The position numbers were made by a program, and so were the translations under genes. 64,000 nucleotides of DNA from the NCBI RefSeq assembly GCF_036322805.1, contig NZ_AP027272.1, positions 806,001 to 870,000 of the forward strand, read 5' to 3'. The DNA is from Planctobacterium marinum (GTDB lineage: Bacteria > Pseudomonadota > Gammaproteobacteria > Enterobacterales > Alteromonadaceae). The notes beneath the pieces were generated by a model that saw only the letters and a program-made list of their open reading frames with translations, was not told the DNA's origin and did not search any database. This document shows, one piece after another, positions 1 through 64,000 of this stretch. Numbering within the stretch: position 1 is the first letter of the stretch; every line of letters starts with the position of its first letter.

Positions 1-469
<469 letters not shown>

Positions 470-477
470 TTACTCCG

Positions 478-3400
478 TTACTGCGCCTGCACTCGTAGCT
501 CATTGGATGAGCGACTGATATGGCCAAGCAGGTTTTTCACATCACTGGTTTTAGGTTTAATGAGTCTGATCTTGCCCAGGTAATCAGCGAAATTTGTCAG
601 AATTTTCAGAGCGTGTTCGCTACCTGTTTCTTCGTAATGCTGATCCACTAAGCCGCGCAGATGTTCGGATAAAATGATCTTGTCACTGATATCCAGAATC
701 TCTACCAGCTCCTGGTTAACCCGGTTTTCCAGATCGCCCTGCTCATCAAGAATATAGGCGAAACCACCGGTCATACCGGCACCAAAGTTAACGCCAATTT
801 TACCCAATATGGCAACGATACCGCCGGTCATGTATTCACAGGCGTTATCTCCGGCACCTTCTACTACCGCAATGGCACCTGAGTTACGCACTGCTAAACG
901 CTCACCGGCACGGCCTGCTGCAAAGAGTTTGCCGCCCGTAGCCCCGTATAAACAGGTATTACCGATAATGGCACTGTTGTGGGTGTCGTACTCAACGCCT
1001 GCAGGAGGATGGATCACCAGCTTGCCGCCTGTCATACCTTTACCTACATAGTCGTTAGCATCACCTTCCAGACGCATTTCCAGGCCGCCCGCGTTCCATA
1101 CGCCGAAGCTTTGTCCTGCGGTGCCTTTAAAATTGATGTTGATGGGATAATCCGCCATGCCTTGGTTGCCATAGTGACGGGCAATAAAGCCCGACAAAGA
1201 CGCACCCACAGAACGGTCGGTATTGCGAATATTAAAGTTCAGGCTAATACCGGATTTGTTCTGCACGGCAGACTCGGCGCGGGCCAATATAGCCAGGTTC
1301 ATGTCGCCGTTATCCAGTGGTTTGTTGGTAACCTCTGAACAGAACAAACGGGTGTGAGAGCCTGCTTCGGCTTTCGCCAGCATCGGTTTAAGATCCAGCT
1401 TGTGCTGCTTGGCATTGATGCCATCCAACACTTCCAGATACTCAGTGCGACCAATCAAGTCATCCAGGCGTTGTACACCAAGGCTGGCTAGAATCTCGCG
1501 TACTTCCTGAGCGATAAATTTAAAGTAATTCATCACCATCTCAGGTAAGCCGATAAAGTATTCGCTACGTAGTTTTTCGTCTTGGGTTGCTACACCTGTC
1601 GCACAGTTGTTAAGGTGACAGATACGTAAGTACTTACATCCTAGTGCCACCATAGGGCCAGTTCCAAAACCGAAACTTTCGGCGCCCAGGATCGCCGCTT
1701 TAACTACATCCAGACCTGTTTTTAAGCCGCCATCGGTTTGCACCCGTACTTTGTGGCGCAGGCCGTTTTCTACCAGCGCTTGCTGAGTTTCTGCCAGGCC
1801 TAGCTCCCAAGGACAACCTGCGTATTTAACCGAGGTGAGAGGGCTGGCACCTGTGCCGCCGTCGTAACCCGATACCGTAATCAAATCGGCATAGGCTTTG
1901 GCAACACCTGTAGCGATAGTCCCTACACCCGGCTCTGATACCAGTTTAACCGAGATAAGTGCTTTGGGGTTGACCTGCTTCAGGTCGAAAATCAGCTGGG
2001 CCAGATCCTCAATAGAGTAAATATCGTGATGGGGTGGCGGTGATATCAGAGTTACGCCTGGTACTGAAAAACGCAGTTGCGCGATGTATTTATTGACCTT
2101 GTCACCAGGTAGCTGTCCGCCTTCTCCGGGCTTGGCACCTTGAGCGACTTTGATCTGGATAACATCGGCGTTCACCAGGTAATGAGGGGTTACTCCAAAG
2201 CGGCCTGATGCCACCTGCTTAATCTTAGAGTTGCGGGAGTTGCCAAAGCGTTTTGGATCTTCACCGCCTTCACCTGAGTTGGATTGTCCCCCCAAGGTAT
2301 TCATGGCAATGGCCAAGGCCTCGTGGGCTTCCGGGCTTAACGCACCAATCGACATGGCGGCGCTATCGAAGCGCGGGTATAAGCTTTCGGCTGGTTCCAC
2401 CTGTTCCACTGCTATCGGCTCTTTGCCTGTTTTCAAAGTTAACAGGTCGCGGAAATGCGCTGGGGAACGTTGGTTTACCAGATCGGCAAATACCCTGTAG
2501 TCGGCATAATCACCGGACTTAACCGCTTTTTGCAAACTGGTGACCACATCGGGGTTGTAGGCGTGATATTCACCGCCGTGCACGTATTTAAGTAAACCAC
2601 CGTGGTTGAGCTGTTTGCGCTTAAGCCAGGCGATGCGGTTTAAGTTTACCAGGTCTTGTTCAAAATCACTGAAACCTGCACCCTGGATGCGCGAAGGCAC
2701 ACCGCGGAAACAGACCTCCATTACCTCGTCTGCAACACCGACCAGCTCGAACAGTTTAGAGCTGCGATAACTGGCCACAGTAGAGATGCCCATTTTGGAC
2801 ATGATTTTAAATAAGCCTTTATTAATACCTTTTCGGAAGTTAGTAAAGGCTTGCATATGGCTCATATCCAGCTCGCCCTTATCTACCATTTGCTCAATGG
2901 TTTCATAAGCAAGGTAAGGATAAATAGCTGTGGCCCCCAAACCCAATAACACCGCAAAATGATGAGGATCACGGGCTGAAGCGGTCTCTACTACGATGTT
3001 GGCATCACAACGCAGTGATTTGTCCACCAAACGGCGCTGCACCGCACCGACGGCCATCGCCGCCGGGATAGGTAGACGGTCTTTTTTGATATTGCGATCA
3101 GACAGCACCACAAACACCGCTTTTTTCTTTTTCACCAGGTATTCGGTTTCGTCACATACCCGCTCGATGGCGCGTTTCAAACCTTCTTCCGGTTTGTAAT
3201 TTAGATCCACCACTTCTGAGTAGTAATGCTCTGGGTCGTATTCTCTTAACTGCACCAGGTCGGTGTAGGTGAGGACAGGCGACTTGAATAATACCCGGTC
3301 GGCATAACCCGAGGTTTCGCTGAATACATCTTTTTCGCGACCTATACAGGTGGCCAGCGACATTACGTGATTTTCACGCAATGGGTCAATTGGAGGATTG

Positions 3401-4944
3401 GTAACCTGAGCGAATTGCTGGCGGAAGTAATCGTATAAAATACGTGGCTTCGAAGACATGACTGCCATTGGCGTATCGTCACCCATGGAGCCCACAGCTT
3501 CCTGACCATCTGCAGCCAACACCTTGATGACTTGCTGCAATTCTTCGTAAGAGTAATTGAATAGCTTGTGGTACACCCCGAGCTCATCATCAGAGTAAGT
3601 GCGTTTACCAATCAAGGTTTCTTCGTATTCTTCGATGGGTTTTAAACGACGAATATGGTTACTGATCCATTCTTTGTAAGGATGGCGACCTTTCAAGTCT
3701 TCGTCGATTTCATTGCTGCGCCAGATTTTACCAGTTTTGGTATCCACAGCCAGCATTTCACCGGGACCAACCCGGCCTTTTTCAACCACATCGGTGGGTT
3801 TGTAATCCCAGATTCCGACCTCTGAAGCAAGGGTAATAAACCCGTCTTTGGTAATAACGTAGCGTGCCGGACGCAGACCATTTCTATCGAGGTTACAGGC
3901 TACATGGCGGCCGTTCGTTAGCACAATACCCGCTGGACCGTCCCATGGCTCCATGTGCATGGAGTTGAACTCGTAAAATGCCCTTAGGTTTTCATCCATG
4001 GTTTTGTCATTTTGATACGCTGGTGGCACCAACAAACGCATGGCGCGGAATAGATCCATACCGCCAGCTAAAAACAGTTCAAGCATGTTATCCAGTGACG
4101 AGGAATCTGAGCCTTCCATATTTACGAAAGGCGCGGCTTCTTTTAAATCTGGAATAAGTGGCGTGCGGAACTTGTAGGTTCTGGCTTGTGCCCAGTCGCG
4201 ATTACCTCGGATGGTATTGATTTCACCGTTGTGCGCCAGGAAGCGGAATGGCTGTGCCAGAGGCCACTTAGGCAACGTATTGGTTGAGAAGCGTTGGTGG
4301 AAGACACAAATCGCAGATGCCAGGTCTTTATCAGCGAGGTCCAGATAAAAACGCGGCAGATCTTTCGGCATCACCAAACCTTTGTAAATCGATACCAGGT
4401 TTGACAGGGAAGCGATGTAAAAATCCTGGTCTTCGGCTAATCGTTTTTCGGCGCGGCGACGGGCCATGAATAACCGACGCTCCAAATCAACAGCACGCCA
4501 ACCTTGTGGGGCATTAACGAATACCTGTTTGATCTGAGGTACACAAGAGGAGGCCAAATCACCCAGAACTGATGGGTCAGTTGGTACTTCGCGCCAACCT
4601 AAAACGGCCAGTGTTTCGTTTTCTAACTCTTCATCGAGTATTTCCATCGCGGCTTGGGCTTTTTCATTGTCCTGGCTCAGGAATATCATGCCTACCGCAT
4701 AGTTCTTTGCTAAGGTCCAGCCATGTTCGCTGGCGACTTTCTGAAAGAATGCGTCAGGTTTTTGTAATAAAAGTCCACAACCGTCACCAGTTTTACCATC
4801 TGCGGCGATACCGCCACGGTGTTGCATGCGGTCCAGGCCATGGATTGCGGTATGCACAAGACGGTGGCTTGGTTCACCGTTAACATGGGCTATTAAGCCA
4901 AAGCCGCAATTGTCCCTACTATCATTGGGATTATATAGTTTCAT
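478..4944 (-). CDS. gltB: Glutamate synthase large subunit
   Basis: Converts glutamine plus 2-oxoglutarate to two glutamates, the main ammonia-assimilation step together with glutamine synthetase. The 1488-residue length is normal for the family. An N-terminal class II glutaminase domain begins at Cys13 (NCGFG), which becomes the catalytic N-terminus after removal of a short propeptide. A central domain follows, then an FMN-binding synthase barrel (roughly residues 800-1200) with the 3Fe-4S cysteines around residue 1100-1112 ([12 protein letters not shown]). The C-terminus is a glycine-rich beta-helix domain. The start ATG is preceded by an AAGGAG ribosome site at 8 nt. gltD follows after 11 bp. 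The upstream region carries an inverted repeat and a leader hairpin, listed separately. Confidence 0.98.
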
Positions 4945-5417
4945 TAACTCAACTCCTTCAACCTAAGACTGGGCAGGGTAACTGTTCTCTAACCCAACGC
5001 TGTGTTGGGTTTCTTTCTATTGTTCGACTTCCGTGTTCTTATATTTGTCGTTTTAGGGGTAATCCAGTCTGGCTCGAATCTTTATGCAAATTATTTTCAA
5101 GCGGGCTGGTCAAAATAACTGGATTACAAAAATAAATCAATTCCTGTAATAATATTACATGGTGGAGAGTGGGATAAAAATCCTGTTTTTTCAGTTTAAA
5201 TAGTTCTGATTCGATAAAATGTTGCAAAAGAGCCATCCAAACTAGGATAAATGTTTTGGTTTATTAGTTTAAAAAGTAACGGATATCTTATCTTGCCAGT
5301 AATTCTTATTCAGAATAGTTTAGAATATTTATGTTTATTATTTGAATAAACAATAGTGGTGCTTTTTTGCATCGTGGCGGCGGCCTGGAATCCTTGCTAG
5401 GATGCCCAAAAAATTGA
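4945..5417. promoter_or_regulatory. Divergent gltB / arcB control region
   Basis: A 473-bp stretch with no credible gene, between the divergent gltB and arcB. Seen directly: a hairpin in the gltB leader (AACCCAAC at 4991-4998 pairing with GTTGGGTT at 5004-5011); a perfect 10-bp inverted repeat, GTAATCCAGT at 5059-5068 and ACTGGATTAC at 5118-5127; and on the arcB side a 7-bp hairpin GTTTATT / AATAAAC at 5333-5351. Just before arcB, ATCCT-TGCT-AGGAT folds so that the only Shine-Dalgarno-like AGGA sits in a stem. Which regulators bind here cannot be read from sequence alone. Confidence 0.5.
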
Positions 5418-7829
5418 GTGATTCGTTTAATGGCACTAAAACAGCAACACCAATCCAGTCAACCTGATCAAACCAAGCCAGAAAAAATTGATAGCTGGGC
5501 AGAAAAAGCTGCCCGCTGGATATCCCATTGTGGTGCCACCAAGAGTGCGTTGGTACTTTTTGTTATTAGTTTACTGGTCACCTGTATTGGCTCTTTGATT
5601 ATCCGTTACGCGATAGGTGCGCACATTGAACTGGAAGATTTAATCACCGCTATTGTACTAACCTGCACTTTGGCACCTATGGTGTTTTTGGTTTTCAGCG
5701 CTTTAGTGAAACAGTTAGAGAAATCGCGACAACAGATGCAGGTTGCAGTCGCTGAAATGGAGCGGATGCGAGAAGCCGATGTGCTGCTGCATCAGGAGCT
5801 GCAGGATAATATTAATCGTCTCAACAACGAAATCGAAGCGCGCCAGCAAGTTCAATTGGACAGAGAAAAAGTCTTTGCCGAGCTGGAGAACCAAATGCAC
5901 AACCGCACGGAAAAAGAAGAGCAGGCGCTGCGCTATTCTATTTTGCTGCGCTCTATTATTGATGCTTCTCCGGATCTAATCTATTACCGCAATGAAGAAG
6001 GTAAGTTTGCGGGTTGTAACCGCGTTGCCGAGCAAATGACAGGTAAAACTGAAGAAGAGCTCATGGGCCTGACACCTCACCAGGTTTACGATGAAGAATT
6101 AGCACGTCAGGTGGTGATGAGCGATAACGAAGTATTGGAAAGTAACGCCAGCATCACTGAAGAATTGTGGCTGCGCTTTGCAGATGGTCGTCGCCGTTAC
6201 TACGAAATGCGCAAAGTACCGTTTTTTGATCCGAAGGGGAATCGTTTGGGGCTATTGGCTTTTGGGCGTGACATTACCGAACGCAAACAAGCCGCCGATG
6301 CGGTGAAAAAAGCCAGTAAAGACAAAACCGCATTTATTGCCACCATCAGCCACGAGCTGCGTACGCCGTTAAACGGCATAGTGGGCTTAAGCCGTATGTT
6401 GCGGGATACCCAGTTAAACAAAGAGCAATTCAATTGGGTCAGCACTATTTATGCCAGTGCCATTACCCTGGGTAATATCTTCAATGACATTATCGATTTG
6501 GATAAAATCGAGCGGGATCGCCTCGAACTGCAGCTCAAGACCGTTAACCTGAAGGAATTCTCTCAGGAGCTGGGTAGTATCATTGAGTTACTGGCCGCTG
6601 ACAAAGGCCTGGTGTACAAAACCCATCTTATAGAACCAATTCCCCCTTTTCTGGAAGCCGACGGCACTCGCTTACGTCAGATCTTATGGAACTTACTGTT
6701 TAATGCTGTCAAGTTCACTCAACAGGGGCATGTCAGTCTTACCATTGAAGCGACGATGCCAGAAGATGGTGTCTCACTGGTGACCTTTAAAATTACCGAT
6801 ACCGGGGTGGGAATACCGGAAGAGGAACTAGAAAAAATCTTTGCCATGTATTATCAGGTGGACCATCCTAATCACAAAAGTGCCACCGGAACTGGTATTG
6901 GCCTGGCGATATGCCAGCAAATGGTATCCATGATGAAGGGCCATATTTCGGTGAACAGCGTCTTGGGGGAAGGCACCAGTTTTACCGTTGAAATCCCTAT
7001 GGAGGTGAGTTCTCAAGGTATTCGCACCCAGCAACTGATGTCGGGTTCACTGGATATCTTGCTGGTGGAAGATATTCAGCTCAATGTGATGGTGGCTAAA
7101 GCCTTGCTGGAAAAGCTCGGTCAAAAAGTATCGGTAGCCATGACCGGAGAAGACGCTCTGGAGCAGGTACGCAATCACCACTATGACCTTATTTTGTTGG
7201 ATATTCAGTTGCCGGATATGAACGGCTTTGAAGTGGCCTCGATTTTGTGTGAAGAAGGACTGATTAAAAACACCCGCGTAGTGGCACTGACCGCCAATGT
7301 CATCAAAACTCGCCAGGAGTACCTGGATAATGGTATGGACGATGTTATCGCCAAGCCTATTAAGAAAAGCCGGGTGATCGAAGTATTTAATAAGCTATTT
7401 GCCGAGAACGAGCCTCAAGCACAAAAAGCGGCATTATCAGAACCAGTAGTAGCGCCTGACAAACAACTTCATGCGGCTTTAGACATGGAACTGCTGGAAA
7501 TGCTGTTGGATACCATTGGCATCGATATGATGCAAAACAGCTTGACGGTATTTGAGCAGATGATGCCGAATTACCTGGAATTGTTGCAATTGAGTTTAAG
7601 TGCTAAAGAAAAATCAGAAGTGTGTGGCCATGCTCATAAAATAAAAGGGGCGGCGGGTTCGGTGGGACTGGCTGCGGTGCAAAAGGTAGCGAATAAGATT
7701 CAACAGGGAGACCATCCTGCGTGGTGGCAAAACGTTTACGACTGGGTAGACGAACTACAGCAGGCTTACGAGCACGACCTGCAGAAACTGAAAGACTGGA
7801 TGGCCTCACAAGACAGTGATATCGACTAG
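5418..7829 (+). CDS. arcB: Aerobic respiration hybrid sensor kinase ArcB
   Basis: Membrane-bound redox sensor that phosphorylates the response regulator ArcA when quinones are reduced. The 803 residues show two transmembrane helices (about 43-68 and 75-98), a coiled-coil linker (about 100-170) and a PAS domain (about 175-290). Next come the phospho-acceptor His312 in SHELRTPLNG, an HATPase domain (G1/G2 motifs around residue 470-500), a receiver domain with Asp595 (LLDIQLPDMNG) and a C-terminal HPt domain with His740 (AHKIKGAAGS). This is the canonical tripartite ArcB order. The start may be GTG at 5418 or ATG at 5430, and neither has a strong ribosome site. It is divergent from gltB, as in the ancestral gammaproteobacterial order. 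No arcA is in the window. Confidence 0.95.
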   Translation: MIRLMALKQQHQSSQPDQTKPEKIDSWAEKAARWISHCGATKSALVLFVISLLVTCIGSLIIRYAIGAHIELEDLITAIVLTCTLAPMVFLVFSALVKQLEKSRQQMQVAVAEMERMREADVLLHQELQDNINRLNNEIEARQQVQLDREKVFAELENQMHNRTEKEEQALRYSILLRSIIDASPDLIYYRNEEGKFAGCNRVAEQMTGKTEEELMGLTPHQVYDEELARQVVMSDNEVLESNASITEELWLRFADGRRRYYEMRKVPFFDPKGNRLGLLAFGRDITERKQAADAVKKASKDKTAFIATISHELRTPLNGIVGLSRMLRDTQLNKEQFNWVSTIYASAITLGNIFNDIIDLDKIERDRLELQLKTVNLKEFSQELGSIIELLAADKGLVYKTHLIEPIPPFLEADGTRLRQILWNLLFNAVKFTQQGHVSLTIEATMPEDGVSLVTFKITDTGVGIPEEELEKIFAMYYQVDHPNHKSATGTGIGLAICQQMVSMMKGHISVNSVLGEGTSFTVEIPMEVSSQGIRTQQLMSGSLDILLVEDIQLNVMVAKALLEKLGQKVSVAMTGEDALEQVRNHHYDLILLDIQLPDMNGFEVASILCEEGLIKNTRVVALTANVIKTRQEYLDNGMDDVIAKPIKKSRVIEVFNKLFAENEPQAQKAALSEPVVAPDKQLHAALDMELLEMLLDTIGIDMMQNSLTVFEQMMPNYLELLQLSLSAKEKSEVCGHAHKIKGAAGSVGLAAVQKVANKIQQGDHPAWWQNVYDWVDELQQAYEHDLQKLKDWMASQDSDID

Positions 7830-8878
7830 CTTATGTCGATTAATTGCAGGGCGCTGTCTACGGCGTCCAAGGCGCCCTCCAGATAACCTGGCTCGGATTG
7901 ACTAAACTCCGAGCCGACAAAGTACAGGTTCGGTAGCGCTTCGTTTTGATAAAGTTGCTGCAGATTGACATGGTTATGCAGGGGGGATTCACCGATATCA
8001 GCCATGCTGCAAATATATGGATTGTTGCTCCAGTCCATCAAATGGTCGGATGTTGGGACGGCCTGTTTTCCATAAATACTGAGCAGTTGCTGCCTACAAG
8101 CTGCTTTTAAATCTTCTGAAGGTATATCCTTGCGTTGCTGGGCGTCAAGTCCCACAAAACCAAAAAGGGCAGAGGTTTGGCCCGGCATGACGGCATCATG
8201 TATCTCTACTAATGGTCCTCTATGACTAATGGCAAATCCGGAAAGACCATATTCTCGCCAGAATGAGGTCTCAAAGATGGCAATGTATTTTGCCTGTGCC
8301 GACATCCAGGTTTGCTGTTGTTGCATGTGGGTAATGGCATTTTCAGATAACCAGCTTTTTGGCGTCAGGTGTTTAACTATCATACGTGGTGGCAGGGCCA
8401 AAAATAGCCTGCGAGATCTCACCTTTTCATTGTTGTTTAATAATACCTGCCAGCCATTATCGATTTTTTCCAGCGCTTTTACCTGGCTACTAAAGCGCAG
8501 GTTTTTTCTTAGTAACTGAGCTTGTAGGGCATTTATCAACAGCGTTATACCGCCTTTAATCCGAAAACTCGTGCCTTGCTGATAATGCATCTTTTGAATA
8601 GGGGCATGGGGCTCGGCAGGCTGGAACAGGGTGTCGCCGTCAATGTATTGCTCGAACACATCAACCTGAAGCTCTTGCGTCAGAGCTTGCATTTTAAGCT
8701 GATGAGGCCAAAACCAGGTGGGGCCTGCATCTATTGCACAATTTTCAGAAGCTGGCTGTATTCTTCCACCGGATTGGGCACTAGCTTCAAGCAACAAAAA
8801 GTTTTCGCCTTGTTGTTGCAGGCGAAAAGCGCAAAACAAGCCAGCAAGACCGCCACCAATGATCAGGTTATCTATCAC
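7826..8878 (-). CDS. FAD-dependent amine oxidase family protein
   Basis: A 350-residue flavoprotein with an N-terminal dinucleotide-binding motif (LIIGGGLAGLFCAFRL, then LLLEAS) and a C-terminal flavin-contacting segment (PGYLEGALDAVDSA), as in monoamine oxidase and protoporphyrinogen oxidase relatives. It is shorter than typical monoamine oxidases (about 450 residues), so it belongs to a compact subgroup; the substrate cannot be predicted. The start is GTG within TAGTG, overlapping the stop of the upstream cupin gene by one base, which suggests translational coupling. Its own stop overlaps the arcB stop convergently (shared CTAG). It has no signal peptide, so it is probably cytoplasmic. Confidence 0.8.
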   Translation of the reverse strand: MIDNLIIGGGLAGLFCAFRLQQQGENFLLLEASAQSGGRIQPASENCAIDAGPTWFWPHQLKMQALTQELQVDVFEQYIDGDTLFQPAEPHAPIQKMHYQQGTSFRIKGGITLLINALQAQLLRKNLRFSSQVKALEKIDNGWQVLLNNNEKVRSRRLFLALPPRMIVKHLTPKSWLSENAITHMQQQQTWMSAQAKYIAIFETSFWREYGLSGFAISHRGPLVEIHDAVMPGQTSALFGFVGLDAQQRKDIPSEDLKAACRQQLLSIYGKQAVPTSDHLMDWSNNPYICSMADIGESPLHNHVNLQQLYQNEALPNLYFVGSEFSQSEPGYLEGALDAVDSALQLIDIS

Positions 8879-9606
8879 TACAAGTGTCCTGTTTTTAGCA
8901 ATAAACGGCTACCTTTAGCAATAGTGAGTTCTGCTGCTTTACCCGCTGCAATACGCAGCCAGTCGCCGGTTTTATATTTTCGTTCATTGATATTTGCTTC
9001 GCCGTCTAATAAAAGGAGTTCGATACCTTTAATTGTTTCAGGGGGCGTAACCGTCGTCTTGTCTGAGACTCTGACATAGCTCACCTGTTCGTAGTCGTTA
9101 AACAGGATTTGACCCGTTAAGCCGATGTGCAATGGCTTGTGGTCTTTGATATTGTCAGACAGTAACTGGACAACGTTTTTCCTGTCACCAGGCTGAAACT
9201 GTTGCAGCTTCACCCAAATCATACAGCCGTCGACGCTTTTTGGGGCGTGTGACGATCCCGGTGGGTTGCGCACATAGGTGCCAACCGGATAATCCCCGTG
9301 CTCGTCTGAAAAAATGCCACTGAGCACCAGAAATTCTTCTCCCAGTGGATGATTATGGGCCGCGAAATGGCTGTTGCGCGCATAGGCAACAATACTCGTT
9401 GCCCGGGTGGTTTGCTCGCCGCCATCACGCTCCAACATCAAGCGTTTTACGCCTTTTGCGGGGGAGGGCAACCAGTTAGATTGACTGGAATCTACACTGG
9501 CATCCTCGGTGAGCACCTGATTTATTTTCACTGGTGCGACGGCTGCCTCTGGAAGTTTTACCGATTGGCTTTTCTGGTAAAGTTCATGCCAATATTTGTC
9601 TAACAT
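8878..9606 (-). CDS. ChrR-like cupin domain protein
   Basis: A cytoplasmic beta-barrel protein of about 242 residues. The visible metal-binding cupin pattern is AHNHPLGEEFLVLSG followed by GTYVRNPPGSSHAP, the arrangement found in ChrR-like anti-sigma-factor cupins and in many small-molecule or metal-binding cupins. A second, less conserved half (residues 150-242) looks like a degenerate cupin repeat. I chose the ATG at 9606 because GGGG lies 7 nt upstream; an ATG 15 bp further up is in frame. No ECF sigma factor is adjacent, so the anti-sigma role known for ChrR is not supported here. It is translationally coupled to the amine-oxidase gene downstream, and the pair probably acts together. Confidence 0.75.
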   Translation of the reverse strand: MLDKYWHELYQKSQSVKLPEAAVAPVKINQVLTEDASVDSSQSNWLPSPAKGVKRLMLERDGGEQTTRATSIVAYARNSHFAAHNHPLGEEFLVLSGIFSDEHGDYPVGTYVRNPPGSSHAPKSVDGCMIWVKLQQFQPGDRKNVVQLLSDNIKDHKPLHIGLTGQILFNDYEQVSYVRVSDKTTVTPPETIKGIELLLLDGEANINERKYKTGDWLRIAAGKAAELTIAKGSRLLLKTGHL

Positions 9607-9709
9607 AGTGGTTCCCCGCATTTTATTATCACTAATGGGAACGGCTGCAGATTATTCCCGTTCCCTGGTTCTCTAATCTTTTTGACTAGACTGATTGAGT
9701 TGGGTTGGA

Positions 9710-10476
9710 TCAATTGCGTCCCGCCATTACACCACCGTCAACATCTAATATAGTGCCTGTTACCCAAGATGCTTTATCTGACAACAGGTAGCTGACCGCG
9801 TTGGCCACATCTTCTGCTCGACCAATACGGCCAATGGGGTGAAAGTCGTTGAAACCTTGTAGTGCTGACTCTATCTCATTTTCTTCAATGAAGGATTTGT
9901 AGATAGTGGACAGCACTACCGCAGGCGCAACTGCGTTCGCCCGAATGTTATACTCAGCTAGTTCCATGGCCAGGTGTTGAGTCAGGGAGTGTAAACCTGC
10001 TTTTTGCATAGAGTAAGCCGAGGAAGGAGTTGCTTTGACTGCCTGGTGGGCCCACATCGAACCAATATTGACTATGCTACCACCGCCATGGGCTTTCATG
10101 TTCTTAGCTACTGCTTGGGTAATGAAATAGAAGGCTTTATTAATGTCCATCTGGGCATTGTAATCTTCTGCACTGGACTCTATAAAAGATACCGGCTTAA
10201 AGAACCCCGCCGCATTGATTAATTTATTGATGTGACGCGAGTCACTCTCTACTGTCGTAATAAAGCTTTGTACCTGATCAAAGTCATAAAGATCAACACT
10301 GACAGTTTCCACTTTCCCGCTGAAGTCGGCTTCAAGTTCGGCTTTGACTTCCGCCAATTGACCGGCATTTCTTGCCAGCAGTAGCACGTCGTGCCCATCA
10401 GCTAAAAGTTGTTGTGCCCCGCTGCTTTGCCCATACCTGCTGAGCCGCCTACGATTAATGCAATTTGATCTGCCAT
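9710..10476 (-). pseudogene. Short-chain dehydrogenase, broken by a one-base frameshift
   Basis: The main open frame (GTG at 10387 down to 9710, 225 residues) is an SDR with the catalytic YxxxK (YSMQKAG) and the usual C-terminal DVDGG, but it lacks the N-terminal nucleotide-binding glycines. These lie just upstream in another frame: from ATG 10476 (SD GGAG) the DNA reads [20 protein letters not shown], then runs off frame at a run of four C (four G on the coding strand, about 10417-10420). One extra G would give [19 protein letters not shown] and join both halves into about 255 residues, the normal family length. So this is either a real homopolymer mutation or a sequencing error. It is divergent from a TetR gene that probably controls it. 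Confidence 0.85.
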
Positions 10477-10509
10477 CATTTTCTCCAATGTGTTTTTTAC
10501 TGTTTAAAG

Positions 10510-10527
10510 CTACCTATCGGTAGGTAG
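10510..10527. promoter_or_regulatory. Operator-like palindrome 1 (TetR site)
   Basis: An 18-bp near-perfect palindrome, CTACCTATCGGTAGGTAG, with mismatches only near the centre. It lies between the SDR and the TetR gene, 34 bp upstream of the SDR start. TetR-family regulators usually bind such sites next to their own gene. Confidence 0.6.
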
Positions 10528-10564
10528 GTTTAGTTTGTGGTTAAAGTTTGTGCTTGTCAATGCC

Positions 10565-10580
10565 TATCTACTGATAGATA
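10565..10580. promoter_or_regulatory. Operator-like palindrome 2 (TetR site)
   Basis: Palindrome TATCTA-CTGA-TAGATA with perfect 6-bp arms, 42 bp upstream of the TetR start. It shares the CCTATC half-site pattern with the palindrome at 10510, so one regulator probably recognises both and controls both divergent genes. Confidence 0.55.
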
Positions 10581-10621
10581 ATTAAGTCACTGATCTCAGA
10601 GAAAAATTAGTCAGACTTGTT

Positions 10622-11176
10622 ATGAACAAAAAACAGCAATTGCTAAAACTTGCAGAAGAAAAGGTGCGTAAAGGCGGCTATAACAATTTTAGTTTCCGGG
10701 AACTTGCCAATGAAGCCGGAATTAAAAGCGCCAGTGTGCACTATCATTTTGCCACTAAGGCAGACTTGGGGGCAGAGTTGGCGGCGTCCTATACAGATAA
10801 GTTCATATCAGCTTTAGGAGAACCTGATAGTTCGGCAGGCAATCCTGTATCGCGCTTTGTTGATGCATTTCGCAGCGCACTTAATATTGATCAGCAAATG
10901 TGTTTATGCGGTTTATTTGGCGCCGAAAGTGCCGGATTACCCGAAAAGGTACAGCGTGAAACACAGTTATTCTTCGAGCGTAATATTTGCTGGTTAACCC
11001 ATGCTTTTATGAATTTGTCTCAGTTAGATGAAGTAATAGCGAAGCAAGAAGCAGTAAAATTACTGGCGCTCCTGGAAGGCGCAATGCTGATGAGCAATAC
11101 CATGAAAGACAATAGTTTATTCGAACTGGCAATCGAGGAGTTTGTCGAACAAAAAATTCAGTCGCCTTCAAGTTGA
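10622..11176 (+). CDS. TetR family transcriptional regulator
   Basis: A 184-residue repressor-type protein. The N-terminal helix-turn-helix (about residues 22-45) reads FSFRELANEAGIKSASVHYHF, shown here only as the recognisable TetR core; the rest is an all-helical ligand-binding domain with two cysteines (MCLCGLFGAESAG, about residue 98-110). It is transcribed divergently from the frameshifted SDR, with two palindromes in the 140-bp gap, so it most likely represses the SDR and itself. The ligand is unknown. Confidence 0.85.
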   Translation: MNKKQQLLKLAEEKVRKGGYNNFSFRELANEAGIKSASVHYHFATKADLGAELAASYTDKFISALGEPDSSAGNPVSRFVDAFRSALNIDQQMCLCGLFGAESAGLPEKVQRETQLFFERNICWLTHAFMNLSQLDEVIAKQEAVKLLALLEGAMLMSNTMKDNSLFELAIEEFVEQKIQSPSS

Positions 11177-11848
11177 GATCGCCTTCTAATAAATTTCAGT
11201 AGGGGAGTTTTTAAGAGTCTGTCTAAGCTTATTTCGGAGTAACGTTCGGGGTTCCCTTTACACGCAGTAAGCTAAGTATTCAGATGGCACAATAATGAGA
11301 GGTATCAGGGAAGATACCCATACCAATAAGAAGCCCTCAGAATGCTACTCAGTGGAAATTGAAATGCTTTTAGACAAGGCAGATGCTTGAAGATCTAGTG
11401 GGCTAAATTAATAACATCTAACACAGTATTAAAGCATTTCAAATCCATCGAAGACGACACCCCAGCGGCTTATTTCTTTGTTGCCAACATGGATGTTGGT
11501 AAGGGGCGAGAGCAGGATGCGGGAAGCTTTGCGTGATATTCAAAAGACCACCAGTATTTTTTCAATCACGCGCCTCGAACTAAGCTCGCAGGGATGTCGC
11601 TGAGCAAATGCTGGGGGCTACTTATTGGTATCATCATGCCAGTATAGGGACATACTGTCATTGATGGTCATTATTGTGCTGAATACGACGATTACGCTTT
11701 GCGTGTCAAGGGCTGCGGAGGATTCTTAAGGAGTGCCGCAGGCAGCATTCTCTAAGGCGCCGCCGCTGCCCCAGCAAAATAACATAACTACTCGAAGATA
11801 TCGTGATTACTGCGTACAGTAATGACCAATAGTTCGAACTATTTGAAA
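11177..11848. other. Gene-free decayed stretch
   Basis: In 672 bp there is no open frame with a start, ribosome site and recognisable product. It contains the decayed MITE-like copy described separately (11358-11442). Downstream of it, frames at about 11450-11680 are interrupted by stops within 20-40 codons, and I could not assign them to a family. The stretch 11700-11780 has short GC-rich repeats (ATTCTTAAGG and ATTCTCTAAGG, each followed by GCCGC-like sequence). It looks like the scar of past insertions between the TetR gene and the YHS gene. Confidence 0.5.
11358..11442 (-). repeat. Decayed copy of the MITE-like element
   Basis: It is bounded by a perfect 12-bp inverted repeat, TTGAAATGCTTT and AAAGCATTTCAA. 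Inside, a 31-nt segment matches the reverse complement of the intact element at 41300-41535 at 28 of 31 positions by eye (shared words TAGACAAGGC, ATGCTTGAAG and TCTAGTGG). The rest has diverged and the outer TAGAGCGTG ends are missing, so this is an old or partial copy. Confidence 0.6.
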
Positions 11849-12301
11849 TTATAAATCGCCTGCCGGCACATCTTTAATTTCGGGCCAAAAGTCATCAGCT
11901 TTTACAATATTGCCTGCAACGTCTTTAAGCCAGTATTCATGCACGGTTTCATCTTTATTGACGTACAGTTGACCATCCACGATTTTGAAAGCTTTACCAT
12001 TAACTTCAAACTTTTTACCGAAGCTGGTACCGGTTGAGCAGTAGCCACCGTAAGCTGGAGCATACTTTGCTGGATTAGCGTTAAACAGATCACGGTTTTG
12101 TGCTGAGCTGAAACGGTAAATGGCGCCTTGGTAAAGTGCGGTAATTTCTGCCATGCCGAGTACTGGTTTGTTTTCGGTGAAATAAGCTACCGCGTCATGC
12201 CCCGCTAAAATAACACCGTTCTCATCAGTTTCTGTATCGATGCCTGCAAAGACGTTAAAGCTGAGTATCAGGATAAATAGAGTTGCTAGTAATTGTTTCA
12301 T
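11849..12301 (-). CDS. Periplasmic YHS domain protein
   Basis: A 150-residue protein with a clear signal peptide (about 1-19, ending NVFAG), so it is exported. The mature part is a YHS-type domain: VAYFTENKPVLG, then IYRFSSAQNRDLFNANPAKYAPAYGGYC. YHS domains are often linked to metal binding or to copper and heavy-metal proteins, and the conserved cysteine here is in GGYCSTG. It stands alone, 121 bp downstream of mgtE, with no metal-resistance neighbours, so its specific role is unknown. Confidence 0.8.
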   Translation of the reverse strand: MKQLLATLFILILSFNVFAGIDTETDENGVILAGHDAVAYFTENKPVLGMAEITALYQGAIYRFSSAQNRDLFNANPAKYAPAYGGYCSTGTSFGKKFEVNGKAFKIVDGQLYVNKDETVHEYWLKDVAGNIVKADDFWPEIKDVPAGDL

Positions 12302-12422
12302 GATTTAGGTCCGTTGATTAAAACTGTTTACAAGACCCAAGCGGTATCCTGAATATTTCTGATTTAAACATTATGAGTTAGCACATTTTGATTTGAAATT
12401 TTTTTGTGGGTCGAAATTGAAT

Positions 12423-13787
12423 CTATAGTAGTAGCCAGGTAGCCGTACCCAAAAAGGCGAAAATACCGACGACATCAGTAATGGTGGTGAGAATGACACT
12501 ACCTGCAAGGGCGGGATCGATTTTAAGTTTTTTCATTACGATTGGCAGAATAACGCCGGAGAGACCTGCGGCAATCATGTTTACCAGCATGGCGAAGGCA
12601 ATAACCAAACCCAGCATATAATCTTGTTTCCACAATGCCACAACCGAGGCGATCAATACCGCCCATATCACACCATTAAGAAATCCAATCGCCAGTTCTT
12701 TACTGATCAGCCAGCGAGAGTTTGAGGCGCTGACATGGCCCAACGCCATACCTCGAATAACCAGAGTTAAGGTTTGGTTACCAGCGACACCACCCATACT
12801 GGGTACGATGGTATTTAATATGGCTAGCACCGCTAGTTGGCTCAAGGTGGCTTCAAACAGATCACTCACCATAGCGGCCATTAATGCCGTGAATAAGTTG
12901 ACCCCTAACCAGATTGAACGACGTTGGGTACTTTTTAATACCGGAGCAAAGGTATCTTCTTCGTCTTCCAAACCCGCCATACTCATCATGGAGTGTTCGG
13001 CTTCTTCACGAATAATATCTACTACGTCATCAATGGTGATACGGCCAACCAGTTGGTTATTGGCATCGACTACGGGCGCGGAGAGCCAGTTATGACGTTC
13101 GAATAGTTTGGCCACTTCGGTTTCATCCATGTCCACCTTAATGACTTCCGGCTCTTCCTCCATTATCTCTTCAACACTAATCTCCGGAGCCGCAGTAATT
13201 AGGCTGGTAAGGGAAACCGTGCCAATGAGTTTGTCGTAGCGATTGGTGACATAAAGCATGTCGGTATCTTCCGGCAGCTCTTGTTTAAGCCTAAGATAAC
13301 GCAAAATGACCTCAACACTCACTTCCGGACGCAAAGTGATGGTATCGGTATTCATGATGAATCCGGCGGTCCCCTCGCCGTAGGACAATGCCTGCTCAGC
13401 ACGAGCCCGGTCCATGCTGTCCATGGATTCCAAAACGTCCTGAACTACTCTGTCAGGCAGACCGTGCAGCATTTCTGCAAGATCATCGGTATCCATGTCC
13501 TCGAGTGCATCCGCCAGCTTTTCAGGCACCATTTCCCGCATGATACCGTTACGTACATCTTCTGAGAGTTCTTCCAGAACATCGCCGTGATAATCGGTAT
13601 CAATTAATTTCCACAGCAGAGATCGATTGCGTACTGGCGTTGACTCTAATAGCAGTGCAACATCTGCCGGAGGAATGCTATGCAGCATTTTACGCACATG
13701 AACAAATAAACCATTGCTCAGAGCTTCGTTAATGGCATCAAGCTGGGTAGTGACGTATTCTTGTTCTATTTTGCTCTGCTCTTTCAC
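12423..13787 (-). CDS. mgtE: Magnesium transporter MgtE
   Basis: Mg2+-gated magnesium channel of the inner membrane. Its 454 residues match the family: an N-terminal helical domain (about 1-135), tandem CBS domains (about 140-260, acidic Mg-sensing surface including VEEIMEEEPEVIKV), and five transmembrane helices (about 285-454) with the conserved GNQTLTLVIRG segment forming the pore entry. The start is GTG, 6 nt after GGAG. It lies downstream of ptsO on the same strand but is separated by 304 bp containing a foldable leader, so it is likely controlled separately. Confidence 0.95.
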   Translation of the reverse strand: MKEQSKIEQEYVTTQLDAINEALSNGLFVHVRKMLHSIPPADVALLLESTPVRNRSLLWKLIDTDYHGDVLEELSEDVRNGIMREMVPEKLADALEDMDTDDLAEMLHGLPDRVVQDVLESMDSMDRARAEQALSYGEGTAGFIMNTDTITLRPEVSVEVILRYLRLKQELPEDTDMLYVTNRYDKLIGTVSLTSLITAAPEISVEEIMEEEPEVIKVDMDETEVAKLFERHNWLSAPVVDANNQLVGRITIDDVVDIIREEAEHSMMSMAGLEDEEDTFAPVLKSTQRRSIWLGVNLFTALMAAMVSDLFEATLSQLAVLAILNTIVPSMGGVAGNQTLTLVIRGMALGHVSASNSRWLISKELAIGFLNGVIWAVLIASVVALWKQDYMLGLVIAFAMLVNMIAAGLSGVILPIVMKKLKIDPALAGSVILTTITDVVGIFAFLGTATWLLL

Positions 13788-13882
13788 ATTTTTCTCCGAA
13801 AAGAGAGGGGGATTTTTGTGAAATAAAGCCTTGGTTGCGCAGCGAATGATAAGATAAAAAGTTTAAAAAAATACACATAACT

Positions 13883-13967
13883 GGAGATACCCTGAGACGG
13901 GTTGAAACTTACCAAGTCAGAAATGAAGAAGTTTAGCTGCGTCGCTGGCGGCACTTATCGACACTCC
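13883..13967 (-). promoter_or_regulatory. Structured leader upstream of mgtE
   Basis: In the 304-bp ptsO-mgtE gap (13788-14091) this segment folds as a multi-branched unit. GGAG at 13883-13886 can pair with CTCC at 13964-13967, enclosing three hairpins: ACCC-TGAGAC-GGGT (13889-13902), AAACTT/AAGTTT (13905-13910 with 13929-13934) and GCGTCG/CGACAC (13939-13944 with 13959-13964, one G-U pair). The individual stems are short. I could not match it to the known Mg2+ M-box. The rest of the gap is AT-rich with no gene. Confidence 0.35.
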
Positions 13968-14091
13968 TCTGCGTATTACCTGTAAACCGTGATAGGTATT
14001 TGTTTTTATTAATATAGTCTAACGTAATAAGAGAATATTGGATATCTACAATAAATAATATTCGCGATTTGTGAGATTCAGCTAAATATTG

Positions 14092-14367
14092 TTATTCATC
14101 TTCGTTGAACCGTGCAGAAAATAATGCCTCAATCGCTTCCATTGCCGCTTCTGCGTCATCACCTTCACACACTACCTTGACTTGCTTGTTTTGAGATCCC
14201 TCCAGCATCATCAAACCCAATACACTATTTGCAGAAACACTTTTACCGTCTTTTTGCACCAGAATATCAGCCGAAAAAGAAGTGGCAAGCTTAACTAATT
14301 CCGTGGCGGCACGTGCATGTAGCCCCAACTTATTAATGATGGTTAGCTCTTTTTCGATACGGATCAA
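14092..14367 (-). CDS. ptsO: Nitrogen-PTS phosphocarrier protein NPr
   Basis: A 91-residue HPr-family protein that carries phosphate from PtsP to PtsN in the nitrogen phosphotransferase chain. The phospho-accepting His17 is in LGLHARAA, and the regulatory-site region ([14 protein letters not shown]) is also typical. The start overlaps the rapZ stop (ATGA). It is the last gene of the rpoN-hpf-ptsN-rapZ-ptsO group, where this carrier is expected. Cytoplasmic; regulatory rather than sugar-transporting. Confidence 0.95.
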
Positions 14368-15209
14368 TTGTTCAGTTCTCTATGTCGGGTTTGCACGTCA
14401 GGATGGGCTACTGAAAAGTAACGAGATAGCGTTTCGGCCAGAAACACTGAGCGATGTTGACCGCCTGTACAACCGATAGCGACAGTAACATAACTGCGGT
14501 TATTGCGCTCCAGATGTGGTAGCCAGGTTTCAATCAGGTTTTGGATCTGCCCGATCACCTTATTTACTATGGGTTGTGAGGTAAGATACTGAGCTACCGG
14601 AGTATCTTGGCCTGTGTAGGGTTTTAATTCAGGTATCCAATGGGGGTTGGGCAAAAAGCGCACATCAAAGACGTAATCTGCGTCTTTTGGGACCCCATTT
14701 TTAAAACCAAAGGATTCAAATACCAATACCAGGCGTGACGATTTTTTACCTAAAATTCTTTCTCTGACCAATTCTGCCAACTGATGTATAGACAGCTTAT
14801 CGGTGTCGATGTGTAAATCTGCCCGCTCATATATTGGAACCAACAGCTCTCGCTCTTTGACAATGGCGTCGGCAAGGGAAATCTTGTTTTTTGAAAGTGG
14901 GTGCAGACGACGAGTTTCGCTATACCGCTTGATCAGCATATCGTCACTGGCATCGAGATAAATGGTAGTTAAATCGGTTTTATTGGGCAGAAAATCCAGG
15001 TTTTCAGCCAGTAAATCGGGATCTTTAGGTAAGTTACGCACATCAATACTGACGGCAATCTGATCGTATTCACTCACCACAGCATGCGTGAGCGTGGGTA
15101 ACATGCTGACCGGAAGGTTATCTACACAGTAATAACCCAAATCCTCCAGAGCCCTTAATACCACAGACTTTCCGGATCCGGATCGTCCGCTGATCACAAT
15201 TAGTTTCAT
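14364..15209 (-). CDS. rapZ: RNase adapter protein RapZ
   Basis: A nucleotide-binding adapter which in enterobacteria directs RNase E to the small RNA GlmZ and so tunes glucosamine-6-phosphate synthesis for the envelope. The 281-residue protein has a Walker A motif at residues 8-15 (GRSGSGKS) and the family's C-terminal basic domain ([15 protein letters not shown]). It is the normal length. It overlaps ptsO downstream and the ptsN stop upstream by 4 bases each, a tightly coupled operon. The GlmY/GlmZ link is family knowledge; these RNAs were not seen here. Confidence 0.95.
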
Positions 15210-15649
15210 ACCAGTGCTTCATAAAGTGCGTTGTCTGAATGGCAATTGCGAATAACCTTGATAACCTCTTTATCACTGAGTTTTTGAGCGATACGAGCCA
15301 AGGTTTGAAGGTGGCCGTCTGTTTGCTCAGTAGGCACAAGAATCGCAAAAAAAATGTCGACAAGCTGATTGTCGATTGAGTCAAATTCTATACCAGGAGA
15401 GCAGGTAATAACAATAGCCAGAGGGGAACTCAGACCATCAACTCTACCATGTGGGATGGCGATACCTTGTCCGATACCTGTACTGCCCATCTTCTCCCGG
15501 CATAATAAACTAGCCAGGACGTCTTCTTCGTTTAGTGTTTCAAGTTTTTCACTGGCAATGTCACTAATGATTTGAAGTGCACGTTTTTTGCTGGTAACGG
15601 GGACTGCACAACGCGTGCAGTCCAGTGAGAGGATGTCTTTTATTTCCAT
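15206..15649 (-). CDS. ptsN: Nitrogen regulatory PTS protein EIIA-Ntr
   Basis: A 147-residue EIIA domain that receives phosphate from NPr. The active His67 lies in GIAIPHGRV. In its unphosphorylated form the family regulates potassium transport and other targets. It sits between hpf and rapZ, the conserved position downstream of rpoN, and overlaps rapZ by 4 bases. Cytoplasmic. Confidence 0.96.
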
Positions 15650-15664
15650 CCTTGTTTAGGCCCC

Positions 15665-15952
15665 TTAATGACTCTTAAGTTTTTCTTTGTGCTTAATGAC
15701 TTGCCTGTCCAGCTTGTCAATTAGTGAGTCAATTGCAGCATACATGTCTTTATGCTCCGAAGTGGCAAATACTTCACCTCCATCGAGATGCAGAGTTGCT
15801 TCTGCTTTCTGATTGAGTTTTTCAACGTTTAAGATGACATACACATTGTTTATGTGATCAAAATGTCGCTCAAGCTTGGTAAATTTTGTATCGACATAAT
15901 CGCGAAGAGAATCGGTGATTTCGACGTGATGACCTGATAAGTTTATTTGCAT
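15665..15952 (-). CDS. hpf: Ribosome hibernation promoting factor (short HPF)
   Basis: A 95-residue HPF/YfiA-type protein with the family start MQINLSGHHVEITDSLRDYV and the conserved FDHINNVYVILNVEK core. Short HPF promotes 100S ribosome dimers together with RMF in stationary phase. It lacks the long C-terminal extension. It is located directly after rpoN and before ptsN, as in most gammaproteobacteria. Confidence 0.96.
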   Translation of the reverse strand: MQINLSGHHVEITDSLRDYVDTKFTKLERHFDHINNVYVILNVEKLNQKAEATLHLDGGEVFATSEHKDMYAAIDSLIDKLDRQVIKHKEKLKSH

Positions 15953-15979
15953 AATTGGTCGTCCTTCTTGTAGGGAAGT

Positions 15980-17476
15980 CTATATTAGACTCTTACGTTG
16001 GTTAGATGGAGGAATCGAGAGCGATTCCCGGTATTTCGCAATGGTTCGCCGGGCTACCATAATGCCCTGATCGGCAAGCAATTGCGCAATCTTGCTATCA
16101 CTGAGTGGCTTGGCCTGATTTTCCGCTGCCACGAGCTTTTTGATGAGTGCTCTAATCGCAGTAGAAGAACATTCGCCACCATTTTCCGTTGCCACATGAC
16201 TGGAAAAGAAATACTTGAGTTCGAAAATGCCTCTTGGCGTGTGCATGTATTTTTGGGTGGTTACACGTGAAATCGTCGACTCGTGCATATCCACCATTTC
16301 TGCCACATCGTTTAACACCATCGGCTTCATCATTTCGGGACCGTGCTCAAAAAAGCCATGTTGTTGTTGTACGATACAATTGGCGACTTTCAACAGTGTA
16401 TCGTTTCGACTCTCTATACTTTTGATAAACCATTTGGCTTCTTGCATGTGGGAGCGAATGAATTGACCATCGGCACTGCTGCGACTGTTTTTGCTCATCG
16501 CGGCGTATTGTTGATTGATGTTCAACTTAGGCACTGATTCGGGATTGAGTTCCACCACCCAGCGCCCTGACTTTTTAGTAACAGAAACATCGGGAATAAC
16601 GTAATCCGGCTCTTTGGTATTAAGAGTGCTCCCGGGATGAGGGTTGAGGGTTTGCAGCAGTTTGAATACTTCTTTTAACTGCTCTTCCCGTAATTTTGAT
16701 TTTCGAATAAGGGTGCGAAAATCTTTGGCCATCAACAAATCTGAATAATCGCAAAGCAGTGATTTGGCTTCATTTAACCAAGGAGTATCAGCTGGAAATT
16801 GCCCCAGTTGCACCAATAAACATTCCTGAGGAGAGATGGAGCCAGAACCCATAGGATCAAAATGCTGAATGCGTTTTCTGACACATTCCACTTCATCGAG
16901 CTCAATTTCTTCATCGTGAAGACTTTCAAGAATATCTTCTACCGAAGCGGTGAGATAACCGCTTTCATCAATGGAGTCGATAATAGCAAGTGCAATGGCT
17001 TCGTCGGTTTCACTAAAAGGTGTCAGATGCAGCTGCCAAAGCAGGTGATCTTGTATTGATTCGCTGGTTTCGCCTTGATAAACCTGTTCATCATCAGAAC
17101 CCATACTAGCTACAGGGGCGGGTGCAGAAGACGCGCTGTAATACTCGTCCCATGTACTATCGATGGGAAGTTCATCGGGGAGATCATTTTTTTCGAATGC
17201 GTCGCTGGAATCAATACTGTCAGAGCCATTGAATTCACTATCGCCGTCAGCACCGTTTAGCTCTGAACTGGATTTGGGCTCTTTGAGTAATTCTAAAGCC
17301 TCGTCACTGTTGCCATCGCTTGATTCATCCACTTCCAGCAGCGGGTTAGCGTCTAAAGCGTCTTGAATCTCCTGTTGCAGATCCAGCGTAGATAGTTGCA
17401 ACAAGCGAATGGCTTGCTGCAACTGCGGCGTCATTGTTAGTTGTTGACTAAATTTTAGTTGTAAAGACGGCTTCAT
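15980..17476 (-). CDS. rpoN: RNA polymerase sigma-54 factor
   Basis: Directs RNA polymerase to -24/-12 promoters that need AAA+ activators. The 498-residue version starts at the ATG at 17474-17476 and begins [20 protein letters not shown], the conserved region I; an upstream in-frame start would add 14 residues without homology. Region II is acidic. The core-binding region III and the C-terminal RpoN box ([13 protein letters not shown]) are present. It is flanked by lptB upstream and hpf downstream. Confidence 0.97.
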
Positions 17477-17545
17477 TAAAAATGGTTTTTCCGACTCCAG
17501 AATGCGAAATTGTCGCAATCCACTTATGAGTTATTGTTTTAGTAA

Positions 17546-18271
17546 CTATAGCCTGAATTGCTCACCCAGGTATACATCTCTTACTTGCTGATTGGCCAAA
17601 ACCGTTTCCGGTTCGCCCTCAGCGATAACTTGCCCATGGCTGACGATGTAAGCTTGCTCACATACGTCGAGGGTTTCACGTACATTATGATCTGTAATTA
17701 GAACACCAATCCCTCTGTCTCGCAGATGGTGAATAATCTTCTTTATATCATTAACAGAGATAGGGTCAACGCCTGCGAAAGGCTCATCTAGTAAAATGAA
17801 CTGCGGGTTGGCCGCTAGTGCTCGGGCAATTTCCACTCTACGACGCTCGCCACCAGACAGGCTCATGCCAAGGTTATGGCGAATATGATTTAAGTTAAAT
17901 TCATCCAGCAGCTCGTCTGCCAATTCTTCGCGTTGTTCGTTATCCAGTTCTTTACGCATTTGCAAAATTGCCATGAGATTCTGGAAAACGCTTAATTTTC
18001 TGAAAATTGAAGACTCTTGAGGCAAATAACCAATACCGTGCCGGGCACGGATATGCATCGGCTGTAAGGTCAGTTCGTGTTGGTCTATGAACACTTCACC
18101 TTTGTCTAAGGTGACCAGACCTACGATCATGTAAAATGTGGTAGTTTTTCCAGCGCCATTAGGGCCTAACAAACCCACTATCTGTCCGGTATTCACCTGG
18201 ATGCTTACATCTCGCACTACCTGTCGGCTTTTATAAGATTTTGCCAAATTGTTAGCATATAAGGTTGGCAC
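17546..18271 (-). CDS. lptB: LPS export ABC ATPase LptB
   Basis: ATPase that powers extraction of lipopolysaccharide from the inner membrane by LptFG. The 241 residues include Walker A (GPNGAGKTT, 36-44), signature LSGGERRR, and Walker [14 protein letters not shown]. It follows lptA by 32 bp. lptF and lptG are not in this window, as is usual for this locus. Confidence 0.97.
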
Positions 18272-18303
18272 TATCAGTGTTTCCTTTTGCGGTTTATGCG
18301 TAT

Positions 18304-18810
18304 TTAATTTTTATCGTCAGTTTGAAACACCGTCGTTACGCGGCCGTCTGACTCATCACCGCCGGCAATGAGCTGTTCTTTCTCAAGATTAAAACTGATT
18401 TTTTCGCCTCTCACCATACTAGTATCTTGGTGCAGTTCTGCTGAACCGTTCAATTCCAACGTGCGCGACTCTACCTCGTAGCGTATTTCTCCAGCTTTTG
18501 CAGTAATTTTACTGCCATCGTCCATGGTTTGAGAATATACAGCAGGTTTTCCGATAGCGATAAAAATCTCTTTTCCCTTACCATTCTCTGCACTAACGCG
18601 TACCTCGTCAGCATCGATAGATAGTGATCCCTGACGAACCTGTACATCTTCCTTAAACACCGATGTTTTACGCTTGCCATCAACAAATTGTGACTTGGAG
18701 TCTACTTTAATGGGAAGTTTAAAATCTTCCTTACCTGCCAGCGCTGTTGTTGAGAAAAGCAGACAAGCGCCACTAATTAACAACAGTCTGCTGATAAATG
18801 GTTTCAACAT
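18304..18810 (-). CDS. lptA: LPS periplasmic bridge protein LptA
   Basis: A 168-residue protein with a cleavable signal peptide (to about residue 25, TTALAG) and an OstA-type beta-jellyroll repeat, which forms the periplasmic bridge that carries LPS to LptD. Its start lies inside the 3' end of lptC (38-bp overlap). This overlap is real, since the signal peptide occupies it. Neighbours are lptC and lptB. Confidence 0.93.
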
Positions 18811-19342
18811 GTTCTTTTAGTTCCAATTTTCGGGTTAACAGATTGACGCTAAGCCCGTTACTTTTTATGACAAAATCCTGACCCGTAATTATCACCGGGT
18901 TGTCTGATCTTGCTGTATTTTTTCCCAAATCGATTTCTACGAAACTGGTTTCTATGGTTTGTACAAAGTCCTGTTCGTTGAGACTTTTGATTACCACATT
19001 CTGCTCAAGTTCAATTCGTTGATCACTGTATAGTGTGCCTTCCTTTGCGACTATTTGCCAAGGCGAGTCGGTTTCGTCGGTATAAATAGTGTATTCCGGC
19101 TCTTCAAACAAGGTAAACCCAAGAATCTCGTAATGCTCCATTGAAGCCGCGAATACTTCGTGATTGACACTTCCTGATTCATTATAGAGCGTACTTTTCA
19201 TATTCCGAGCTTGATAGTTAGGATCCCAAGCTTCCGGACGTTCATCAGTCACTTGAGGTGCATCATTAGTGGCCACCATATTAAAATAGATGGTGATGAG
19301 CACCAAAAATAAAAGCCCTATGCTGAAATGAATCCTACTCAT
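18773..19342 (-). CDS. lptC: LPS export protein LptC
   Basis: A 189-residue bitopic inner-membrane protein. One N-terminal helix (about 5-22) is followed by a periplasmic jellyroll of the LptC/OstA fold, which accepts LPS from LptBFG and hands it to LptA. Sequence conservation is weak, as usual for LptC; placement between kdsC and lptA, length and topology make the call. It overlaps kdsC by 4 bases. Confidence 0.92.
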   Translation of the reverse strand: MSRIHFSIGLLFLVLITIYFNMVATNDAPQVTDERPEAWDPNYQARNMKSTLYNESGSVNHEVFAASMEHYEILGFTLFEEPEYTIYTDETDSPWQIVAKEGTLYSDQRIELEQNVVIKSLNEQDFVQTIETSFVEIDLGKNTARSDNPVIITGQDFVIKSNGLSVNLLTRKLELKEHVETIYQQTVVN

Positions 19343-19893
19343 ACGCTACTTGCCTGAATGCCATTCAATTTTCCCTGACTCAAAAGAATAAGGTCACACA
19401 GCTCGCGCACACAGCCAAACCCTCCGGCTGTTCGGGTGGCAAAATTGCTAACGGCTATCACTGTGGGGTGTGCGTCTGAGGGAGCGACTCTAAGAGCGGA
19501 AAGTGCAAACATGCCAGTATCGGGAATATCATCACCAATACTTGCTGTGTGTTCAGGGGGGATCTGTAATTGCTGTTGAAGATTGCGCAAAGCGGTTTGT
19601 TTTTGTTCTTCACCTTGAATGATGTGGTTGACTCCAAGGGCTGTAAAGCGTTGGGCAACAATGTTGGATTTTCTCCCGGTGATGATAGCTACTTCAATAC
19701 CAGAGGCCATTAGTGCTTTTAAGCCATAACCATCTTTAGTGTGAAAAGCTTTCAGTTCCTCACCATCATTACCCAAATAGATTCGACCATCGCTGAATAC
19801 GCCATCCACATCACAGGCCAGCAATTTAATATTTTTGCAGAGGGCGAATGTATTCTCTGCAACCTTGCCATAAGGTGTATCTACAGTATTCAT
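19339..19893 (-). CDS. kdsC: 3-deoxy-D-manno-octulosonate 8-phosphate phosphatase
   Basis: HAD-family phosphatase that releases Kdo from Kdo-8-phosphate for LPS inner core synthesis. The catalytic DxD is in LLACDVDGVFSDG; later HAD motifs are IITGRKS and IGDDIPDTGM. I chose the ATG at 19893, which overlaps the kdsD stop as TGATG; a GTG one codon upstream is possible. About 184 residues, normal size. Confidence 0.96.
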   Translation of the reverse strand: MNTVDTPYGKVAENTFALCKNIKLLACDVDGVFSDGRIYLGNDGEELKAFHTKDGYGLKALMASGIEVAIITGRKSNIVAQRFTALGVNHIIQGEEQKQTALRNLQQQLQIPPEHTASIGDDIPDTGMFALSALRVAPSDAHPTVIAVSNFATRTAGGFGCVRELCDLILLSQGKLNGIQASSV

Positions 19894-20870
19894 CACACAA
19901 CCCCTGATTTAATTAAATCAAGCATATTTAAGGCACCAACAGGGCGGTTGTGTGCATCTACTACAATCAGGCTACTGATATTGCGGTTTTCCATTTCATT
20001 CAGTGCCTCTGCGGCTAACATTTCTCGATGTGCGGTAAAACAGTTGCGGGTCATGACTTCACTGATGCGGGTATTGTGAACATCTTTGTGGGCATCAATA
20101 ACACGGCGTAAATCGCCATCAGTGAAAATGCCGATCAGTTTCCCTTCTGCGTCGACAATGCCTGCCAAACCTAAACTCTTTTGCGTAATAATGACAAGTG
20201 CGTCGCGGATACTGCTGGTTTCAGCAACCAATGGCACTCTGTCTCCGGAGTGCATGATATCGTTCAAAGTGAGTAGTAGTTTTTTACCCAATGAGCCACT
20301 TGGGTGAGATAAAGCAAACTCTTCGGCGGTGAAGTTTTTTGCATCTAACAATGCAACTGCAAGCGCATCACCCAATACCAGAGTGACACTGGTGCTGGAT
20401 GTCGGAGCCAACCCTAAGGAGCAGGCCTCGCGCGGTACTGCAATAGACAAATGGATATCCGCATATCGCCCCATGGAAGACTCGGGGCTCCTGGTCATGG
20501 CTATTACTTCTATACCCAAGCGTTTGACCACAGGTAACAGAGATAGCACCTCACTAGTTTCGCCGGAATTAGAGATAGCGAGCAAAACATCGTCTTCACC
20601 TAGCATCCCTAAATCACCGTGACCTGCCTCTCCGGGGTGCATAAAAAATGCCGGCGTTCCGGTACTGGCAAGAGTAGCGGCTATTTTATTGGCAATGTGT
20701 CCGGATTTGCCCATGCCGGTCACAACAACTTTGCCCTTACAGGCCAACATTATTTGGCATGCAGCGATAAATTGTTGATCAAAAGCCTGCTTCAAATTGG
20801 CAATGGCTTCTAATTCGATATCAAGTACGCGATGCGCTGAGGCAAGCAGTTTGTCTGGCTCAACATTCAT
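19893..20870 (-). CDS. kdsD: Arabinose-5-phosphate isomerase
   Basis: Makes D-arabinose 5-phosphate from ribulose 5-phosphate, the first dedicated step of Kdo synthesis. The 325 residues consist of an N-terminal SIS domain (VVVTGMGKSGHIA; AISNSGETSEVLSLL) and two C-terminal CBS domains (about 205-325). It sits between yrbG and kdsC, its conserved location, and is coupled to kdsC by TGATG. Confidence 0.96.
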   Translation of the reverse strand: MNVEPDKLLASAHRVLDIELEAIANLKQAFDQQFIAACQIMLACKGKVVVTGMGKSGHIANKIAATLASTGTPAFFMHPGEAGHGDLGMLGEDDVLLAISNSGETSEVLSLLPVVKRLGIEVIAMTRSPESSMGRYADIHLSIAVPREACSLGLAPTSSTSVTLVLGDALAVALLDAKNFTAEEFALSHPSGSLGKKLLLTLNDIMHSGDRVPLVAETSSIRDALVIITQKSLGLAGIVDAEGKLIGIFTDGDLRRVIDAHKDVHNTRISEVMTRNCFTAHREMLAAEALNEMENRNISSLIVVDAHNRPVGALNMLDLIKSGVV

Positions 20871-20883
20871 ACGTGATCCTTAA

Positions 20884-21843
20884 TCAGGCAAAAAACAAAA
20901 ACATGAGGTAGCCAACATAGCCGGATACCAGCACAGCCCCCTCCCAGCGAGTGATTTTGCGAATGCCTCGCAAACCAAAACTGAATAGCAAGAGTAACAC
21001 GGTAAAGCCCAACATGACATGAATGTCGCGGTTTGCCGCAAAGGCGTCTATTACACCGGGCGCTATCAATCCTGGCATCGCCATTACGGCGAGAATATTA
21101 AAAATGTTGGAACCGATAATGTTCCCCAGTGCCATATCGTCTTCGCCTTTCAATACTCCCGCGATGCTGGCGGCGAGTTCGGGCAAACTGGTACCGATCG
21201 CAATAATAGTCAGACCTATCATGAGTTCACTCATGCCGAAATGACGGGCGATTACGACAGCAGAATCCACCATAATGTCAGCGCTGATGGGCAAAAACAC
21301 CATACCTACTATCACCCAGAATATTGCCTTATGAGTTGGCACATCTGAGGGAATTTCTTCAGCGGTATCGGTACCGTAGGGGTCTTTGCGGTCGGCCTGA
21401 ATAGACAACCAAGTCAGTCCGCCGATAGTGGCGAAAAACAGCACCATTAAAGTAATGCCTTCCGGCAAACTCAAAGTCAGGTCAGCAAGGAACCAAGCTG
21501 CAATCAGAGACACAATTAGCAATATGGGCATTTCACGGCGAATAGTACCAGAGCTAACCATTAAGGGTTTAAACAATGCGGTGAGACCCAGTACCAGGCC
21601 TATGTTAGTAATATTCGAACCGATAGCATTACCTACTGCGGTATCGGGATTGCCTGCCATTGACGCGGTGGCAGATACCATAATTTCTGGTGCAGAAGAC
21701 CCCATCGCCACAATTGTCATGCCGATGACCATGGGGGAAATACCAAAGTTTTTGGCCATCGCCGAAGCACCATAAACAAAACGGTCTGCACTCCAGCTAA
21801 GTAGGGCCAGTCCAACGAGAAAAAGGGCTATTTGAGTCAACAT
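20884..21843 (-). CDS. yrbG: Calcium/sodium antiporter (YrbG family)
   Basis: A 319-residue inner-membrane cation exchanger of the CaCA family with about ten helices. It has two inverted alpha-repeats: GSSAPEIMVSATAS near residue 48-61 and GTSLPELAASIAGV near residue 215-230, which form the ion-binding sites. It is first in the kds-lpt-rpoN run and divergent from mlaF, an order shared with enterobacteria. The ion specificity is inferred from the family. Confidence 0.92.
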   Translation of the reverse strand: MLTQIALFLVGLALLSWSADRFVYGASAMAKNFGISPMVIGMTIVAMGSSAPEIMVSATASMAGNPDTAVGNAIGSNITNIGLVLGLTALFKPLMVSSGTIRREMPILLIVSLIAAWFLADLTLSLPEGITLMVLFFATIGGLTWLSIQADRKDPYGTDTAEEIPSDVPTHKAIFWVIVGMVFLPISADIMVDSAVVIARHFGMSELMIGLTIIAIGTSLPELAASIAGVLKGEDDMALGNIIGSNIFNILAVMAMPGLIAPGVIDAFAANRDIHVMLGFTVLLLLFSFGLRGIRKITRWEGAVLVSGYVGYLMFLFFA

Positions 21844-22302
21844 GAATAAATATCGTTCGTAAAATTGAAAGGTTGTGACAAGGGAATGGCTCTATTATGG
21901 GTACGACTTCACAAGTTTAAACTATTTGCATTGATTTGTTGAACTAAGTTTCTGTAAATAAACGATGTTTGTTCTATGCAAGTAACGAAGATTGTGTTCG
22001 ATACATTCGAATACACAAGTATCTTGGGGATACATCTGGTTACAACCGAGGATCTTTCGAAGTAATAGTATATATCTTGTAACTTTTTGATTTTGTTTTG
22101 GGTCCTTGAAAGTCGATAAAATAGTCCTATATCGGGGCTTCGGCTAAAATTAGCAGAACAATCACGTATAATATGACAAGACTGTAATCTGAAATTAAAG
22201 ATCCGGTAAATACTGACAGTTTATGGTCAGCGATATTGTATAGATACAGTTTTCGAAGAAAGATGGAACGGCTAGCAACTTTTGCGCTCTGGAATGCACA
22301 CG
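21844..22302. promoter_or_regulatory. Divergent yrbG / mlaF control region
   Basis: About 460 bp with no credible gene. A good -10 hexamer TATAAT lies at 22167-22172 on the plus strand for the mla operon; no strong -35 precedes it. An imperfect palindrome GTGTTCGA-TACAT-TCGAATACAC is centred near 22003. The rest is AT-rich without recognisable features. Confidence 0.4.
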
Positions 22303-23097
22303 ATGAAAAATCTGGTAGAAGTTAAAAATCTGACCTTCAAACGCGGTGAGCGCACGATATACCAAGATATCAGTATGTCCATCCCAGAGGGTAAAACAAC
22401 AGCCATTATGGGACCAAGCGGTATCGGTAAAACCACCATGTTAAGGCTTATTGGTGGCCAGCTTAAACCCGACAGTGGTGATGTGTTGTTTGATAGCAAA
22501 TCCATTCCGGGGATGAATCGCGCTCAGCTATACGCCTGCCGTCGTGATATGAGTATGTTGTTTCAGAGCGGTGCTTTGTTTACTGAGATGTCAGTGTTCG
22601 ATAATGTCGCGTTTCCACTTAGAGAACATACTCATTTAAGTGAAGACATCATACGTACTTTGGTATTACTAAAGCTTCAGGCTGTGGGACTTCGGGGGGC
22701 GGAAAAGCTTTATCCCAGTGAGTTGTCCGGTGGAATGGCACGTCGGGCTGCGCTCGCTCGGGCCATCGCATTAGATCCCCGGTTGATCATGTACGATGAG
22801 CCGTTTGCCGGGCAGGACCCGATTTCTATGGGGGTATTAGTAAAGCTCATTAAAGATCTAAATGATGCGCTGAATCTTACCAGCATTGTAGTTACTCATG
22901 ATGTGACTGAAGTGCTCACTATTGCCGATTACATCTACATTATTGCTGAAAAGCAGGTAATTGGTGAAGGAACGCCGGAGCAGATCAAGAATTCTGATTC
23001 AGATTTAGTGCAGCAGTTTTTGCAGGGGGAGGCCGATGGTCCGGTTCCATTCCACTACCCTGCGAATGATATACGTGAAGCTTTGTTAGGGAGTTAA
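22303..23097 (+). CDS. mlaF: Phospholipid transport ABC ATPase MlaF
   Basis: ATPase of the MlaFEDB complex, which moves phospholipids between the inner membrane and MlaC to keep outer-membrane lipid asymmetry. Walker [10 protein letters not shown], signature ELSGGMARR and Walker [14 protein letters not shown] are present. I chose the ATG at 22303 with TGGA 9 nt upstream (264 residues); in-frame ATG 22294 and TTG 22282 are alternatives. It is the first gene of mlaFEDCB-ibaG-murA. Confidence 0.96.
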
Positions 23098-23098
23098 T

Positions 23099-23878
23099 AT
23101 GGAGTTCTTGGCAAGGACAGGGCGCAACGCTATTGGCGCCATTGAAAAGATTGGCAGAGCTTCGGTGATGTTTTGGGGAGCCATAGTGGCGCGCCCAAAC
23201 CCTATGAAGTCGGTACCGCTGACCATCAAACAAATGTACGTGGTAGGCGTTCAATCGCTGTTAATTATACTAGTGTCGGGTTTGTTTATCGGTATGGTAA
23301 TGGGACTACAGGGCTATACTGTACTAGTGAATTATGGTGCAGAGGAAAGCTTAGGTCCCATGGTGGCATTGTCGCTATTACGTGAGCTTGGTCCAGTGGT
23401 TACTGCTCTATTATTTGCTGGTCGGGCTGGGTCGGCATTAACTGCCGAGATTGGCTTAATGAAGGCCACCGAACAGTTGAGCAGCCTGGAAATGATGGCA
23501 GTAGATCCGCTGCGCCAGGTGATTGCTCCAAGGCTTTGGGCGGGTATTTTGACCATGCCTATGCTAGCCATTATCTTCAGCGCCATAGGCATATTAGGTG
23601 GACACTTGGTGGGAGTCGACTGGCTGGGCGTTGATGCCGGGAGCTATTGGTCCATTATGCAATCAGCAGTGGACTTGAACGAAGATATTATGAACGGCGT
23701 GATCAAAAGTATTGTATTTGCCGTTGTGGTTACCTGGATAGCTGTATTTAACGGCTATGACTCGATACCCACATCAGAAGGGATAAGTAAAGCGACCACG
23801 CAAACGGTGGTGCATTCTTCTCTGGCCGTTCTGGGGCTGGATTTTGTATTAACCGCCGTTATGTTTGGAACTGAATAG
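23099..23878 (+). CDS. mlaE: Phospholipid transport permease MlaE
   Basis: A 259-residue integral membrane permease of the MlaE/Ttg2B family with about five to six helices. It contains the family segment [22 protein letters not shown] (only its first part is diagnostic) around residue 98-118, followed by [15 protein letters not shown]. It begins 1 bp after mlaF and overlaps the possible upstream starts of mlaD. Confidence 0.96.
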
Positions 23879-23888
23879 GAGTTTGAAA

Positions 23889-24356
23889 ATGAATTCTCGC
23901 AAAATGGAAATTGGTGTTGGCCTGTTTGTTTCTCTGGCGGTGGCCGCTTTTTTAATGTTGGCGCTGAAAGTGGCGGACCAAGGCATGCAAGGCTCTGGTG
24001 ACACCTATGAGCTGTATGCCAAATTCGACAATATCGGTGGTTTGAAGGTGCGCTCGGCGGTAAAAGTTGGCGGTGTGACCATCGGGCGAGTGGAAGATAT
24101 CTCGTTGGATAAAGACGACTTCACGCCTGTAGTCAAGCTAGTGATTAGCCAAGAGTATGCGGGTTTTCCTGATACCAGCTCGGTGTCCATCCTGACTTCT
24201 GGTTTGTTAGGTGAGCAATATGTGGGCTTTCAACCCGGCTTCTCTTTCGATGGCATTGAGACACTGGAACCGGGTGATTTTATAGAAGACACCAAGTCTG
24301 CCTTGGTGCTGGAAGATTTGATTGGTCAGTTCCTGTTCAGCAGAAACGACGAATAA
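23889..24356 (+). CDS. mlaD: Phospholipid-binding MCE protein MlaD
   Basis: A membrane-anchored MCE-domain protein forming the hexameric lipid pore above MlaE. The start is the ATG at 23889 with AGGAG upstream; a frame open from 23865 would overlap mlaE. An N-terminal helix (about 6-26, EIGVGLFVSLAVAAFLMLAL) is followed by the MCE domain (YELYAKFDNIGGLKVRSAVK). About 155 residues, slightly shorter than the enterobacterial version. Confidence 0.95.
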   Translation: MNSRKMEIGVGLFVSLAVAAFLMLALKVADQGMQGSGDTYELYAKFDNIGGLKVRSAVKVGGVTIGRVEDISLDKDDFTPVVKLVISQEYAGFPDTSSVSILTSGLLGEQYVGFQPGFSFDGIETLEPGDFIEDTKSALVLEDLIGQFLFSRNDE

Positions 24357-24398
24357 TAGTTAAAAAGTTTACGATTTGAGACAGTAGAGGAAAGATTA

Positions 24399-25025
24399 AT
24401 GTGGTTTAAAAAGCTCGTTTGGTTCTTGCTTTTTTCAGTGTTATCAGGGACTGCGATGGCGCAGGAAAACCCTTATAAGATATTACAAGACGTGGCTAGT
24501 ATCACCTTTGAGCGAATCAAAAATGAACAAGCTCAAATTCAACAAGATCCCGAAATACTGAAGGTTATTGTCGAAGAAGAGCTACTGCCCTACGTGGATT
24601 ATAAGTTTGCTGGTGCCAAGGTGTTGGGTAAGTACTTTAAGTCAGTTCCCAGAGAACAAATTCCGTTGTTTTTTGAAGAATTCAGAAAATATTTGATTGC
24701 CACTTATGCGGTCGCCTTGGCGCAATATGAAGATCAGGACGTTTTATTTGAGCCTGAGAAAGACTTTTCTGGTAAGAAAGCGGTAACAGTTAGAGCGGTA
24801 ATTAAAGATGACGAAAGGCCAGATATTAAGATCGCCTTTAAAGTGAGAAGAAGCAGCAAGACTAAAGAGTGGAAAGCCTATGATATGGTGGCTGAGGGCA
24901 TCAGCGTGTTGTCCAGCAAGCGCAGCGAATTTGAATCCGTTCTGCGCCAGGAAGGTATTGATAAGGTGATCGCCATCATGCAGGAAAAAAATGCTCAGAA
25001 AATTTCCGTTAAAAAAGACGCGTAA
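24399..25025 (+). CDS. mlaC: Periplasmic phospholipid shuttle MlaC
   Basis: A 208-residue periplasmic lipid carrier of the Ttg2D/MlaC family. The signal peptide is at 1-21 (ending GTAMAQ); the mature protein has the family pattern ELLPYVDYKFAGAKVLGKYF. It ferries phospholipid between MlaA in the outer membrane and MlaFEDB. The ribosome site GAGGAAA lies just upstream. mlaA is not in this window, as usual. Confidence 0.95.
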   Translation: MWFKKLVWFLLFSVLSGTAMAQENPYKILQDVASITFERIKNEQAQIQQDPEILKVIVEEELLPYVDYKFAGAKVLGKYFKSVPREQIPLFFEEFRKYLIATYAVALAQYEDQDVLFEPEKDFSGKKAVTVRAVIKDDERPDIKIAFKVRRSSKTKEWKAYDMVAEGISVLSSKRSEFESVLRQEGIDKVIAIMQEKNAQKISVKKDA

Positions 25026-25030
25026 GAACC

Positions 25031-25342
25031 ATGCTTAAACAAATCAAACAAGTTTCTCTGGCACACGACAATGGACGTTTGACGCCAGAGGGCAATCTAA
25101 CCATTGAATCGGTTCCTGCGATCGATAAGCAGTTAAGGTCAATCTTGCCCGGTCTTGAAAAGAAGGTTGTTATAGATTTAAGCCATGCAACCAGCAATGA
25201 TACCGCCGGGCTGGCTTGGCTTATTAATCTCAAGGCGACGCTTACCAAAAAAAATATCCAGTTAACACTCGAAAATGTCCCCGAGTCGTTAAAAAAGCTG
25301 AGTAAACTCAGCGATGCTGATACACTGCTGGAAATTAAATAA
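25031..25342 (+). CDS. mlaB: STAS-domain protein MlaB
   Basis: A 103-residue cytoplasmic STAS protein that binds and stabilises MlaF. Residues around the family's conserved position read VVIDLSHATSNDTAGLAWLI. It lies 5 bp after mlaC. Small size and poor conservation are typical; the operon position confirms the call. Confidence 0.93.
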   Translation: MLKQIKQVSLAHDNGRLTPEGNLTIESVPAIDKQLRSILPGLEKKVVIDLSHATSNDTAGLAWLINLKATLTKKNIQLTLENVPESLKKLSKLSDADTLLEIK

Positions 25343-25359
25343 TCGACACAAGGTTAACT

Positions 25360-25623
25360 ATGGATCCGCAACAAATAGAAGCGATTTTGAACGATAATTT
25401 ACCTCTTAGCTTTGTTAAAGCCGATGGCGACGGCTCACATTTTCAAGTGATCGCGGTGGGTGATTGCTTTGATGGCGTTTCTCGCATCAAAAAACAGAAA
25501 ATGATTTATGGACCGCTTCAAGAGCATATCTCCAGCGGTGCATTGCATGCGCTTACCATTAAAACCTTCACTGAAGCGCAGTGGCAAAAAGACAAAAAAC
25601 TAATGTTTCCTGATTTAGGCTAA
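25360..25623 (+). CDS. ibaG: BolA family protein IbaG
   Basis: An 87-residue BolA-like protein. The family works with monothiol glutaredoxins in iron-sulfur or iron handling; IbaG is the acid-responsive paralogue. Visible motifs are GDGSHFQVIAVGDCFDG and the C-terminal LHALTIKTFTEAQW. It sits between mlaB and murA, its conserved position. Confidence 0.95.
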   Translation: MDPQQIEAILNDNLPLSFVKADGDGSHFQVIAVGDCFDGVSRIKKQKMIYGPLQEHISSGALHALTIKTFTEAQWQKDKKLMFPDLG

Positions 25624-25639
25624 TCTGCGCCTGCTATAA

Positions 25640-26943
<1,304 letters not shown>

Positions 26944-26945
<2 letters not shown>

Positions 26946-28035
26946 AGCCGTTACGCAAAACCCTATCAAAGTCGCCAACGACCACGGGCACGACAATGGT
27001 TTCACCTTTGCGTTTGATTTCAAAATCCAGTGTCGTGCCGGGAAGGGTATTGGAAACTATTGATTGAACTTCGACCGCACTGTTGATTTCCGTACCACCG
27101 ACACTCATTAGTACATCGCTTACCTGGATGCCGGCTCTGGATGCCGGACTGCGATTCTCTACCGCAGTAATGATGACTCCAGCAAGTTCATGATCAACAC
27201 CTTGTAAGCCGGCGTAACCTCTGATCACTCGGCCTTTACTGATGATATCTCGCATGACTTTCTTGGCCATCTGATAGGGGACCGCGAAAAATACGCCGGG
27301 TACATCTTTGGGCTGACCACCTTCGAGGATTTTGTAATTGGCGTTGTTAATTCCCACCAAATAACCGTTACTGTCCACCAGGGCGCCTCCTGAATTGCCT
27401 TCGTTAAGCGTCGCGTCCATCTGAATAAAGTTACGATGAGTGGCAATACCCAGCTGGCTGACTTCCGAACGGCCAGTGGCACTTATGATACCTTGAGTGA
27501 TGGTTTGCCCTAAATTGTAGGGGTTACCGATGGCGAGAACCAGGTCACCCACCTGGGTTTTGTTTTCTTCGCCTTCTTCTAATTGTGGGATCACTGGTAG
27601 GTTATTGGCGTTGATTTTCAACACCGCTAAATCGGTTAACGGATCAAAACCAATAACTTGGGCTTCATGTACTTTGCTTTGCTCCGCTACAATCACTTCG
27701 ATGGTGTCCGCACCGGCAATAACATGCAGACAGGTAAGGATATAGCCGTTTTCGCTCATGATCACACCAGAACCCAACGAAGTGCGTTCTACTTCATTGT
27801 TTCTGAACATGGCGGAGCGGCGTATCGTTTTTTGGCTGTAGATATTTACCACCGCAGGGGCTGAGCGGTTTATGGCCTCTGCAAAACTCACTTTTTGCGG
27901 CATATCGCCCGGGAAGATGTTTCTTACTTGCAGTTGATTGCCATTGCGCAACTGAGGGATAAGCGCCAGCAATATTACCGAGACAACGATACCCAAAAGG
28001 GTAGATTTAATAATAAACAAAAGAGAGCTTTTCAA
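26944..28035 (-). CDS. degS: Outer-membrane stress sensor protease DegS
   Basis: Inner-membrane-anchored serine protease that cleaves RseA and so activates the sigma-E envelope-stress response. The 363-residue protein has one N-terminal helix (about 7-26), a trypsin-like domain with histidine in ILTCLHVIAGA and the serine in GNSGGALVD, and a single PDZ domain (about 260-355), which is the DegS layout rather than DegQ. The start is TTG, with GGGGA 6 nt upstream lying inside a hairpin. It follows degQ by 103 bp. Confidence 0.93.
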
Positions 28036-28041
28036 GATAAT

Positions 28042-28060
28042 CCCCGCAAATTTAGCGGGG
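28042..28060 (-). promoter_or_regulatory. Hairpin covering the degS ribosome site
   Basis: CCCCGC at 28042-28047 pairs perfectly with GCGGGG at 28055-28060 around a 7-nt loop. On the minus strand the downstream arm holds the only purine-rich Shine-Dalgarno-like run (GGGGA), 6 nt before the TTG start of degS, so folding would hide it. It could also act as a weak degQ-distal stem. Confidence 0.5.
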
Positions 28061-28105
28061 CTAAGAATAGCATTGATTCAGGATGAATCAATAATGATGG
28101 TAGTT

Positions 28106-28126
28106 GAGGGGTAGCATGTACCCCTC
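28106..28126 (-). terminator. Stem-loop after degQ
   Basis: Perfect 8-bp stem GAGGGGTA / TACCCCTC with loop GCATG, 13 bp past the degQ stop. No T-run follows on the degQ strand, so it is either an RNA-stabilising stem or a weak terminator. Confidence 0.4.
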
Positions 28127-28138
28127 TGATAAGTTTTA

Positions 28139-29509
28139 TTAGCGGATCACGACATAAAGTGAAGAGCCACCACGGCGAACGTTTAATGCCAGCACTCCGC
28201 GGTCAAAGTCTGTCAGGTAACGACGCAATTCAGCTACATTGTTGATGCGATTGCGGTTTATCCCGATGATGACGTCTCCTTGCTCCAGGCCTAAACGATC
28301 TGCATAAGAGCCCGCAGCCAATTCCGTTACTTCGACACCGGCTTCACCACTTTCAGTTTCGCCATCGGCAAAAGTGGCGCCTTGGAAGGCGGGGTGAATA
28401 TCTTGTGCTTCAACATTGGATTCATTGGAATCATCCAACACCACAGAAACCGTTTTTTCTTCGCCTTCGCGAATAATGCCAATTTCTACTTCGGCACCGG
28501 CACCTAGCGTCGCGATTTTGGCGCGTAATTCACTGAAGCTGGAAACTGCGCGACCGTTCAAGGAAACAATCACGTCACCGGCTTTCAGGCCGCCTTTATC
28601 GGCTGCTGAATCGGGTGATACCTGACTGACATAAGCACCTTTGCTGACACTTAGCTCCATAGCTTCGGCCAGACCTGAATCAACATTACCACCAGTAATG
28701 CCTAATAAGCCACGACGTACTTCGCCAAACTGAATTAACTGATCTACGAGGTTTTTCATCATATTACTGGGAATGGCAAAACCAATACCTACATTACCAC
28801 CTGTGGGAGCGACAATCGCGGTATTGATGCCTACCAGTTCACCTTTTAAGTTTACCAGCGCACCACCTGAGTTACCGCGGTTGATAGCTGCATCAGTTTG
28901 GATGTAATTTTCAAGCGCATTGATACCCAAAGCCGATGAGCGGCTTAAAGCACTGACGATACCAGATGTTACGGTTTGACCGATGCCGAATGGATTGCCG
29001 ATAGCAACAACAAAATCTCCCACACGGAGATCGTCTGAGTCGGCGAGTTTAACATCGACAATGTTATCTGCTTTGACTTGTAATAGAGCAATGTCTGTAT
29101 CTTTGTCTTCGCCGAGCTTTTTGGCTTCTAATTCTCGGCCATCGCTCAACAGTACGGTGATTTCGTCTGCGTTATCAACAACATGGGCGTTGGTTACAAT
29201 GTAGCCTTTTTCAGCATCGATAATGACGCCGCTGCCAAGGCCGGTGAAAGGCTTTTCCTGTACCTGCTCTCTGGGCGAATTTGGGCCGTAAAAATAACGG
29301 AACAAGTCCGGTACACGCTGACGGATTTTTTGCGTGCCTTCCACTGAAATACTTACCACGGCCGGTGTTGTTTTTTCCAGCATGGGTGCAAGCGTGGGAA
29401 CTTCTTCGTCTCCGAAAAAGGGCAGTGCAGCATGGCTGGTAGAGGTTATAGCTACCATCAAACTTAGGCTTATGATGCGAGTCCAGTTGGACCAGATGCG
29501 CTTCGTCAT
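28139..29509 (-). CDS. degQ: Periplasmic serine protease DegQ (DegP/HtrA family)
   Basis: Periplasmic protease/chaperone that degrades misfolded envelope proteins. The 456 residues comprise a signal peptide (about 1-27, ending SHA), a protease domain with histidine in IVTNAHVV, aspartate in DTDIALLQ and serine in GNSGGALVN, and two PDZ domains (about 255-350 and 365-455). The short LA loop and location beside degS favour DegQ over DegP. Confidence 0.94.
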   Translation of the reverse strand: MTKRIWSNWTRIISLSLMVAITSTSHAALPFFGDEEVPTLAPMLEKTTPAVVSISVEGTQKIRQRVPDLFRYFYGPNSPREQVQEKPFTGLGSGVIIDAEKGYIVTNAHVVDNADEITVLLSDGRELEAKKLGEDKDTDIALLQVKADNIVDVKLADSDDLRVGDFVVAIGNPFGIGQTVTSGIVSALSRSSALGINALENYIQTDAAINRGNSGGALVNLKGELVGINTAIVAPTGGNVGIGFAIPSNMMKNLVDQLIQFGEVRRGLLGITGGNVDSGLAEAMELSVSKGAYVSQVSPDSAADKGGLKAGDVIVSLNGRAVSSFSELRAKIATLGAGAEVEIGIIREGEEKTVSVVLDDSNESNVEAQDIHPAFQGATFADGETESGEAGVEVTELAAGSYADRLGLEQGDVIIGINRNRINNVAELRRYLTDFDRGVLALNVRRGGSSLYVVIR

Positions 29510-29582
29510 AGTTTATTTTTCTCCAATGAATTAACTCTCATAAAGACTGTGGTGATGCGCCTAAGTTCAAAAACGCCTTGCT

Positions 29583-30014
29583 CTAAGATGTTTCAGAATG
29601 TTTTTTAGCGTCACCCGCGAATAAACCAGATTGTCCTTCGGAATAATCTAAAGGCTGATAATCCGTTTTCCGTACTTTTTTGGGTTCTTTTTTCTGGGTT
29701 TTCAAGTGCAAAGTGGCTTGTTGATGGAAGTATTCCAGTTGATTCACATCTTTATCTGTGGTGGTTTCATCCACAACCACTTGATAGTGATTAAGCTGCT
29801 CTGCCAATAACGCGCATTGCTCTTGAATTTTATTGATTGAATTTTGAGTTTCGCTGATGTGCAGGTTAGCCTGCTCAGCCATGAGTTGTTTCTCTGACTT
29901 TTCTTTCGCTTCTTCACTAGCATTAGGGCGCTTGGTTTCAAACAGGGTTTTCCCGATAAATATTCCAATACCAATACCCGCAACTAACAGTAAAATTCCG
30001 ATTAACCAGTCCAT
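29583..30014 (-). CDS. zapG: Cell-division / envelope protein ZapG (YhcB, DUF1043)
   Basis: A 143-residue inner-membrane protein with one N-terminal helix (about 3-20, LIGILLLVAGIGIGIFIG) followed by a cytoplasmic coiled coil (about 30-90) and a polar tail. The family coordinates septation and envelope synthesis. It lies divergent from zapE and upstream of degQ, the conserved neighbourhood. The tail (QPLDYSEGQSGLFAGDAK) is a family-like low-complexity end. Confidence 0.9.
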   Translation of the reverse strand: MDWLIGILLLVAGIGIGIFIGKTLFETKRPNASEEAKEKSEKQLMAEQANLHISETQNSINKIQEQCALLAEQLNHYQVVVDETTTDKDVNQLEYFHQQATLHLKTQKKEPKKVRKTDYQPLDYSEGQSGLFAGDAKKHSETS

Positions 30015-30213
30015 ACAATTACCTCGCTAAATGCCCTTTTGAGCATAACACAGATTTAAAGAGTCTCTTGCAATTATGCGACTGCAAGGGGGTTTCAACA
30101 AGCCGGACTTCTGTCAAGTGCATATTAATTGTGCATTAGTGTGCATTTTTTATTTGTAAGCGCATATAATCGGCCTCCATTAATGTCACCTAAACGCGTA
30201 GGAACGTTCTGAT
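30015..30213 (+). promoter_or_regulatory. zapG / zapE divergent promoter region
   Basis: A -10 hexamer TATAAT lies near 30165-30170, about 45 bp before zapE. Upstream are three GTGCAT words close together (about 30118-30147), and an inverted TTGCA / TGCAA pair. No gene. Confidence 0.4.
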
Positions 30214-31320
30214 ATGTTGCAAATGACTCCCTGGGAAAAGTATCAACTCGATCTCAAATCTGATGATTTTCATTTTGATCCCGCTCAGGAAAATGCTGTC
30301 AAAGAACTGCAACGTCTATACGATGAACTCACCCACCCGCAACAAAAGAAGACCTGGCGAGTCAAAATCCAATCGGTGTTTGGCAAGGGCATGAAAAAGC
30401 CTACCACACAAGGTATCTATTTCTGGGGGGGAGTAGGGCGAGGTAAAACCTACCTTGTGGATACGTTTTATGATTGCTTGCCCGGGGATCGTAAAATGCG
30501 AGTGCACTTTCACCGCTTTATGCATCGCGTGCACAGTGAACTAAAGTTACTGGCCGGGAAATCGGATCCATTAAAGATTGTGGCGAAACAATTTTCTGAT
30601 GAGACAGATATTATTTGTTTTGATGAATTTTTTGTCTCGGATATTACTGATGCCATGATCTTGGGGACTCTGATGGAAGAGCTATTCGCTCAAGGCATCG
30701 TCTTAGTGGCCACTTCCAATATTGAGCCACAGGGACTGTATCGCAATGGCTTACAGCGAGCTCGTTTTTTACCAGCAATCGATTTGATAGAACAGAATAC
30801 CCGAATCGTTAATGTTGATAGCGGTGTTGACTATCGTCTGCGCACCCTGGAGCAGGCAGAAATCTATCACTTCCCATTGGACAAGGCTGCGGAGGAAAAC
30901 CTGCACCGTTATTTCGGCCAATTAGCGCCTGAATCCTGCGAATATGAAACGGCGTTGAATATTGCAGGGCGACAGGTGGAGGCCATTCGCAACGCCGATG
31001 GGGTAGTGATGTTTGAGTTCGACGTACTGTGTGGAGGGCCTCGTAGCCAAACCGATTACATGGAAATCAGTCGCTGCTATCATTCGGTTCTGCTAGCCAA
31101 CGTTAAGCAGATGAGCCAACAAGTAGATGATATCGCGCGCCGCTTTATTGCTATGGTGGATGAGTTTTACGAACGTAACGTTAAACTCATTATCTCCGCA
31201 GAAGTGGCTATTGATGAGCTCTACACCGAAGGCCAATTATCCTTTGAATTTAAACGTTGTAAAAGCCGCTTAAAAGAAATGCAATCTCATGACTATTTGG
31301 CCACTCAGCATCTGCCTTGA
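30214..31320 (+). CDS. zapE: Cell division ATPase ZapE (AFG1 family)
   Basis: A 368-residue P-loop ATPase that associates with the Z-ring; the family also includes mitochondrial AFG1. Walker A is GGVGRGKTYL (about residues 71-80), Walker B IICFDEFFVSD (about 131-141) and the sensor region VATSNIEP. It is the expected length. It lies upstream of rplM but is separated by a dispersed repeat and the rplM promoter, so the two are likely transcribed independently. Confidence 0.95.
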   Translation: MLQMTPWEKYQLDLKSDDFHFDPAQENAVKELQRLYDELTHPQQKKTWRVKIQSVFGKGMKKPTTQGIYFWGGVGRGKTYLVDTFYDCLPGDRKMRVHFHRFMHRVHSELKLLAGKSDPLKIVAKQFSDETDIICFDEFFVSDITDAMILGTLMEELFAQGIVLVATSNIEPQGLYRNGLQRARFLPAIDLIEQNTRIVNVDSGVDYRLRTLEQAEIYHFPLDKAAEENLHRYFGQLAPESCEYETALNIAGRQVEAIRNADGVVMFEFDVLCGGPRSQTDYMEISRCYHSVLLANVKQMSQQVDDIARRFIAMVDEFYERNVKLIISAEVAIDELYTEGQLSFEFKRCKSRLKEMQSHDYLATQHLP

Positions 31321-31322
31321 CG

Positions 31323-31490
31323 TGTAGGTCGACATTGAGCGCCATGGAAGGCGTGAATGTCTTTTTTGCAGGGAGCGAAAAAAGACGATGTCGACAACGA
31401 TGGAAGAACCGGTCTCAGTCGTCCGGCTCGCCGATTTATTGTTCCCGACAAAATCGGCATTCACTACCTCCGTGTAGCTCAAGCCGAACC
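31323..31490 (+). repeat. Structured dispersed repeat, copy 1
   Basis: About 168 bp that recurs at 43569-43739. It begins TGTAGGTCGACATTGAGC. Stems seen: GTCGACAT 31328-31335 with ATGTCGAC 31388-31395, enclosing GCGCC/GGCGT (31339-31343 with 31350-31354) and GTCTTTTTT/AAAAAAGAC (31359-31367 with 31378-31386); then GCCGATTT/AAATCGGC (31430-31437 with 31451-31458) and CTAC/GTAG (31464-31467 with 31474-31477). It lies between the zapE stop and the rplM promoter. A GTAG word before a foldback is a hallmark of REP-type elements, but the size and multi-arm layout are larger than a simple REP. Confidence 0.85.
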
Positions 31491-31541
31491 GCGATAGCAA
31501 AAAAGCTTAAAATTTAAGCGTGCTTTTACCAATAAAATCTG

Positions 31542-31547
31542 TATAAT
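31542..31547 (+). promoter_or_regulatory. rplM promoter -10
   Basis: Consensus TATAAT preceded by a poor -35 (GTGCTT at 16 bp). A perfect AT-rich hairpin, GCTTAAA-A-TTTAAGC, sits just upstream at about 31505-31519. The transcript would start near 31554 with a leader of about 135 nt before rplM. Confidence 0.5.
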
Positions 31548-31630
31548 TCGCGCCCTGCCCGTTAATGGCGCAATGGAATGTGTCGCAATTGAACTAACTC
31601 GAAGGGGTTTTTCGTTCAATTTTATGGCGA

Positions 31631-31660
31631 CTGTTATCAATTTGGGATAACAGATTTTTT
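31631..31660 (+). promoter_or_regulatory. Terminator-like hairpin in the rplM leader
   Basis: Perfect 8-bp stem CTGTTATC / GATAACAG with a 7-nt loop, followed by ATTTTTT, inside the 5' leader of rplM-rpsI and 28 nt before the start codon. It has the form of an intrinsic terminator, so it may attenuate the operon or be part of an L13-responsive leader. Confidence 0.55.
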
Positions 31661-31687
31661 GAATCCGATCTTTTTGGGTAAAGATTA

Positions 31688-32116
31688 ATGAAAACTTTTG
31701 TAGCAACACCAAGCACGATTAAGCGTGAGTGGTTCGTGGTAGACGCCACAGACAAAACTTTAGGACGTTTAGCAACTGAGATTGCTCACCGTCTGCGCGG
31801 TAAACACAAGCCAGAGTATACTCCTCACATGGATACTGGCGACTACATCGTTGTAGTTAACGTTGAAAAGCTGACCGTAACTGGTAACAAAGCTCAAGAC
31901 AAAATGTACTACGCGCACACTGGTTATCCAGGCGGCCTGAAAGAGACTAACTTCTCTAAGTTACAGGCTAAGAAGCCAGAAATGATTTTAGAAAAAGCGG
32001 TTAAAGGCATGCTGCCTAGAGGTCCTCTGGGTCGTGCAATGTTCCGTAAATTGAAAGTTTACGCTGGTGCTGAGCATAATCATGTAGCTCAACAACCTAC
32101 AGTGTTAGATATTTAA
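31688..32116 (+). CDS. rplM: 50S ribosomal protein L13
   Basis: A 142-residue ribosomal protein, normal length, with the family start [20 protein letters not shown] and the conserved [17 protein letters not shown]13 is an early-assembly 23S rRNA binder. It is co-transcribed with rpsI after 13 bp. In E. coli this operon is repressed by L13 through its leader, which makes the hairpin upstream relevant. Confidence 0.99.
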
Positions 32117-32129
32117 GGAGCATAGGATA

Positions 32130-32522
32130 ATGGCTGTAAATCAATATTATGGTACTGGACGTCGTAAAAGCTCTACTGCACGTGTTTTCTTGCGTGCGGG
32201 CACTGGTAACATCGTAGTTAACCAGCGTCCTTTGGATGAGTTCTTCGGTCGTGAAACGGCTCGCATGGTTGTTCGTCAGCCACTTGAGTTGGTTGAAATG
32301 ACTGACAAGTTTGACCTGTACGTTACTGTTAAAGGTGGCGGTATCAGTGGTCAAGCGGGTGCTATCCGTCACGGTATTACTCGTGCATTGATGGAATTCG
32401 ACGAGACTCTACGTCCTGCACTGCGCAAAGCTGGCTTCGTTACTCGTGACGCTCGTCGCGTTGAACGTAAGAAAGTGGGTCTGCATAAAGCACGTAAGCG
32501 TCCACAATTCTCCAAGCGTTAA
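32130..32522 (+). CDS. rpsI: 30S ribosomal protein S9
   Basis: A 130-residue S9 with the highly conserved basic tail ending RPQFSKR, which reaches the P-site tRNA, and the start [20 protein letters not shown]. It follows rplM and is followed by a strong terminator. Confidence 0.99.
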
Positions 32523-32540
32523 TTTTTTCGCTTTTTGTCA

Positions 32541-32567
32541 AAAACCCGGCTTCATGCCGGGTTTTTT
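32541..32567 (+). terminator. rplM-rpsI terminator
   Basis: AAAACCCGGC-TTCAT-GCCGGGTTTTTT, a perfect GC-rich stem with a T run, 19 bp after the rpsI stop. Confidence 0.95.
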
Positions 32568-32734
32568 GTTTTTTATTGCTACACTTTAACCGCAAAACGC
32601 ACTCAATGAGTGGTGGTATTAAACCAGCTCTTCGACAGTTTGTACTTTAATTGGGCCTAATTATTTGTTTTAACCATGAATTCCTTGTGTTGTGTGTGGT
32701 TTTTCTTTTATCATTTCGTCCGATTAAAAAAGCT

Positions 32735-32740
32735 TATAAT
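32735..32740 (+). promoter_or_regulatory. petABC promoter -10
   Basis: Hexamer TATAAT about 64 bp upstream of petA, in an AT-rich 230-bp gap after the rpsI terminator. No good -35 is visible. Confidence 0.4.
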
Positions 32741-32803
32741 TTGCTTACAAATAACAGTTAATAGAAATTTGACACACTATATCCGACCTCTGGAGTAAAG
32801 TGG

Positions 32804-33397
32804 ATGAGTAATTCGCCCGTAGATAATGGACGGCGCCGGTTTCTGACAGTGTCTACCTGTGTGGTAGGTGGTGTTGGTGTAGCTGGAGCCGCTATCCCTT
32901 TCATCGCTTCCTTTAACCCCAGTGCCAAGGCTAAAGCAGCCGGCGCTGACGTGGAAGTTGACATCAGCAAGCTAGAACCCGGTCAACTTATGCGGGTAGA
33001 ATGGCGTTCTAAGCCCGTGTTTATCGTGCGTCGCACGCCAGAAATTTTGGAAGCATTAGCGGCCCACGAAGAACAGCTTAAAGATGCCAACTCTGAGCAG
33101 CCGCAACAGCCTGGTTTTGCTCAGAACAGACATCGTTCATTAAAAGATGAATACCTGGTGTTGGTGGGTATTTGTACTCACTTGGGTTGCTCGCCTCAGC
33201 ACTTGAAAGATGGTGCATTCAACGAAATCGTAGACGGCGTTAAAGACGGCTTTTTCTGTCCATGTCACGGCTCTAAGTTTGATATGTCAGGTCGCGTATT
33301 CTCTGGTGTTCCCGCTGGATTGAACCTGGTGGTTCCGCCCTATCAGTTCCTGGACGATAATCTGTTGAATATCGGCTCAGAAGGAGAGGTGGCTTAA
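32804..33397 (+). CDS. petA: Cytochrome bc1 Rieske iron-sulfur subunit
   Basis: Passes electrons from ubiquinol to cytochrome c1. The 197 residues start with a twin-arginine signal anchor (GRRRFLTVST, then a hydrophobic helix to about residue 35). The [2Fe-2S] ligands are in CTHLGCSP (about 123-130) and CPCHGSKFD (about 149-157). It is the first gene of petABC. Confidence 0.97.
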   Translation: MSNSPVDNGRRRFLTVSTCVVGGVGVAGAAIPFIASFNPSAKAKAAGADVEVDISKLEPGQLMRVEWRSKPVFIVRRTPEILEALAAHEEQLKDANSEQPQQPGFAQNRHRSLKDEYLVLVGICTHLGCSPQHLKDGAFNEIVDGVKDGFFCPCHGSKFDMSGRVFSGVPAGLNLVVPPYQFLDDNLLNIGSEGEVA

Positions 33398-33398
33398 C

Positions 33399-34667
33399 AT
33401 GTTTAAGAATTTACTCGACTGGATTGAATATCGAATTCCTATGATGCGCGTTGCGAACATGCACGCGATTCAATACCCGGCTCCCAAAAATATGAACTTT
33501 TGGTACGTGTTCGGTTTCCTGGCGACTATCGTACTGGTGAATCAGATTGTCACTGGCATCTGGTTAACAATGAATTACGTTCCGACCGCTGAAGGCGCGT
33601 TTGCTTCCGTTGAATATATAATGAGAGAGGTGGACTACGGCTGGACCTTGCGATATATGCATTCCACCGGAGCATCGGCATTCTTCGTTGTGGTATACAT
33701 GCACATGTTCCGTGGCATGATTTATGGCTCCTATCAAAAACCAAGAGAGCTGCTATGGCTGTTTGGTATGTTTATTTATCTGGCGCTGATGGCTGAAGCT
33801 TTCATGGGCTATGTACTACCTTGGGGACAAATGTCTTATTGGGGTGCTCAGGTTATCGTTTCGCTGTTTGGAGCCATCCCTGTTATTGGTCCTGATTTAG
33901 TGATTTGGTTACAGGGTGATTACGTTATCTCTGGTGCTACGCTGAACCGCTTTTTCGCTCTTCACGTTATTGCATTGCCACTGGTTATCGTAATCCTGGT
34001 GTTCCTGCACATTGTTGCACTGCACGAAGTGGGTTCAAATAACCCCGATGGTATCGATGTTAAAAAACCCAAAGGCACCTTATCAGACGACGAAAAATCT
34101 GACTTTGAAATTCATGAGTACTACACAAATCGCTACGATTACACTAAAGATGTAATCCCATTCTTCCCGCACATTGTGCTTAAAGATTTGGTGGCATTCT
34201 GTATTTTCTTAGCGGCATTCAGCTATGTGATGTTCTTCAACCCTGAAATGGGTGGTTACTTCCTTGAGAAACCTAATTTTGAAATCGCCAACCCGTTGAA
34301 GACGCCTGAGCACATTTTCCCTGTGTGGTACTTTACGCCTTTCTATGCCATTTTGAAGGCGGTTCCAGATAAGCTGTTTGGGGTTATTCTGATGTTTGCT
34401 GCAATTGTGATGCTGGCGTTATTACCTTGGATTGACCGCGGTAAAGTGCGCTCGTGGCGTTATCGCTGTGGTCTGCATAAGTACAATCTTTTGGTATTTG
34501 CTGTGGTATTTATTTTCTTGGGTTACCTCGGTGGCACGCCGCAGGAAAACTGGAAAATCGTAGCGTCGCAGATTGCCACTGTGATGTACTTTGGTTTCTT
34601 CGGTTTGTTGTGGTTATACAGCAAAAATGAGAAGACTAAACCACTGCCAACAAGGGTGACAAAATAA
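33399..34667 (+). CDS. petB: Cytochrome bc1 cytochrome b subunit
   Basis: A 422-residue, eight-helix diheme quinol oxidising subunit. Heme-ligand histidines lie in helices around LRYMHSTGASAFFVVVYMHM (residues about 83-102) and NRFFALHVIALPLVIVILVF (about 184-203); the Qo motif is PEHIFPVWYFTPFY (PEWY-like, here PVWY). It starts 1 bp after petA and its stop overlaps petC. Confidence 0.97.
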   Translation: MFKNLLDWIEYRIPMMRVANMHAIQYPAPKNMNFWYVFGFLATIVLVNQIVTGIWLTMNYVPTAEGAFASVEYIMREVDYGWTLRYMHSTGASAFFVVVYMHMFRGMIYGSYQKPRELLWLFGMFIYLALMAEAFMGYVLPWGQMSYWGAQVIVSLFGAIPVIGPDLVIWLQGDYVISGATLNRFFALHVIALPLVIVILVFLHIVALHEVGSNNPDGIDVKKPKGTLSDDEKSDFEIHEYYTNRYDYTKDVIPFFPHIVLKDLVAFCIFLAAFSYVMFFNPEMGGYFLEKPNFEIANPLKTPEHIFPVWYFTPFYAILKAVPDKLFGVILMFAAIVMLALLPWIDRGKVRSWRYRCGLHKYNLLVFAVVFIFLGYLGGTPQENWKIVASQIATVMYFGFFGLLWLYSKNEKTKPLPTRVTK

Positions 34668-35413
34668 TGAGAAACGCGATGAAATTGGCTATCGCAGCCG
34701 TTATGTTGGTGCCAGCACTGGTGTTTGCTGCTGGTGGAAGTAACGTGCCACTGGATAAGGCAAACTACGATTTGCATGACAAAGCGTCTTTGCAAAACGG
34801 TGCAAAATTATTCATGAACTACTGCTTGGGTTGTCACCAGATGCAGTATCAACGTTATCAGCGCACTTTTGCCGATTTGGGTATTCCAGATGAGCTAGGT
34901 GAAGAGCATTTGCAATTCACAGGCGATAAGGTGAGTGATTACATCAAATCAGCTATGCCAGCTGACGCCGCCGCCACGTGGTTTGGTGCTCCACCACCAG
35001 ATTTAACCTTAGTGGCACGGGTTCGTGGCGCCGACTGGTTATATACTTACCTGCGTACTTTCTATGTCGATGAGAGTCGTCCGTTTGGCGTTAACAACTT
35101 GGTTTTCCCTGACGTAGGTATGCCCCACGTATTGCAAGAGTTACAAGGCACGCCATCTAAAACCACTGAGCGCCGTATGGTGGACGGTGAAATGGTGGAC
35201 CGCTACGTAGGTATCAAGAGTGATGGAACTGGCGAGCTTAGTCCGTCTGAGTACGATGAAGCCATGTTAGACTTGGTTAACTTCCTGGTATACACCGGGG
35301 AGCCTGCTCAGTTGCAACGTGCGGGTATTGGTAAATGGGTTCTGGTATTCATTCTGGTCTTGTTTATTTTCGTTTACCTGTTGAAGAAAGATTATTGGCG
35401 AGAAGTGCATTAA
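34667..35413 (+). CDS. petC: Cytochrome bc1 cytochrome c1 subunit
   Basis: A 248-residue periplasmic c-type cytochrome anchored by a C-terminal helix (about 222-241). It has a signal peptide (ending VFAAG), heme motif CLGCH (about residue 55-59) and axial methionine region VGMPHVL. It overlaps petB by one base. Together with petAB this is a complete complex III. Confidence 0.97.
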   Translation: MRNAMKLAIAAVMLVPALVFAAGGSNVPLDKANYDLHDKASLQNGAKLFMNYCLGCHQMQYQRYQRTFADLGIPDELGEEHLQFTGDKVSDYIKSAMPADAAATWFGAPPPDLTLVARVRGADWLYTYLRTFYVDESRPFGVNNLVFPDVGMPHVLQELQGTPSKTTERRMVDGEMVDRYVGIKSDGTGELSPSEYDEAMLDLVNFLVYTGEPAQLQRAGIGKWVLVFILVLFIFVYLLKKDYWREVH

Positions 35414-35437
35414 TTTTTCAACAATTCGTGTAGAATG

Positions 35438-35463
35438 AAAAAGGGGCAACGCTGCCCCTTTTT
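35438..35463 (+). terminator. petABC terminator
   Basis: AAAAAGGGGCA-ACGC-TGCCCCTTTTT, a perfect stem with a T run, 25 bp after the petC stop. Confidence 0.93.
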
Positions 35464-35495
35464 GTGTTTAATGTTGAGAGTTAGCGTCTCACTTT

Positions 35496-35514
35496 GCTGA
35501 CAGGCATACTGTCA
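35496..35514 (+). promoter_or_regulatory. Hairpin in the sspA leader
   Basis: Perfect 7-bp inverted repeat CTGACAG-GCATA-CTGTCAG, 33 bp upstream of sspA. It may be a leader stem or an operator; function unknown. Confidence 0.4.
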
Positions 35515-35546
35515 GAGTTTGGATTGAGTTTTTTGGAGGATATTGA

Positions 35547-36179
35547 ATGGCGGTTGCCACTAACAAACGTTCAATTATGACGTTGTTTTCTGACACTTTA
35601 GATATTTACAGTCACCAGGTGCGTATCGTACTCGCAGAAAAAGGTGTCGCAGTCGAAATTAATTACGCAGATCCAAATAATCTGCCCGAAGACCTGCTGC
35701 AATTAAATCCATACGGTACCGTACCGACATTGATTGATAGAGAGTTAGTGTTGTACACAGGGCATATCATTATGGAGTACCTGGACGAACGTTTCCCACA
35801 TCCTCCGTTGATGCCGGTTTACCCTGTGTCACGTGGTCAGAGTCGCCTGATGATGCACCGCATTGAAAACGACTGGTACACCATTGCCCACAAATTGCTG
35901 AAAGGCGAAGGAGAACTGGAAGCTCAGCGCAACGAGCTACGTGAGTCGATTTTAGCTCTGGCCCCGTTATTCGCTGAACAGCCCTACTTTATGAGCGAAG
36001 AGTTTAGTCTGGTGGATTGTTATCTTGCGCCGTTATTATGGCGTCTACCTGCACTGGGAATTGAATTAAACGGCAATGGCAGCAGAGAAGTTAAAAACTA
36101 CATGAATCGTGTTTTCGAACGCGAATCATTCAAAGCTTCACTGACTGATCAGGAACGTGAGATTCACAATCCGTTGTGA
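35547..36179 (+). CDS. sspA: Stringent starvation protein A
   Basis: A 210-residue glutathione-S-transferase-fold protein that binds RNA polymerase and alters transcription under starvation and acid stress. The N-terminus MAVATNKRSIMTLFSDTLDI is almost identical to the E. coli protein. It is cytoplasmic and lacks GST activity in the family. An operon with sspB follows after 21 bp; ribosome site TGGAGG is upstream. Confidence 0.98.
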   Translation: MAVATNKRSIMTLFSDTLDIYSHQVRIVLAEKGVAVEINYADPNNLPEDLLQLNPYGTVPTLIDRELVLYTGHIIMEYLDERFPHPPLMPVYPVSRGQSRLMMHRIENDWYTIAHKLLKGEGELEAQRNELRESILALAPLFAEQPYFMSEEFSLVDCYLAPLLWRLPALGIELNGNGSREVKNYMNRVFERESFKASLTDQEREIHNPL

Positions 36180-36200
36180 TGGTGAATAAGGTCAGTTAAC

Positions 36201-36659
36201 GTGAATATGACATCTAATCGTCCTTATCTCATTCGTGCTTATTACGATTGGATTGTGGATAACAACCTGACTCCGCACTTGGTTGTGGATGCTAACTTCA
36301 GCGGTGTTGTGGTGCCCAACGAATACGTTAAAGACGGGCAAATTGTTTTAAACGTATCGCCATCAGCCTGTGGTAATTTACAGATAGGTGATGTGGACAT
36401 TGAATTCGATGCGCGCTTTTCAGGTGTGCCAAGGCATTTGATTGTTCCCGCCGGTGCGGTATTGGCTATCTATGCCAGAGAAAATGGTGCAGGCACTATG
36501 TTCCCAAGAGAAGAGAAGCATAGTCAGGGACCCAAAGTAGAAGACGACCTGGATACACTTAAGGCTGAAATCCGAGAGATAAGTGATGATGACCATGACG
36601 GTGATGATGAGCCGCCTAAACCTCCCAGAGGGCGACCCACGTTAAAAGTAGTTAAGTAA
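36201..36659 (+). CDS. sspB: ClpXP adaptor protein SspB
   Basis: Delivers ssrA-tagged proteins to ClpXP. The 152-residue protein has the substrate-binding core (RPYLIRAYYDWIVDNNLTPH), an acidic flexible linker (about 115-140) and the C-terminal ClpX-binding motif RPTLKVVK. The start may be GTG at 36201 (AAGG at 9 nt) or ATG at 36207. It is followed by a terminator. Confidence 0.97.
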   Translation: MNMTSNRPYLIRAYYDWIVDNNLTPHLVVDANFSGVVVPNEYVKDGQIVLNVSPSACGNLQIGDVDIEFDARFSGVPRHLIVPAGAVLAIYARENGAGTMFPREEKHSQGPKVEDDLDTLKAEIREISDDDHDGDDEPPKPPRGRPTLKVVK

Positions 36660-36661
36660 AG

Positions 36662-36683
36662 AGGCGCAATCGCGCCTTTTTTT
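36662..36683 (+). terminator. sspAB terminator
   Basis: AGGCGC-AATC-GCGCCT followed by six T, directly after the sspB stop. Confidence 0.92.
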
Positions 36684-36700
36684 ATTGTCAGGGAAATTTC

Positions 36701-37033
36701 GTGAATTGGATACGTGCACTGATGCCGTTGAGATGGCTGTTTATCTTGTTATCCGGGATGGCAAGTGCCGCTATTTGTACGCTGATTTTTGCTGCTCAGG
36801 CGAACTCTGATAAATGGTTGTTGCCCTTGATACTTATATTTGCATGGTCCAGCTCCCTTGCCTTGACGCTGACAGGATATCGCTATCTCCATTTCACAGA
36901 ACAACCAAAAGGATTACTGGCTAGATTGAAATGGCAGTTGAGTAGAGGATTGGTAAGATTACTTGAAGTGCTGTTTGTACTCAATTGTGCAGCATTGTGC
37001 TGGTTAACGGTCAGAATGCTTGGAATGCTCTGA
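36701..37033 (+). CDS. Small integral membrane protein, unknown function
   Basis: A 110-residue hydrophobic protein with three likely transmembrane helices (about 10-32, 39-58 and 84-107) and a basic loop between helices 2 and 3 (KGLLARLKWQLSRGL). The start is GTG with AGGG upstream. I do not recognise a family. It lies after sspAB and convergent with dolP, with a short hairpin at its 3' end (ATGCTC-TGA-GAGCAT near 37026). Codon use looks like its neighbours. It could be an annotated 'hypothetical' conserved only in close relatives. Confidence 0.65.
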   Translation: MNWIRALMPLRWLFILLSGMASAAICTLIFAAQANSDKWLLPLILIFAWSSSLALTLTGYRYLHFTEQPKGLLARLKWQLSRGLVRLLEVLFVLNCAALCWLTVRMLGML

Positions 37034-37051
37034 GAGCATCCCGAGCTTACA

Positions 37052-37621
37052 TTATCCGTCGATTTCCAGAATATTATATACTTTGCTGACGCCCCCAATA
37101 TTGCGGGTCACCTCAACTGCTTTGCGCGCTTCTGCTGCAGAAACGATTCCCATTAAAAAAACCTCTGAATCTTCTACGACAACATCGAGCTTTAGTGAGT
37201 TAACTTCTTTTTCTGTTAACAGACTGGCCCTTACCTTATTAGATAACCAGACATCATGGGCTTGTGTGGTAATCGCAGTACTATTAGCTATTCTGACTTG
37301 ATTATGCACCCTGGCGACACCTGAGATAGCGCTGGTGAGCCGTTCTGCTTCTGCTTTCAGGTTGCCGTTCTGCGCTTGTCCTGTAAGTAGTACAGCGCCA
37401 TTGTAAACATGCACATTGATATTGGCATTTTGTTTTAAAGAGGGAATGTTTGATAAAGCATCTTTGACTTTAGACCCTATCGTTGTGTCGTCTATCTGTG
37501 CTCCAATCGTTCTCGGATCTTCATTAACGCTAATAGTACTCACTGCCGCCCCTCCAACTATGACGGCTGCGCAGCCAGAGAGCATCCATGTTACGCTAAG
37601 CAACAGTATTATGCGCTTCAT
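37052..37621 (-). CDS. dolP: Outer-membrane lipoprotein with two BON domains (DolP/YraP)
   Basis: A 189-residue lipoprotein: lipobox LSGCAA with Cys17, then two BON domains (about 45-115 and 120-189) that bind anionic phospholipid. DolP localises to division sites and supports outer-membrane integrity. It is downstream of diaA on the same strand, the conserved order lpoA-yraN-diaA-dolP. Confidence 0.94.
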   Translation of the reverse strand: MKRIILLLSVTWMLSGCAAVIVGGAAVSTISVNEDPRTIGAQIDDTTIGSKVKDALSNIPSLKQNANINVHVYNGAVLLTGQAQNGNLKAEAERLTSAISGVARVHNQVRIANSTAITTQAHDVWLSNKVRASLLTEKEVNSLKLDVVVEDSEVFLMGIVSAAEARKAVEVTRNIGGVSKVYNILEIDG

Positions 37622-37633
37622 TGATTTTACTCC

Positions 37634-38583
<950 letters not shown>

Positions 38584-38587
38584 TCCG

Positions 38588-40381
38588 CTAATCATTGGTA
38601 ATAACTTTGATTTCCTGTTCACTGAATTGCGCAGTGCTGGTACGTCGAATGGTCTGATGTGCAGCATTTAATGTTATTTGCCCGCTAAGTCCCTGCCACG
38701 ACTGATTTTTCAGGTTAGCTAAAAGTGGTAAATAGGGCGCCATGTTCAAAGCGTCGTAGCCCATTGCAAACAAGCGTTGCAGCGCATCCCGTCGTCCCGG
38801 CCACAGTTGTTCAGCTCGCTTGCGCAACCCGGAATAGGCTGGGCTATCCAACATCCACGGCATTTCAATGAAATTCAGGTTACGCAAGTCTCGTAAATCA
38901 TTCTCGCTCAGGTTACGACTGAAGCTGCGCGAAGTCGCATATACCGGAATAATTGCTGAAAAGGGGCTGGTACTGGCTTCTATGAGAGGATTGATAAGCT
39001 CAGTTTGAGTGGCGTTGGCAAAAATAATAATGGCATCAATATCGCGACGGTTGCGCTCAAAACTATGTAATTCAGGTTTCAGCAAATTACTGATTTGGCG
39101 AACTCTGGCTTTGCTATCGGTCAGGGCCAATTTATCGTTTACACCTCGGCGGACTGCATTATTGTCGGAGAACTCCAAAGTAACTGGTAGGGTTTGCTGC
39201 TTTTCTTGCCAGGAACTGACAAAGGCGTCTTTCATGCGTTGATAGGTAGCGCTATCCGCAGCGATGATCATTGGATATTTGATACCCTGTCCGGCAAGGG
39301 AGCTTGCTAACTGTACAGCCTCATCCTCAGGCGCCAAGGAGTAAAAAAAGTGCTGTTCTTCGGGGATATCTATATCTGCTCGATTTAAAAATAGTACTGA
39401 GATACCTTGGGGGATAAGCGGTTTAACTTGCTCAATGTTGTCTTTAATTAAGGGGCCAATGACTAGATCTGTACCTGAAAGTTCTAGAGTTGAAGGGAGT
39501 TCATTGAGCCAGTTTGCTGTATCGATAAATGTTAACTGCCTATCTGTGTAGTACTGCGCAAAGTTAGCGGCTAGTATGCCTTCTTTGATGGCTTCTCCTT
39601 GCGCTTTTAATTGTCCGGACAAGGGCAGCAATACGGTGATTTTTTTAAATTGAGGCAAGGTTTGCGCCATGATGTTCTGCAGTGGCTCAGGTAATTGTTG
39701 CGCAAAGCTGTGGCTGGCGAATCTTGCTTGCCAGCTGAGAATGTTTTGTTTGGCTTGGATAAAGTCTCTGCTGAGTTGTCGCTGTCGCTGCAAAAGTTGT
39801 AACACCGGGTTGAGCACACTGATTTCAGCGAGATGTTGGCTGATTTCATCATCCGATAAATTGAGCAGCAGCTGCCAAATTTGCAAGTCAACTTCTCTGC
39901 CAGGTTCACTACTTAAATGTAGCGAGTTTGCCGCTAACCAAAAGCGCCTGGTTTGTTGATAGGCCTGTACTAATAACTGGTGCTTCTGTTGCATGAAATC
40001 AGAGTTATCAGGAATTCGCTCTAGCCAGCGTTCTGCCTCTTTGTATTGTTGCAACTCCAGCAAGCATGTTGCTTTAACAAGAAGCAATTCGGGGTCAGAT
40101 GAAGTGGCGCTGTACTTTGCAGTGACCAGCTTGGCGATTTCTAATGCTTTTGGGCAGCTATTTCCTGATACTAATGTAACTAGCTGTAATAAATCTTGGG
40201 TGGGATCTTCTGCTTGTTGGGCACGCGCTAACAGGTCTTGTGGAGTATCACCGACCTCAATGGGAGCTTGTACAGGCAGCTTTTTGTTCACAGTTTTTGG
40301 GGATGTATCGGTGCTCCCGCAACCAGTGATTAAAATTAGCAACAAGCTGAAAGGCAGAATCTTGTTATACAACCTGAGCAC
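38588..40381 (-). CDS. lpoA: Outer-membrane lipoprotein activator of PBP1A, LpoA
   Basis: A 597-residue lipoprotein with lipobox LITGCGS (Cys about residue 21), an N-terminal TPR-like helical domain (about 40-230) and a C-terminal periplasmic-binding-protein-like LppC domain (about 250-590). It spans the periplasm to stimulate peptidoglycan synthesis by PBP1A. It is divergent from rsmI, the conserved arrangement. Confidence 0.95.
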   Translation of the reverse strand: MLRLYNKILPFSLLLILITGCGSTDTSPKTVNKKLPVQAPIEVGDTPQDLLARAQQAEDPTQDLLQLVTLVSGNSCPKALEIAKLVTAKYSATSSDPELLLVKATCLLELQQYKEAERWLERIPDNSDFMQQKHQLLVQAYQQTRRFWLAANSLHLSSEPGREVDLQIWQLLLNLSDDEISQHLAEISVLNPVLQLLQRQRQLSRDFIQAKQNILSWQARFASHSFAQQLPEPLQNIMAQTLPQFKKITVLLPLSGQLKAQGEAIKEGILAANFAQYYTDRQLTFIDTANWLNELPSTLELSGTDLVIGPLIKDNIEQVKPLIPQGISVLFLNRADIDIPEEQHFFYSLAPEDEAVQLASSLAGQGIKYPMIIAADSATYQRMKDAFVSSWQEKQQTLPVTLEFSDNNAVRRGVNDKLALTDSKARVRQISNLLKPELHSFERNRRDIDAIIIFANATQTELINPLIEASTSPFSAIIPVYATSRSFSRNLSENDLRDLRNLNFIEMPWMLDSPAYSGLRKRAEQLWPGRRDALQRLFAMGYDALNMAPYLPLLANLKNQSWQGLSGQITLNAAHQTIRRTSTAQFSEQEIKVITND

Positions 40382-40459
40382 TCACTTTATTAATTAGCCA
40401 CATTTTCTGCCTAATAGTTTAAAATGCGTTATCTTGCATTACAACATCAGACCTCAGCT

Positions 40460-41302
40460 ATGGCCAAAACCGGACAACTTTTTATTGTCGCCACTCCTAT
40501 CGGTAACCTCAGTGATATTACTCATCGTGCCATAGAGGTATTGAATACGGTTGATATAATTGCCGCGGAGGATACACGTCACAGTGGTCGATTGTTACAG
40601 CACTACGGTATTAATACCCGGTTAATTGCGTTGCACGAGCACAATGAAACGCAGAAGAAAGCTTGGGTGATAGAGCAGTTAAAAACGGGGCTGGATATTG
40701 CCTTGATTTCCGATGCTGGTACACCACTTATTAGCGACCCTGGTTTTCCATTAGTGAACAGTTGTCGGGAGTCTGGATTAGTTGTAACGCCTGTACCCGG
40801 CGCTTGTGCAGTCGTGGCAGCATTGTGTGCCTCGGGCTTGCCAACCGATGCGTTTCAGTTTTGTGGATTTCTACCGGTTAAAACACTGGCCAAGGAAAAT
40901 GCCCTGAATGCTATTCAGGATACTCGTAAAACTAGCATTTTTTATGAGGCGCCAAGACGGATAAGAGATACGCTTGCCACTATTGCGCGCTGCTTGCAAG
41001 CCGAGCGTCAGATAGTGGTAGCGAAAGAGCTCACCAAGAGCTTTGAGCAATTTTTTAAAGGCACTGCACAGCAAGCGCTGCAATGGTTGGATGAAGAGCC
41101 ACAAAGAGAAAAAGGCGAGTTTGTACTGTTAATTGGTCCGGCTGAGCAAAATGATAGTGGTATCCCACCGGAAGCGGTAAAGCTACTTTCCAGTTTAACT
41201 CCACTGATGCCGGGTAAAAAAGCGGCCGCTTTGGTGGCTGAGCACTACCAGTTAAAGAAAAATGAACTTTACAAGCTAACCCTGGATTTAAAATCTGACT
41301 AG
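40460..41302 (+). CDS. rsmI: 16S rRNA (cytidine-1402 2'-O) methyltransferase RsmI
   Basis: Methylates C1402 in the ribosomal decoding centre using SAM. The 280-residue form starts at ATG 40460 and begins MAKTGQLFIVATPIGNLSDI; an upstream in-frame ATG at 40424 lies in the promoter region. Tetrapyrrole-methylase fold motifs LISDAGTPLISDPGF and VPGACAVVAAL are present. Its TAG stop (41300-41302) is formed by the end of the MITE-like element. Confidence 0.97.
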   Translation: MAKTGQLFIVATPIGNLSDITHRAIEVLNTVDIIAAEDTRHSGRLLQHYGINTRLIALHEHNETQKKAWVIEQLKTGLDIALISDAGTPLISDPGFPLVNSCRESGLVVTPVPGACAVVAALCASGLPTDAFQFCGFLPVKTLAKENALNAIQDTRKTSIFYEAPRRIRDTLATIARCLQAERQIVVAKELTKSFEQFFKGTAQQALQWLDEEPQREKGEFVLLIGPAEQNDSGIPPEAVKLLSSLTPLMPGKKAAALVAEHYQLKKNELYKLTLDLKSD

Positions 41303-41535
41303 AGCGTGTTGAATGCTTTTGATTTATCCCTACATGGATGTAGGTGATTAGAATAACGCAGGAGCAGTTTTCGAGAACCACTAGACCTTCAAGCATTCGC
41401 CTTGTCTACCAAATGCTGTAGGAACAGCATAGAACAGCGTTAGCCGGCCTGCGAAGCTGGTTAGCTAAAAGGACGTAGCGAATAAATTGCACACAGCAAG
41501 CTGCGAAATTGCACAGCAAAGTTCAACACGCTCTA
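41300..41535. mobile_element. MITE-like element with 14-bp terminal inverted repeats
   Basis: A 236-bp non-coding element with perfect ends TAGAGCGTGTTGAA (41300-41313) and TTCAACACGCTCTA (41522-41535). The outermost TA on each side looks like a duplicated TA target, as used by IS630/Tc1-mariner transposases. Internal structure: GAATGCTT / AAGCATTC (41311 and about 41390), CTACAT-GG-ATGTAG, and a GCCGGC / GCTGGT stem. No transposase frame is present, so it would need help in trans. It sits exactly between convergent genes and supplies both stop codons. Confidence 0.8.
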
Positions 41536-43017
41536 ATTCTTAAAGGTATTCACTTTGTTCCACAGATTTTGGGTGCGGGTAAAGGAGAAAAAATCCTGAG
41601 GGTGCCAACATCTTGGGACCAGATCGGCATCATCACCCTCTTTAAAGTCGGATTTTAACTCTTTGAGGATTTCGATGAGTTTGGTTTTACTAACTTTTTC
41701 CAGTTTTTTGCGGGTCGCCGGATAAAACAAATTATTGGCTTTGCTGATAACGTGATTGATGGCAAATGCGTTGAACTGCAAGCCTCGAGTGGCAACCCGA
41801 CAAATAGGGACGTCCAGTTGTTTAGGATAGAGTGAGTTCACTACCGCATATTCGTACCTGTCCAGATCAAAGCCATCTGAGTCTTTGGGAATGTATACCA
41901 CGCCAAACCCCTGTGGGAATATACCTAAGATTTCAATCAGTGAATCGGAGACCTCTTTGTTGTACGCGCCAACTTCAGCTCCTCTCTCCATTACTGCATT
42001 AACGCGAGGTAATGATTCGTAGGTGTAATTGGCTTTGGTGGACATCACCACTGAGCAATAAACTTGCGGTACTTTGAGCAAATTGCCAATACCATCGCCG
42101 GGATTGATTGCGCTTTTCAACAGATTGCGAATAAACAGCAGTTTTTTCTTTTCGGTATCGAGGAAAACGTCTCTTTCTTCTTTACTGTTACCGGTATATT
42201 TTTGCATGCCCAAGCCCTGAGTTACAAACTTCAAAGACTGGGTATAGTTGATTTTTAACAGATTATTTCGGTCTTCTTTTTCCAGCATCCGAAACTCATC
42301 TTGATCGCCATCTTCTCCGCGTAATATAAGGTCTGCATCGGGGTGTACCTGGCCGATATCCTGGCAAAGACAAGCGATAATCAGGGGGATTTCAACATCA
42401 TTGCGATAAGGAGATTGTTCTATTTCTTTATCTTCCTTATCCATCATAAAATCAACGTTTTCTTGGTATTTGCTACTGATATATTTGTCGTTGATTTTTT
42501 CTTTTTGTACCAGGTGATGTACTAGCTTCACTGCTAAAATAGCTTTGTATAAATGCTTGGTTTTCTGATTTTGGCGAGCGACATCGTTGCCTTCTGTAGG
42601 AGATAGCAGTTGTAGTGTGCCTAATGCCCGAGCGACGTTGCTGTTAAACTCTTCATCGTTCTTGCCTTGCAGTGCAGACATTAAATCTTTTGCTAGTTTT
42701 AACACTTTGTCTAAACGCTCGTAGCGTTTTTCATCCTGCTCTCGCTCTATATCTTTGTGAGCGATTTCCAGCGTATCTTTTTTTAGGTTAAGCTTTTTTA
42801 ATTTTTCTTCATCGGAGGTCATGTCGATGGCATCATCGACATCATCAATTTGGCTCTGAGCGAAAGCCAGCCGTTTTTCATGTTCTGGTGCTTCGGCATA
42901 AAAATCAGCAGCAATTTCGAATAATGAATCACGAACAGGAGAAGCGCTATAAATACGCTTTAATATATCTTTTAGTTGTCGGGTGTGGGAGGCGTCTCCC
43001 TGTTGTCCCTTGCTCAT
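41533..43017 (-). CDS. Uncharacterised protein with degenerate HD-like motif
   Basis: A 494-residue, highly charged cytoplasmic protein with no signal peptide or membrane helix. Residues 45-115 form a strong coiled coil. The central part reads ACLCQDIGQVHPDAD (about 215-229), which resembles the HDIG core of HD/HD-GYP phosphohydrolases but with Gln in place of the first metal-binding His. A nearby pair HH (167-168) and a later segment IPLIIACL support a helical HD-type fold. The C-terminal half (residues 330-460) contains VCRVATRGLQFNAFAINHVI-like sequence that I do not recognise. Domain assignment is tentative and metal binding is doubtful. It stands alone between the MITE and rnpB. Confidence 0.7.
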   Translation of the reverse strand: MSKGQQGDASHTRQLKDILKRIYSASPVRDSLFEIAADFYAEAPEHEKRLAFAQSQIDDVDDAIDMTSDEEKLKKLNLKKDTLEIAHKDIEREQDEKRYERLDKVLKLAKDLMSALQGKNDEEFNSNVARALGTLQLLSPTEGNDVARQNQKTKHLYKAILAVKLVHHLVQKEKINDKYISSKYQENVDFMMDKEDKEIEQSPYRNDVEIPLIIACLCQDIGQVHPDADLILRGEDGDQDEFRMLEKEDRNNLLKINYTQSLKFVTQGLGMQKYTGNSKEERDVFLDTEKKKLLFIRNLLKSAINPGDGIGNLLKVPQVYCSVVMSTKANYTYESLPRVNAVMERGAEVGAYNKEVSDSLIEILGIFPQGFGVVYIPKDSDGFDLDRYEYAVVNSLYPKQLDVPICRVATRGLQFNAFAINHVISKANNLFYPATRKKLEKVSKTKLIEILKELKSDFKEGDDADLVPRCWHPQDFFSFTRTQNLWNKVNTFKN

Positions 43018-43109
43018 CCGCTGTCACTTTCAGTTTTTACTAAAACCAGTTTAGTGCAGTTTTAGCATTTTGCGAAACGCTAATTAAAACAAGAGCTTTG
43101 ATATACCTC

Positions 43110-43138
43110 TTGGTAAAAACACTTTTTATCTGTAAAAT
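43110..43138 (+). promoter_or_regulatory. rnpB promoter
   Basis: -35 TTGGTA at 43110-43115 and -10 TAAAAT at 43133-43138 with 17-bp spacing; the predicted start 7-8 nt downstream coincides with the RNase P RNA 5' end. Confidence 0.75.
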
Positions 43139-43145
43139 CCCGCCC

Positions 43146-43485
<340 letters not shown>

Positions 43486-43493
43486 AATAAATG

Positions 43494-43522
43494 AAAACCC
43501 TGATGTCGTATCAGGGTTTTTT
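43494..43522 (+). terminator. rnpB terminator
   Basis: Perfect 10-bp stem AAAACCCTGA / TCAGGGTTTT with a 7-nt loop, continuing into TT, 9 nt after the RNase P RNA 3' end. Confidence 0.95.
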
Positions 43523-43526
43523 CTTT

Positions 43527-43565
43527 GGGCAATCACCGACGAATGATTGCCCACGACGGATTATC
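43527..43565 (+). repeat. rnpB-derived hairpin repeat A
   Basis: GGGCAATCA-CCGACGAA-TGATTGCCC (43527-43552, perfect 9-bp stem) followed by ACGACGGATTATC. The segment GAATGATT.CCCACGAC resembles the rnpB 3' region at 43440-43458. A second copy lies at 43740-43778. Confidence 0.75.
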
Positions 43566-43568
43566 TAT

Positions 43569-43739
43569 TGTAGGTCGACATTGAGCGCCATGGAAGGCGT
43601 GAATGTCTTTTTTGCAGGGAGCAAAAAAAGACGATGTCGACAATGCATCAGGGATCAACCGCTTTTGTCCGACTGGCCGGTTTTTGTTCCCGACAAAACC
43701 GGCATTCACTACATCCCTGTAGCTCAAGCCGAGCCTACA
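43569..43739 (+). repeat. Structured dispersed repeat, copy 2
   Basis: A 171-bp copy of the element at 31323-31490, bounded by TGTAGG and CCTACA. The same stems are present: GTCGACAT 43574-43581 with ATGTCGAC 43634-43641; the T-run/A-run arm GTCTTTTTT/AAAAAAGAC; GCCGGTTTT 43676-43684 with AAAACCGGC 43695-43703, where an A-T pair of copy 1 is replaced by G-C; and CTACA-TCCC-TGTAG. It has no coding frame of note. It sits between two rnpB-derived hairpins. Confidence 0.87.
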
Positions 43740-43778
43740 GGACAATCACCGATGAATGATTGTCCACGACGGATTATC
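43740..43778 (+). repeat. rnpB-derived hairpin repeat A'
   Basis: GGACAATCA-CCGATGAA-TGATTGTCC (43740-43765, perfect 9-bp stem) followed by ACGACGGATTATC. It shares 20 consecutive bases (GATGAATGATTGTCCACGAC) with the 3' part of rnpB. Compared with repeat A the third base pair changed from G-C to A-T on both sides. Confidence 0.75.
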
Positions 43779-43808
43779 CATGACTGCACCAATGAATTCG
43801 CTGAAGCT

Positions 43809-46130
43809 CTATCGATTCTCTAACCTGTTGAAATCGAAATACCCAAATTCAACCGGGAAATCCTTGCGATAACTGTCATGCAACTTATCACTAAACTGCC
43901 AAAAATAAGGATTTGTGCGGCGAACTCCCCAGTTTGTCAGCAACTTTGCGTAGTCTTTTTCGCTCTTAAGCTCAATTATGCTTTTTGCGAAGCTTTGTAG
44001 CTCGGATTGCGGGACAGAAAACAGAGCATTGGGATGAGAGGTCATAACCCCGGGGGCAAAGGTTAATGTATCCTCATTAGGTAGCCTTCTGTCCATTTCG
44101 CCAAACAGGTGCGAGATATTGCTGTAAGCGTTATGACTTAACAGGCTGAACAGTTGGGATGGCTCGCTTTCTGAGGTTACCAGGATGAGAGAAGCTTGCG
44201 GCATGATCGCTGCGGCATTGCCTTTAACATTGTTGAGCAATTTGGCGGCTTTTAGGGTGTCATTTGAGGTTGCTGCCTTGACAAAATGCCGTTGGCTTTC
44301 AGCATTGCCGACGTGTGCTTTTATTATTTGATGAAGCTCCGATAAGGGCTTTTTACTGGTAAATTCAATGTCGGTTTCTGGTTGATACGCGTTGCCTTCG
44401 TATACATATTTTTCAACCATGCTAACAGAGCCGCGATACCATTGCTGTCGAACTGACTCTCTGGCGTCTTTGGGGAGTAACGCTAAAAAATTATACTCTC
44501 CTTCCATGCGCAGAAAATCCATATACATGCGACTATTTAATTGATGTCCCATGTTGCCATACACATCGTACCCCGCGACGAGTAAGTAATGAATCCGCTC
44601 AAACAGCGGATAGGTAATAATCCAGGCTGTCTGTGGGTTTTCACCCACCAACCCTTTGACGACACTGGCAGCGTCAAAATGGCGGAAAATGGTGAGAGAT
44701 GAGTTATCGTTTTCCCCATCGCCGTCCCATAAAAGGTTTACATTGATAGGTAATGATTTTTCAACATGTTCTTTAATATATTCAGACTTCAATTTCAGAT
44801 AGCTGCGTTCGCGTTTGGCGTAAGCTAGCCAATTGGTGGGGAGTGCATTACTTTGTGCTTCGGCGGGCAATAACAGGGTTGCTCGGGCTTTCTGCATAAA
44901 TGCTTCGTCATATTCTGGTAATACCAAATCGGGATCTGCAAAAACTACCCAAAAGTGATCGTTGATGACATTTAACGCTATCTGGCCTCGACACACAGCC
45001 CCTTTTATAAATTGCATAATGCTGTACTGGGCTTCGTCTAACATGAATCTGTAGCGGCTCTGCGTGGGAATTTGAGCAAACGTTATAAAGGGATTTGAAG
45101 CCGTTTTGGGCTCGTAGCCAGGCAGTGAGGTGACATCATAGTCCTGTTCAAAAAACCAATTGTCCCATTTTTCCATCCTGGAATCGGATAAATGGAATGG
45201 CATGTGAAGTTTATCAACAATGGTTTCGCTCACCGGAACTACTCTGTAGTAAAAGGTTTCGGTTCCCGGTGCATCAAATGGTCGGCGAGCCGCAATAATG
45301 TCAGGTTCAGTACCAGGAGGTGTTCTGGATCTAATGAGCTTAAAGAATAAGTTGGGCTTTTCGTTGGCTGTCGCAGTAAAGTAGAGGTGCGCCAGAAAAA
45401 GATGTTCATACAGGTAACGCGCAACTAAGCGGCCTTTTAATGACGGGTTATTGAAATATTTCTCCCAGCGCTTGACTGCTTGTTGTTCATCTTCAGTCAA
45501 TTGCAAATCAGTTCCTCTTTGCATACCAGAAAGTAGCCACTTGGAGAGGGTTTGATGTTCTTCCTGATTAAGTGCCGGTAATCCATAAGGCATGCCCCAT
45601 AATGGGTTTTGTTTTGCATATTGCTGATAGTTTTTGGGGGTAGGGCAGCTCAGTGGGCGATTGATATCCAGGTTAAAGGATTCGGGGAGCTTTTTTGTAT
45701 CAGGCAGTGGAGAGTGCTGTTTCTGTAACAGCATGTCCAACATCAAATTGTTGTCTTCACCTACCACCGAATAAAAACCCAGTTCTCGCCATTGCTGCAT
45801 ATCGGAGGCATCCTCGAAAAGACGCGTTGGGGTGGCTGCAGTGAGGCGTTCACCATCATATACGGGGAGGTGATGAGCACCCCGCATAATTCCCTCATAG
45901 CTGCCGAGTTTCAGTTGGCATGGTGCGTCGTAGCATCCATGACAAACAACACAGCGATTATCCAATATGGTTTTCACGCTGCTTTGATAGCTCAAACTCT
46001 GTTCTTGTGAGGGGTTATCACCCCGCACGGGGGCAGACCCAGCCTCTTGGGCAATACTGATAAAACCAAAAAAAAGCACCATCAAGGACGCAAAGGTTGC
46101 TTTACTCAGGCATGTTTTGACAATACTCAT
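43809..46130 (-). CDS. cti: Fatty acid cis/trans isomerase
   Basis: Periplasmic heme protein that converts cis to trans unsaturated fatty acids in membrane phospholipids, a fast rigidifying response to solvents, heat or salt. It has 773 residues from the ATG at 46130, with a signal peptide (about 1-27) and the family's heme-binding motif CVVCHGC near residue 60, followed by LKLGSYEGIMRGAHHLPVYD. Its length is typical. The start overlaps the stop of the upstream SDR gene as TAATG, so the pair is translationally coupled. A TTG two codons upstream is an alternative start. Confidence 0.93.
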   Translation of the reverse strand: MSIVKTCLSKATFASLMVLFFGFISIAQEAGSAPVRGDNPSQEQSLSYQSSVKTILDNRCVVCHGCYDAPCQLKLGSYEGIMRGAHHLPVYDGERLTAATPTRLFEDASDMQQWRELGFYSVVGEDNNLMLDMLLQKQHSPLPDTKKLPESFNLDINRPLSCPTPKNYQQYAKQNPLWGMPYGLPALNQEEHQTLSKWLLSGMQRGTDLQLTEDEQQAVKRWEKYFNNPSLKGRLVARYLYEHLFLAHLYFTATANEKPNLFFKLIRSRTPPGTEPDIIAARRPFDAPGTETFYYRVVPVSETIVDKLHMPFHLSDSRMEKWDNWFFEQDYDVTSLPGYEPKTASNPFITFAQIPTQSRYRFMLDEAQYSIMQFIKGAVCRGQIALNVINDHFWVVFADPDLVLPEYDEAFMQKARATLLLPAEAQSNALPTNWLAYAKRERSYLKLKSEYIKEHVEKSLPINVNLLWDGDGENDNSSLTIFRHFDAASVVKGLVGENPQTAWIITYPLFERIHYLLVAGYDVYGNMGHQLNSRMYMDFLRMEGEYNFLALLPKDARESVRQQWYRGSVSMVEKYVYEGNAYQPETDIEFTSKKPLSELHQIIKAHVGNAESQRHFVKAATSNDTLKAAKLLNNVKGNAAAIMPQASLILVTSESEPSQLFSLLSHNAYSNISHLFGEMDRRLPNEDTLTFAPGVMTSHPNALFSVPQSELQSFAKSIIELKSEKDYAKLLTNWGVRRTNPYFWQFSDKLHDSYRKDFPVEFGYFDFNRLENR

Positions 46131-46822
46131 TACCAAGATATCTCTTGGCGATCACGCAAAAACTTGCCGTTTGGACAATCGCTTTCCAGCGTGCCTAACC
46201 AGACTATTGTGTCTGCGCCTTGCTCGGGGGTTCGCGGAGCGTCTTTCCCCCCCATTCTGGTATGCACCCAACCCGGGCATACGCTGTTGATTGTGACATT
46301 CTGACCACTTGCCGCTAGCTGTTTAGCGAGGTTTGCGGTGAGCGCATTCAAAGCTGCTTTGCTGACAGCATAGGGCAGTGGGCCCTCCATTCCCTCAGTA
46401 AATGAGCCCCATCCTGATGACACATTAATTATACGGCCAAAACCATTACGTAGCATTGCGGGTAACGCCTGCTTGATCAGGTTGTAGGGGCCATTTAAAT
46501 GAATTTGCATTGATTCGGATAGTTCTTCTGTTGAAGCTTCTGTTCCTTGTTTTTGGTGTAATATTCCGGCGTTGTTAACCAGTACATCAATGTCCCCGTA
46601 AATAGCTGTCACTTTACTACAGCTCTCATCAATCGCTGCATGGCTTGATAAATCCAGTGTAATTGGATGGATGTCTCCCATTGTCTCGCCTGCTAAACTA
46701 GCTTTGGCCTGCTCTACATCTCGGCATGCTAATATGACTTTCATGCCTTTTTCAGCATATCCTTTTACCACTTCCAGCCCGATACCTCGATTACCTCCCG
46801 TTACTAATGCTGTTCGTGTCAT
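46130..46822 (-). CDS. Short-chain dehydrogenase/reductase
   Basis: A 230-residue classical SDR with NAD(P)-binding TGGNRGIG (residues 8-15), NNAG (about 86-89), catalytic Ser in INVSSGWG and YAVSK. It resembles carbonyl-reductase-type SDRs. It is the first gene of a two-gene operon with cti. A link to membrane lipid or aldehyde stress is an inference from that coupling only; the substrate is unknown. Confidence 0.88.
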   Translation of the reverse strand: MTRTALVTGGNRGIGLEVVKGYAEKGMKVILACRDVEQAKASLAGETMGDIHPITLDLSSHAAIDESCSKVTAIYGDIDVLVNNAGILHQKQGTEASTEELSESMQIHLNGPYNLIKQALPAMLRNGFGRIINVSSGWGSFTEGMEGPLPYAVSKAALNALTANLAKQLAASGQNVTINSVCPGWVHTRMGGKDAPRTPEQGADTIVWLGTLESDCPNGKFLRDRQEISW

Positions 46823-46993
46823 CTGGTAGCTCCTTTGCCTTTTGGGTTGCTGTTAATGTTTTTCTATGTCGTCGGTCTATTTGTTACTCAACAAACAGTA
46901 AATCAGTTCATCTAGATTTATTATGGTTGATTGCAATCCAATTTGGCTAATTTAAGCTAAAACTTTATAAGATAGCCAAAACCAGGATGAATT

Positions 46994-47857
46994 ATGGCAA
47001 CTTCCATCAGTGAAGTATTGAGTTACGAGCTAGTTAACTTTTCAGGCAGCGTCATTGTCGTTTCGGACCTACTGTTGGTACTGGGTTTCGTCATTTTAGG
47101 GTGGCTGATGGCAAAATTAGGCGGGCGTTTCATTGCTAATCGTTTATTGGCGAGAAATGTGCGGCCGGACCTTGTACATTTAATCAGGCGAATTTTCACT
47201 ATTGTTGTGCTTGTGCTCATTCTGCTATCTGTTTTGCAGTGGCTAAGCATCCCATTGACAGCATTTGCTTTTTTATCCGGGGCCGTTGCAATTGGTGTGG
47301 GGTTCGGGGCCCAGAATATAATTAATAATTTCATCAGTGGATGGATTTTGATGTGGGAAAGACCGATACGTATCGGTGATTTCCTCGAGGTTTCTGGGGA
47401 TAAAGGAACGGTGGAATCAATCAATACCCGCTCTACACGTATTCGCCGGGTAGATGGTGTGCATTTGCTCATTCCCAATAGCCGGTTATTGGAAAATACT
47501 GTCACCAACTGGACATTGGTGGACAGGAACATCAGAACGTCGGTTCAGGTGGGCGTGATTTATGGTACTGATCCCAGGTTGGTGGAACGTTTGATAGGGG
47601 AGGCTGTTGAGCAGCACAAAGATATCTTGAATACTCCTCCGCCCATCATCGTTTTTGATGACTTCGGGGACAATGCTCTTAAGTTCGAGGTGTTTTTCTG
47701 GATAAATGCGTCAGTAGAACGAGATCTTCGCGCGATACGCAGTGATATCAGATATGTGCTCTGTGAGCTGTTTGATAAAAACAACGTGGTTTTTGCTTTC
47801 CCACAAAGAGATGTTCATGTCGATGGCCACATTAAAATACACCGGGAACCGTCGTGA
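46994..47857 (+). CDS. MscS-type mechanosensitive channel
   Basis: A 287-residue inner-membrane channel that opens on hypo-osmotic shock. Three helices (about 20-40, 62-85, 90-118), with the pore-lining helix 3 rich in Gly/Ala (SGAVAIGVGFGAQNIINNFI), then the beta and alpha/beta vestibule domain (WERPIRIGDFLEV). It is a minimal MscS without extensions. It overlaps the downstream antiporter by GTGA, implying coupled expression. Confidence 0.93.
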   Translation: MATSISEVLSYELVNFSGSVIVVSDLLLVLGFVILGWLMAKLGGRFIANRLLARNVRPDLVHLIRRIFTIVVLVLILLSVLQWLSIPLTAFAFLSGAVAIGVGFGAQNIINNFISGWILMWERPIRIGDFLEVSGDKGTVESINTRSTRIRRVDGVHLLIPNSRLLENTVTNWTLVDRNIRTSVQVGVIYGTDPRLVERLIGEAVEQHKDILNTPPPIIVFDDFGDNALKFEVFFWINASVERDLRAIRSDIRYVLCELFDKNNVVFAFPQRDVHVDGHIKIHREPS

Positions 47858-49620
47858 GTGATCCAGCGACAATCTTGGTTATCATCGCAGGGCTCTCATT
47901 AACTGCCCAGTTGTTAGCGGTAAAACTGCGTATTCCCGCAATCTTGTTTCTATTGGCTGCTGGCATTTTGGCTGGACCTGCATTTCAAGTGCTAGATAGC
48001 GATGATCTGTTCGGGGATTTGTTGTTTCCGATTGTCTCTTTGTCTGTAGCGATTATTTTGTTCGAGGGGGCTTTGACACTTAATTTCAAAGAGCTCGGTA
48101 AGTTAGATCGCGTGGTGTTTAAGCTCTGCACAGTTGGAATACTGATATCCTGGTTGGTTGTCGCGCCAGTGGCTTGGTATTTATTGGATATTTCCTGGTC
48201 GTTGGCCTTTCTTTTTAGTGCCATCGTGACGGTCACCGGGCCGACAGTGATTATGCCACCTTTGAAATCGGTCAGGCCAAAGGCCAGTATTGCTAAAGTA
48301 CTTCGCTGGGAGGGCATTCTCATTGACCCTTTAGGGGCAATATTGGCTGTATTGGTTTTTGAATTTATTATGATAAGCCAGCAACCATACAAGAATACCT
48401 TGCTTACCTTACTTACTACTTTTACTGCGGGATTGGTGTCGGGAATATGTTGTGGGGCTCTATTAAGCGAAGTGTTAAAAAGGCGTTTGCTGCCGAAGTT
48501 CCTGGTCAACTTCTTTGTGCTTATTGTAATACTATTGGCTTTCCAAATCGCCAATCAGTTTGCAGCAGAATCCGGTTTGATAACCGTAACTATCATGGGG
48601 GCCTGGTTGGCTAATCATCGCGGTGTGAACGTATCTGAAATAAAGGAATTTAAAGAGACTTTAACGGTTTTGTTAATTTCAGGTATGTTTATCATTCTTG
48701 CTGCGCGTGTAGATTTAATGGCTTTATACAGTATTGCTCCCGCTGCGATAATGATTGTGTCGGTAATGTGTTTGCTGGCGAGACCTCTTGTAGTCTTCAT
48801 TTGCACTTTTGGTAGCAATCTCTCATGGCAAGAAAAAACACTCATTGCCTGGTTGGCTCCTCGCGGTATTGTTGCTGCGGCAATCAGCGCTCACTTTGCA
48901 TTTAAACTAGAAAAGAGTGGCTATGAGCAGGTGGAAATACTATTGCCATTGGTATTTTTTGTCATCATCGCGACCGTCTCATTGCAAAGTCTTAGTGGTC
49001 TGAGACTGGCAAGTTGGTTAAAGGTGCGAGAGCCGAAAAAAAACGGGGTTGTGATTTTTGGCGTGGGACCATTCAGCACAGAACTTGCCAGAGCATTGCA
49101 AAAGAAAGATATTGACGTGTTACTTACGGATCCAAACCATCAAGCAATAGCTGCTGCCAAAATTCAAGGGTTTACAACCTACCTCGGGGATCCGAGTTCC
49201 AGGGCGGCTGAAGAGATCGTGGGAAGTGCGACTTATAGTCAGGCGCTAATTCTATCGCCCTACACAAACGCAAATTCATTCGCCACGCACTTTTTTCAAA
49301 AAGAGTACGGCAAAGAAATGGTTGCAGGCGTCTCTTCTGGGTATACTGGACAAAAGGATGTGGATAAAACTTACCGAGCTAGCCTCGGGGCATTTGGTGG
49401 GAAAACACTGGAGCAGCTGGATAAACTTGTCAATGATGGAGCTCGTATCATAGCTACTGAGCTCACGGATGAATACGATTTGACTGAGTACAAGCAAGAC
49501 AATCTCAAACAACGACAACCCCTTATGGCAATCACTGACGATAAAAAGGTTATCGTTTTAAAAGAGAGCGAAATGCTAGATGAGTTATCTGCAAAGACTT
49601 TAATAAGCATCGAGTCTTAA
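47854..49620 (+). CDS. Monovalent cation:proton antiporter with RCK/TrkA-N domain
   Basis: A 588-residue CPA-family antiporter. The membrane part (about 1-390) has 11-12 helices with ILFEGALTLNF and the ion-site helix GPTVIMPPL / LIDPLGAIL. A cytosolic Rossmann domain follows (GVVIFGVGPFSTELARAL, about 400-520), as in RCK-gated NhaP/KefB relatives, and a C-terminal extension. The start is GTG overlapping the MscS stop. It probably exchanges K+ or Na+ for H+ under nucleotide control; the ion is not determinable. Confidence 0.9.
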   Translation: MSDPATILVIIAGLSLTAQLLAVKLRIPAILFLLAAGILAGPAFQVLDSDDLFGDLLFPIVSLSVAIILFEGALTLNFKELGKLDRVVFKLCTVGILISWLVVAPVAWYLLDISWSLAFLFSAIVTVTGPTVIMPPLKSVRPKASIAKVLRWEGILIDPLGAILAVLVFEFIMISQQPYKNTLLTLLTTFTAGLVSGICCGALLSEVLKRRLLPKFLVNFFVLIVILLAFQIANQFAAESGLITVTIMGAWLANHRGVNVSEIKEFKETLTVLLISGMFIILAARVDLMALYSIAPAAIMIVSVMCLLARPLVVFICTFGSNLSWQEKTLIAWLAPRGIVAAAISAHFAFKLEKSGYEQVEILLPLVFFVIIATVSLQSLSGLRLASWLKVREPKKNGVVIFGVGPFSTELARALQKKDIDVLLTDPNHQAIAAAKIQGFTTYLGDPSSRAAEEIVGSATYSQALILSPYTNANSFATHFFQKEYGKEMVAGVSSGYTGQKDVDKTYRASLGAFGGKTLEQLDKLVNDGARIIATELTDEYDLTEYKQDNLKQRQPLMAITDDKKVIVLKESEMLDELSAKTLISIES

Positions 49621-49649
49621 ATTAGCTTTCAGGTGGTGGTTTTCACCGG

Positions 49650-51710
49650 TTACTCGCTTTGTTCTATAGCACCATCCAGATTACTCAGGGCAATGGGTTT
49701 GGTGAGGATATCGTCAATAAGACCTTGGTTTTTAAGTTCTCGGGCCGAGTCTTCTATGTCACCAGTGACCATGATCGTGAGTAAGGGCTTTTTAGTAAGA
49801 TGCCTGATGGCCAGGATTACTTCAGTGCCCAGTAGTCCCGGCATATTGTGGTCGGTGACCAACACATCGTATTCATCTTTTGCCTGTTGGAATATAGCCA
49901 AGGCCTCTTGGCCATTGGCTGCTTCGGTAACTGAAAAGCCTTTCATGGTTAGATAGGTGGAATAGATGTTGCGCAAGTTATCTTCATCTTCCACAAGCAA
50001 AATGCGCTGGTTGCTGACCATGGGCGAGCTTGGTTTGGCTGTGACGACTTCCTCGACTTGCAGCTGAGTAACTGGCAGGCGGATGGTGAAACGAGTTCCC
50101 TCTCCCTCGGTACTGTCGACAGAAATTGTGCCCTTTATTTTTTGCACTATACCGTGTACCACCGAAAGCCCCAATCCGGTGCCTTCGGTTTTTTTCTTGG
50201 TACTGAAGAAAGGCTCAAACAGCTTATCTTGGGCTTCCTGTGGAATACCACTGCCATCGTCCAAAACAGTCAAAACAAACTCTTGGTTTTCTTTTTTCAG
50301 AGTTAATTCAACTTTTGTTGCGCCAGCTTGCGAGGCATTCTTAACAAGGTTGATCAGAATTTGACTGATGGAAGATTCATCCGCCAGGATATTGCCCTCA
50401 GCTTCACATTGAAAGACAACTTCGCTTTTCTTTTTAAGTCCGGGGGTCAGCAATTCCAGGGTCTGTTCAATGTTTTCTACAATATCGATCACTTTCAGGT
50501 ATTCGGTATCTGCTCTTGAGAACTGCAGAATCTGTCGCACCATACTGGCGCCTCGTTCCCCAGCTTCGATTATATGTGTTACACACTTCTGGGCATTGTT
50601 GCTGAGGTCGACACTCATTTTTAGTAGCTCTGAACTGCCACGAATGATGGCCAGAATGTTGTTAAAGTCATGGGCTATACCGCTGGCAAGCGTACCCATT
50701 GATTCCATTTTCTGGGCATTCTGTGAGCGCTGTTCAACTTCAATAATGGGGCGTAAATCTGTCAGGTTGAGCCATACTAATTCGGCTCCATCTTCAATTC
50801 GATGAGAACTGAAACGGTCAAATACCACCGGAATTTCACTGCCATCGATCGCAATAAGCCGTGCTGACATGGCGGGGTGAGTTTCATCGGTATGCACCAT
50901 ATATACAGCATCAATGGATTCACCGAGCAACTGGTTCTTGCTTTGATATTGCAGCATTTCCACACAGCTATTGTTGACGAAGTTTATTTTACCCGACGAT
51001 TTCACATAATTAATAATGGCGTTTTGTGAATGGTCCGTAAAGGTATCAAAGGTATGGCGTATACGCGCTATCTGGGTGCGTTGCCGTTCAATCGCGGCTC
51101 TGTCGTTTTTAACCCTCCTTAAAACAGGGACTACAACAAACAGGATGCTGACGGAAATAATGGTAAGGGAGAGGATCAGCAGTTGCTGTAAAGCCGTTAT
51201 TTGAAATTCCTGGTGTTGGCGCTGGGTTTCGCGCAAGGTATCTGCAACCTGACGCAAGTTATTGGACATATTGCGAATTGACGCTGAATTAAAGTCAGGG
51301 ATTTGCTCTGGTTCTTCATCCTTTAAAACCGTGCGGGTGGTATTGATCAATAATTGCAGTTGCTTAACGGTTTCACTTTCAGAATTCAGCACATTATCGA
51401 TGGGCTCAGCGAGTGGGGTACTTTGGAAATAATTGAGACTTTCGGAAATGCGAGAAAGGTGCTCAACCGCGTAGCGCTTGAGGTTCACTCGATGTCTCCC
51501 CGGCTCCGCACTGAGTAGCCCTTGCAGTGTCATTGTTAGTGATTTACTGCGTTCGCTTAGTTCATTGGCTATTGCGGCCTGCACCAGGTTGTGCTTTTGT
51601 TGCTCAATCAGGCGTTGTTGAATTGCAAAAGACAACAACAATACTGTGAGTACTGTGATGAGCGAAATAATCGAGCGTGTCTTAAAACCTGTAAGTGACA
51701 GTGCTTCCAT
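49650..51710 (-). CDS. Hybrid sensor histidine kinase with receiver domain
   Basis: About 686 residues. Two transmembrane helices (about 10-28 and 175-198) flank a periplasmic helical sensor. A PAS domain (about 220-320) is followed by the dimerisation/phosphoacceptor motif GIAHDFNNILAI (the HDFNN type found in NtrB-like orphan kinases), an ATPase domain (DDGSGIP; GTGLGLSVV) and a C-terminal receiver with Asp in VTDHNMPG. No partner regulator is adjacent. The start is uncertain: ATG 51710 is chosen because the first membrane helix follows soon after; a TTG at 51776 would add 22 residues. Confidence 0.88.
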   Translation of the reverse strand: MEALSLTGFKTRSIISLITVLTVLLLSFAIQQRLIEQQKHNLVQAAIANELSERSKSLTMTLQGLLSAEPGRHRVNLKRYAVEHLSRISESLNYFQSTPLAEPIDNVLNSESETVKQLQLLINTTRTVLKDEEPEQIPDFNSASIRNMSNNLRQVADTLRETQRQHQEFQITALQQLLILSLTIISVSILFVVVPVLRRVKNDRAAIERQRTQIARIRHTFDTFTDHSQNAIINYVKSSGKINFVNNSCVEMLQYQSKNQLLGESIDAVYMVHTDETHPAMSARLIAIDGSEIPVVFDRFSSHRIEDGAELVWLNLTDLRPIIEVEQRSQNAQKMESMGTLASGIAHDFNNILAIIRGSSELLKMSVDLSNNAQKCVTHIIEAGERGASMVRQILQFSRADTEYLKVIDIVENIEQTLELLTPGLKKKSEVVFQCEAEGNILADESSISQILINLVKNASQAGATKVELTLKKENQEFVLTVLDDGSGIPQEAQDKLFEPFFSTKKKTEGTGLGLSVVHGIVQKIKGTISVDSTEGEGTRFTIRLPVTQLQVEEVVTAKPSSPMVSNQRILLVEDEDNLRNIYSTYLTMKGFSVTEAANGQEALAIFQQAKDEYDVLVTDHNMPGLLGTEVILAIRHLTKKPLLTIMVTGDIEDSARELKNQGLIDDILTKPIALSNLDGAIEQSE

Positions 51711-51788
51711 CTTGCTGTCTGTTTTGATTCCTGAATGGACATCGTTTAAAGATAGCACAACTTCCTGTCGTGCCAATGGTATTGAGGT

Positions 51789-52349
51789 TTAGCCTTGTTT
51801 TACGCCACGGTAAAACAGTTGTGTACCCGCAAGAGATATCAGGCAATAGGCAGTAAAGAACCAAAAACCCAGGCCGACATTTGACAAGGTTTGCGAACTT
51901 AACTCAAACGTGATTTTGAACAGGCCCATGTTTATTTGCTCTGTGCTGGTGGTGCTGGCGTGATCAGTGGACAGTACTGCGAGAAAGATAGCCACTACAA
52001 ATACGTCTGCCATAGACCATTTGCCAATGCTGGTAACAAAGCTCAGCAGTTTTTGTTTTGTCTCTTGTGAGCGAATAATGCGCGCTACAGTCACTAAGCT
52101 GGTTTTGAGCAGTGGCACCACCACAGAAAAGAATAAGATAAGAAAGCCAACAAGGTAACGCTGCTCATTCCACAGCTCAGTTACCGTCCCCAATATCGAC
52201 AATTCTTTATCAATTAGCGCAGTTGAAAGCGCGGAACTGCCCAGGTCAGCCTGCATTTCCATATTCATGGAAAAAATCGGAAGCATAATACCGGGTACGA
52301 AAAGCCCCAGCGCTAAAATATTTAATATAAAGCCAATGTTTTGTTTCAT
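51789..52349 (-). CDS. Paraquat-inducible protein A (PqiA) family membrane protein
   Basis: A 186-residue, four-helix inner-membrane protein with the family signature IGKWSMADVFVVAI (about residues 108-121). Full PqiA has two such modules and partners PqiB/C for lipid transport; this is a single module with no MCE partner nearby. It sits just upstream of the hybrid kinase on the same strand (12-bp gap from the longest kinase frame), so they may be co-transcribed. Confidence 0.85.
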   Translation of the reverse strand: MKQNIGFILNILALGLFVPGIMLPIFSMNMEMQADLGSSALSTALIDKELSILGTVTELWNEQRYLVGFLILFFSVVVPLLKTSLVTVARIIRSQETKQKLLSFVTSIGKWSMADVFVVAIFLAVLSTDHASTTSTEQINMGLFKITFELSSQTLSNVGLGFWFFTAYCLISLAGTQLFYRGVKQG

Positions 52350-52428
52350 ATTGGGAAAAATAGTTGAAGTCGTCTTAGTTTATCGGCCTGCGCTGACGCC
52401 TGGCTGAATCAGCGCAGTATTGAAATAG

Positions 52429-53604
52429 TTATAACGATTTGTTTCGCATGTTTTTCCACATTTGATACCAAGTGGGCTCTTTGCCAAACAGGGTAATATT
52501 AGCGCGGAAGATGCGACTTGCGTAAAGCCTTACTAACCAGATCCCAGCTACCATGGCGATAAAAGACAGAGATATTTGCCAGAAAGGCACTTCCATCGAA
52601 GCCATCCGCATTGGCATAAACGAAATCGCAGTGAGAGGGATCATGGACAATATCGTTGCCACTTCACCTGCTGGGTCATCCAGCACCATAAAAACCAACA
52701 TCACGGGCAGCATAGGCAATAACATTAATCCGGTTTTCCCTGAGTGATTGGGATCGTCGATAGTGGCAGAAAATCCCACAAAAACATAATTCCAGAACAC
52801 GATACCTAAAATACAGAAAAGCACCATCATTGCTAGCGGCGAATCGGAGAGGCTTAAGTCAATCTCATTGCCCGGAGAAAAAATACTGACGGCGCTAAAA
52901 ATCAGCACCATGATAATCAGAGTGGAAATCAAGCTTTTAATACTGGATAAGCAAAGCCCAATGGCTTTACCATCAATCCACTGTTGAAAGTTAATGCAGG
53001 TGAGTAATTGCTCTGTCACTCTGTGCTGTTTTTCCTGAGTTACCGACGTCATACACAAGGCAAAACTATTAAACACTGCGATAGCAGTCAGGATGGCAAC
53101 AATACTACTCAACAGTTTGGCATCTTCTCCCACTTGTTGCTCGGCGCTATTGATCACCTCAAGGTCTAAAGGATTTTCTAACTTTTCGAGCTGTTCTTGT
53201 GACATGGCTAGTTCATGGAGCAATTGGCTGCGCTCGTAATCCTGCAACTCACTTTCCAGAGTTCGTCGCCAGCTGACTTCATTAGGAATAAGCAATTGAT
53301 ATTGAGAAGATTCTTGTGTTTTCAGCAATATACCTGCGAGTGACTCTTCAGCCATCAAACGCTGATACTCAACGACAGTCAGGTTATCCGGTAGGGTCGA
53401 GATGTTAAAACGGTCACTGAAGCTGAAGGGAACTTCACCCGCTACCGCTAATTCCACCTTTTGTTGCTGCGTCTGTTGCTGCCAATATTGCACGGCAAAC
53501 AACGCACCGTAGAGGGCCAACATGACCAGGTAGCCGATGATTTCTTGCTTGAGTTTGAGGTTTTTTAAAAATTCCCAACGGGCCACAATCCATATTTTAG
53601 TCAT
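52429..53604 (-). CDS. ABC-2 type transporter permease (NatB-like)
   Basis: A 391-residue permease starting at the ATG at 53604, inside the 3' end of the ATPase gene (8-bp overlap). One N-terminal helix, a large extracytoplasmic domain with a coiled coil (about 110-150), then five to six helices (about 170-375). The layout matches NatB/YhaP-type exporters (Na+ or antimicrobial efflux in relatives). An in-frame start 30 bp upstream is less likely. The substrate is unknown. Confidence 0.88.
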   Translation of the reverse strand: MTKIWIVARWEFLKNLKLKQEIIGYLVMLALYGALFAVQYWQQQTQQQKVELAVAGEVPFSFSDRFNISTLPDNLTVVEYQRLMAEESLAGILLKTQESSQYQLLIPNEVSWRRTLESELQDYERSQLLHELAMSQEQLEKLENPLDLEVINSAEQQVGEDAKLLSSIVAILTAIAVFNSFALCMTSVTQEKQHRVTEQLLTCINFQQWIDGKAIGLCLSSIKSLISTLIIMVLIFSAVSIFSPGNEIDLSLSDSPLAMMVLFCILGIVFWNYVFVGFSATIDDPNHSGKTGLMLLPMLPVMLVFMVLDDPAGEVATILSMIPLTAISFMPMRMASMEVPFWQISLSFIAMVAGIWLVRLYASRIFRANITLFGKEPTWYQMWKNMRNKSL

Positions 53605-54547
53605 CTTGATGTTCCTTCTCTGCATTACTGTCACTTAATGCATGCAAATAAATTTCATGTAATCCAGGCTGCTGCAATTGCAGGTTAGCCACGGGTAACA
53701 TAGCCATTACTTGTTTTAACAGCGTCGGTATATGACAACCCCCCGACAACCGCAGTTGAATGTTGAACTGGTCAACGGGAGTTATTGCTAACACATCGGA
53801 TAGCTGTTGTTGTGCTGTCGTTAATACCTCTTCGGCAGGACACTCTGCGAGTTCTAGGGACAAGGTGCTACCCAGCGTTGATGCGGCTCTGATTTGCTTC
53901 ATGTCGCCATAAAGTACCGCTTTTCCTTTTGCCATCAGCAGTAACCTGTCTGCCAGTTTTTCCACCAGAGACATTTGATGGGCACTGAGTAGTATCGTCG
54001 TGCCTTGTTCTTTTAAGGTTGTTAGAAACTGAATCACTTTTTCCTGATTGACGGGGTCCAACCCGGAAAAGGGTTCATCCAAGATCACCAGCTCGGGGCG
54101 ATGAATAATACTGCTCAGTAGCTGTATTTTTTGTTGATTACCCTTGGACAAGGCTTTTAAAGGTTCTTTTTGACGATCCAGCAGGTCAAATTCCTCTAAC
54201 CAAAACTGAATTTGCTGTTCCGCGTCAGATTTCTTCATGCCTTTCAGCGCTGCAATGTAATGCAGTGTTTTGTGAATTGAGGTTTCCTGGTACAAGCCTC
54301 GCTCTTCAGGCAGGTAGCCAAATTGTTCGCTACTGAGCCTTGTGATTTGCTGTTCACCCTTGTTGATAAGAATCTCTCCTTTATCGACAGTAGTAAGACC
54401 CACCAACATGCGTAGCGTGGAAGATTTGCCAGCGCCGTTAGGACCTAAAATTGCGAAAATCTCACCACTTTTTATATCAAAGCTGAGATCATTGACGGCT
54501 TTGACCGTTTTATAGGTTTTACACAAATGGCGAATTTGAATATGCAC
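53597..54547 (-). CDS. ABC transporter ATP-binding protein (NatA-like)
   Basis: A 316-residue ATPase: Walker A GPNGAGKSST (about 36-45), a variant signature LSKGNQQK typical of the NatA/YhaQ group, Walker B LVILDEPFSGLDP, and a C-terminal DUF4162-like domain (about 225-310). It pairs with the overlapping permease as an exporter. It follows the GGDEF gene on the same strand after a 52-bp gap. Confidence 0.93.
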   Translation of the reverse strand: MHIQIRHLCKTYKTVKAVNDLSFDIKSGEIFAILGPNGAGKSSTLRMLVGLTTVDKGEILINKGEQQITRLSSEQFGYLPEERGLYQETSIHKTLHYIAALKGMKKSDAEQQIQFWLEEFDLLDRQKEPLKALSKGNQQKIQLLSSIIHRPELVILDEPFSGLDPVNQEKVIQFLTTLKEQGTTILLSAHQMSLVEKLADRLLLMAKGKAVLYGDMKQIRAASTLGSTLSLELAECPAEEVLTTAQQQLSDVLAITPVDQFNIQLRLSGGCHIPTLLKQVMAMLPVANLQLQQPGLHEIYLHALSDSNAEKEHQDD

Positions 54548-54599
54548 AGGTGAACTCCTTGTCGTGCGGAACAGGTAAGCGTTAGATTTTCTGAAATCA

Positions 54600-55616
54600 C
54601 TATTTGATGGGCATTACCCGGTTGCGGCCTAATCGCTTGGCCTCGTATAGTTGTTTGTCGGCAGTCTCAATCAACTTTCCGGCAGATTTACCTGGTTCAA
54701 ATGCCGAAACGCCAAAGGAAGCGGTAATATCCCCGATCACCTTACCCGAAGACTTTTGGGTGATCTGTAACTTCTCGATGTTACGGCGCATGGTTTCTGC
54801 CAGGTGACAGGCCCGGTCCTGGTTGCTCATGGGCAAGATGATGGCAAACTCCTCACCACCAAAACGAAATGCCTGAGCACCATCTCGGCAAGCCTGTTGC
54901 AATTTTTTGGCGACGGCTTTGAGCACTAAATCACCCATTTGATGGCCATGGGTATCGTTAAACTTTTTGAAGTGATCAACATCTGCCAGAATCAGGGCCG
55001 CCTGACCACTGGCCACTGCTGTAGCGAATTCCGAGTCAAAATAGCGTCGATTGTTCAATCCTGTCAGGGCATCCACCAAGGCTTCTTTTTTACTGACTTC
55101 CAGTTTTTCTTTTAATTCGCTAATCTCTTTTTCGGCATTGGCCATCGCGGCGGAAAAGGTGAGGGTGCTGTTGCGAATTTTTTGCCCTTCTTTGACTAGA
55201 GAACGCACCATAGACATGGTTTTCTCCACTGAGAAGCCCTCACTTTCGACCTTTTGGAGGCCATCCAGACTCTTATCCATGACGCTTCTGAAGTCATTGG
55301 TCTCGTGTCGTGTATCTTTCACCGTTTGGCTGAATTCTGTAATCATGGCATCGATACTTTGCCGCAACTGCCAGGCACTGACTTCTTGCTTATCAGCAAC
55401 GTGAGTGCGATACATATCTAATGCACGTGCTTCAGAAATGGTTTTAAAACTATCAATAGCCGAATCTACAGCTTGATTTAGCTCAGGAGACTGATTACTG
55501 GCGTAGGTATACCAGATAGCGTAATTAGTGGGATCGGCAGATATCTTGTGTTTGATCAGCAAAGGAACCGTTTGCTTGAGGATCTTAAAGGAATTTTCCA
55601 GGTCGTCTGATGACAT
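54600..55616 (-). CDS. Diguanylate cyclase (GGDEF domain)
   Basis: A 338-residue cytoplasmic protein. The N-terminal 165 residues are helical with no membrane segment, ending in a coiled coil; then a GGDEF domain (about 175-335) with an intact active site GGEEF (253-257) and DVDHFKKFNDTHGH. The usual inhibitory RxxD site five residues before it reads RDGA, so feedback inhibition by c-di-GMP is probably lost. The N-terminal region resembles sensor modules of soluble cyclases, but I cannot name the input. It is preceded by a long inverted repeat. Confidence 0.92.
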   Translation of the reverse strand: MSSDDLENSFKILKQTVPLLIKHKISADPTNYAIWYTYASNQSPELNQAVDSAIDSFKTISEARALDMYRTHVADKQEVSAWQLRQSIDAMITEFSQTVKDTRHETNDFRSVMDKSLDGLQKVESEGFSVEKTMSMVRSLVKEGQKIRNSTLTFSAAMANAEKEISELKEKLEVSKKEALVDALTGLNNRRYFDSEFATAVASGQAALILADVDHFKKFNDTHGHQMGDLVLKAVAKKLQQACRDGAQAFRFGGEEFAIILPMSNQDRACHLAETMRRNIEKLQITQKSSGKVIGDITASFGVSAFEPGKSAGKLIETADKQLYEAKRLGRNRVMPIK

Positions 55617-55622
55617 AATTAC

Positions 55623-55678
55623 GCGTTAAACCGAGTCGTAGGATTGTATAGATTATTTCTTCCAAACTCGGTTAACGC
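55623..55678 (-). promoter_or_regulatory. Long inverted repeat upstream of the GGDEF gene
   Basis: GCGTTAAACCGAGT (55623-55636) and ACTCGGTTAACGC (55666-55678) are complementary with one bulged A. The 29-nt interval contains TATACA, a possible -10 on the minus strand. It fills the gap between cysG and the cyclase. It may be an operator pair flanking the cyclase promoter, or a cysG 3' stem; no T-run follows. Confidence 0.4.
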
Positions 55679-55683
55679 AAGGC

Positions 55684-57096
55684 TCAATCCTGATTTTCTG
55701 CTTCAATAGTGTTACCAAACCAGTCAAATTGCTGCTGCATCGAGACAACCGTGCCCACAATTATAAGGGTTGGAGGCTTCAATGTAGCCACATCGGGATT
55801 GCTTAAAATGGTCTGCAAGGTACCCGTTACTACTTGCTGATTTTGTAGGGTGGCTTGTTGTATCAGCGCAATGGGAGTATCACTGGCAAGACCGTGCTCC
55901 TGTAGTTTCTGGCAGATAATCGCAAGACCCGTGAGCCCCATATAAAAAACAATGGTTTGATTGGGCTGGGCCAGGCCACTCCAATTCAGGTTAATAGTAT
56001 TGTCCTTCAGGTGACCAGTGGCGAATACGACTGATTGCGCGTGATCGCGATGCGTTAGCGGTATGCCTGCATAGCTTGCTGCGCCATTGGCAGCCGTGAT
56101 ACCCGGCACCACCTGAAACTCAATTCCTGACTCAACTAAGGTTTCTAACTCCTCTCCACCGCGACCGAAGATAAAGGGATCGCCGCCCTTCAGACGCACC
56201 ACTCGCTGCCCTTGTTGCGCTTTCTCCACTAACAAGGCACTGATTTGCTCCTGCGGGATAGTGTGGTTACTCATAGCTTTGCCCACATAGATTTTTTCGG
56301 CGTCACGGCGCACCAAATCTAGTATTTGAGGTGATACTAAACGGTCGAATATTACCACGTCGGCTTTTTGCATTAAGCGCAAGGCACGAAAGGTTAATAG
56401 CTCAGGGTCGCCTGGGCCTGCGCCGATGAGATAAACTTGTCCCTTGGAAAAGTCATCATCTTTTGCGGCTGAGGCGAGTTTTTCCAGAAAAGGTGTTTCC
56501 GCTGCTTCTTGTTTGCCCTGTAAAACATTCTCAGCAACATCACTATCGAAGAACCACTCCCAGAAATAACGTCGTTGGGTTACTGTCGGTAGTTGACTTT
56601 TAACGGTTTCACGAAACTTTTCGGCAAAATCGCCGAGCAATCGAATGTTCTGCGGAATGATGGCTTCCAACTTTTGGCGCAAATAGCGTAGCAACACAGG
56701 GGCTACGCCGCCGCTACTCATGGCGATGGTGATATTACCGCGGTCCACTATTGAGGGGGTGATAAAATCGCAAAGGGGAGGGTTATCTACCACATTAACG
56801 ATAATACCTTTGGCTTTCGCTTGTTGCTGTATTTCGGCATTGAGCTGTTCATCGTTGGTGGCAACAAATACTAAATTAGCCTTGTCCAGATGCTCAGTTT
56901 CAAAGGGACTAATGGTAAGCGTAATTTTCCCTTGCTCCGCTAGCAAGGCTACTGTGTCCGATATATCCGGAGCCACAACACTGACGTTAGCTTCGGTTTT
57001 TAACAACAACTCTATTTTGCGCGCGGCAACTTCCCCGGCACCCACAACCAGAGCGTTAACATTTTGTGTATCGTAAAATAAGGGGAAGTAGCGCAT
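55684..57096 (-). CDS. cysG: Siroheme synthase CysG
   Basis: A trifunctional enzyme making siroheme, the cofactor of sulfite and nitrite reductases. The 470 residues have an N-terminal precorrin-2 dehydrogenase/ferrochelatase part (about 1-205; Rossmann ALVVGAGEVAARKIELLL, then ATNDEQLN) and a C-terminal uroporphyrinogen-III methyltransferase (about 215-465; YLIGAGPGDPELLT, VRLKGGDPFIFGRGGEE). The length is normal. No sulfite or nitrite reductase genes are adjacent. A 12-bp inverted repeat precedes it. Confidence 0.96.
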   Translation of the reverse strand: MRYFPLFYDTQNVNALVVGAGEVAARKIELLLKTEANVSVVAPDISDTVALLAEQGKITLTISPFETEHLDKANLVFVATNDEQLNAEIQQQAKAKGIIVNVVDNPPLCDFITPSIVDRGNITIAMSSGGVAPVLLRYLRQKLEAIIPQNIRLLGDFAEKFRETVKSQLPTVTQRRYFWEWFFDSDVAENVLQGKQEAAETPFLEKLASAAKDDDFSKGQVYLIGAGPGDPELLTFRALRLMQKADVVIFDRLVSPQILDLVRRDAEKIYVGKAMSNHTIPQEQISALLVEKAQQGQRVVRLKGGDPFIFGRGGEELETLVESGIEFQVVPGITAANGAASYAGIPLTHRDHAQSVVFATGHLKDNTINLNWSGLAQPNQTIVFYMGLTGLAIICQKLQEHGLASDTPIALIQQATLQNQQVVTGTLQTILSNPDVATLKPPTLIIVGTVVSMQQQFDWFGNTIEAENQD

Positions 57097-57140
57097 ATGC
57101 TTAAACCAATAATCAATCTGGAGAGATTCTGCCAGATTTA

Positions 57141-57173
57141 TCTATAACCAATAAATCATTAATTGGTTATAGA
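57141..57173 (-). promoter_or_regulatory. 12-bp inverted repeat upstream of cysG
   Basis: TCTATAACCAAT (57141-57152) and ATTGGTTATAGA (57162-57173) are a perfect inverted repeat with a 9-nt spacer; a third ATTGGTTA half-site lies at about 57181-57188. It sits 45 bp upstream of cysG, between it and the DEAD-box gene. No T-run, so an operator or leader stem is more likely than a terminator. Confidence 0.5.
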
Positions 57174-57195
57174 TATAATCATTGGTTATTTGAGG

Positions 57196-58932
57196 TTAGT
57201 CTTTTTTATGGCGCGGGCGAGATGACTTTTCCGGACGGTCTTGCCATTCGGTTAGATCTAGCTTTTGTCCGGCCACCCGCGTTTTCTTCAGAATATTGCG
57301 GATTTCACTCGGCATACCTTTAGGCAAATCAACCGTGGTGAAGTTATCGTAAATATTGATAGCGCCGATAAATTCACTGTCCAGACCCGCTTCATTGGCA
57401 ATTGCGCCGACAATGCTGCCCGGGCGAACGTCGTGCTTGCGACCCACCATGATCTTATAGCGCTGCATGTTAGCGTCGGGTTTGTTGTCGCGTCGATTGC
57501 GACCTTTGCCATCACGACCGCCATCTCTGCCGCGATCACGTCCACCTTCGCGATTGCGGTCGCGACGATCACTCCTATCCCCCCGATCAGGAACATTAAT
57601 CTCTGGTACATCTGCTTCAGACAAGAAAATTTGCTCTCCACCTTGGGCAAGGCTGGCAAATGCCGCCAGTAATGCTTCCGGGCTAGATTCTGTTTCTTGC
57701 TGGATCTGTTCTATGACCTCACCCCAGGCGTCAAGGTTAGTATCATCTAATGCTTCAACGACACGAGCTTTAAAACGGCTCAGGCGCGACTCGTTTAGCT
57801 CGCTCACATTAGGAATTGGCAGCGGCGAAATGTTCTGCTTTGTGGCCTTTTCAATCGACTTAAGCATACGCATCTCGCGCGGTGAAATAAACAGAATTGC
57901 TTCACCTTCGCGTCCAGCGCGGCCGGTGCGGCCAATGCGGTGCACGTAGCTTTCGGTATCGTAAGGGATGTCAAAGTTGATAACATGGCTGACGCGATCA
58001 ACGTCCAGGCCTCGAGCCACAACATCGGTGGCTACCAGGATATCAATTTGTCCTTGCTTTAATCTGTCGACAGTGCGCTCACGAGATTTTTGTTGAATAT
58101 CACCATTTAACGGCTCGACATCATAACCACGGGCAGCAAGTTTATCAGCTAACTCAGTTGTAGCGGTTTTAGTGCGTACGAAAATGATTACGCCATCAAA
58201 CTCTTCCACTTCCAAAACGCGGGTTAAGGCTTCCAGCTTGTTGTTGGGAGATACCTTACAGAAGCGTTGACGGATTTTTTCCGCGGTGCTGGTTTTGGCT
58301 GCAATTTTTACGGTTTTAGGATTATCTAAAAACTTGTCTGCAATCTTGCGAATTTGCGGCGGCATAGTTGCGGAAAACAGGGCAATTTGACGCTCTTCTG
58401 GCACTTGCTCCATTACCCATTCAACATCGTCGATAAAGCCCATGCGCAACATTTCGTCAGCTTCATCCAAAACCAACATGCTGACATTATCCAGCTTTAA
58501 GGTTTTGCGTTTGATGTGATCGATTACTCGCCCGGGTGTACCAACAACGATTTGTACGCCGCGTTTAAGCTGGCGAAGTTGATGATCATAAGAAGAACCA
58601 CCGTAAATGGGCAAAATGCGAATGCGGTCACTGAACGCTGCATAGGCCTGGAATGCTTCAGCAACTTGAATGGCCAGCTCACGGGTAGGCGCAAGCACTA
58701 CTAATTGTGGTGAATTTATTTCTGGGTTGACCTTGGCCAACATCGGTAAGGCAAACGCGGCGGTTTTACCTGTACCCGTTTGTGCCTGACCAATCAGGTC
58801 ATGGCCTTCGGCAAGCAACGGAATTGCTTCTGCTTGAATCGGGGAGGGGGTTTCATAGCCGATTTTGTCCAGTGCATCCAGCACTTGCTGGGGTAATTTT
58901 AGGTCACTGAACTTGATGGTATTGGATGTCAT
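57196..58932 (-). CDS. deaD: DEAD-box RNA helicase DeaD/CsdA
   Basis: A 578-residue ATP-dependent RNA helicase used in ribosome assembly and mRNA decay, especially in the cold. Motifs: Q-motif region PSPIQAEAIP, AQTGTGKT, PTRELA, VLDEADEML, SAT, ATDVVARGLD and HRIGRTGR. After the core comes a low-complexity Arg/Gly/Asp stretch (about residues 435-475) and a C-terminal DbpA-like RNA-binding domain (YKIMVGRKHDVRPGSIVGAI). This is shorter than E. coli DeaD (about 630) at the tail. Confidence 0.95.
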   Translation of the reverse strand: MTSNTIKFSDLKLPQQVLDALDKIGYETPSPIQAEAIPLLAEGHDLIGQAQTGTGKTAAFALPMLAKVNPEINSPQLVVLAPTRELAIQVAEAFQAYAAFSDRIRILPIYGGSSYDHQLRQLKRGVQIVVGTPGRVIDHIKRKTLKLDNVSMLVLDEADEMLRMGFIDDVEWVMEQVPEERQIALFSATMPPQIRKIADKFLDNPKTVKIAAKTSTAEKIRQRFCKVSPNNKLEALTRVLEVEEFDGVIIFVRTKTATTELADKLAARGYDVEPLNGDIQQKSRERTVDRLKQGQIDILVATDVVARGLDVDRVSHVINFDIPYDTESYVHRIGRTGRAGREGEAILFISPREMRMLKSIEKATKQNISPLPIPNVSELNESRLSRFKARVVEALDDTNLDAWGEVIEQIQQETESSPEALLAAFASLAQGGEQIFLSEADVPEINVPDRGDRSDRRDRNREGGRDRGRDGGRDGKGRNRRDNKPDANMQRYKIMVGRKHDVRPGSIVGAIANEAGLDSEFIGAINIYDNFTTVDLPKGMPSEIRNILKKTRVAGQKLDLTEWQDRPEKSSRPRHKKD

Positions 58933-59080
58933 GTATAAGAATTTCCGGTAATGCGCGCCGGGAGGCGCAAAAATAAGCGTGATTTACGTTTTTCAGGGTT
59001 AAGAGAGCAATTGTAATTCAAATGCTCTCTTGGGGCCAATTTATTGTGCTTTATTTTTAAACAATTTAGTCAATCGCAAG
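58933..59080 (-). promoter_or_regulatory. deaD leader region
   Basis: Between the ion-channel gene and deaD. It contains a 9-bp stem AAGAGAGCA / TGCTCTCTT (about 58999-59030) and near the start codon a GC-rich GCGCC/GGCGC stem. Cold-shock helicase mRNAs often have structured leaders; none of the stems carries a T-run. Confidence 0.35.
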
Positions 59081-59899
59081 TTAGCTCTTACCTTGCTGCT
59101 GCAAAATTTGTTCAAGCTGAGTTTGCACAGCGGTTAATTTGGCATCGAGATCTTTGATGGTGGGCTCGTGATTGGCTTCTCGTTCGGCCTTCAGTACCTT
59201 AGCATGCTCTTGCTCCATGACATTAACAACGATACCGATGACCATGTTCAAAAAGGCAAAAGCAGTGAAAAAGATGAAACTGATATAAAAAATCCAACTA
59301 AGTGGGTAATACTCCATGGTTTCGTACATAACATCAGTCCAATCTTCGAACGTCATAACCCGGAATAAGGTCAGCAGGGAAATAGCGATATCTCCCCATA
59401 ATTCCGGATTGATATTGTAAAATAAAGTGCTGCCCACCGCTGCGTAGATATAAAAAATAATGAACATTAGCAGCATCACGTAGCCTAGTTGTGGCAAGGC
59501 TTTGATTAGACTGGTGAGCAATATGCGCAATTCAGGGATAAACGACACCATACGCAATACCCTGAAAACCCTGACCAGGCGGGCGATAACGGCGGCTTCT
59601 GAGTTTTCGATGGGGATCAAGCTGATCAACACAATTGTAGTGTCAAATATATTCCAGAAGTCTTTGAAAAAATTTCGTTTTTTGGTTTCAGCTAAAAAGC
59701 GAATGCTGATTTCCACCAGGAAAAATCCGGTAATAAACCAGTCTAAAAAGAAGGTGATTTGGTTAAAAGGGTCGGGAAGCTTGTAGGTTTTTGCACCCAC
59801 TAACAGGGCAGAAAAAATAATCACCGAAATAACAAATAATTCGAATATTTTATTAGAGCGAATGCGCAAAAAAATGTTCTGAACTTCACGAATTTGCAT
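59081..59899 (-). CDS. Single-domain voltage-gated cation channel (BacNav/Cav-like)
   Basis: A 272-residue six-helix ion channel from the ATG at 59899 (a TTG at 59959 would add 20 residues). The S4 voltage sensor has arginines spaced by three at residues 107, 110, 113 and 116 (ARLVRVFRVLRM). The pore loop reads FRVMTFEDWTDVM, so the selectivity filter is TFEDW (183-187) instead of the TLESW of NaChBac. S6 ends in a cytoplasmic coiled coil (about 229-268), which in BacNav channels holds the tetramer. Na+ or Ca2+ permeability cannot be settled from sequence. Confidence 0.88.
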   Translation of the reverse strand: MQIREVQNIFLRIRSNKIFELFVISVIIFSALLVGAKTYKLPDPFNQITFFLDWFITGFFLVEISIRFLAETKKRNFFKDFWNIFDTTIVLISLIPIENSEAAVIARLVRVFRVLRMVSFIPELRILLTSLIKALPQLGYVMLLMFIIFYIYAAVGSTLFYNINPELWGDIAISLLTLFRVMTFEDWTDVMYETMEYYPLSWIFYISFIFFTAFAFLNMVIGIVVNVMEQEHAKVLKAEREANHEPTIKDLDAKLTAVQTQLEQILQQQGKS

Positions 59900-60078
59900 G
59901 GTTAAAAAGTACCTACCGAAAAAATGCGCATAGCATAGGGGTTTGCTCCGGTCTGTCAAACGAAATCACATCTCTGTTAAGCGCTGTTTACAATTGCGAT
60001 TTGTGCTACTTTTGAAATAAGCTGCTTAAGCACACAATTGCATTACAATATCGCTAACTAATTTCTGGAAGCACACAA

Positions 60079-60705
60079 TTGGAACAGGTTCTCTTTGTCT
60101 TTACTTCGCTACTCGCCATGATCAATCCAATTGCTGCGATCCCGGTTTATATCAGTCTTACGCAAGCGTTGAGTCTTAAGACCCGACGCAAGGTGATCCT
60201 GCTCTCTACTGCCGCTGCCTTCTCGGCCATGGTTATTTTTGCTCTGGCTGGCCAGGCAATTTTTAGTTTCTTTAGCATTCATGTCAGCTCTCTACGGGTC
60301 GTTGGTGGGGTTTTGTTCTTCGTGATGGGCTATGAAATGTTGCGCGGCAGAACTGTGCCCAAAAAACTGCCAGAAGAAAGTGACGACAACTACGGTAAAG
60401 ATATCGCAGTAACCCCGCTTGGTATTCCCATGATTTGTGGACCAGGGGCCATTACGATGGTTACGTTGTTTATGCAAGAAGCCACCAGTGCGATGCAACA
60501 GGTGAATGTAGTACTGGGTATTTTAGGAGCCTGCCTGGCCACGGCACTGGTGTTTACTATTGGTGAGAGCGTACTCAGGGTTTTAGGAAAAACCGGAGCG
60601 AATGTCATGATGCGCTTAATGGGACTTATCATGATGCTCATTGCTGTAGAGTTTTTCTTTGCCGGCATACTGTATTACGTAAAAACTATCGGTGCTGCTC
60701 TGTGA
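60079..60705 (+). CDS. MarC family integral membrane protein
   Basis: A 208-residue inner-membrane protein with six helices of the MarC/UPF0056 family (FTSLLAMINPIAAIPVYISL at the start; PLGIPMICGPGAI in the middle). The function is unknown; the old link to multiple antibiotic resistance was withdrawn. The start is TTG at 60079 with TGGAAG upstream and lies in the second copy of a 13-bp direct repeat. A short GTAGGA/TCCTAC stem follows the gene. Confidence 0.9.
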   Translation: MEQVLFVFTSLLAMINPIAAIPVYISLTQALSLKTRRKVILLSTAAAFSAMVIFALAGQAIFSFFSIHVSSLRVVGGVLFFVMGYEMLRGRTVPKKLPEESDDNYGKDIAVTPLGIPMICGPGAITMVTLFMQEATSAMQQVNVVLGILGACLATALVFTIGESVLRVLGKTGANVMMRLMGLIMMLIAVEFFFAGILYYVKTIGAAL

Positions 60706-60717
60706 AATATGCGTGGA

Positions 60718-60735
60718 TGTAGGATATCTCCTACA
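60718..60735 (+). terminator. Possible terminator after the MarC gene
   Basis: Perfect 7-bp stem TGTAGGA-TATC-TCCTACA followed by GGCTTTT. The T-run is short; the GTAG/CTAC ends also resemble REP-type foldbacks. Confidence 0.4.
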
Positions 60736-60828
60736 GGCTTTTCAGTCATGTCTACTCGTGCGAATTTAAAAATAATCTAAACTCTATAACTGATCAGATG
60801 TGTGAACTTTGGTAGTTAAAAAAGAGCA

Positions 60829-60999
60829 ATGCAAAACAACGGCAACCTAAAATCTTTGCAGGAAAAACTGCGTCATTTAATGGGGACTTTACAGCAAAAG
60901 CCCGGTGACATGGGCGACGTACGTAGACTCACAAAACAGCTGCAACAGGTAGTGAGCGATGTAGATCAGCTTAAACAGCGATTGAGCGCCGATAACTAA
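60829..60999 (+). CDS. Small protein of 56 residues, unknown
   Basis: ATG at 60829, stop TAA at 60997. The product MQNNGNLKSLQEKLRHLMGT... is polar and mostly helical, with heptad-like spacing (LTKQLQQVVSDVDQLKQRL at the end), suggesting a short coiled coil. The ribosome site AAAGAG is upstream. It is the first of three tiny same-strand reading frames between the MarC gene and tolC. I do not recognise it. Confidence 0.6.
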   Translation: MQNNGNLKSLQEKLRHLMGTLQQKPGDMGDVRRLTKQLQQVVSDVDQLKQRLSADN

Positions 61000-61113
61000 A
61001 CCCGTATTTTGTGTTCTATTTCTCAATTTCCTCGTTTTCCTGAAGTAAACTCTGCAAGGAATTTTGGTTTCTGTCGATAAGTACTACAACAGTAGAGTGA
61101 TTACGGAGTAACC

Positions 61114-61278
61114 ATGAAAATGACTCATCAGGAACAATTCCAAATTAAGGCGTTACAATTGTTTGGCGAATTGGATGGTGCTCATCGCAATAGACAAGAT
61201 GGTGCGCTTCTGGCTCAGCGCTTTCAGAAAATGGTTGAAGATTTCAAGCTGGTTCAGCAGCAACACGAGACAATTTAA
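61114..61278 (+). CDS. Small protein of 54 residues, unknown
   Basis: ATG at 61114 with GGAG 6 nt upstream; TAA at 61276. The product begins MKMTHQEQFQIKALQLFGEL and is a glutamine-rich, helical, acidic-basic mixed peptide (ends KLVQQQHETI). The good ribosome site and coding-like codon use support expression. It has no recognised family, and is the middle member of the small-protein trio. Confidence 0.62.
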   Translation: MKMTHQEQFQIKALQLFGELDGAHRNRQDGALLAQRFQKMVEDFKLVQQQHETI

Positions 61279-61493
61279 CGCGCAATTACTCACTGCTTAG
61301 TGGCCTATGATTGCAGCAAATTAGTGAAACACTTCACCAAAGTGGGAAAACTAAATTGGTGACTCATTAGGATTACATATAATCGTCAGAAATGTCTTAC
61401 ACAAGATTAAGTGTCGTGCCAACGCATTAGCACTAACAGAGACATAAAATAACAGAAATACGCATCCCAACCATGATGAACAGGAAGAGCACC

Positions 61494-61664
61494 GTGACAC
61501 CGCAAATGTTATTGGAAGAGTTACAGCAGAAAATTGGTAAAATCGCAGTTAATCTGAACAATATGCCAAAAGGCGAAGAGCAAGTGGCTAACATCAGTCA
61601 TTCGCTGGAAGATGTGATTATCGATCTGGAATGTGTTCGCGATTACATCAAGGTGCGTGGTTAA
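61494..61664 (+). CDS. Small protein of 56 residues, unknown
   Basis: I chose GTG at 61494 because AGGAAGAG lies just upstream; an ATG at 61473 is in frame (63 residues) but has no ribosome site. The product reads MTPQMLLEELQQKIGKIAVN and ends in an acidic helix (ISHSLEDVIIDLECVRDYI). Predicted soluble and all-helical. It is followed by a strong bidirectional terminator shared with tolC. No family recognised. Confidence 0.62.
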   Translation: MTPQMLLEELQQKIGKIAVNLNNMPKGEEQVANISHSLEDVIIDLECVRDYIKVRG

Positions 61665-61683
61665 TAACAACTGCACTCACCTC

Positions 61684-61716
61684 AAAAAAAAAGGATGGCC
61701 ATTGCCATCCTTTTTT
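61684..61716. terminator. Bidirectional terminator between the small-protein genes and tolC
   Basis: A-rich tract, stem GGATGGC-CATT-GCCATCC and TTTTTT: works on both strands for the small gene and for the convergent tolC. Confidence 0.93.
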
Positions 61717-61731
61717 GTATCCAAGCGTTGC

Positions 61732-63045
61732 TTAACTTTGGGTTAAGCCACTGTTGATGTCTGCGACATCCTGCTCCGACAAGGTACCCGCCGCTTGTTT
61801 CAGGCTGAGAATACTGGTGATATAGCCATAACGCGCGCCTGCCAGGTTTCGTTTGGCGTCGTACAGGTTTCGAGTACTTTGTAATACGTCAACGATGGTA
61901 CGAGTGCCCACTTCAAAACCCGCCTCTGTGGCTTTCAGTGCGCTTTCTGCCGATACAACCGCTTGGTTTAACGCCTTAATACGAGAGATTGCTGCAGTCA
62001 CGTCAAAGTAGTTAGAGCGCACACTGCGCACCACAGAACGATATATTCGCTCACGCTCTTCGCTGGTGGCAACAAAGCTGTAACGGGCAGAATCAACAGC
62101 AGCACTCACGCCACCACCTTGGTAAAGCGGGATAGTGACGCCTAATTCAATATAGCTGGTATCAAAACGGTCGGTTGATTCACTGATACTGGCATCCGAT
62201 GATTGACCTTCCGTATCATTAGAATTGTATTGACCTCTCAGTGCTACGGTTGGATAGTGTCCATTCTTGGCAATTTCGATATCTTCTTTGGCAATATCAA
62301 CGCTAAGTTTAGAGGCTAATAGTTGCAAGTTGCGATCTTCTGCTTGACTCACCCAGGCATTGATATCGCTTGGTGCAGGCATGCTGGCACTGAAAGTTTG
62401 GGTATTGAGCACATCGATATCGGGATGGTAATTTCCCGTGATTTCACGCAAAGCTTCTAGCGTGATCTCGACGTTATTTTGTGCGCTGATTTCGCTGGCT
62501 ACGGCGGTATCAAACTGCGCCTGTGCTTCATGCACGTCGGTGATGGCCGTTAAACCCACTTCAAAACGCTGTTTGGTTTGCTCTAGCTGACGCTCGATGG
62601 CGCGCTTTTCTGCTTTGGCAAATTCCAAATCGTCTTGTGCTTGCAACACATTAAAATATGCGGTGACAGTGCGCACAATCAGATCTTGTTTAGCAAATCC
62701 ATAGTTGGCGTCTGCCTGAGAGGCCTGAAGTTCAGCTCTGTCCAAATTTTTCCAATTAGAATAATCCCAAACAGACTGACTAAATCTTACGGTAATATCA
62801 TTGGTATTTCTGTGAGTATCGCCATTGGTGCGGGAAGCGTCCAGAGCAAGCTCAATTTGCGGTAACAGACGAGCCTGATTTTGTGTGATACCGGCGTATG
62901 CTACGTCTTTGTTTGCCTGTGATTGCAGAGTTGCTGGATCGTTCTGTAAAGCCTGTTGATAGACCTGAAGCAAGTTTTCTGCTGCTGCCGTACCAACCAG
63001 TCCAAAACCCATCACGATGGACAAGAGTGTTTTTTTCATGTGCAT
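61732..63045 (-). CDS. tolC: Outer-membrane efflux channel TolC
   Basis: Trimeric outer-membrane channel for RND, MFS and ABC exporters and type I secretion. The 437 residues have a signal peptide (about 1-22, ending TAAAEN) and two OEP repeats with long helices (about 30-220 and 230-430). It begins with the family pattern NLLQVYQQALQNDP. It lacks the long C-terminal tail of E. coli TolC. It is divergent from nudF, as in enterobacteria. No efflux pump genes are adjacent. Confidence 0.95.
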   Translation of the reverse strand: MHMKKTLLSIVMGFGLVGTAAAENLLQVYQQALQNDPATLQSQANKDVAYAGITQNQARLLPQIELALDASRTNGDTHRNTNDITVRFSQSVWDYSNWKNLDRAELQASQADANYGFAKQDLIVRTVTAYFNVLQAQDDLEFAKAEKRAIERQLEQTKQRFEVGLTAITDVHEAQAQFDTAVASEISAQNNVEITLEALREITGNYHPDIDVLNTQTFSASMPAPSDINAWVSQAEDRNLQLLASKLSVDIAKEDIEIAKNGHYPTVALRGQYNSNDTEGQSSDASISESTDRFDTSYIELGVTIPLYQGGGVSAAVDSARYSFVATSEERERIYRSVVRSVRSNYFDVTAAISRIKALNQAVVSAESALKATEAGFEVGTRTIVDVLQSTRNLYDAKRNLAGARYGYITSILSLKQAAGTLSEQDVADINSGLTQS

Positions 63046-63317
63046 TCCTAGTGTATTGTGCAGCTAATTGTCACTGCAAGCTTAGTCCAATTCCCGTTTA
63101 TCGGAGCTATCTGTCACCTAATTTTTTAACAGACAGGTAAAGCAACCCCTATTATTTTTATGCTGCGCAGTTTACTGAAAGCCGAGGCAATCCCCAAATG
63201 CTTTGCAGTAACAGTCATTAAGCAAGTGTAACAGAATATTTTTGCCTGTAACCTTTATGACCGTGATAGTCTGTTCAGAGCTTTAACCGCAACACTCACC
63301 TGATAGAAGGAGCCATT
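63046..63317. promoter_or_regulatory. Divergent tolC / nudF promoter region
   Basis: A 272-bp gap without a credible gene. AT-rich; no clear palindrome. A marbox cannot be assigned by eye. Confidence 0.35.
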
Positions 63318-63947
63318 GTGTCCAACTGGCATCGTTTTACTGATTCTGATGTAGAGATTGAACAACAAGAACCTAAATTTGAAGGTTTTTTTACCGTTTT
63401 CAACTATAAACTTCGGCATAAGTTATTCGCTGGTGGCTGGAGTGGCTGGATTTCTCGTGAAGTTCTAGACAGAGGTCATGCCGTTGCTATGTTGCCCTAT
63501 GACCCTGTTCGGCAGGAATTCGTCATGATTGAGCAGTTTCGGGTAGGGGCTGTACCTACTTCCAATAAGCCTTGGTTGCTGGAAATTGTGGCCGGCATGA
63601 TTGACGAGGGAGAAACTCGTGAAGCGGTTGCACTGAGAGAAGCACAGGAAGAGGCCGGACTCGAAGTTAAAAGCTTGATAGAATTGACAGATTATTTACC
63701 CAGTCCGGGCGGTGCCACAGAGCGTTTGTACCTTTATTTGGGCATTGTAGATGCCCAAGAGGCTCACGGTATTCACGGCCTGGACCATGAAAACGAAGAC
63801 ATACTAGTGCATCGCATTCCTGAAGCACAAGTATGGGAGCTTTTAAAGCTGGGAGAGTTTGACAATTCCGCCACCATTATTGCGCTGCAATGGTTCTTCT
63901 TACACAAACAAGAACTATTGGAAAAAGTAGCGGCAAATAAGGTATAA
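63318..63947 (+). CDS. nudF: ADP-ribose pyrophosphatase NudF
   Basis: Hydrolyses ADP-ribose to AMP and ribose 5-phosphate. The 209 residues carry the Nudix box GxxxxxExxxxxxxREAQEEAG at about 93-115 (GMIDEGETREAVALREAQEE), plus the ADP-ribose-specific downstream region LPSPGGATERLYLYLG. It is divergent from tolC, its conserved neighbour. It is probably followed by the usual yqiB-cpdA group, outside the window. Confidence 0.96.
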   Translation: MSNWHRFTDSDVEIEQQEPKFEGFFTVFNYKLRHKLFAGGWSGWISREVLDRGHAVAMLPYDPVRQEFVMIEQFRVGAVPTSNKPWLLEIVAGMIDEGETREAVALREAQEEAGLEVKSLIELTDYLPSPGGATERLYLYLGIVDAQEAHGIHGLDHENEDILVHRIPEAQVWELLKLGEFDNSATIIALQWFFLHKQELLEKVAANKV

Positions 63948-63992
63948 CAATAGCTCTATCTGATAAGCATATTTAAGGAAAACGAATAATAG

Positions 63993-64000
63993 ATGGCAAC
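63993..64000 (+). CDS. Possible start of the next gene (cut by window edge)
   Basis: ATGGCAAC at the very end, preceded by AAGGAA at 14 nt. In related genomes yqiB (DUF1249) follows nudF. Only two complete codons are visible, so this rests on position alone. Confidence 0.25.

Follow-up and report, generated by a model that had tools for sequence, protein, structure and literature searches.

The gene rsmI of Planctobacterium marinum lies in the 64,000-nucleotide stretch of contig NZ_AP027272.1 analysed here (the window, to which positions refer unless otherwise indicated), where it converges on a 494-residue gene with a short repeat exactly between the two. The 494-residue gene, which has no Pfam or NCBIfam match, is also convergent to rsmI in P. 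marinum K7 (82% identical) and in the genomes G002 (61%) and G016 (44%). It sits between rsmI and rnpB (43145-43400), the latter being outside the repeat, next after the 494-residue gene, and the only Rfam match above gathering score. The features of the junction are as follows.

40424-41302, + strand: rsmI (open reading frame with TP_methylase and RsmI_C domain matches); its stop TAG is the target TA plus the element's G
41300-41301: left TA target duplication, in the sequence the first two bases of the rsmI stop TAG
41302-41533, + strand: mobile element proper, 232 bp, equal to the 265-bp class plus a 48-bp insert plus a 76-bp insert minus a 157-bp deletion
41302-41312, + strand: left terminal repeat, GAGCGTGTTGA
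41306-41312, + strand: GTGTTGA, putative junction of the 157-bp deletion, where a terminal-repeat copy would be fused to an interior copy
41327-41374, + strand: 48-bp insert (CCTACATGGATGTAGG module), missing from 265-bp copies (L041 compared with L046)
41409-41484, + strand: 76-bp TA-bounded insert between GTCTA and AATTGC, missing from the 313-bp copy L041 (389 compared with 313 bp)
41523-41533, - strand: right terminal repeat, GAGCGTGTTGA when read on the - strand
41534-41535: right TA target duplication, which with the C before it gives CTA, the - strand stop TAG of the 494-residue gene
41533-43017, - strand: convergent 494-residue gene with stop TAG (open reading frame; beside rsmI and convergent in G001, G002 and G016)

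As the original prediction had it, the sequence from 41300 to 41535 is a TA-flanked MITE. The element is 232 bp long, its arms (41300-41313 and 41522-41535, 208 nt apart) are 100% complementary over 14 nt, TA stands on both sides, no open reading frame of 60 or more residues lies wholly inside it, and dispersed copies are present. The 14-mer end has no other exact occurrence in the window; with up to two mismatches, three matches are found compared with 0.43 expected. The element as a whole (41302-41533) gives a weak full-length match to model R1 (E 0.006).

The terminal repeat common to the family is TA followed by GRGCGTGTTGA, and the AA at positions 13-14 on the left is best read as interior sequence that a deletion has brought next to the end, its match being accidental. 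A 393-bp copy at position 2330957 of the same genome has GTGTTGA a second time, 157 bases inward, and positions 7-236 of the window copy align to positions 164-393 of that copy. Because of this alignment, the window copy would most simply be a deletion derivative that lost 157 bp between two 7-bp GTGTTGA repeats (265 + 48 + 76 - 157 = 232).

The left TAG had been assigned to the stop of rsmI and the right CTA to the stop of the 494-residue gene, and both open reading frames do end at these codons. The element contributes only the G of each stop codon, the TA being target DNA. When the flanks are joined over one TA they read GAC TAA on the + strand and AAT TAG on the - strand, and both frames would still end. 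K7 has no element at the rsmI junction (L103), and G001 has the same junction as K7. Compared with the joined window flanks, the K7 junction is two bases shorter when both TAs are kept and equal in length when one is kept, in agreement with the predicted insertion at a single TA with TA duplication and with the expectation that an element-free junction would hold one TA. This TA stands at the homologous place; however, the K7 site does not read GAC-TA-ATT to the letter, since the K7 rsmI ends two codons sooner and the two stops there are two bases apart. The prediction that removal of the element restores GAC-TA-ATT, with both frames still ending, is upheld for the frames and differs from K7 in the literal sequence. 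GAC-TA-ATT is the probable ancestral junction.

Other copies, likewise anticipated, are present in the genome that holds the window (4.87 Mb, one contig; labelled G000). We found 20 matched stretches, some of them parts of one copy, and model R1 marks 20 distinct places. Seven other copies were compared with K7: six align there to sequence free of the element (poorly at the junction for L041), and the seventh lacks an orthologous flank. Of these seven older copies, one is flanked by TA on both sides; the other six have it on one side, with CA, GA, TT or TG on the other, which is expected of older insertions and is no proof of TA duplication.

Relatives of the element land in the stop codons of genes more often than expected. 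A search of 147 genomes of the family with the pattern TAGRGCGTGTTGACCTTT gave matches in 71; the reversed control gave two over the whole set. We fetched 80 loci from the pattern matches, leaving out those in G132, G136, G142 and G161, two of the four in G148 and some in other genomes, and TA precedes 100 of the 115 end matches in these loci. Ends of open reading frames of at least 100 codons show a single sharp peak, with 20 at the TAG that TA makes with the first G of the element; the second stop of the element (TGA at +8) has eight, and no other offset has more than three. Over the element's three frames, the ends are distributed 19:8:2 (P = 4e-4).

One locus with masked Ns (L167) was dropped from the stop counts, leaving 79 insertions, among which 18 are in the TA of a stop codon, 21 in predicted genes and 40 elsewhere. 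The gene caller was simple, and expectations for the 58 insertions outside predicted genes were taken from sites of the same loci; on this basis, the 18 insertions in a stop TA compare with 2.2 expected from all TA sites (P = 3e-12) and with 4.9 expected from YTAR sites alone (P = 8e-7). All the genes served in this way differ, and BLASTP found no match between their tails. A search of 14 related genomes that gave no pattern match yielded orthologues for 15 of the 18 stop-serving genes and none for the other three. For 14 of the 15 testable genes, one or more orthologues have an end that coincides with that of the gene or differs from it by no more than two residues, and the tail of the 15th (L170) is too diverged to place. 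At L238 all seven orthologues are 1-5 residues longer, suggesting a possible small truncation of that gene. The original prediction had attributed tolerance of the insertion to ends that read TAG outward on both strands, and it is supported both by these landings and by the agreement of the orthologue ends.

Insertion into the TA of a stop codon should leave the protein unchanged, TAA or TAG becoming TAG, because both ends begin with GRG and the junction therefore reads TA plus G outward. One insertion can serve two genes, because YTAR, the target motif, is also the overlap of two convergent stop codons. For a TA-targeting element with G-starting ends, this gives a rule for harmless transposition, in which TAA and TAG stops, as well as overlaps of convergent stops, are safe landing sites; checked in the 79 insertions, the safe-landing prediction holds. 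None of 19 stop-serving rows, some of them with an unrecognised partner end, shows supply of stops to two genes, and the window is the sole case. None of 22 elements with TA-CC ends, which cannot make a stop, lies in a stop codon, compared with 10 of 34 (P = 0.004), a contrast confounded by a different preferred target context and by the origin of 14 of the 22 from one genome. This comparison covers pairings with TA at each flank; 29 A-type and 13 B-type pairings that fell short of this were excluded, and chance may account for some of those retained.

It should also be noted that in eight loci (L169, L173, L187, L190, L207, L218, L229 and L244) an open reading frame enters the element and ends at the TGA at +8, which adds a few residues (R-A-C or G-A-C, for example).

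We infer that the enrichment at stop codons arises from the neutrality of such insertions. Alternatively, the transposition machinery itself could prefer stop codons, through the DNA near terminating ribosomes or a wider motif, with no neutrality filter needed. The excess does persist when only YTAR sites within 60 bp downstream of stops are considered, 18 of 28 insertions being in the stop codon compared with 9.8 expected (P = 0.0014). However, none of 11 full-length copies of the insertion sequences with related ends, described below, lies in a stop codon, and the YTAR motif together with purifying selection may suffice to explain the excess. An active preference for stop codons is therefore unlikely.

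A further property of the family is its fold. The 60 delimited elements fall into discrete sizes (42-52, 170-196, 256-265, 311-313, 326-334 and 387-389 bp), the commonest being 263-265 bp (35 of 60). Alignment A1 holds 25 of these 35 elements, ten similar or identical ones having been left out, and its constant length is partly a matter of choice. All share a closing stem and two long arms. Changes on both sides are seen in 52 of 83 pairs, and 95.7% of cells pair, compared with 77% in shuffles and 31-40% when slid; four of five covariation measures were reached by no shuffle, and further pair types by 32 of 500. A wider set, with other families of the order added, retained 34 of 55 sequences after removal of near-duplicates. 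At a mean identity of 65%, these are 92% Watson-Crick over the 80 pairs that the folds of the two strands share, compared with 20-26% in slid versions, and 63 of the 80 pairs have at least two Watson-Crick types. Four different stems are capped by an apical module of 61 bp (or 109 bp) bounded by TA; of the 16 copies read, 13 form 9-10 of 10 pairs.

Selection on an RNA ought to leave an excess of G-T on the strand of that RNA. Correction between palindrome arms is an alternative process, and it acts on DNA. Because G-T and A-C mismatches are equally common in the wider set (49 compared with 47), the data point to constraint, or correction between palindrome arms, at the level of DNA. Folds of one strand had given an excess of G-T that would suit a reading as RNA, but these folds were chosen with RNA energies and the excess vanishes when the count is limited to pairs shared by both strands. 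A pseudo-dyad symmetry within the element was also considered and was dropped as barely above shuffles, though R1 matches many copies on both strands.

Like the structured RNAs of Rfam, the elements have a conserved secondary structure with many compensatory changes; unlike them, they have strand-neutral covariation and no match at gathering score, either in the window element or in sets of 18 and 20 loci. Among sub-threshold matches, mir-4520 (L122) lies inside an element and was taken as chance, and AsrC and Rev39 lie outside elements.

The fold of the element is strong on both strands (z -4.9 and -4.0), as would be expected if the element were kept at gene ends by an action of its fold on the 3' end of the transcript, as an mRNA stabiliser or two-way terminator, so that stop sites are selected. 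The enrichment over other 3' sites described above would also fit. However, no terminator-like site was found in or beside the window element, the sole hit being inside rsmI (0.9 expected), and the balance of G-T and A-C mismatches gives no sign of selection on the transcript strand. Selection for a role at 3' ends is accordingly quite improbable, and we favour neutral landing at stop codons.

Insertion sequences with the same ends, which the original prediction had proposed to look for, were found in other genomes and not in the genus of the window as sampled. Copies of 856-880 bp with related ends have TA on both sides in all 11 examined, the other rows of the transposase search being partial, stop-containing or not taken. 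At L137 and L142 the insertion sequence has TA followed by GAGCGTGTTGATCTTT at both ends, and its exact GAGCGTGTTGA ends are the terminal repeats of the MITE; inward of the tips, MITE and insertion sequence cease to be similar after at most about 35 bp. Transposases from L135-L138 share 52-67% identity with the L134 protein, which alone was given a profile scan and which scores 258.5 bits with NF033580 (cut-off 110) and matches PF13340 and PF01609. At E 1e-20, a search of 59 genomes gave relatives of the L134 transposase in six, and none was found at this threshold in G000, G001 or G002 (the genome of the window and two congeners). Among 30 loci of 3 kb in the genome of the window, 14 were read for a second end and a transposase open reading frame, and none of these holds an autonomous copy. 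In this genus the helper may have been lost, have diverged or never have been there.

Two ends lying 1.15 kb apart in G132 turned out to belong to a MITE that an insertion sequence has entered. At this locus (L134, positions 816-1969) the matching outer ends had suggested a single insertion sequence, but the IS5-family copy, with inner ends GGGGTTGTTGATCTTT, is nested in a MITE of the same end type and lies in the middle of a palindrome (TTTAGC-TA-GCTAAA).

The size of 856-880 bp and the 2-bp TA duplication resemble the IS427 group of IS5, the likeness being one of size and duplication only. Most IS427-group elements listed in PMC3281130 are 832-865 bp long with a 2-bp DR, and a preference for YTAR targets is described for IS5 (PMC10359306). 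The IS5-family DDE transposase and the YTAR target are shared with IS5, and the length comes near that of the group (about 0.83-0.87 kb). In contrast, the insertion sequence described here has one open reading frame where the other IS427-group elements of PMC3281130 have two, and the MITE is no internal-deletion copy of the insertion sequence. The original prediction of an IS630/Tc1/mariner helper fits the TA duplication, a hallmark of such elements, but it is not supported and is highly improbable, as the insertion sequences with GAGCGTGTTGA ends encode IS5-family DDE transposases and a 2-bp duplication is recorded too for most listed IS427-group members (PMC3281130).

It is very probable that the element at the rsmI junction is a non-autonomous MITE and that an IS5-family transposase mobilised it in trans, with TA as the target, YTAR being preferred, and with TA duplication, such that insertions into the TA of a stop codon leave the protein unchanged. 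Three results speak against this reading: the failure to find such a transposase in the genome of the window and its two congeners, the one-sided TA of six older copies, and the absence of the 11 insertion-sequence copies from stop codons. An IS5-type transposase, none of which was found in the genus as sampled, would have moved the element into a CTAA overlap of the stop codons of rsmI and the 494-residue gene, the probable ancestral junction. The TA would have been duplicated, the GRG ends giving TAG outward on both strands and so supplying both stops again, with both proteins unaffected. Deletion, either before or after insertion, would have shortened the element.

Stops supplied by MITEs are already known from BOX elements. 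In Streptococcus pneumoniae, the repeat is described as encoding the stop of 36 CDSs without strong evidence of truncation (PMC3049150). As described there, BOX elements are also modular and folded and supply stop codons; they belong to another host phylum, and the comparison is with literature descriptions, not with sequences. Unlike the case of BOX, here a fixed terminal G completes the stop at an exact TA, either end can do so, and an insertion sequence that shares these ends was found. MITEs of the ERIC/RU, RUP and Correia types are described as short and folded with TA at their ends or target, RUP being tied to an IS630 helper (PMC2229807, PMC2759123); they differ from the present element in size and, for RUP, in helper. 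Insertion of RU-1 is reported to eliminate the normal stop and extend the protein, the opposite outcome to that of the element here. The conserved fold is the newer part of our findings. No description of the element family, its characteristic length or strand-neutral covariation was found in titles and the openings of abstracts, among which few subscription journals are represented. For annotation, the landing of these elements explains why genes in these bacteria can end in a repeat without being truncated.

Folded relatives of the element were found in many marine bacteria. Model R1, searched at E 1e-5 with rough E-values and without a decoy, finds matches in 107 of the 247 order-level genomes and in 32 of the 185 class-level genomes, many of the matches being full-length at 262-266 bp; copy numbers from R1 are lower bounds, as 8-10 candidates were scored per genome in the order and class searches. 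Twenty order-level matches were read. These are 262-265 bp long with GRG-type ends, and 16 have TA on both sides; two of the 20 serve as a stop. Named BLAST matches of one order-level element are in replicons of Pseudoalteromonas (7), Vibrio (4) and Catenovulum (1), and a BLAST of one element against phages gave none. A widespread folded element with strand-neutral covariation fits badly with the view of MITE interiors as decaying filler, and the role of the interior becomes a directly testable question.

Similar bodies are also found between other ends. In the genome of the window, R1 matches of 255-263 bp have ends reading TA followed by CCAATTCC (L035, L049 and L050), and the window holds a second element.

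11323-11628 (11321-11630 with the TAs), - strand: second element with the same fold and other ends, TA-CCAATAAG...CTTATTGG-TA, 306 bp (R1 53 bits)

Bodies and ends appear to have recombined. A broader reading is quite possible, if still somewhat doubtful: the elements may form an ancient, class-wide family of folded DNA, mostly 262-267 bp long, in which the body is the heritable unit that outlives its ends and switches between transposase systems, stop capture being one consequence. Under this reading, the same fold would stand between IS5-type ends, between the TA-CCAATTCC ends and, probably, between the TA-CCAATAAG ends.

Some genomes (G140, G158 and G113) are rich in TA-CCAATTCC ends, with 41 + 48 end matches in G140. 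In G457, G544 and others, class-level elements match R1 about equally on both strands, as if the arms were interchangeable. Finally, the 48-bp and 56-bp inner modules occur in 11 and at least nine places, respectively, in G009 and G016 without the rest of the element.
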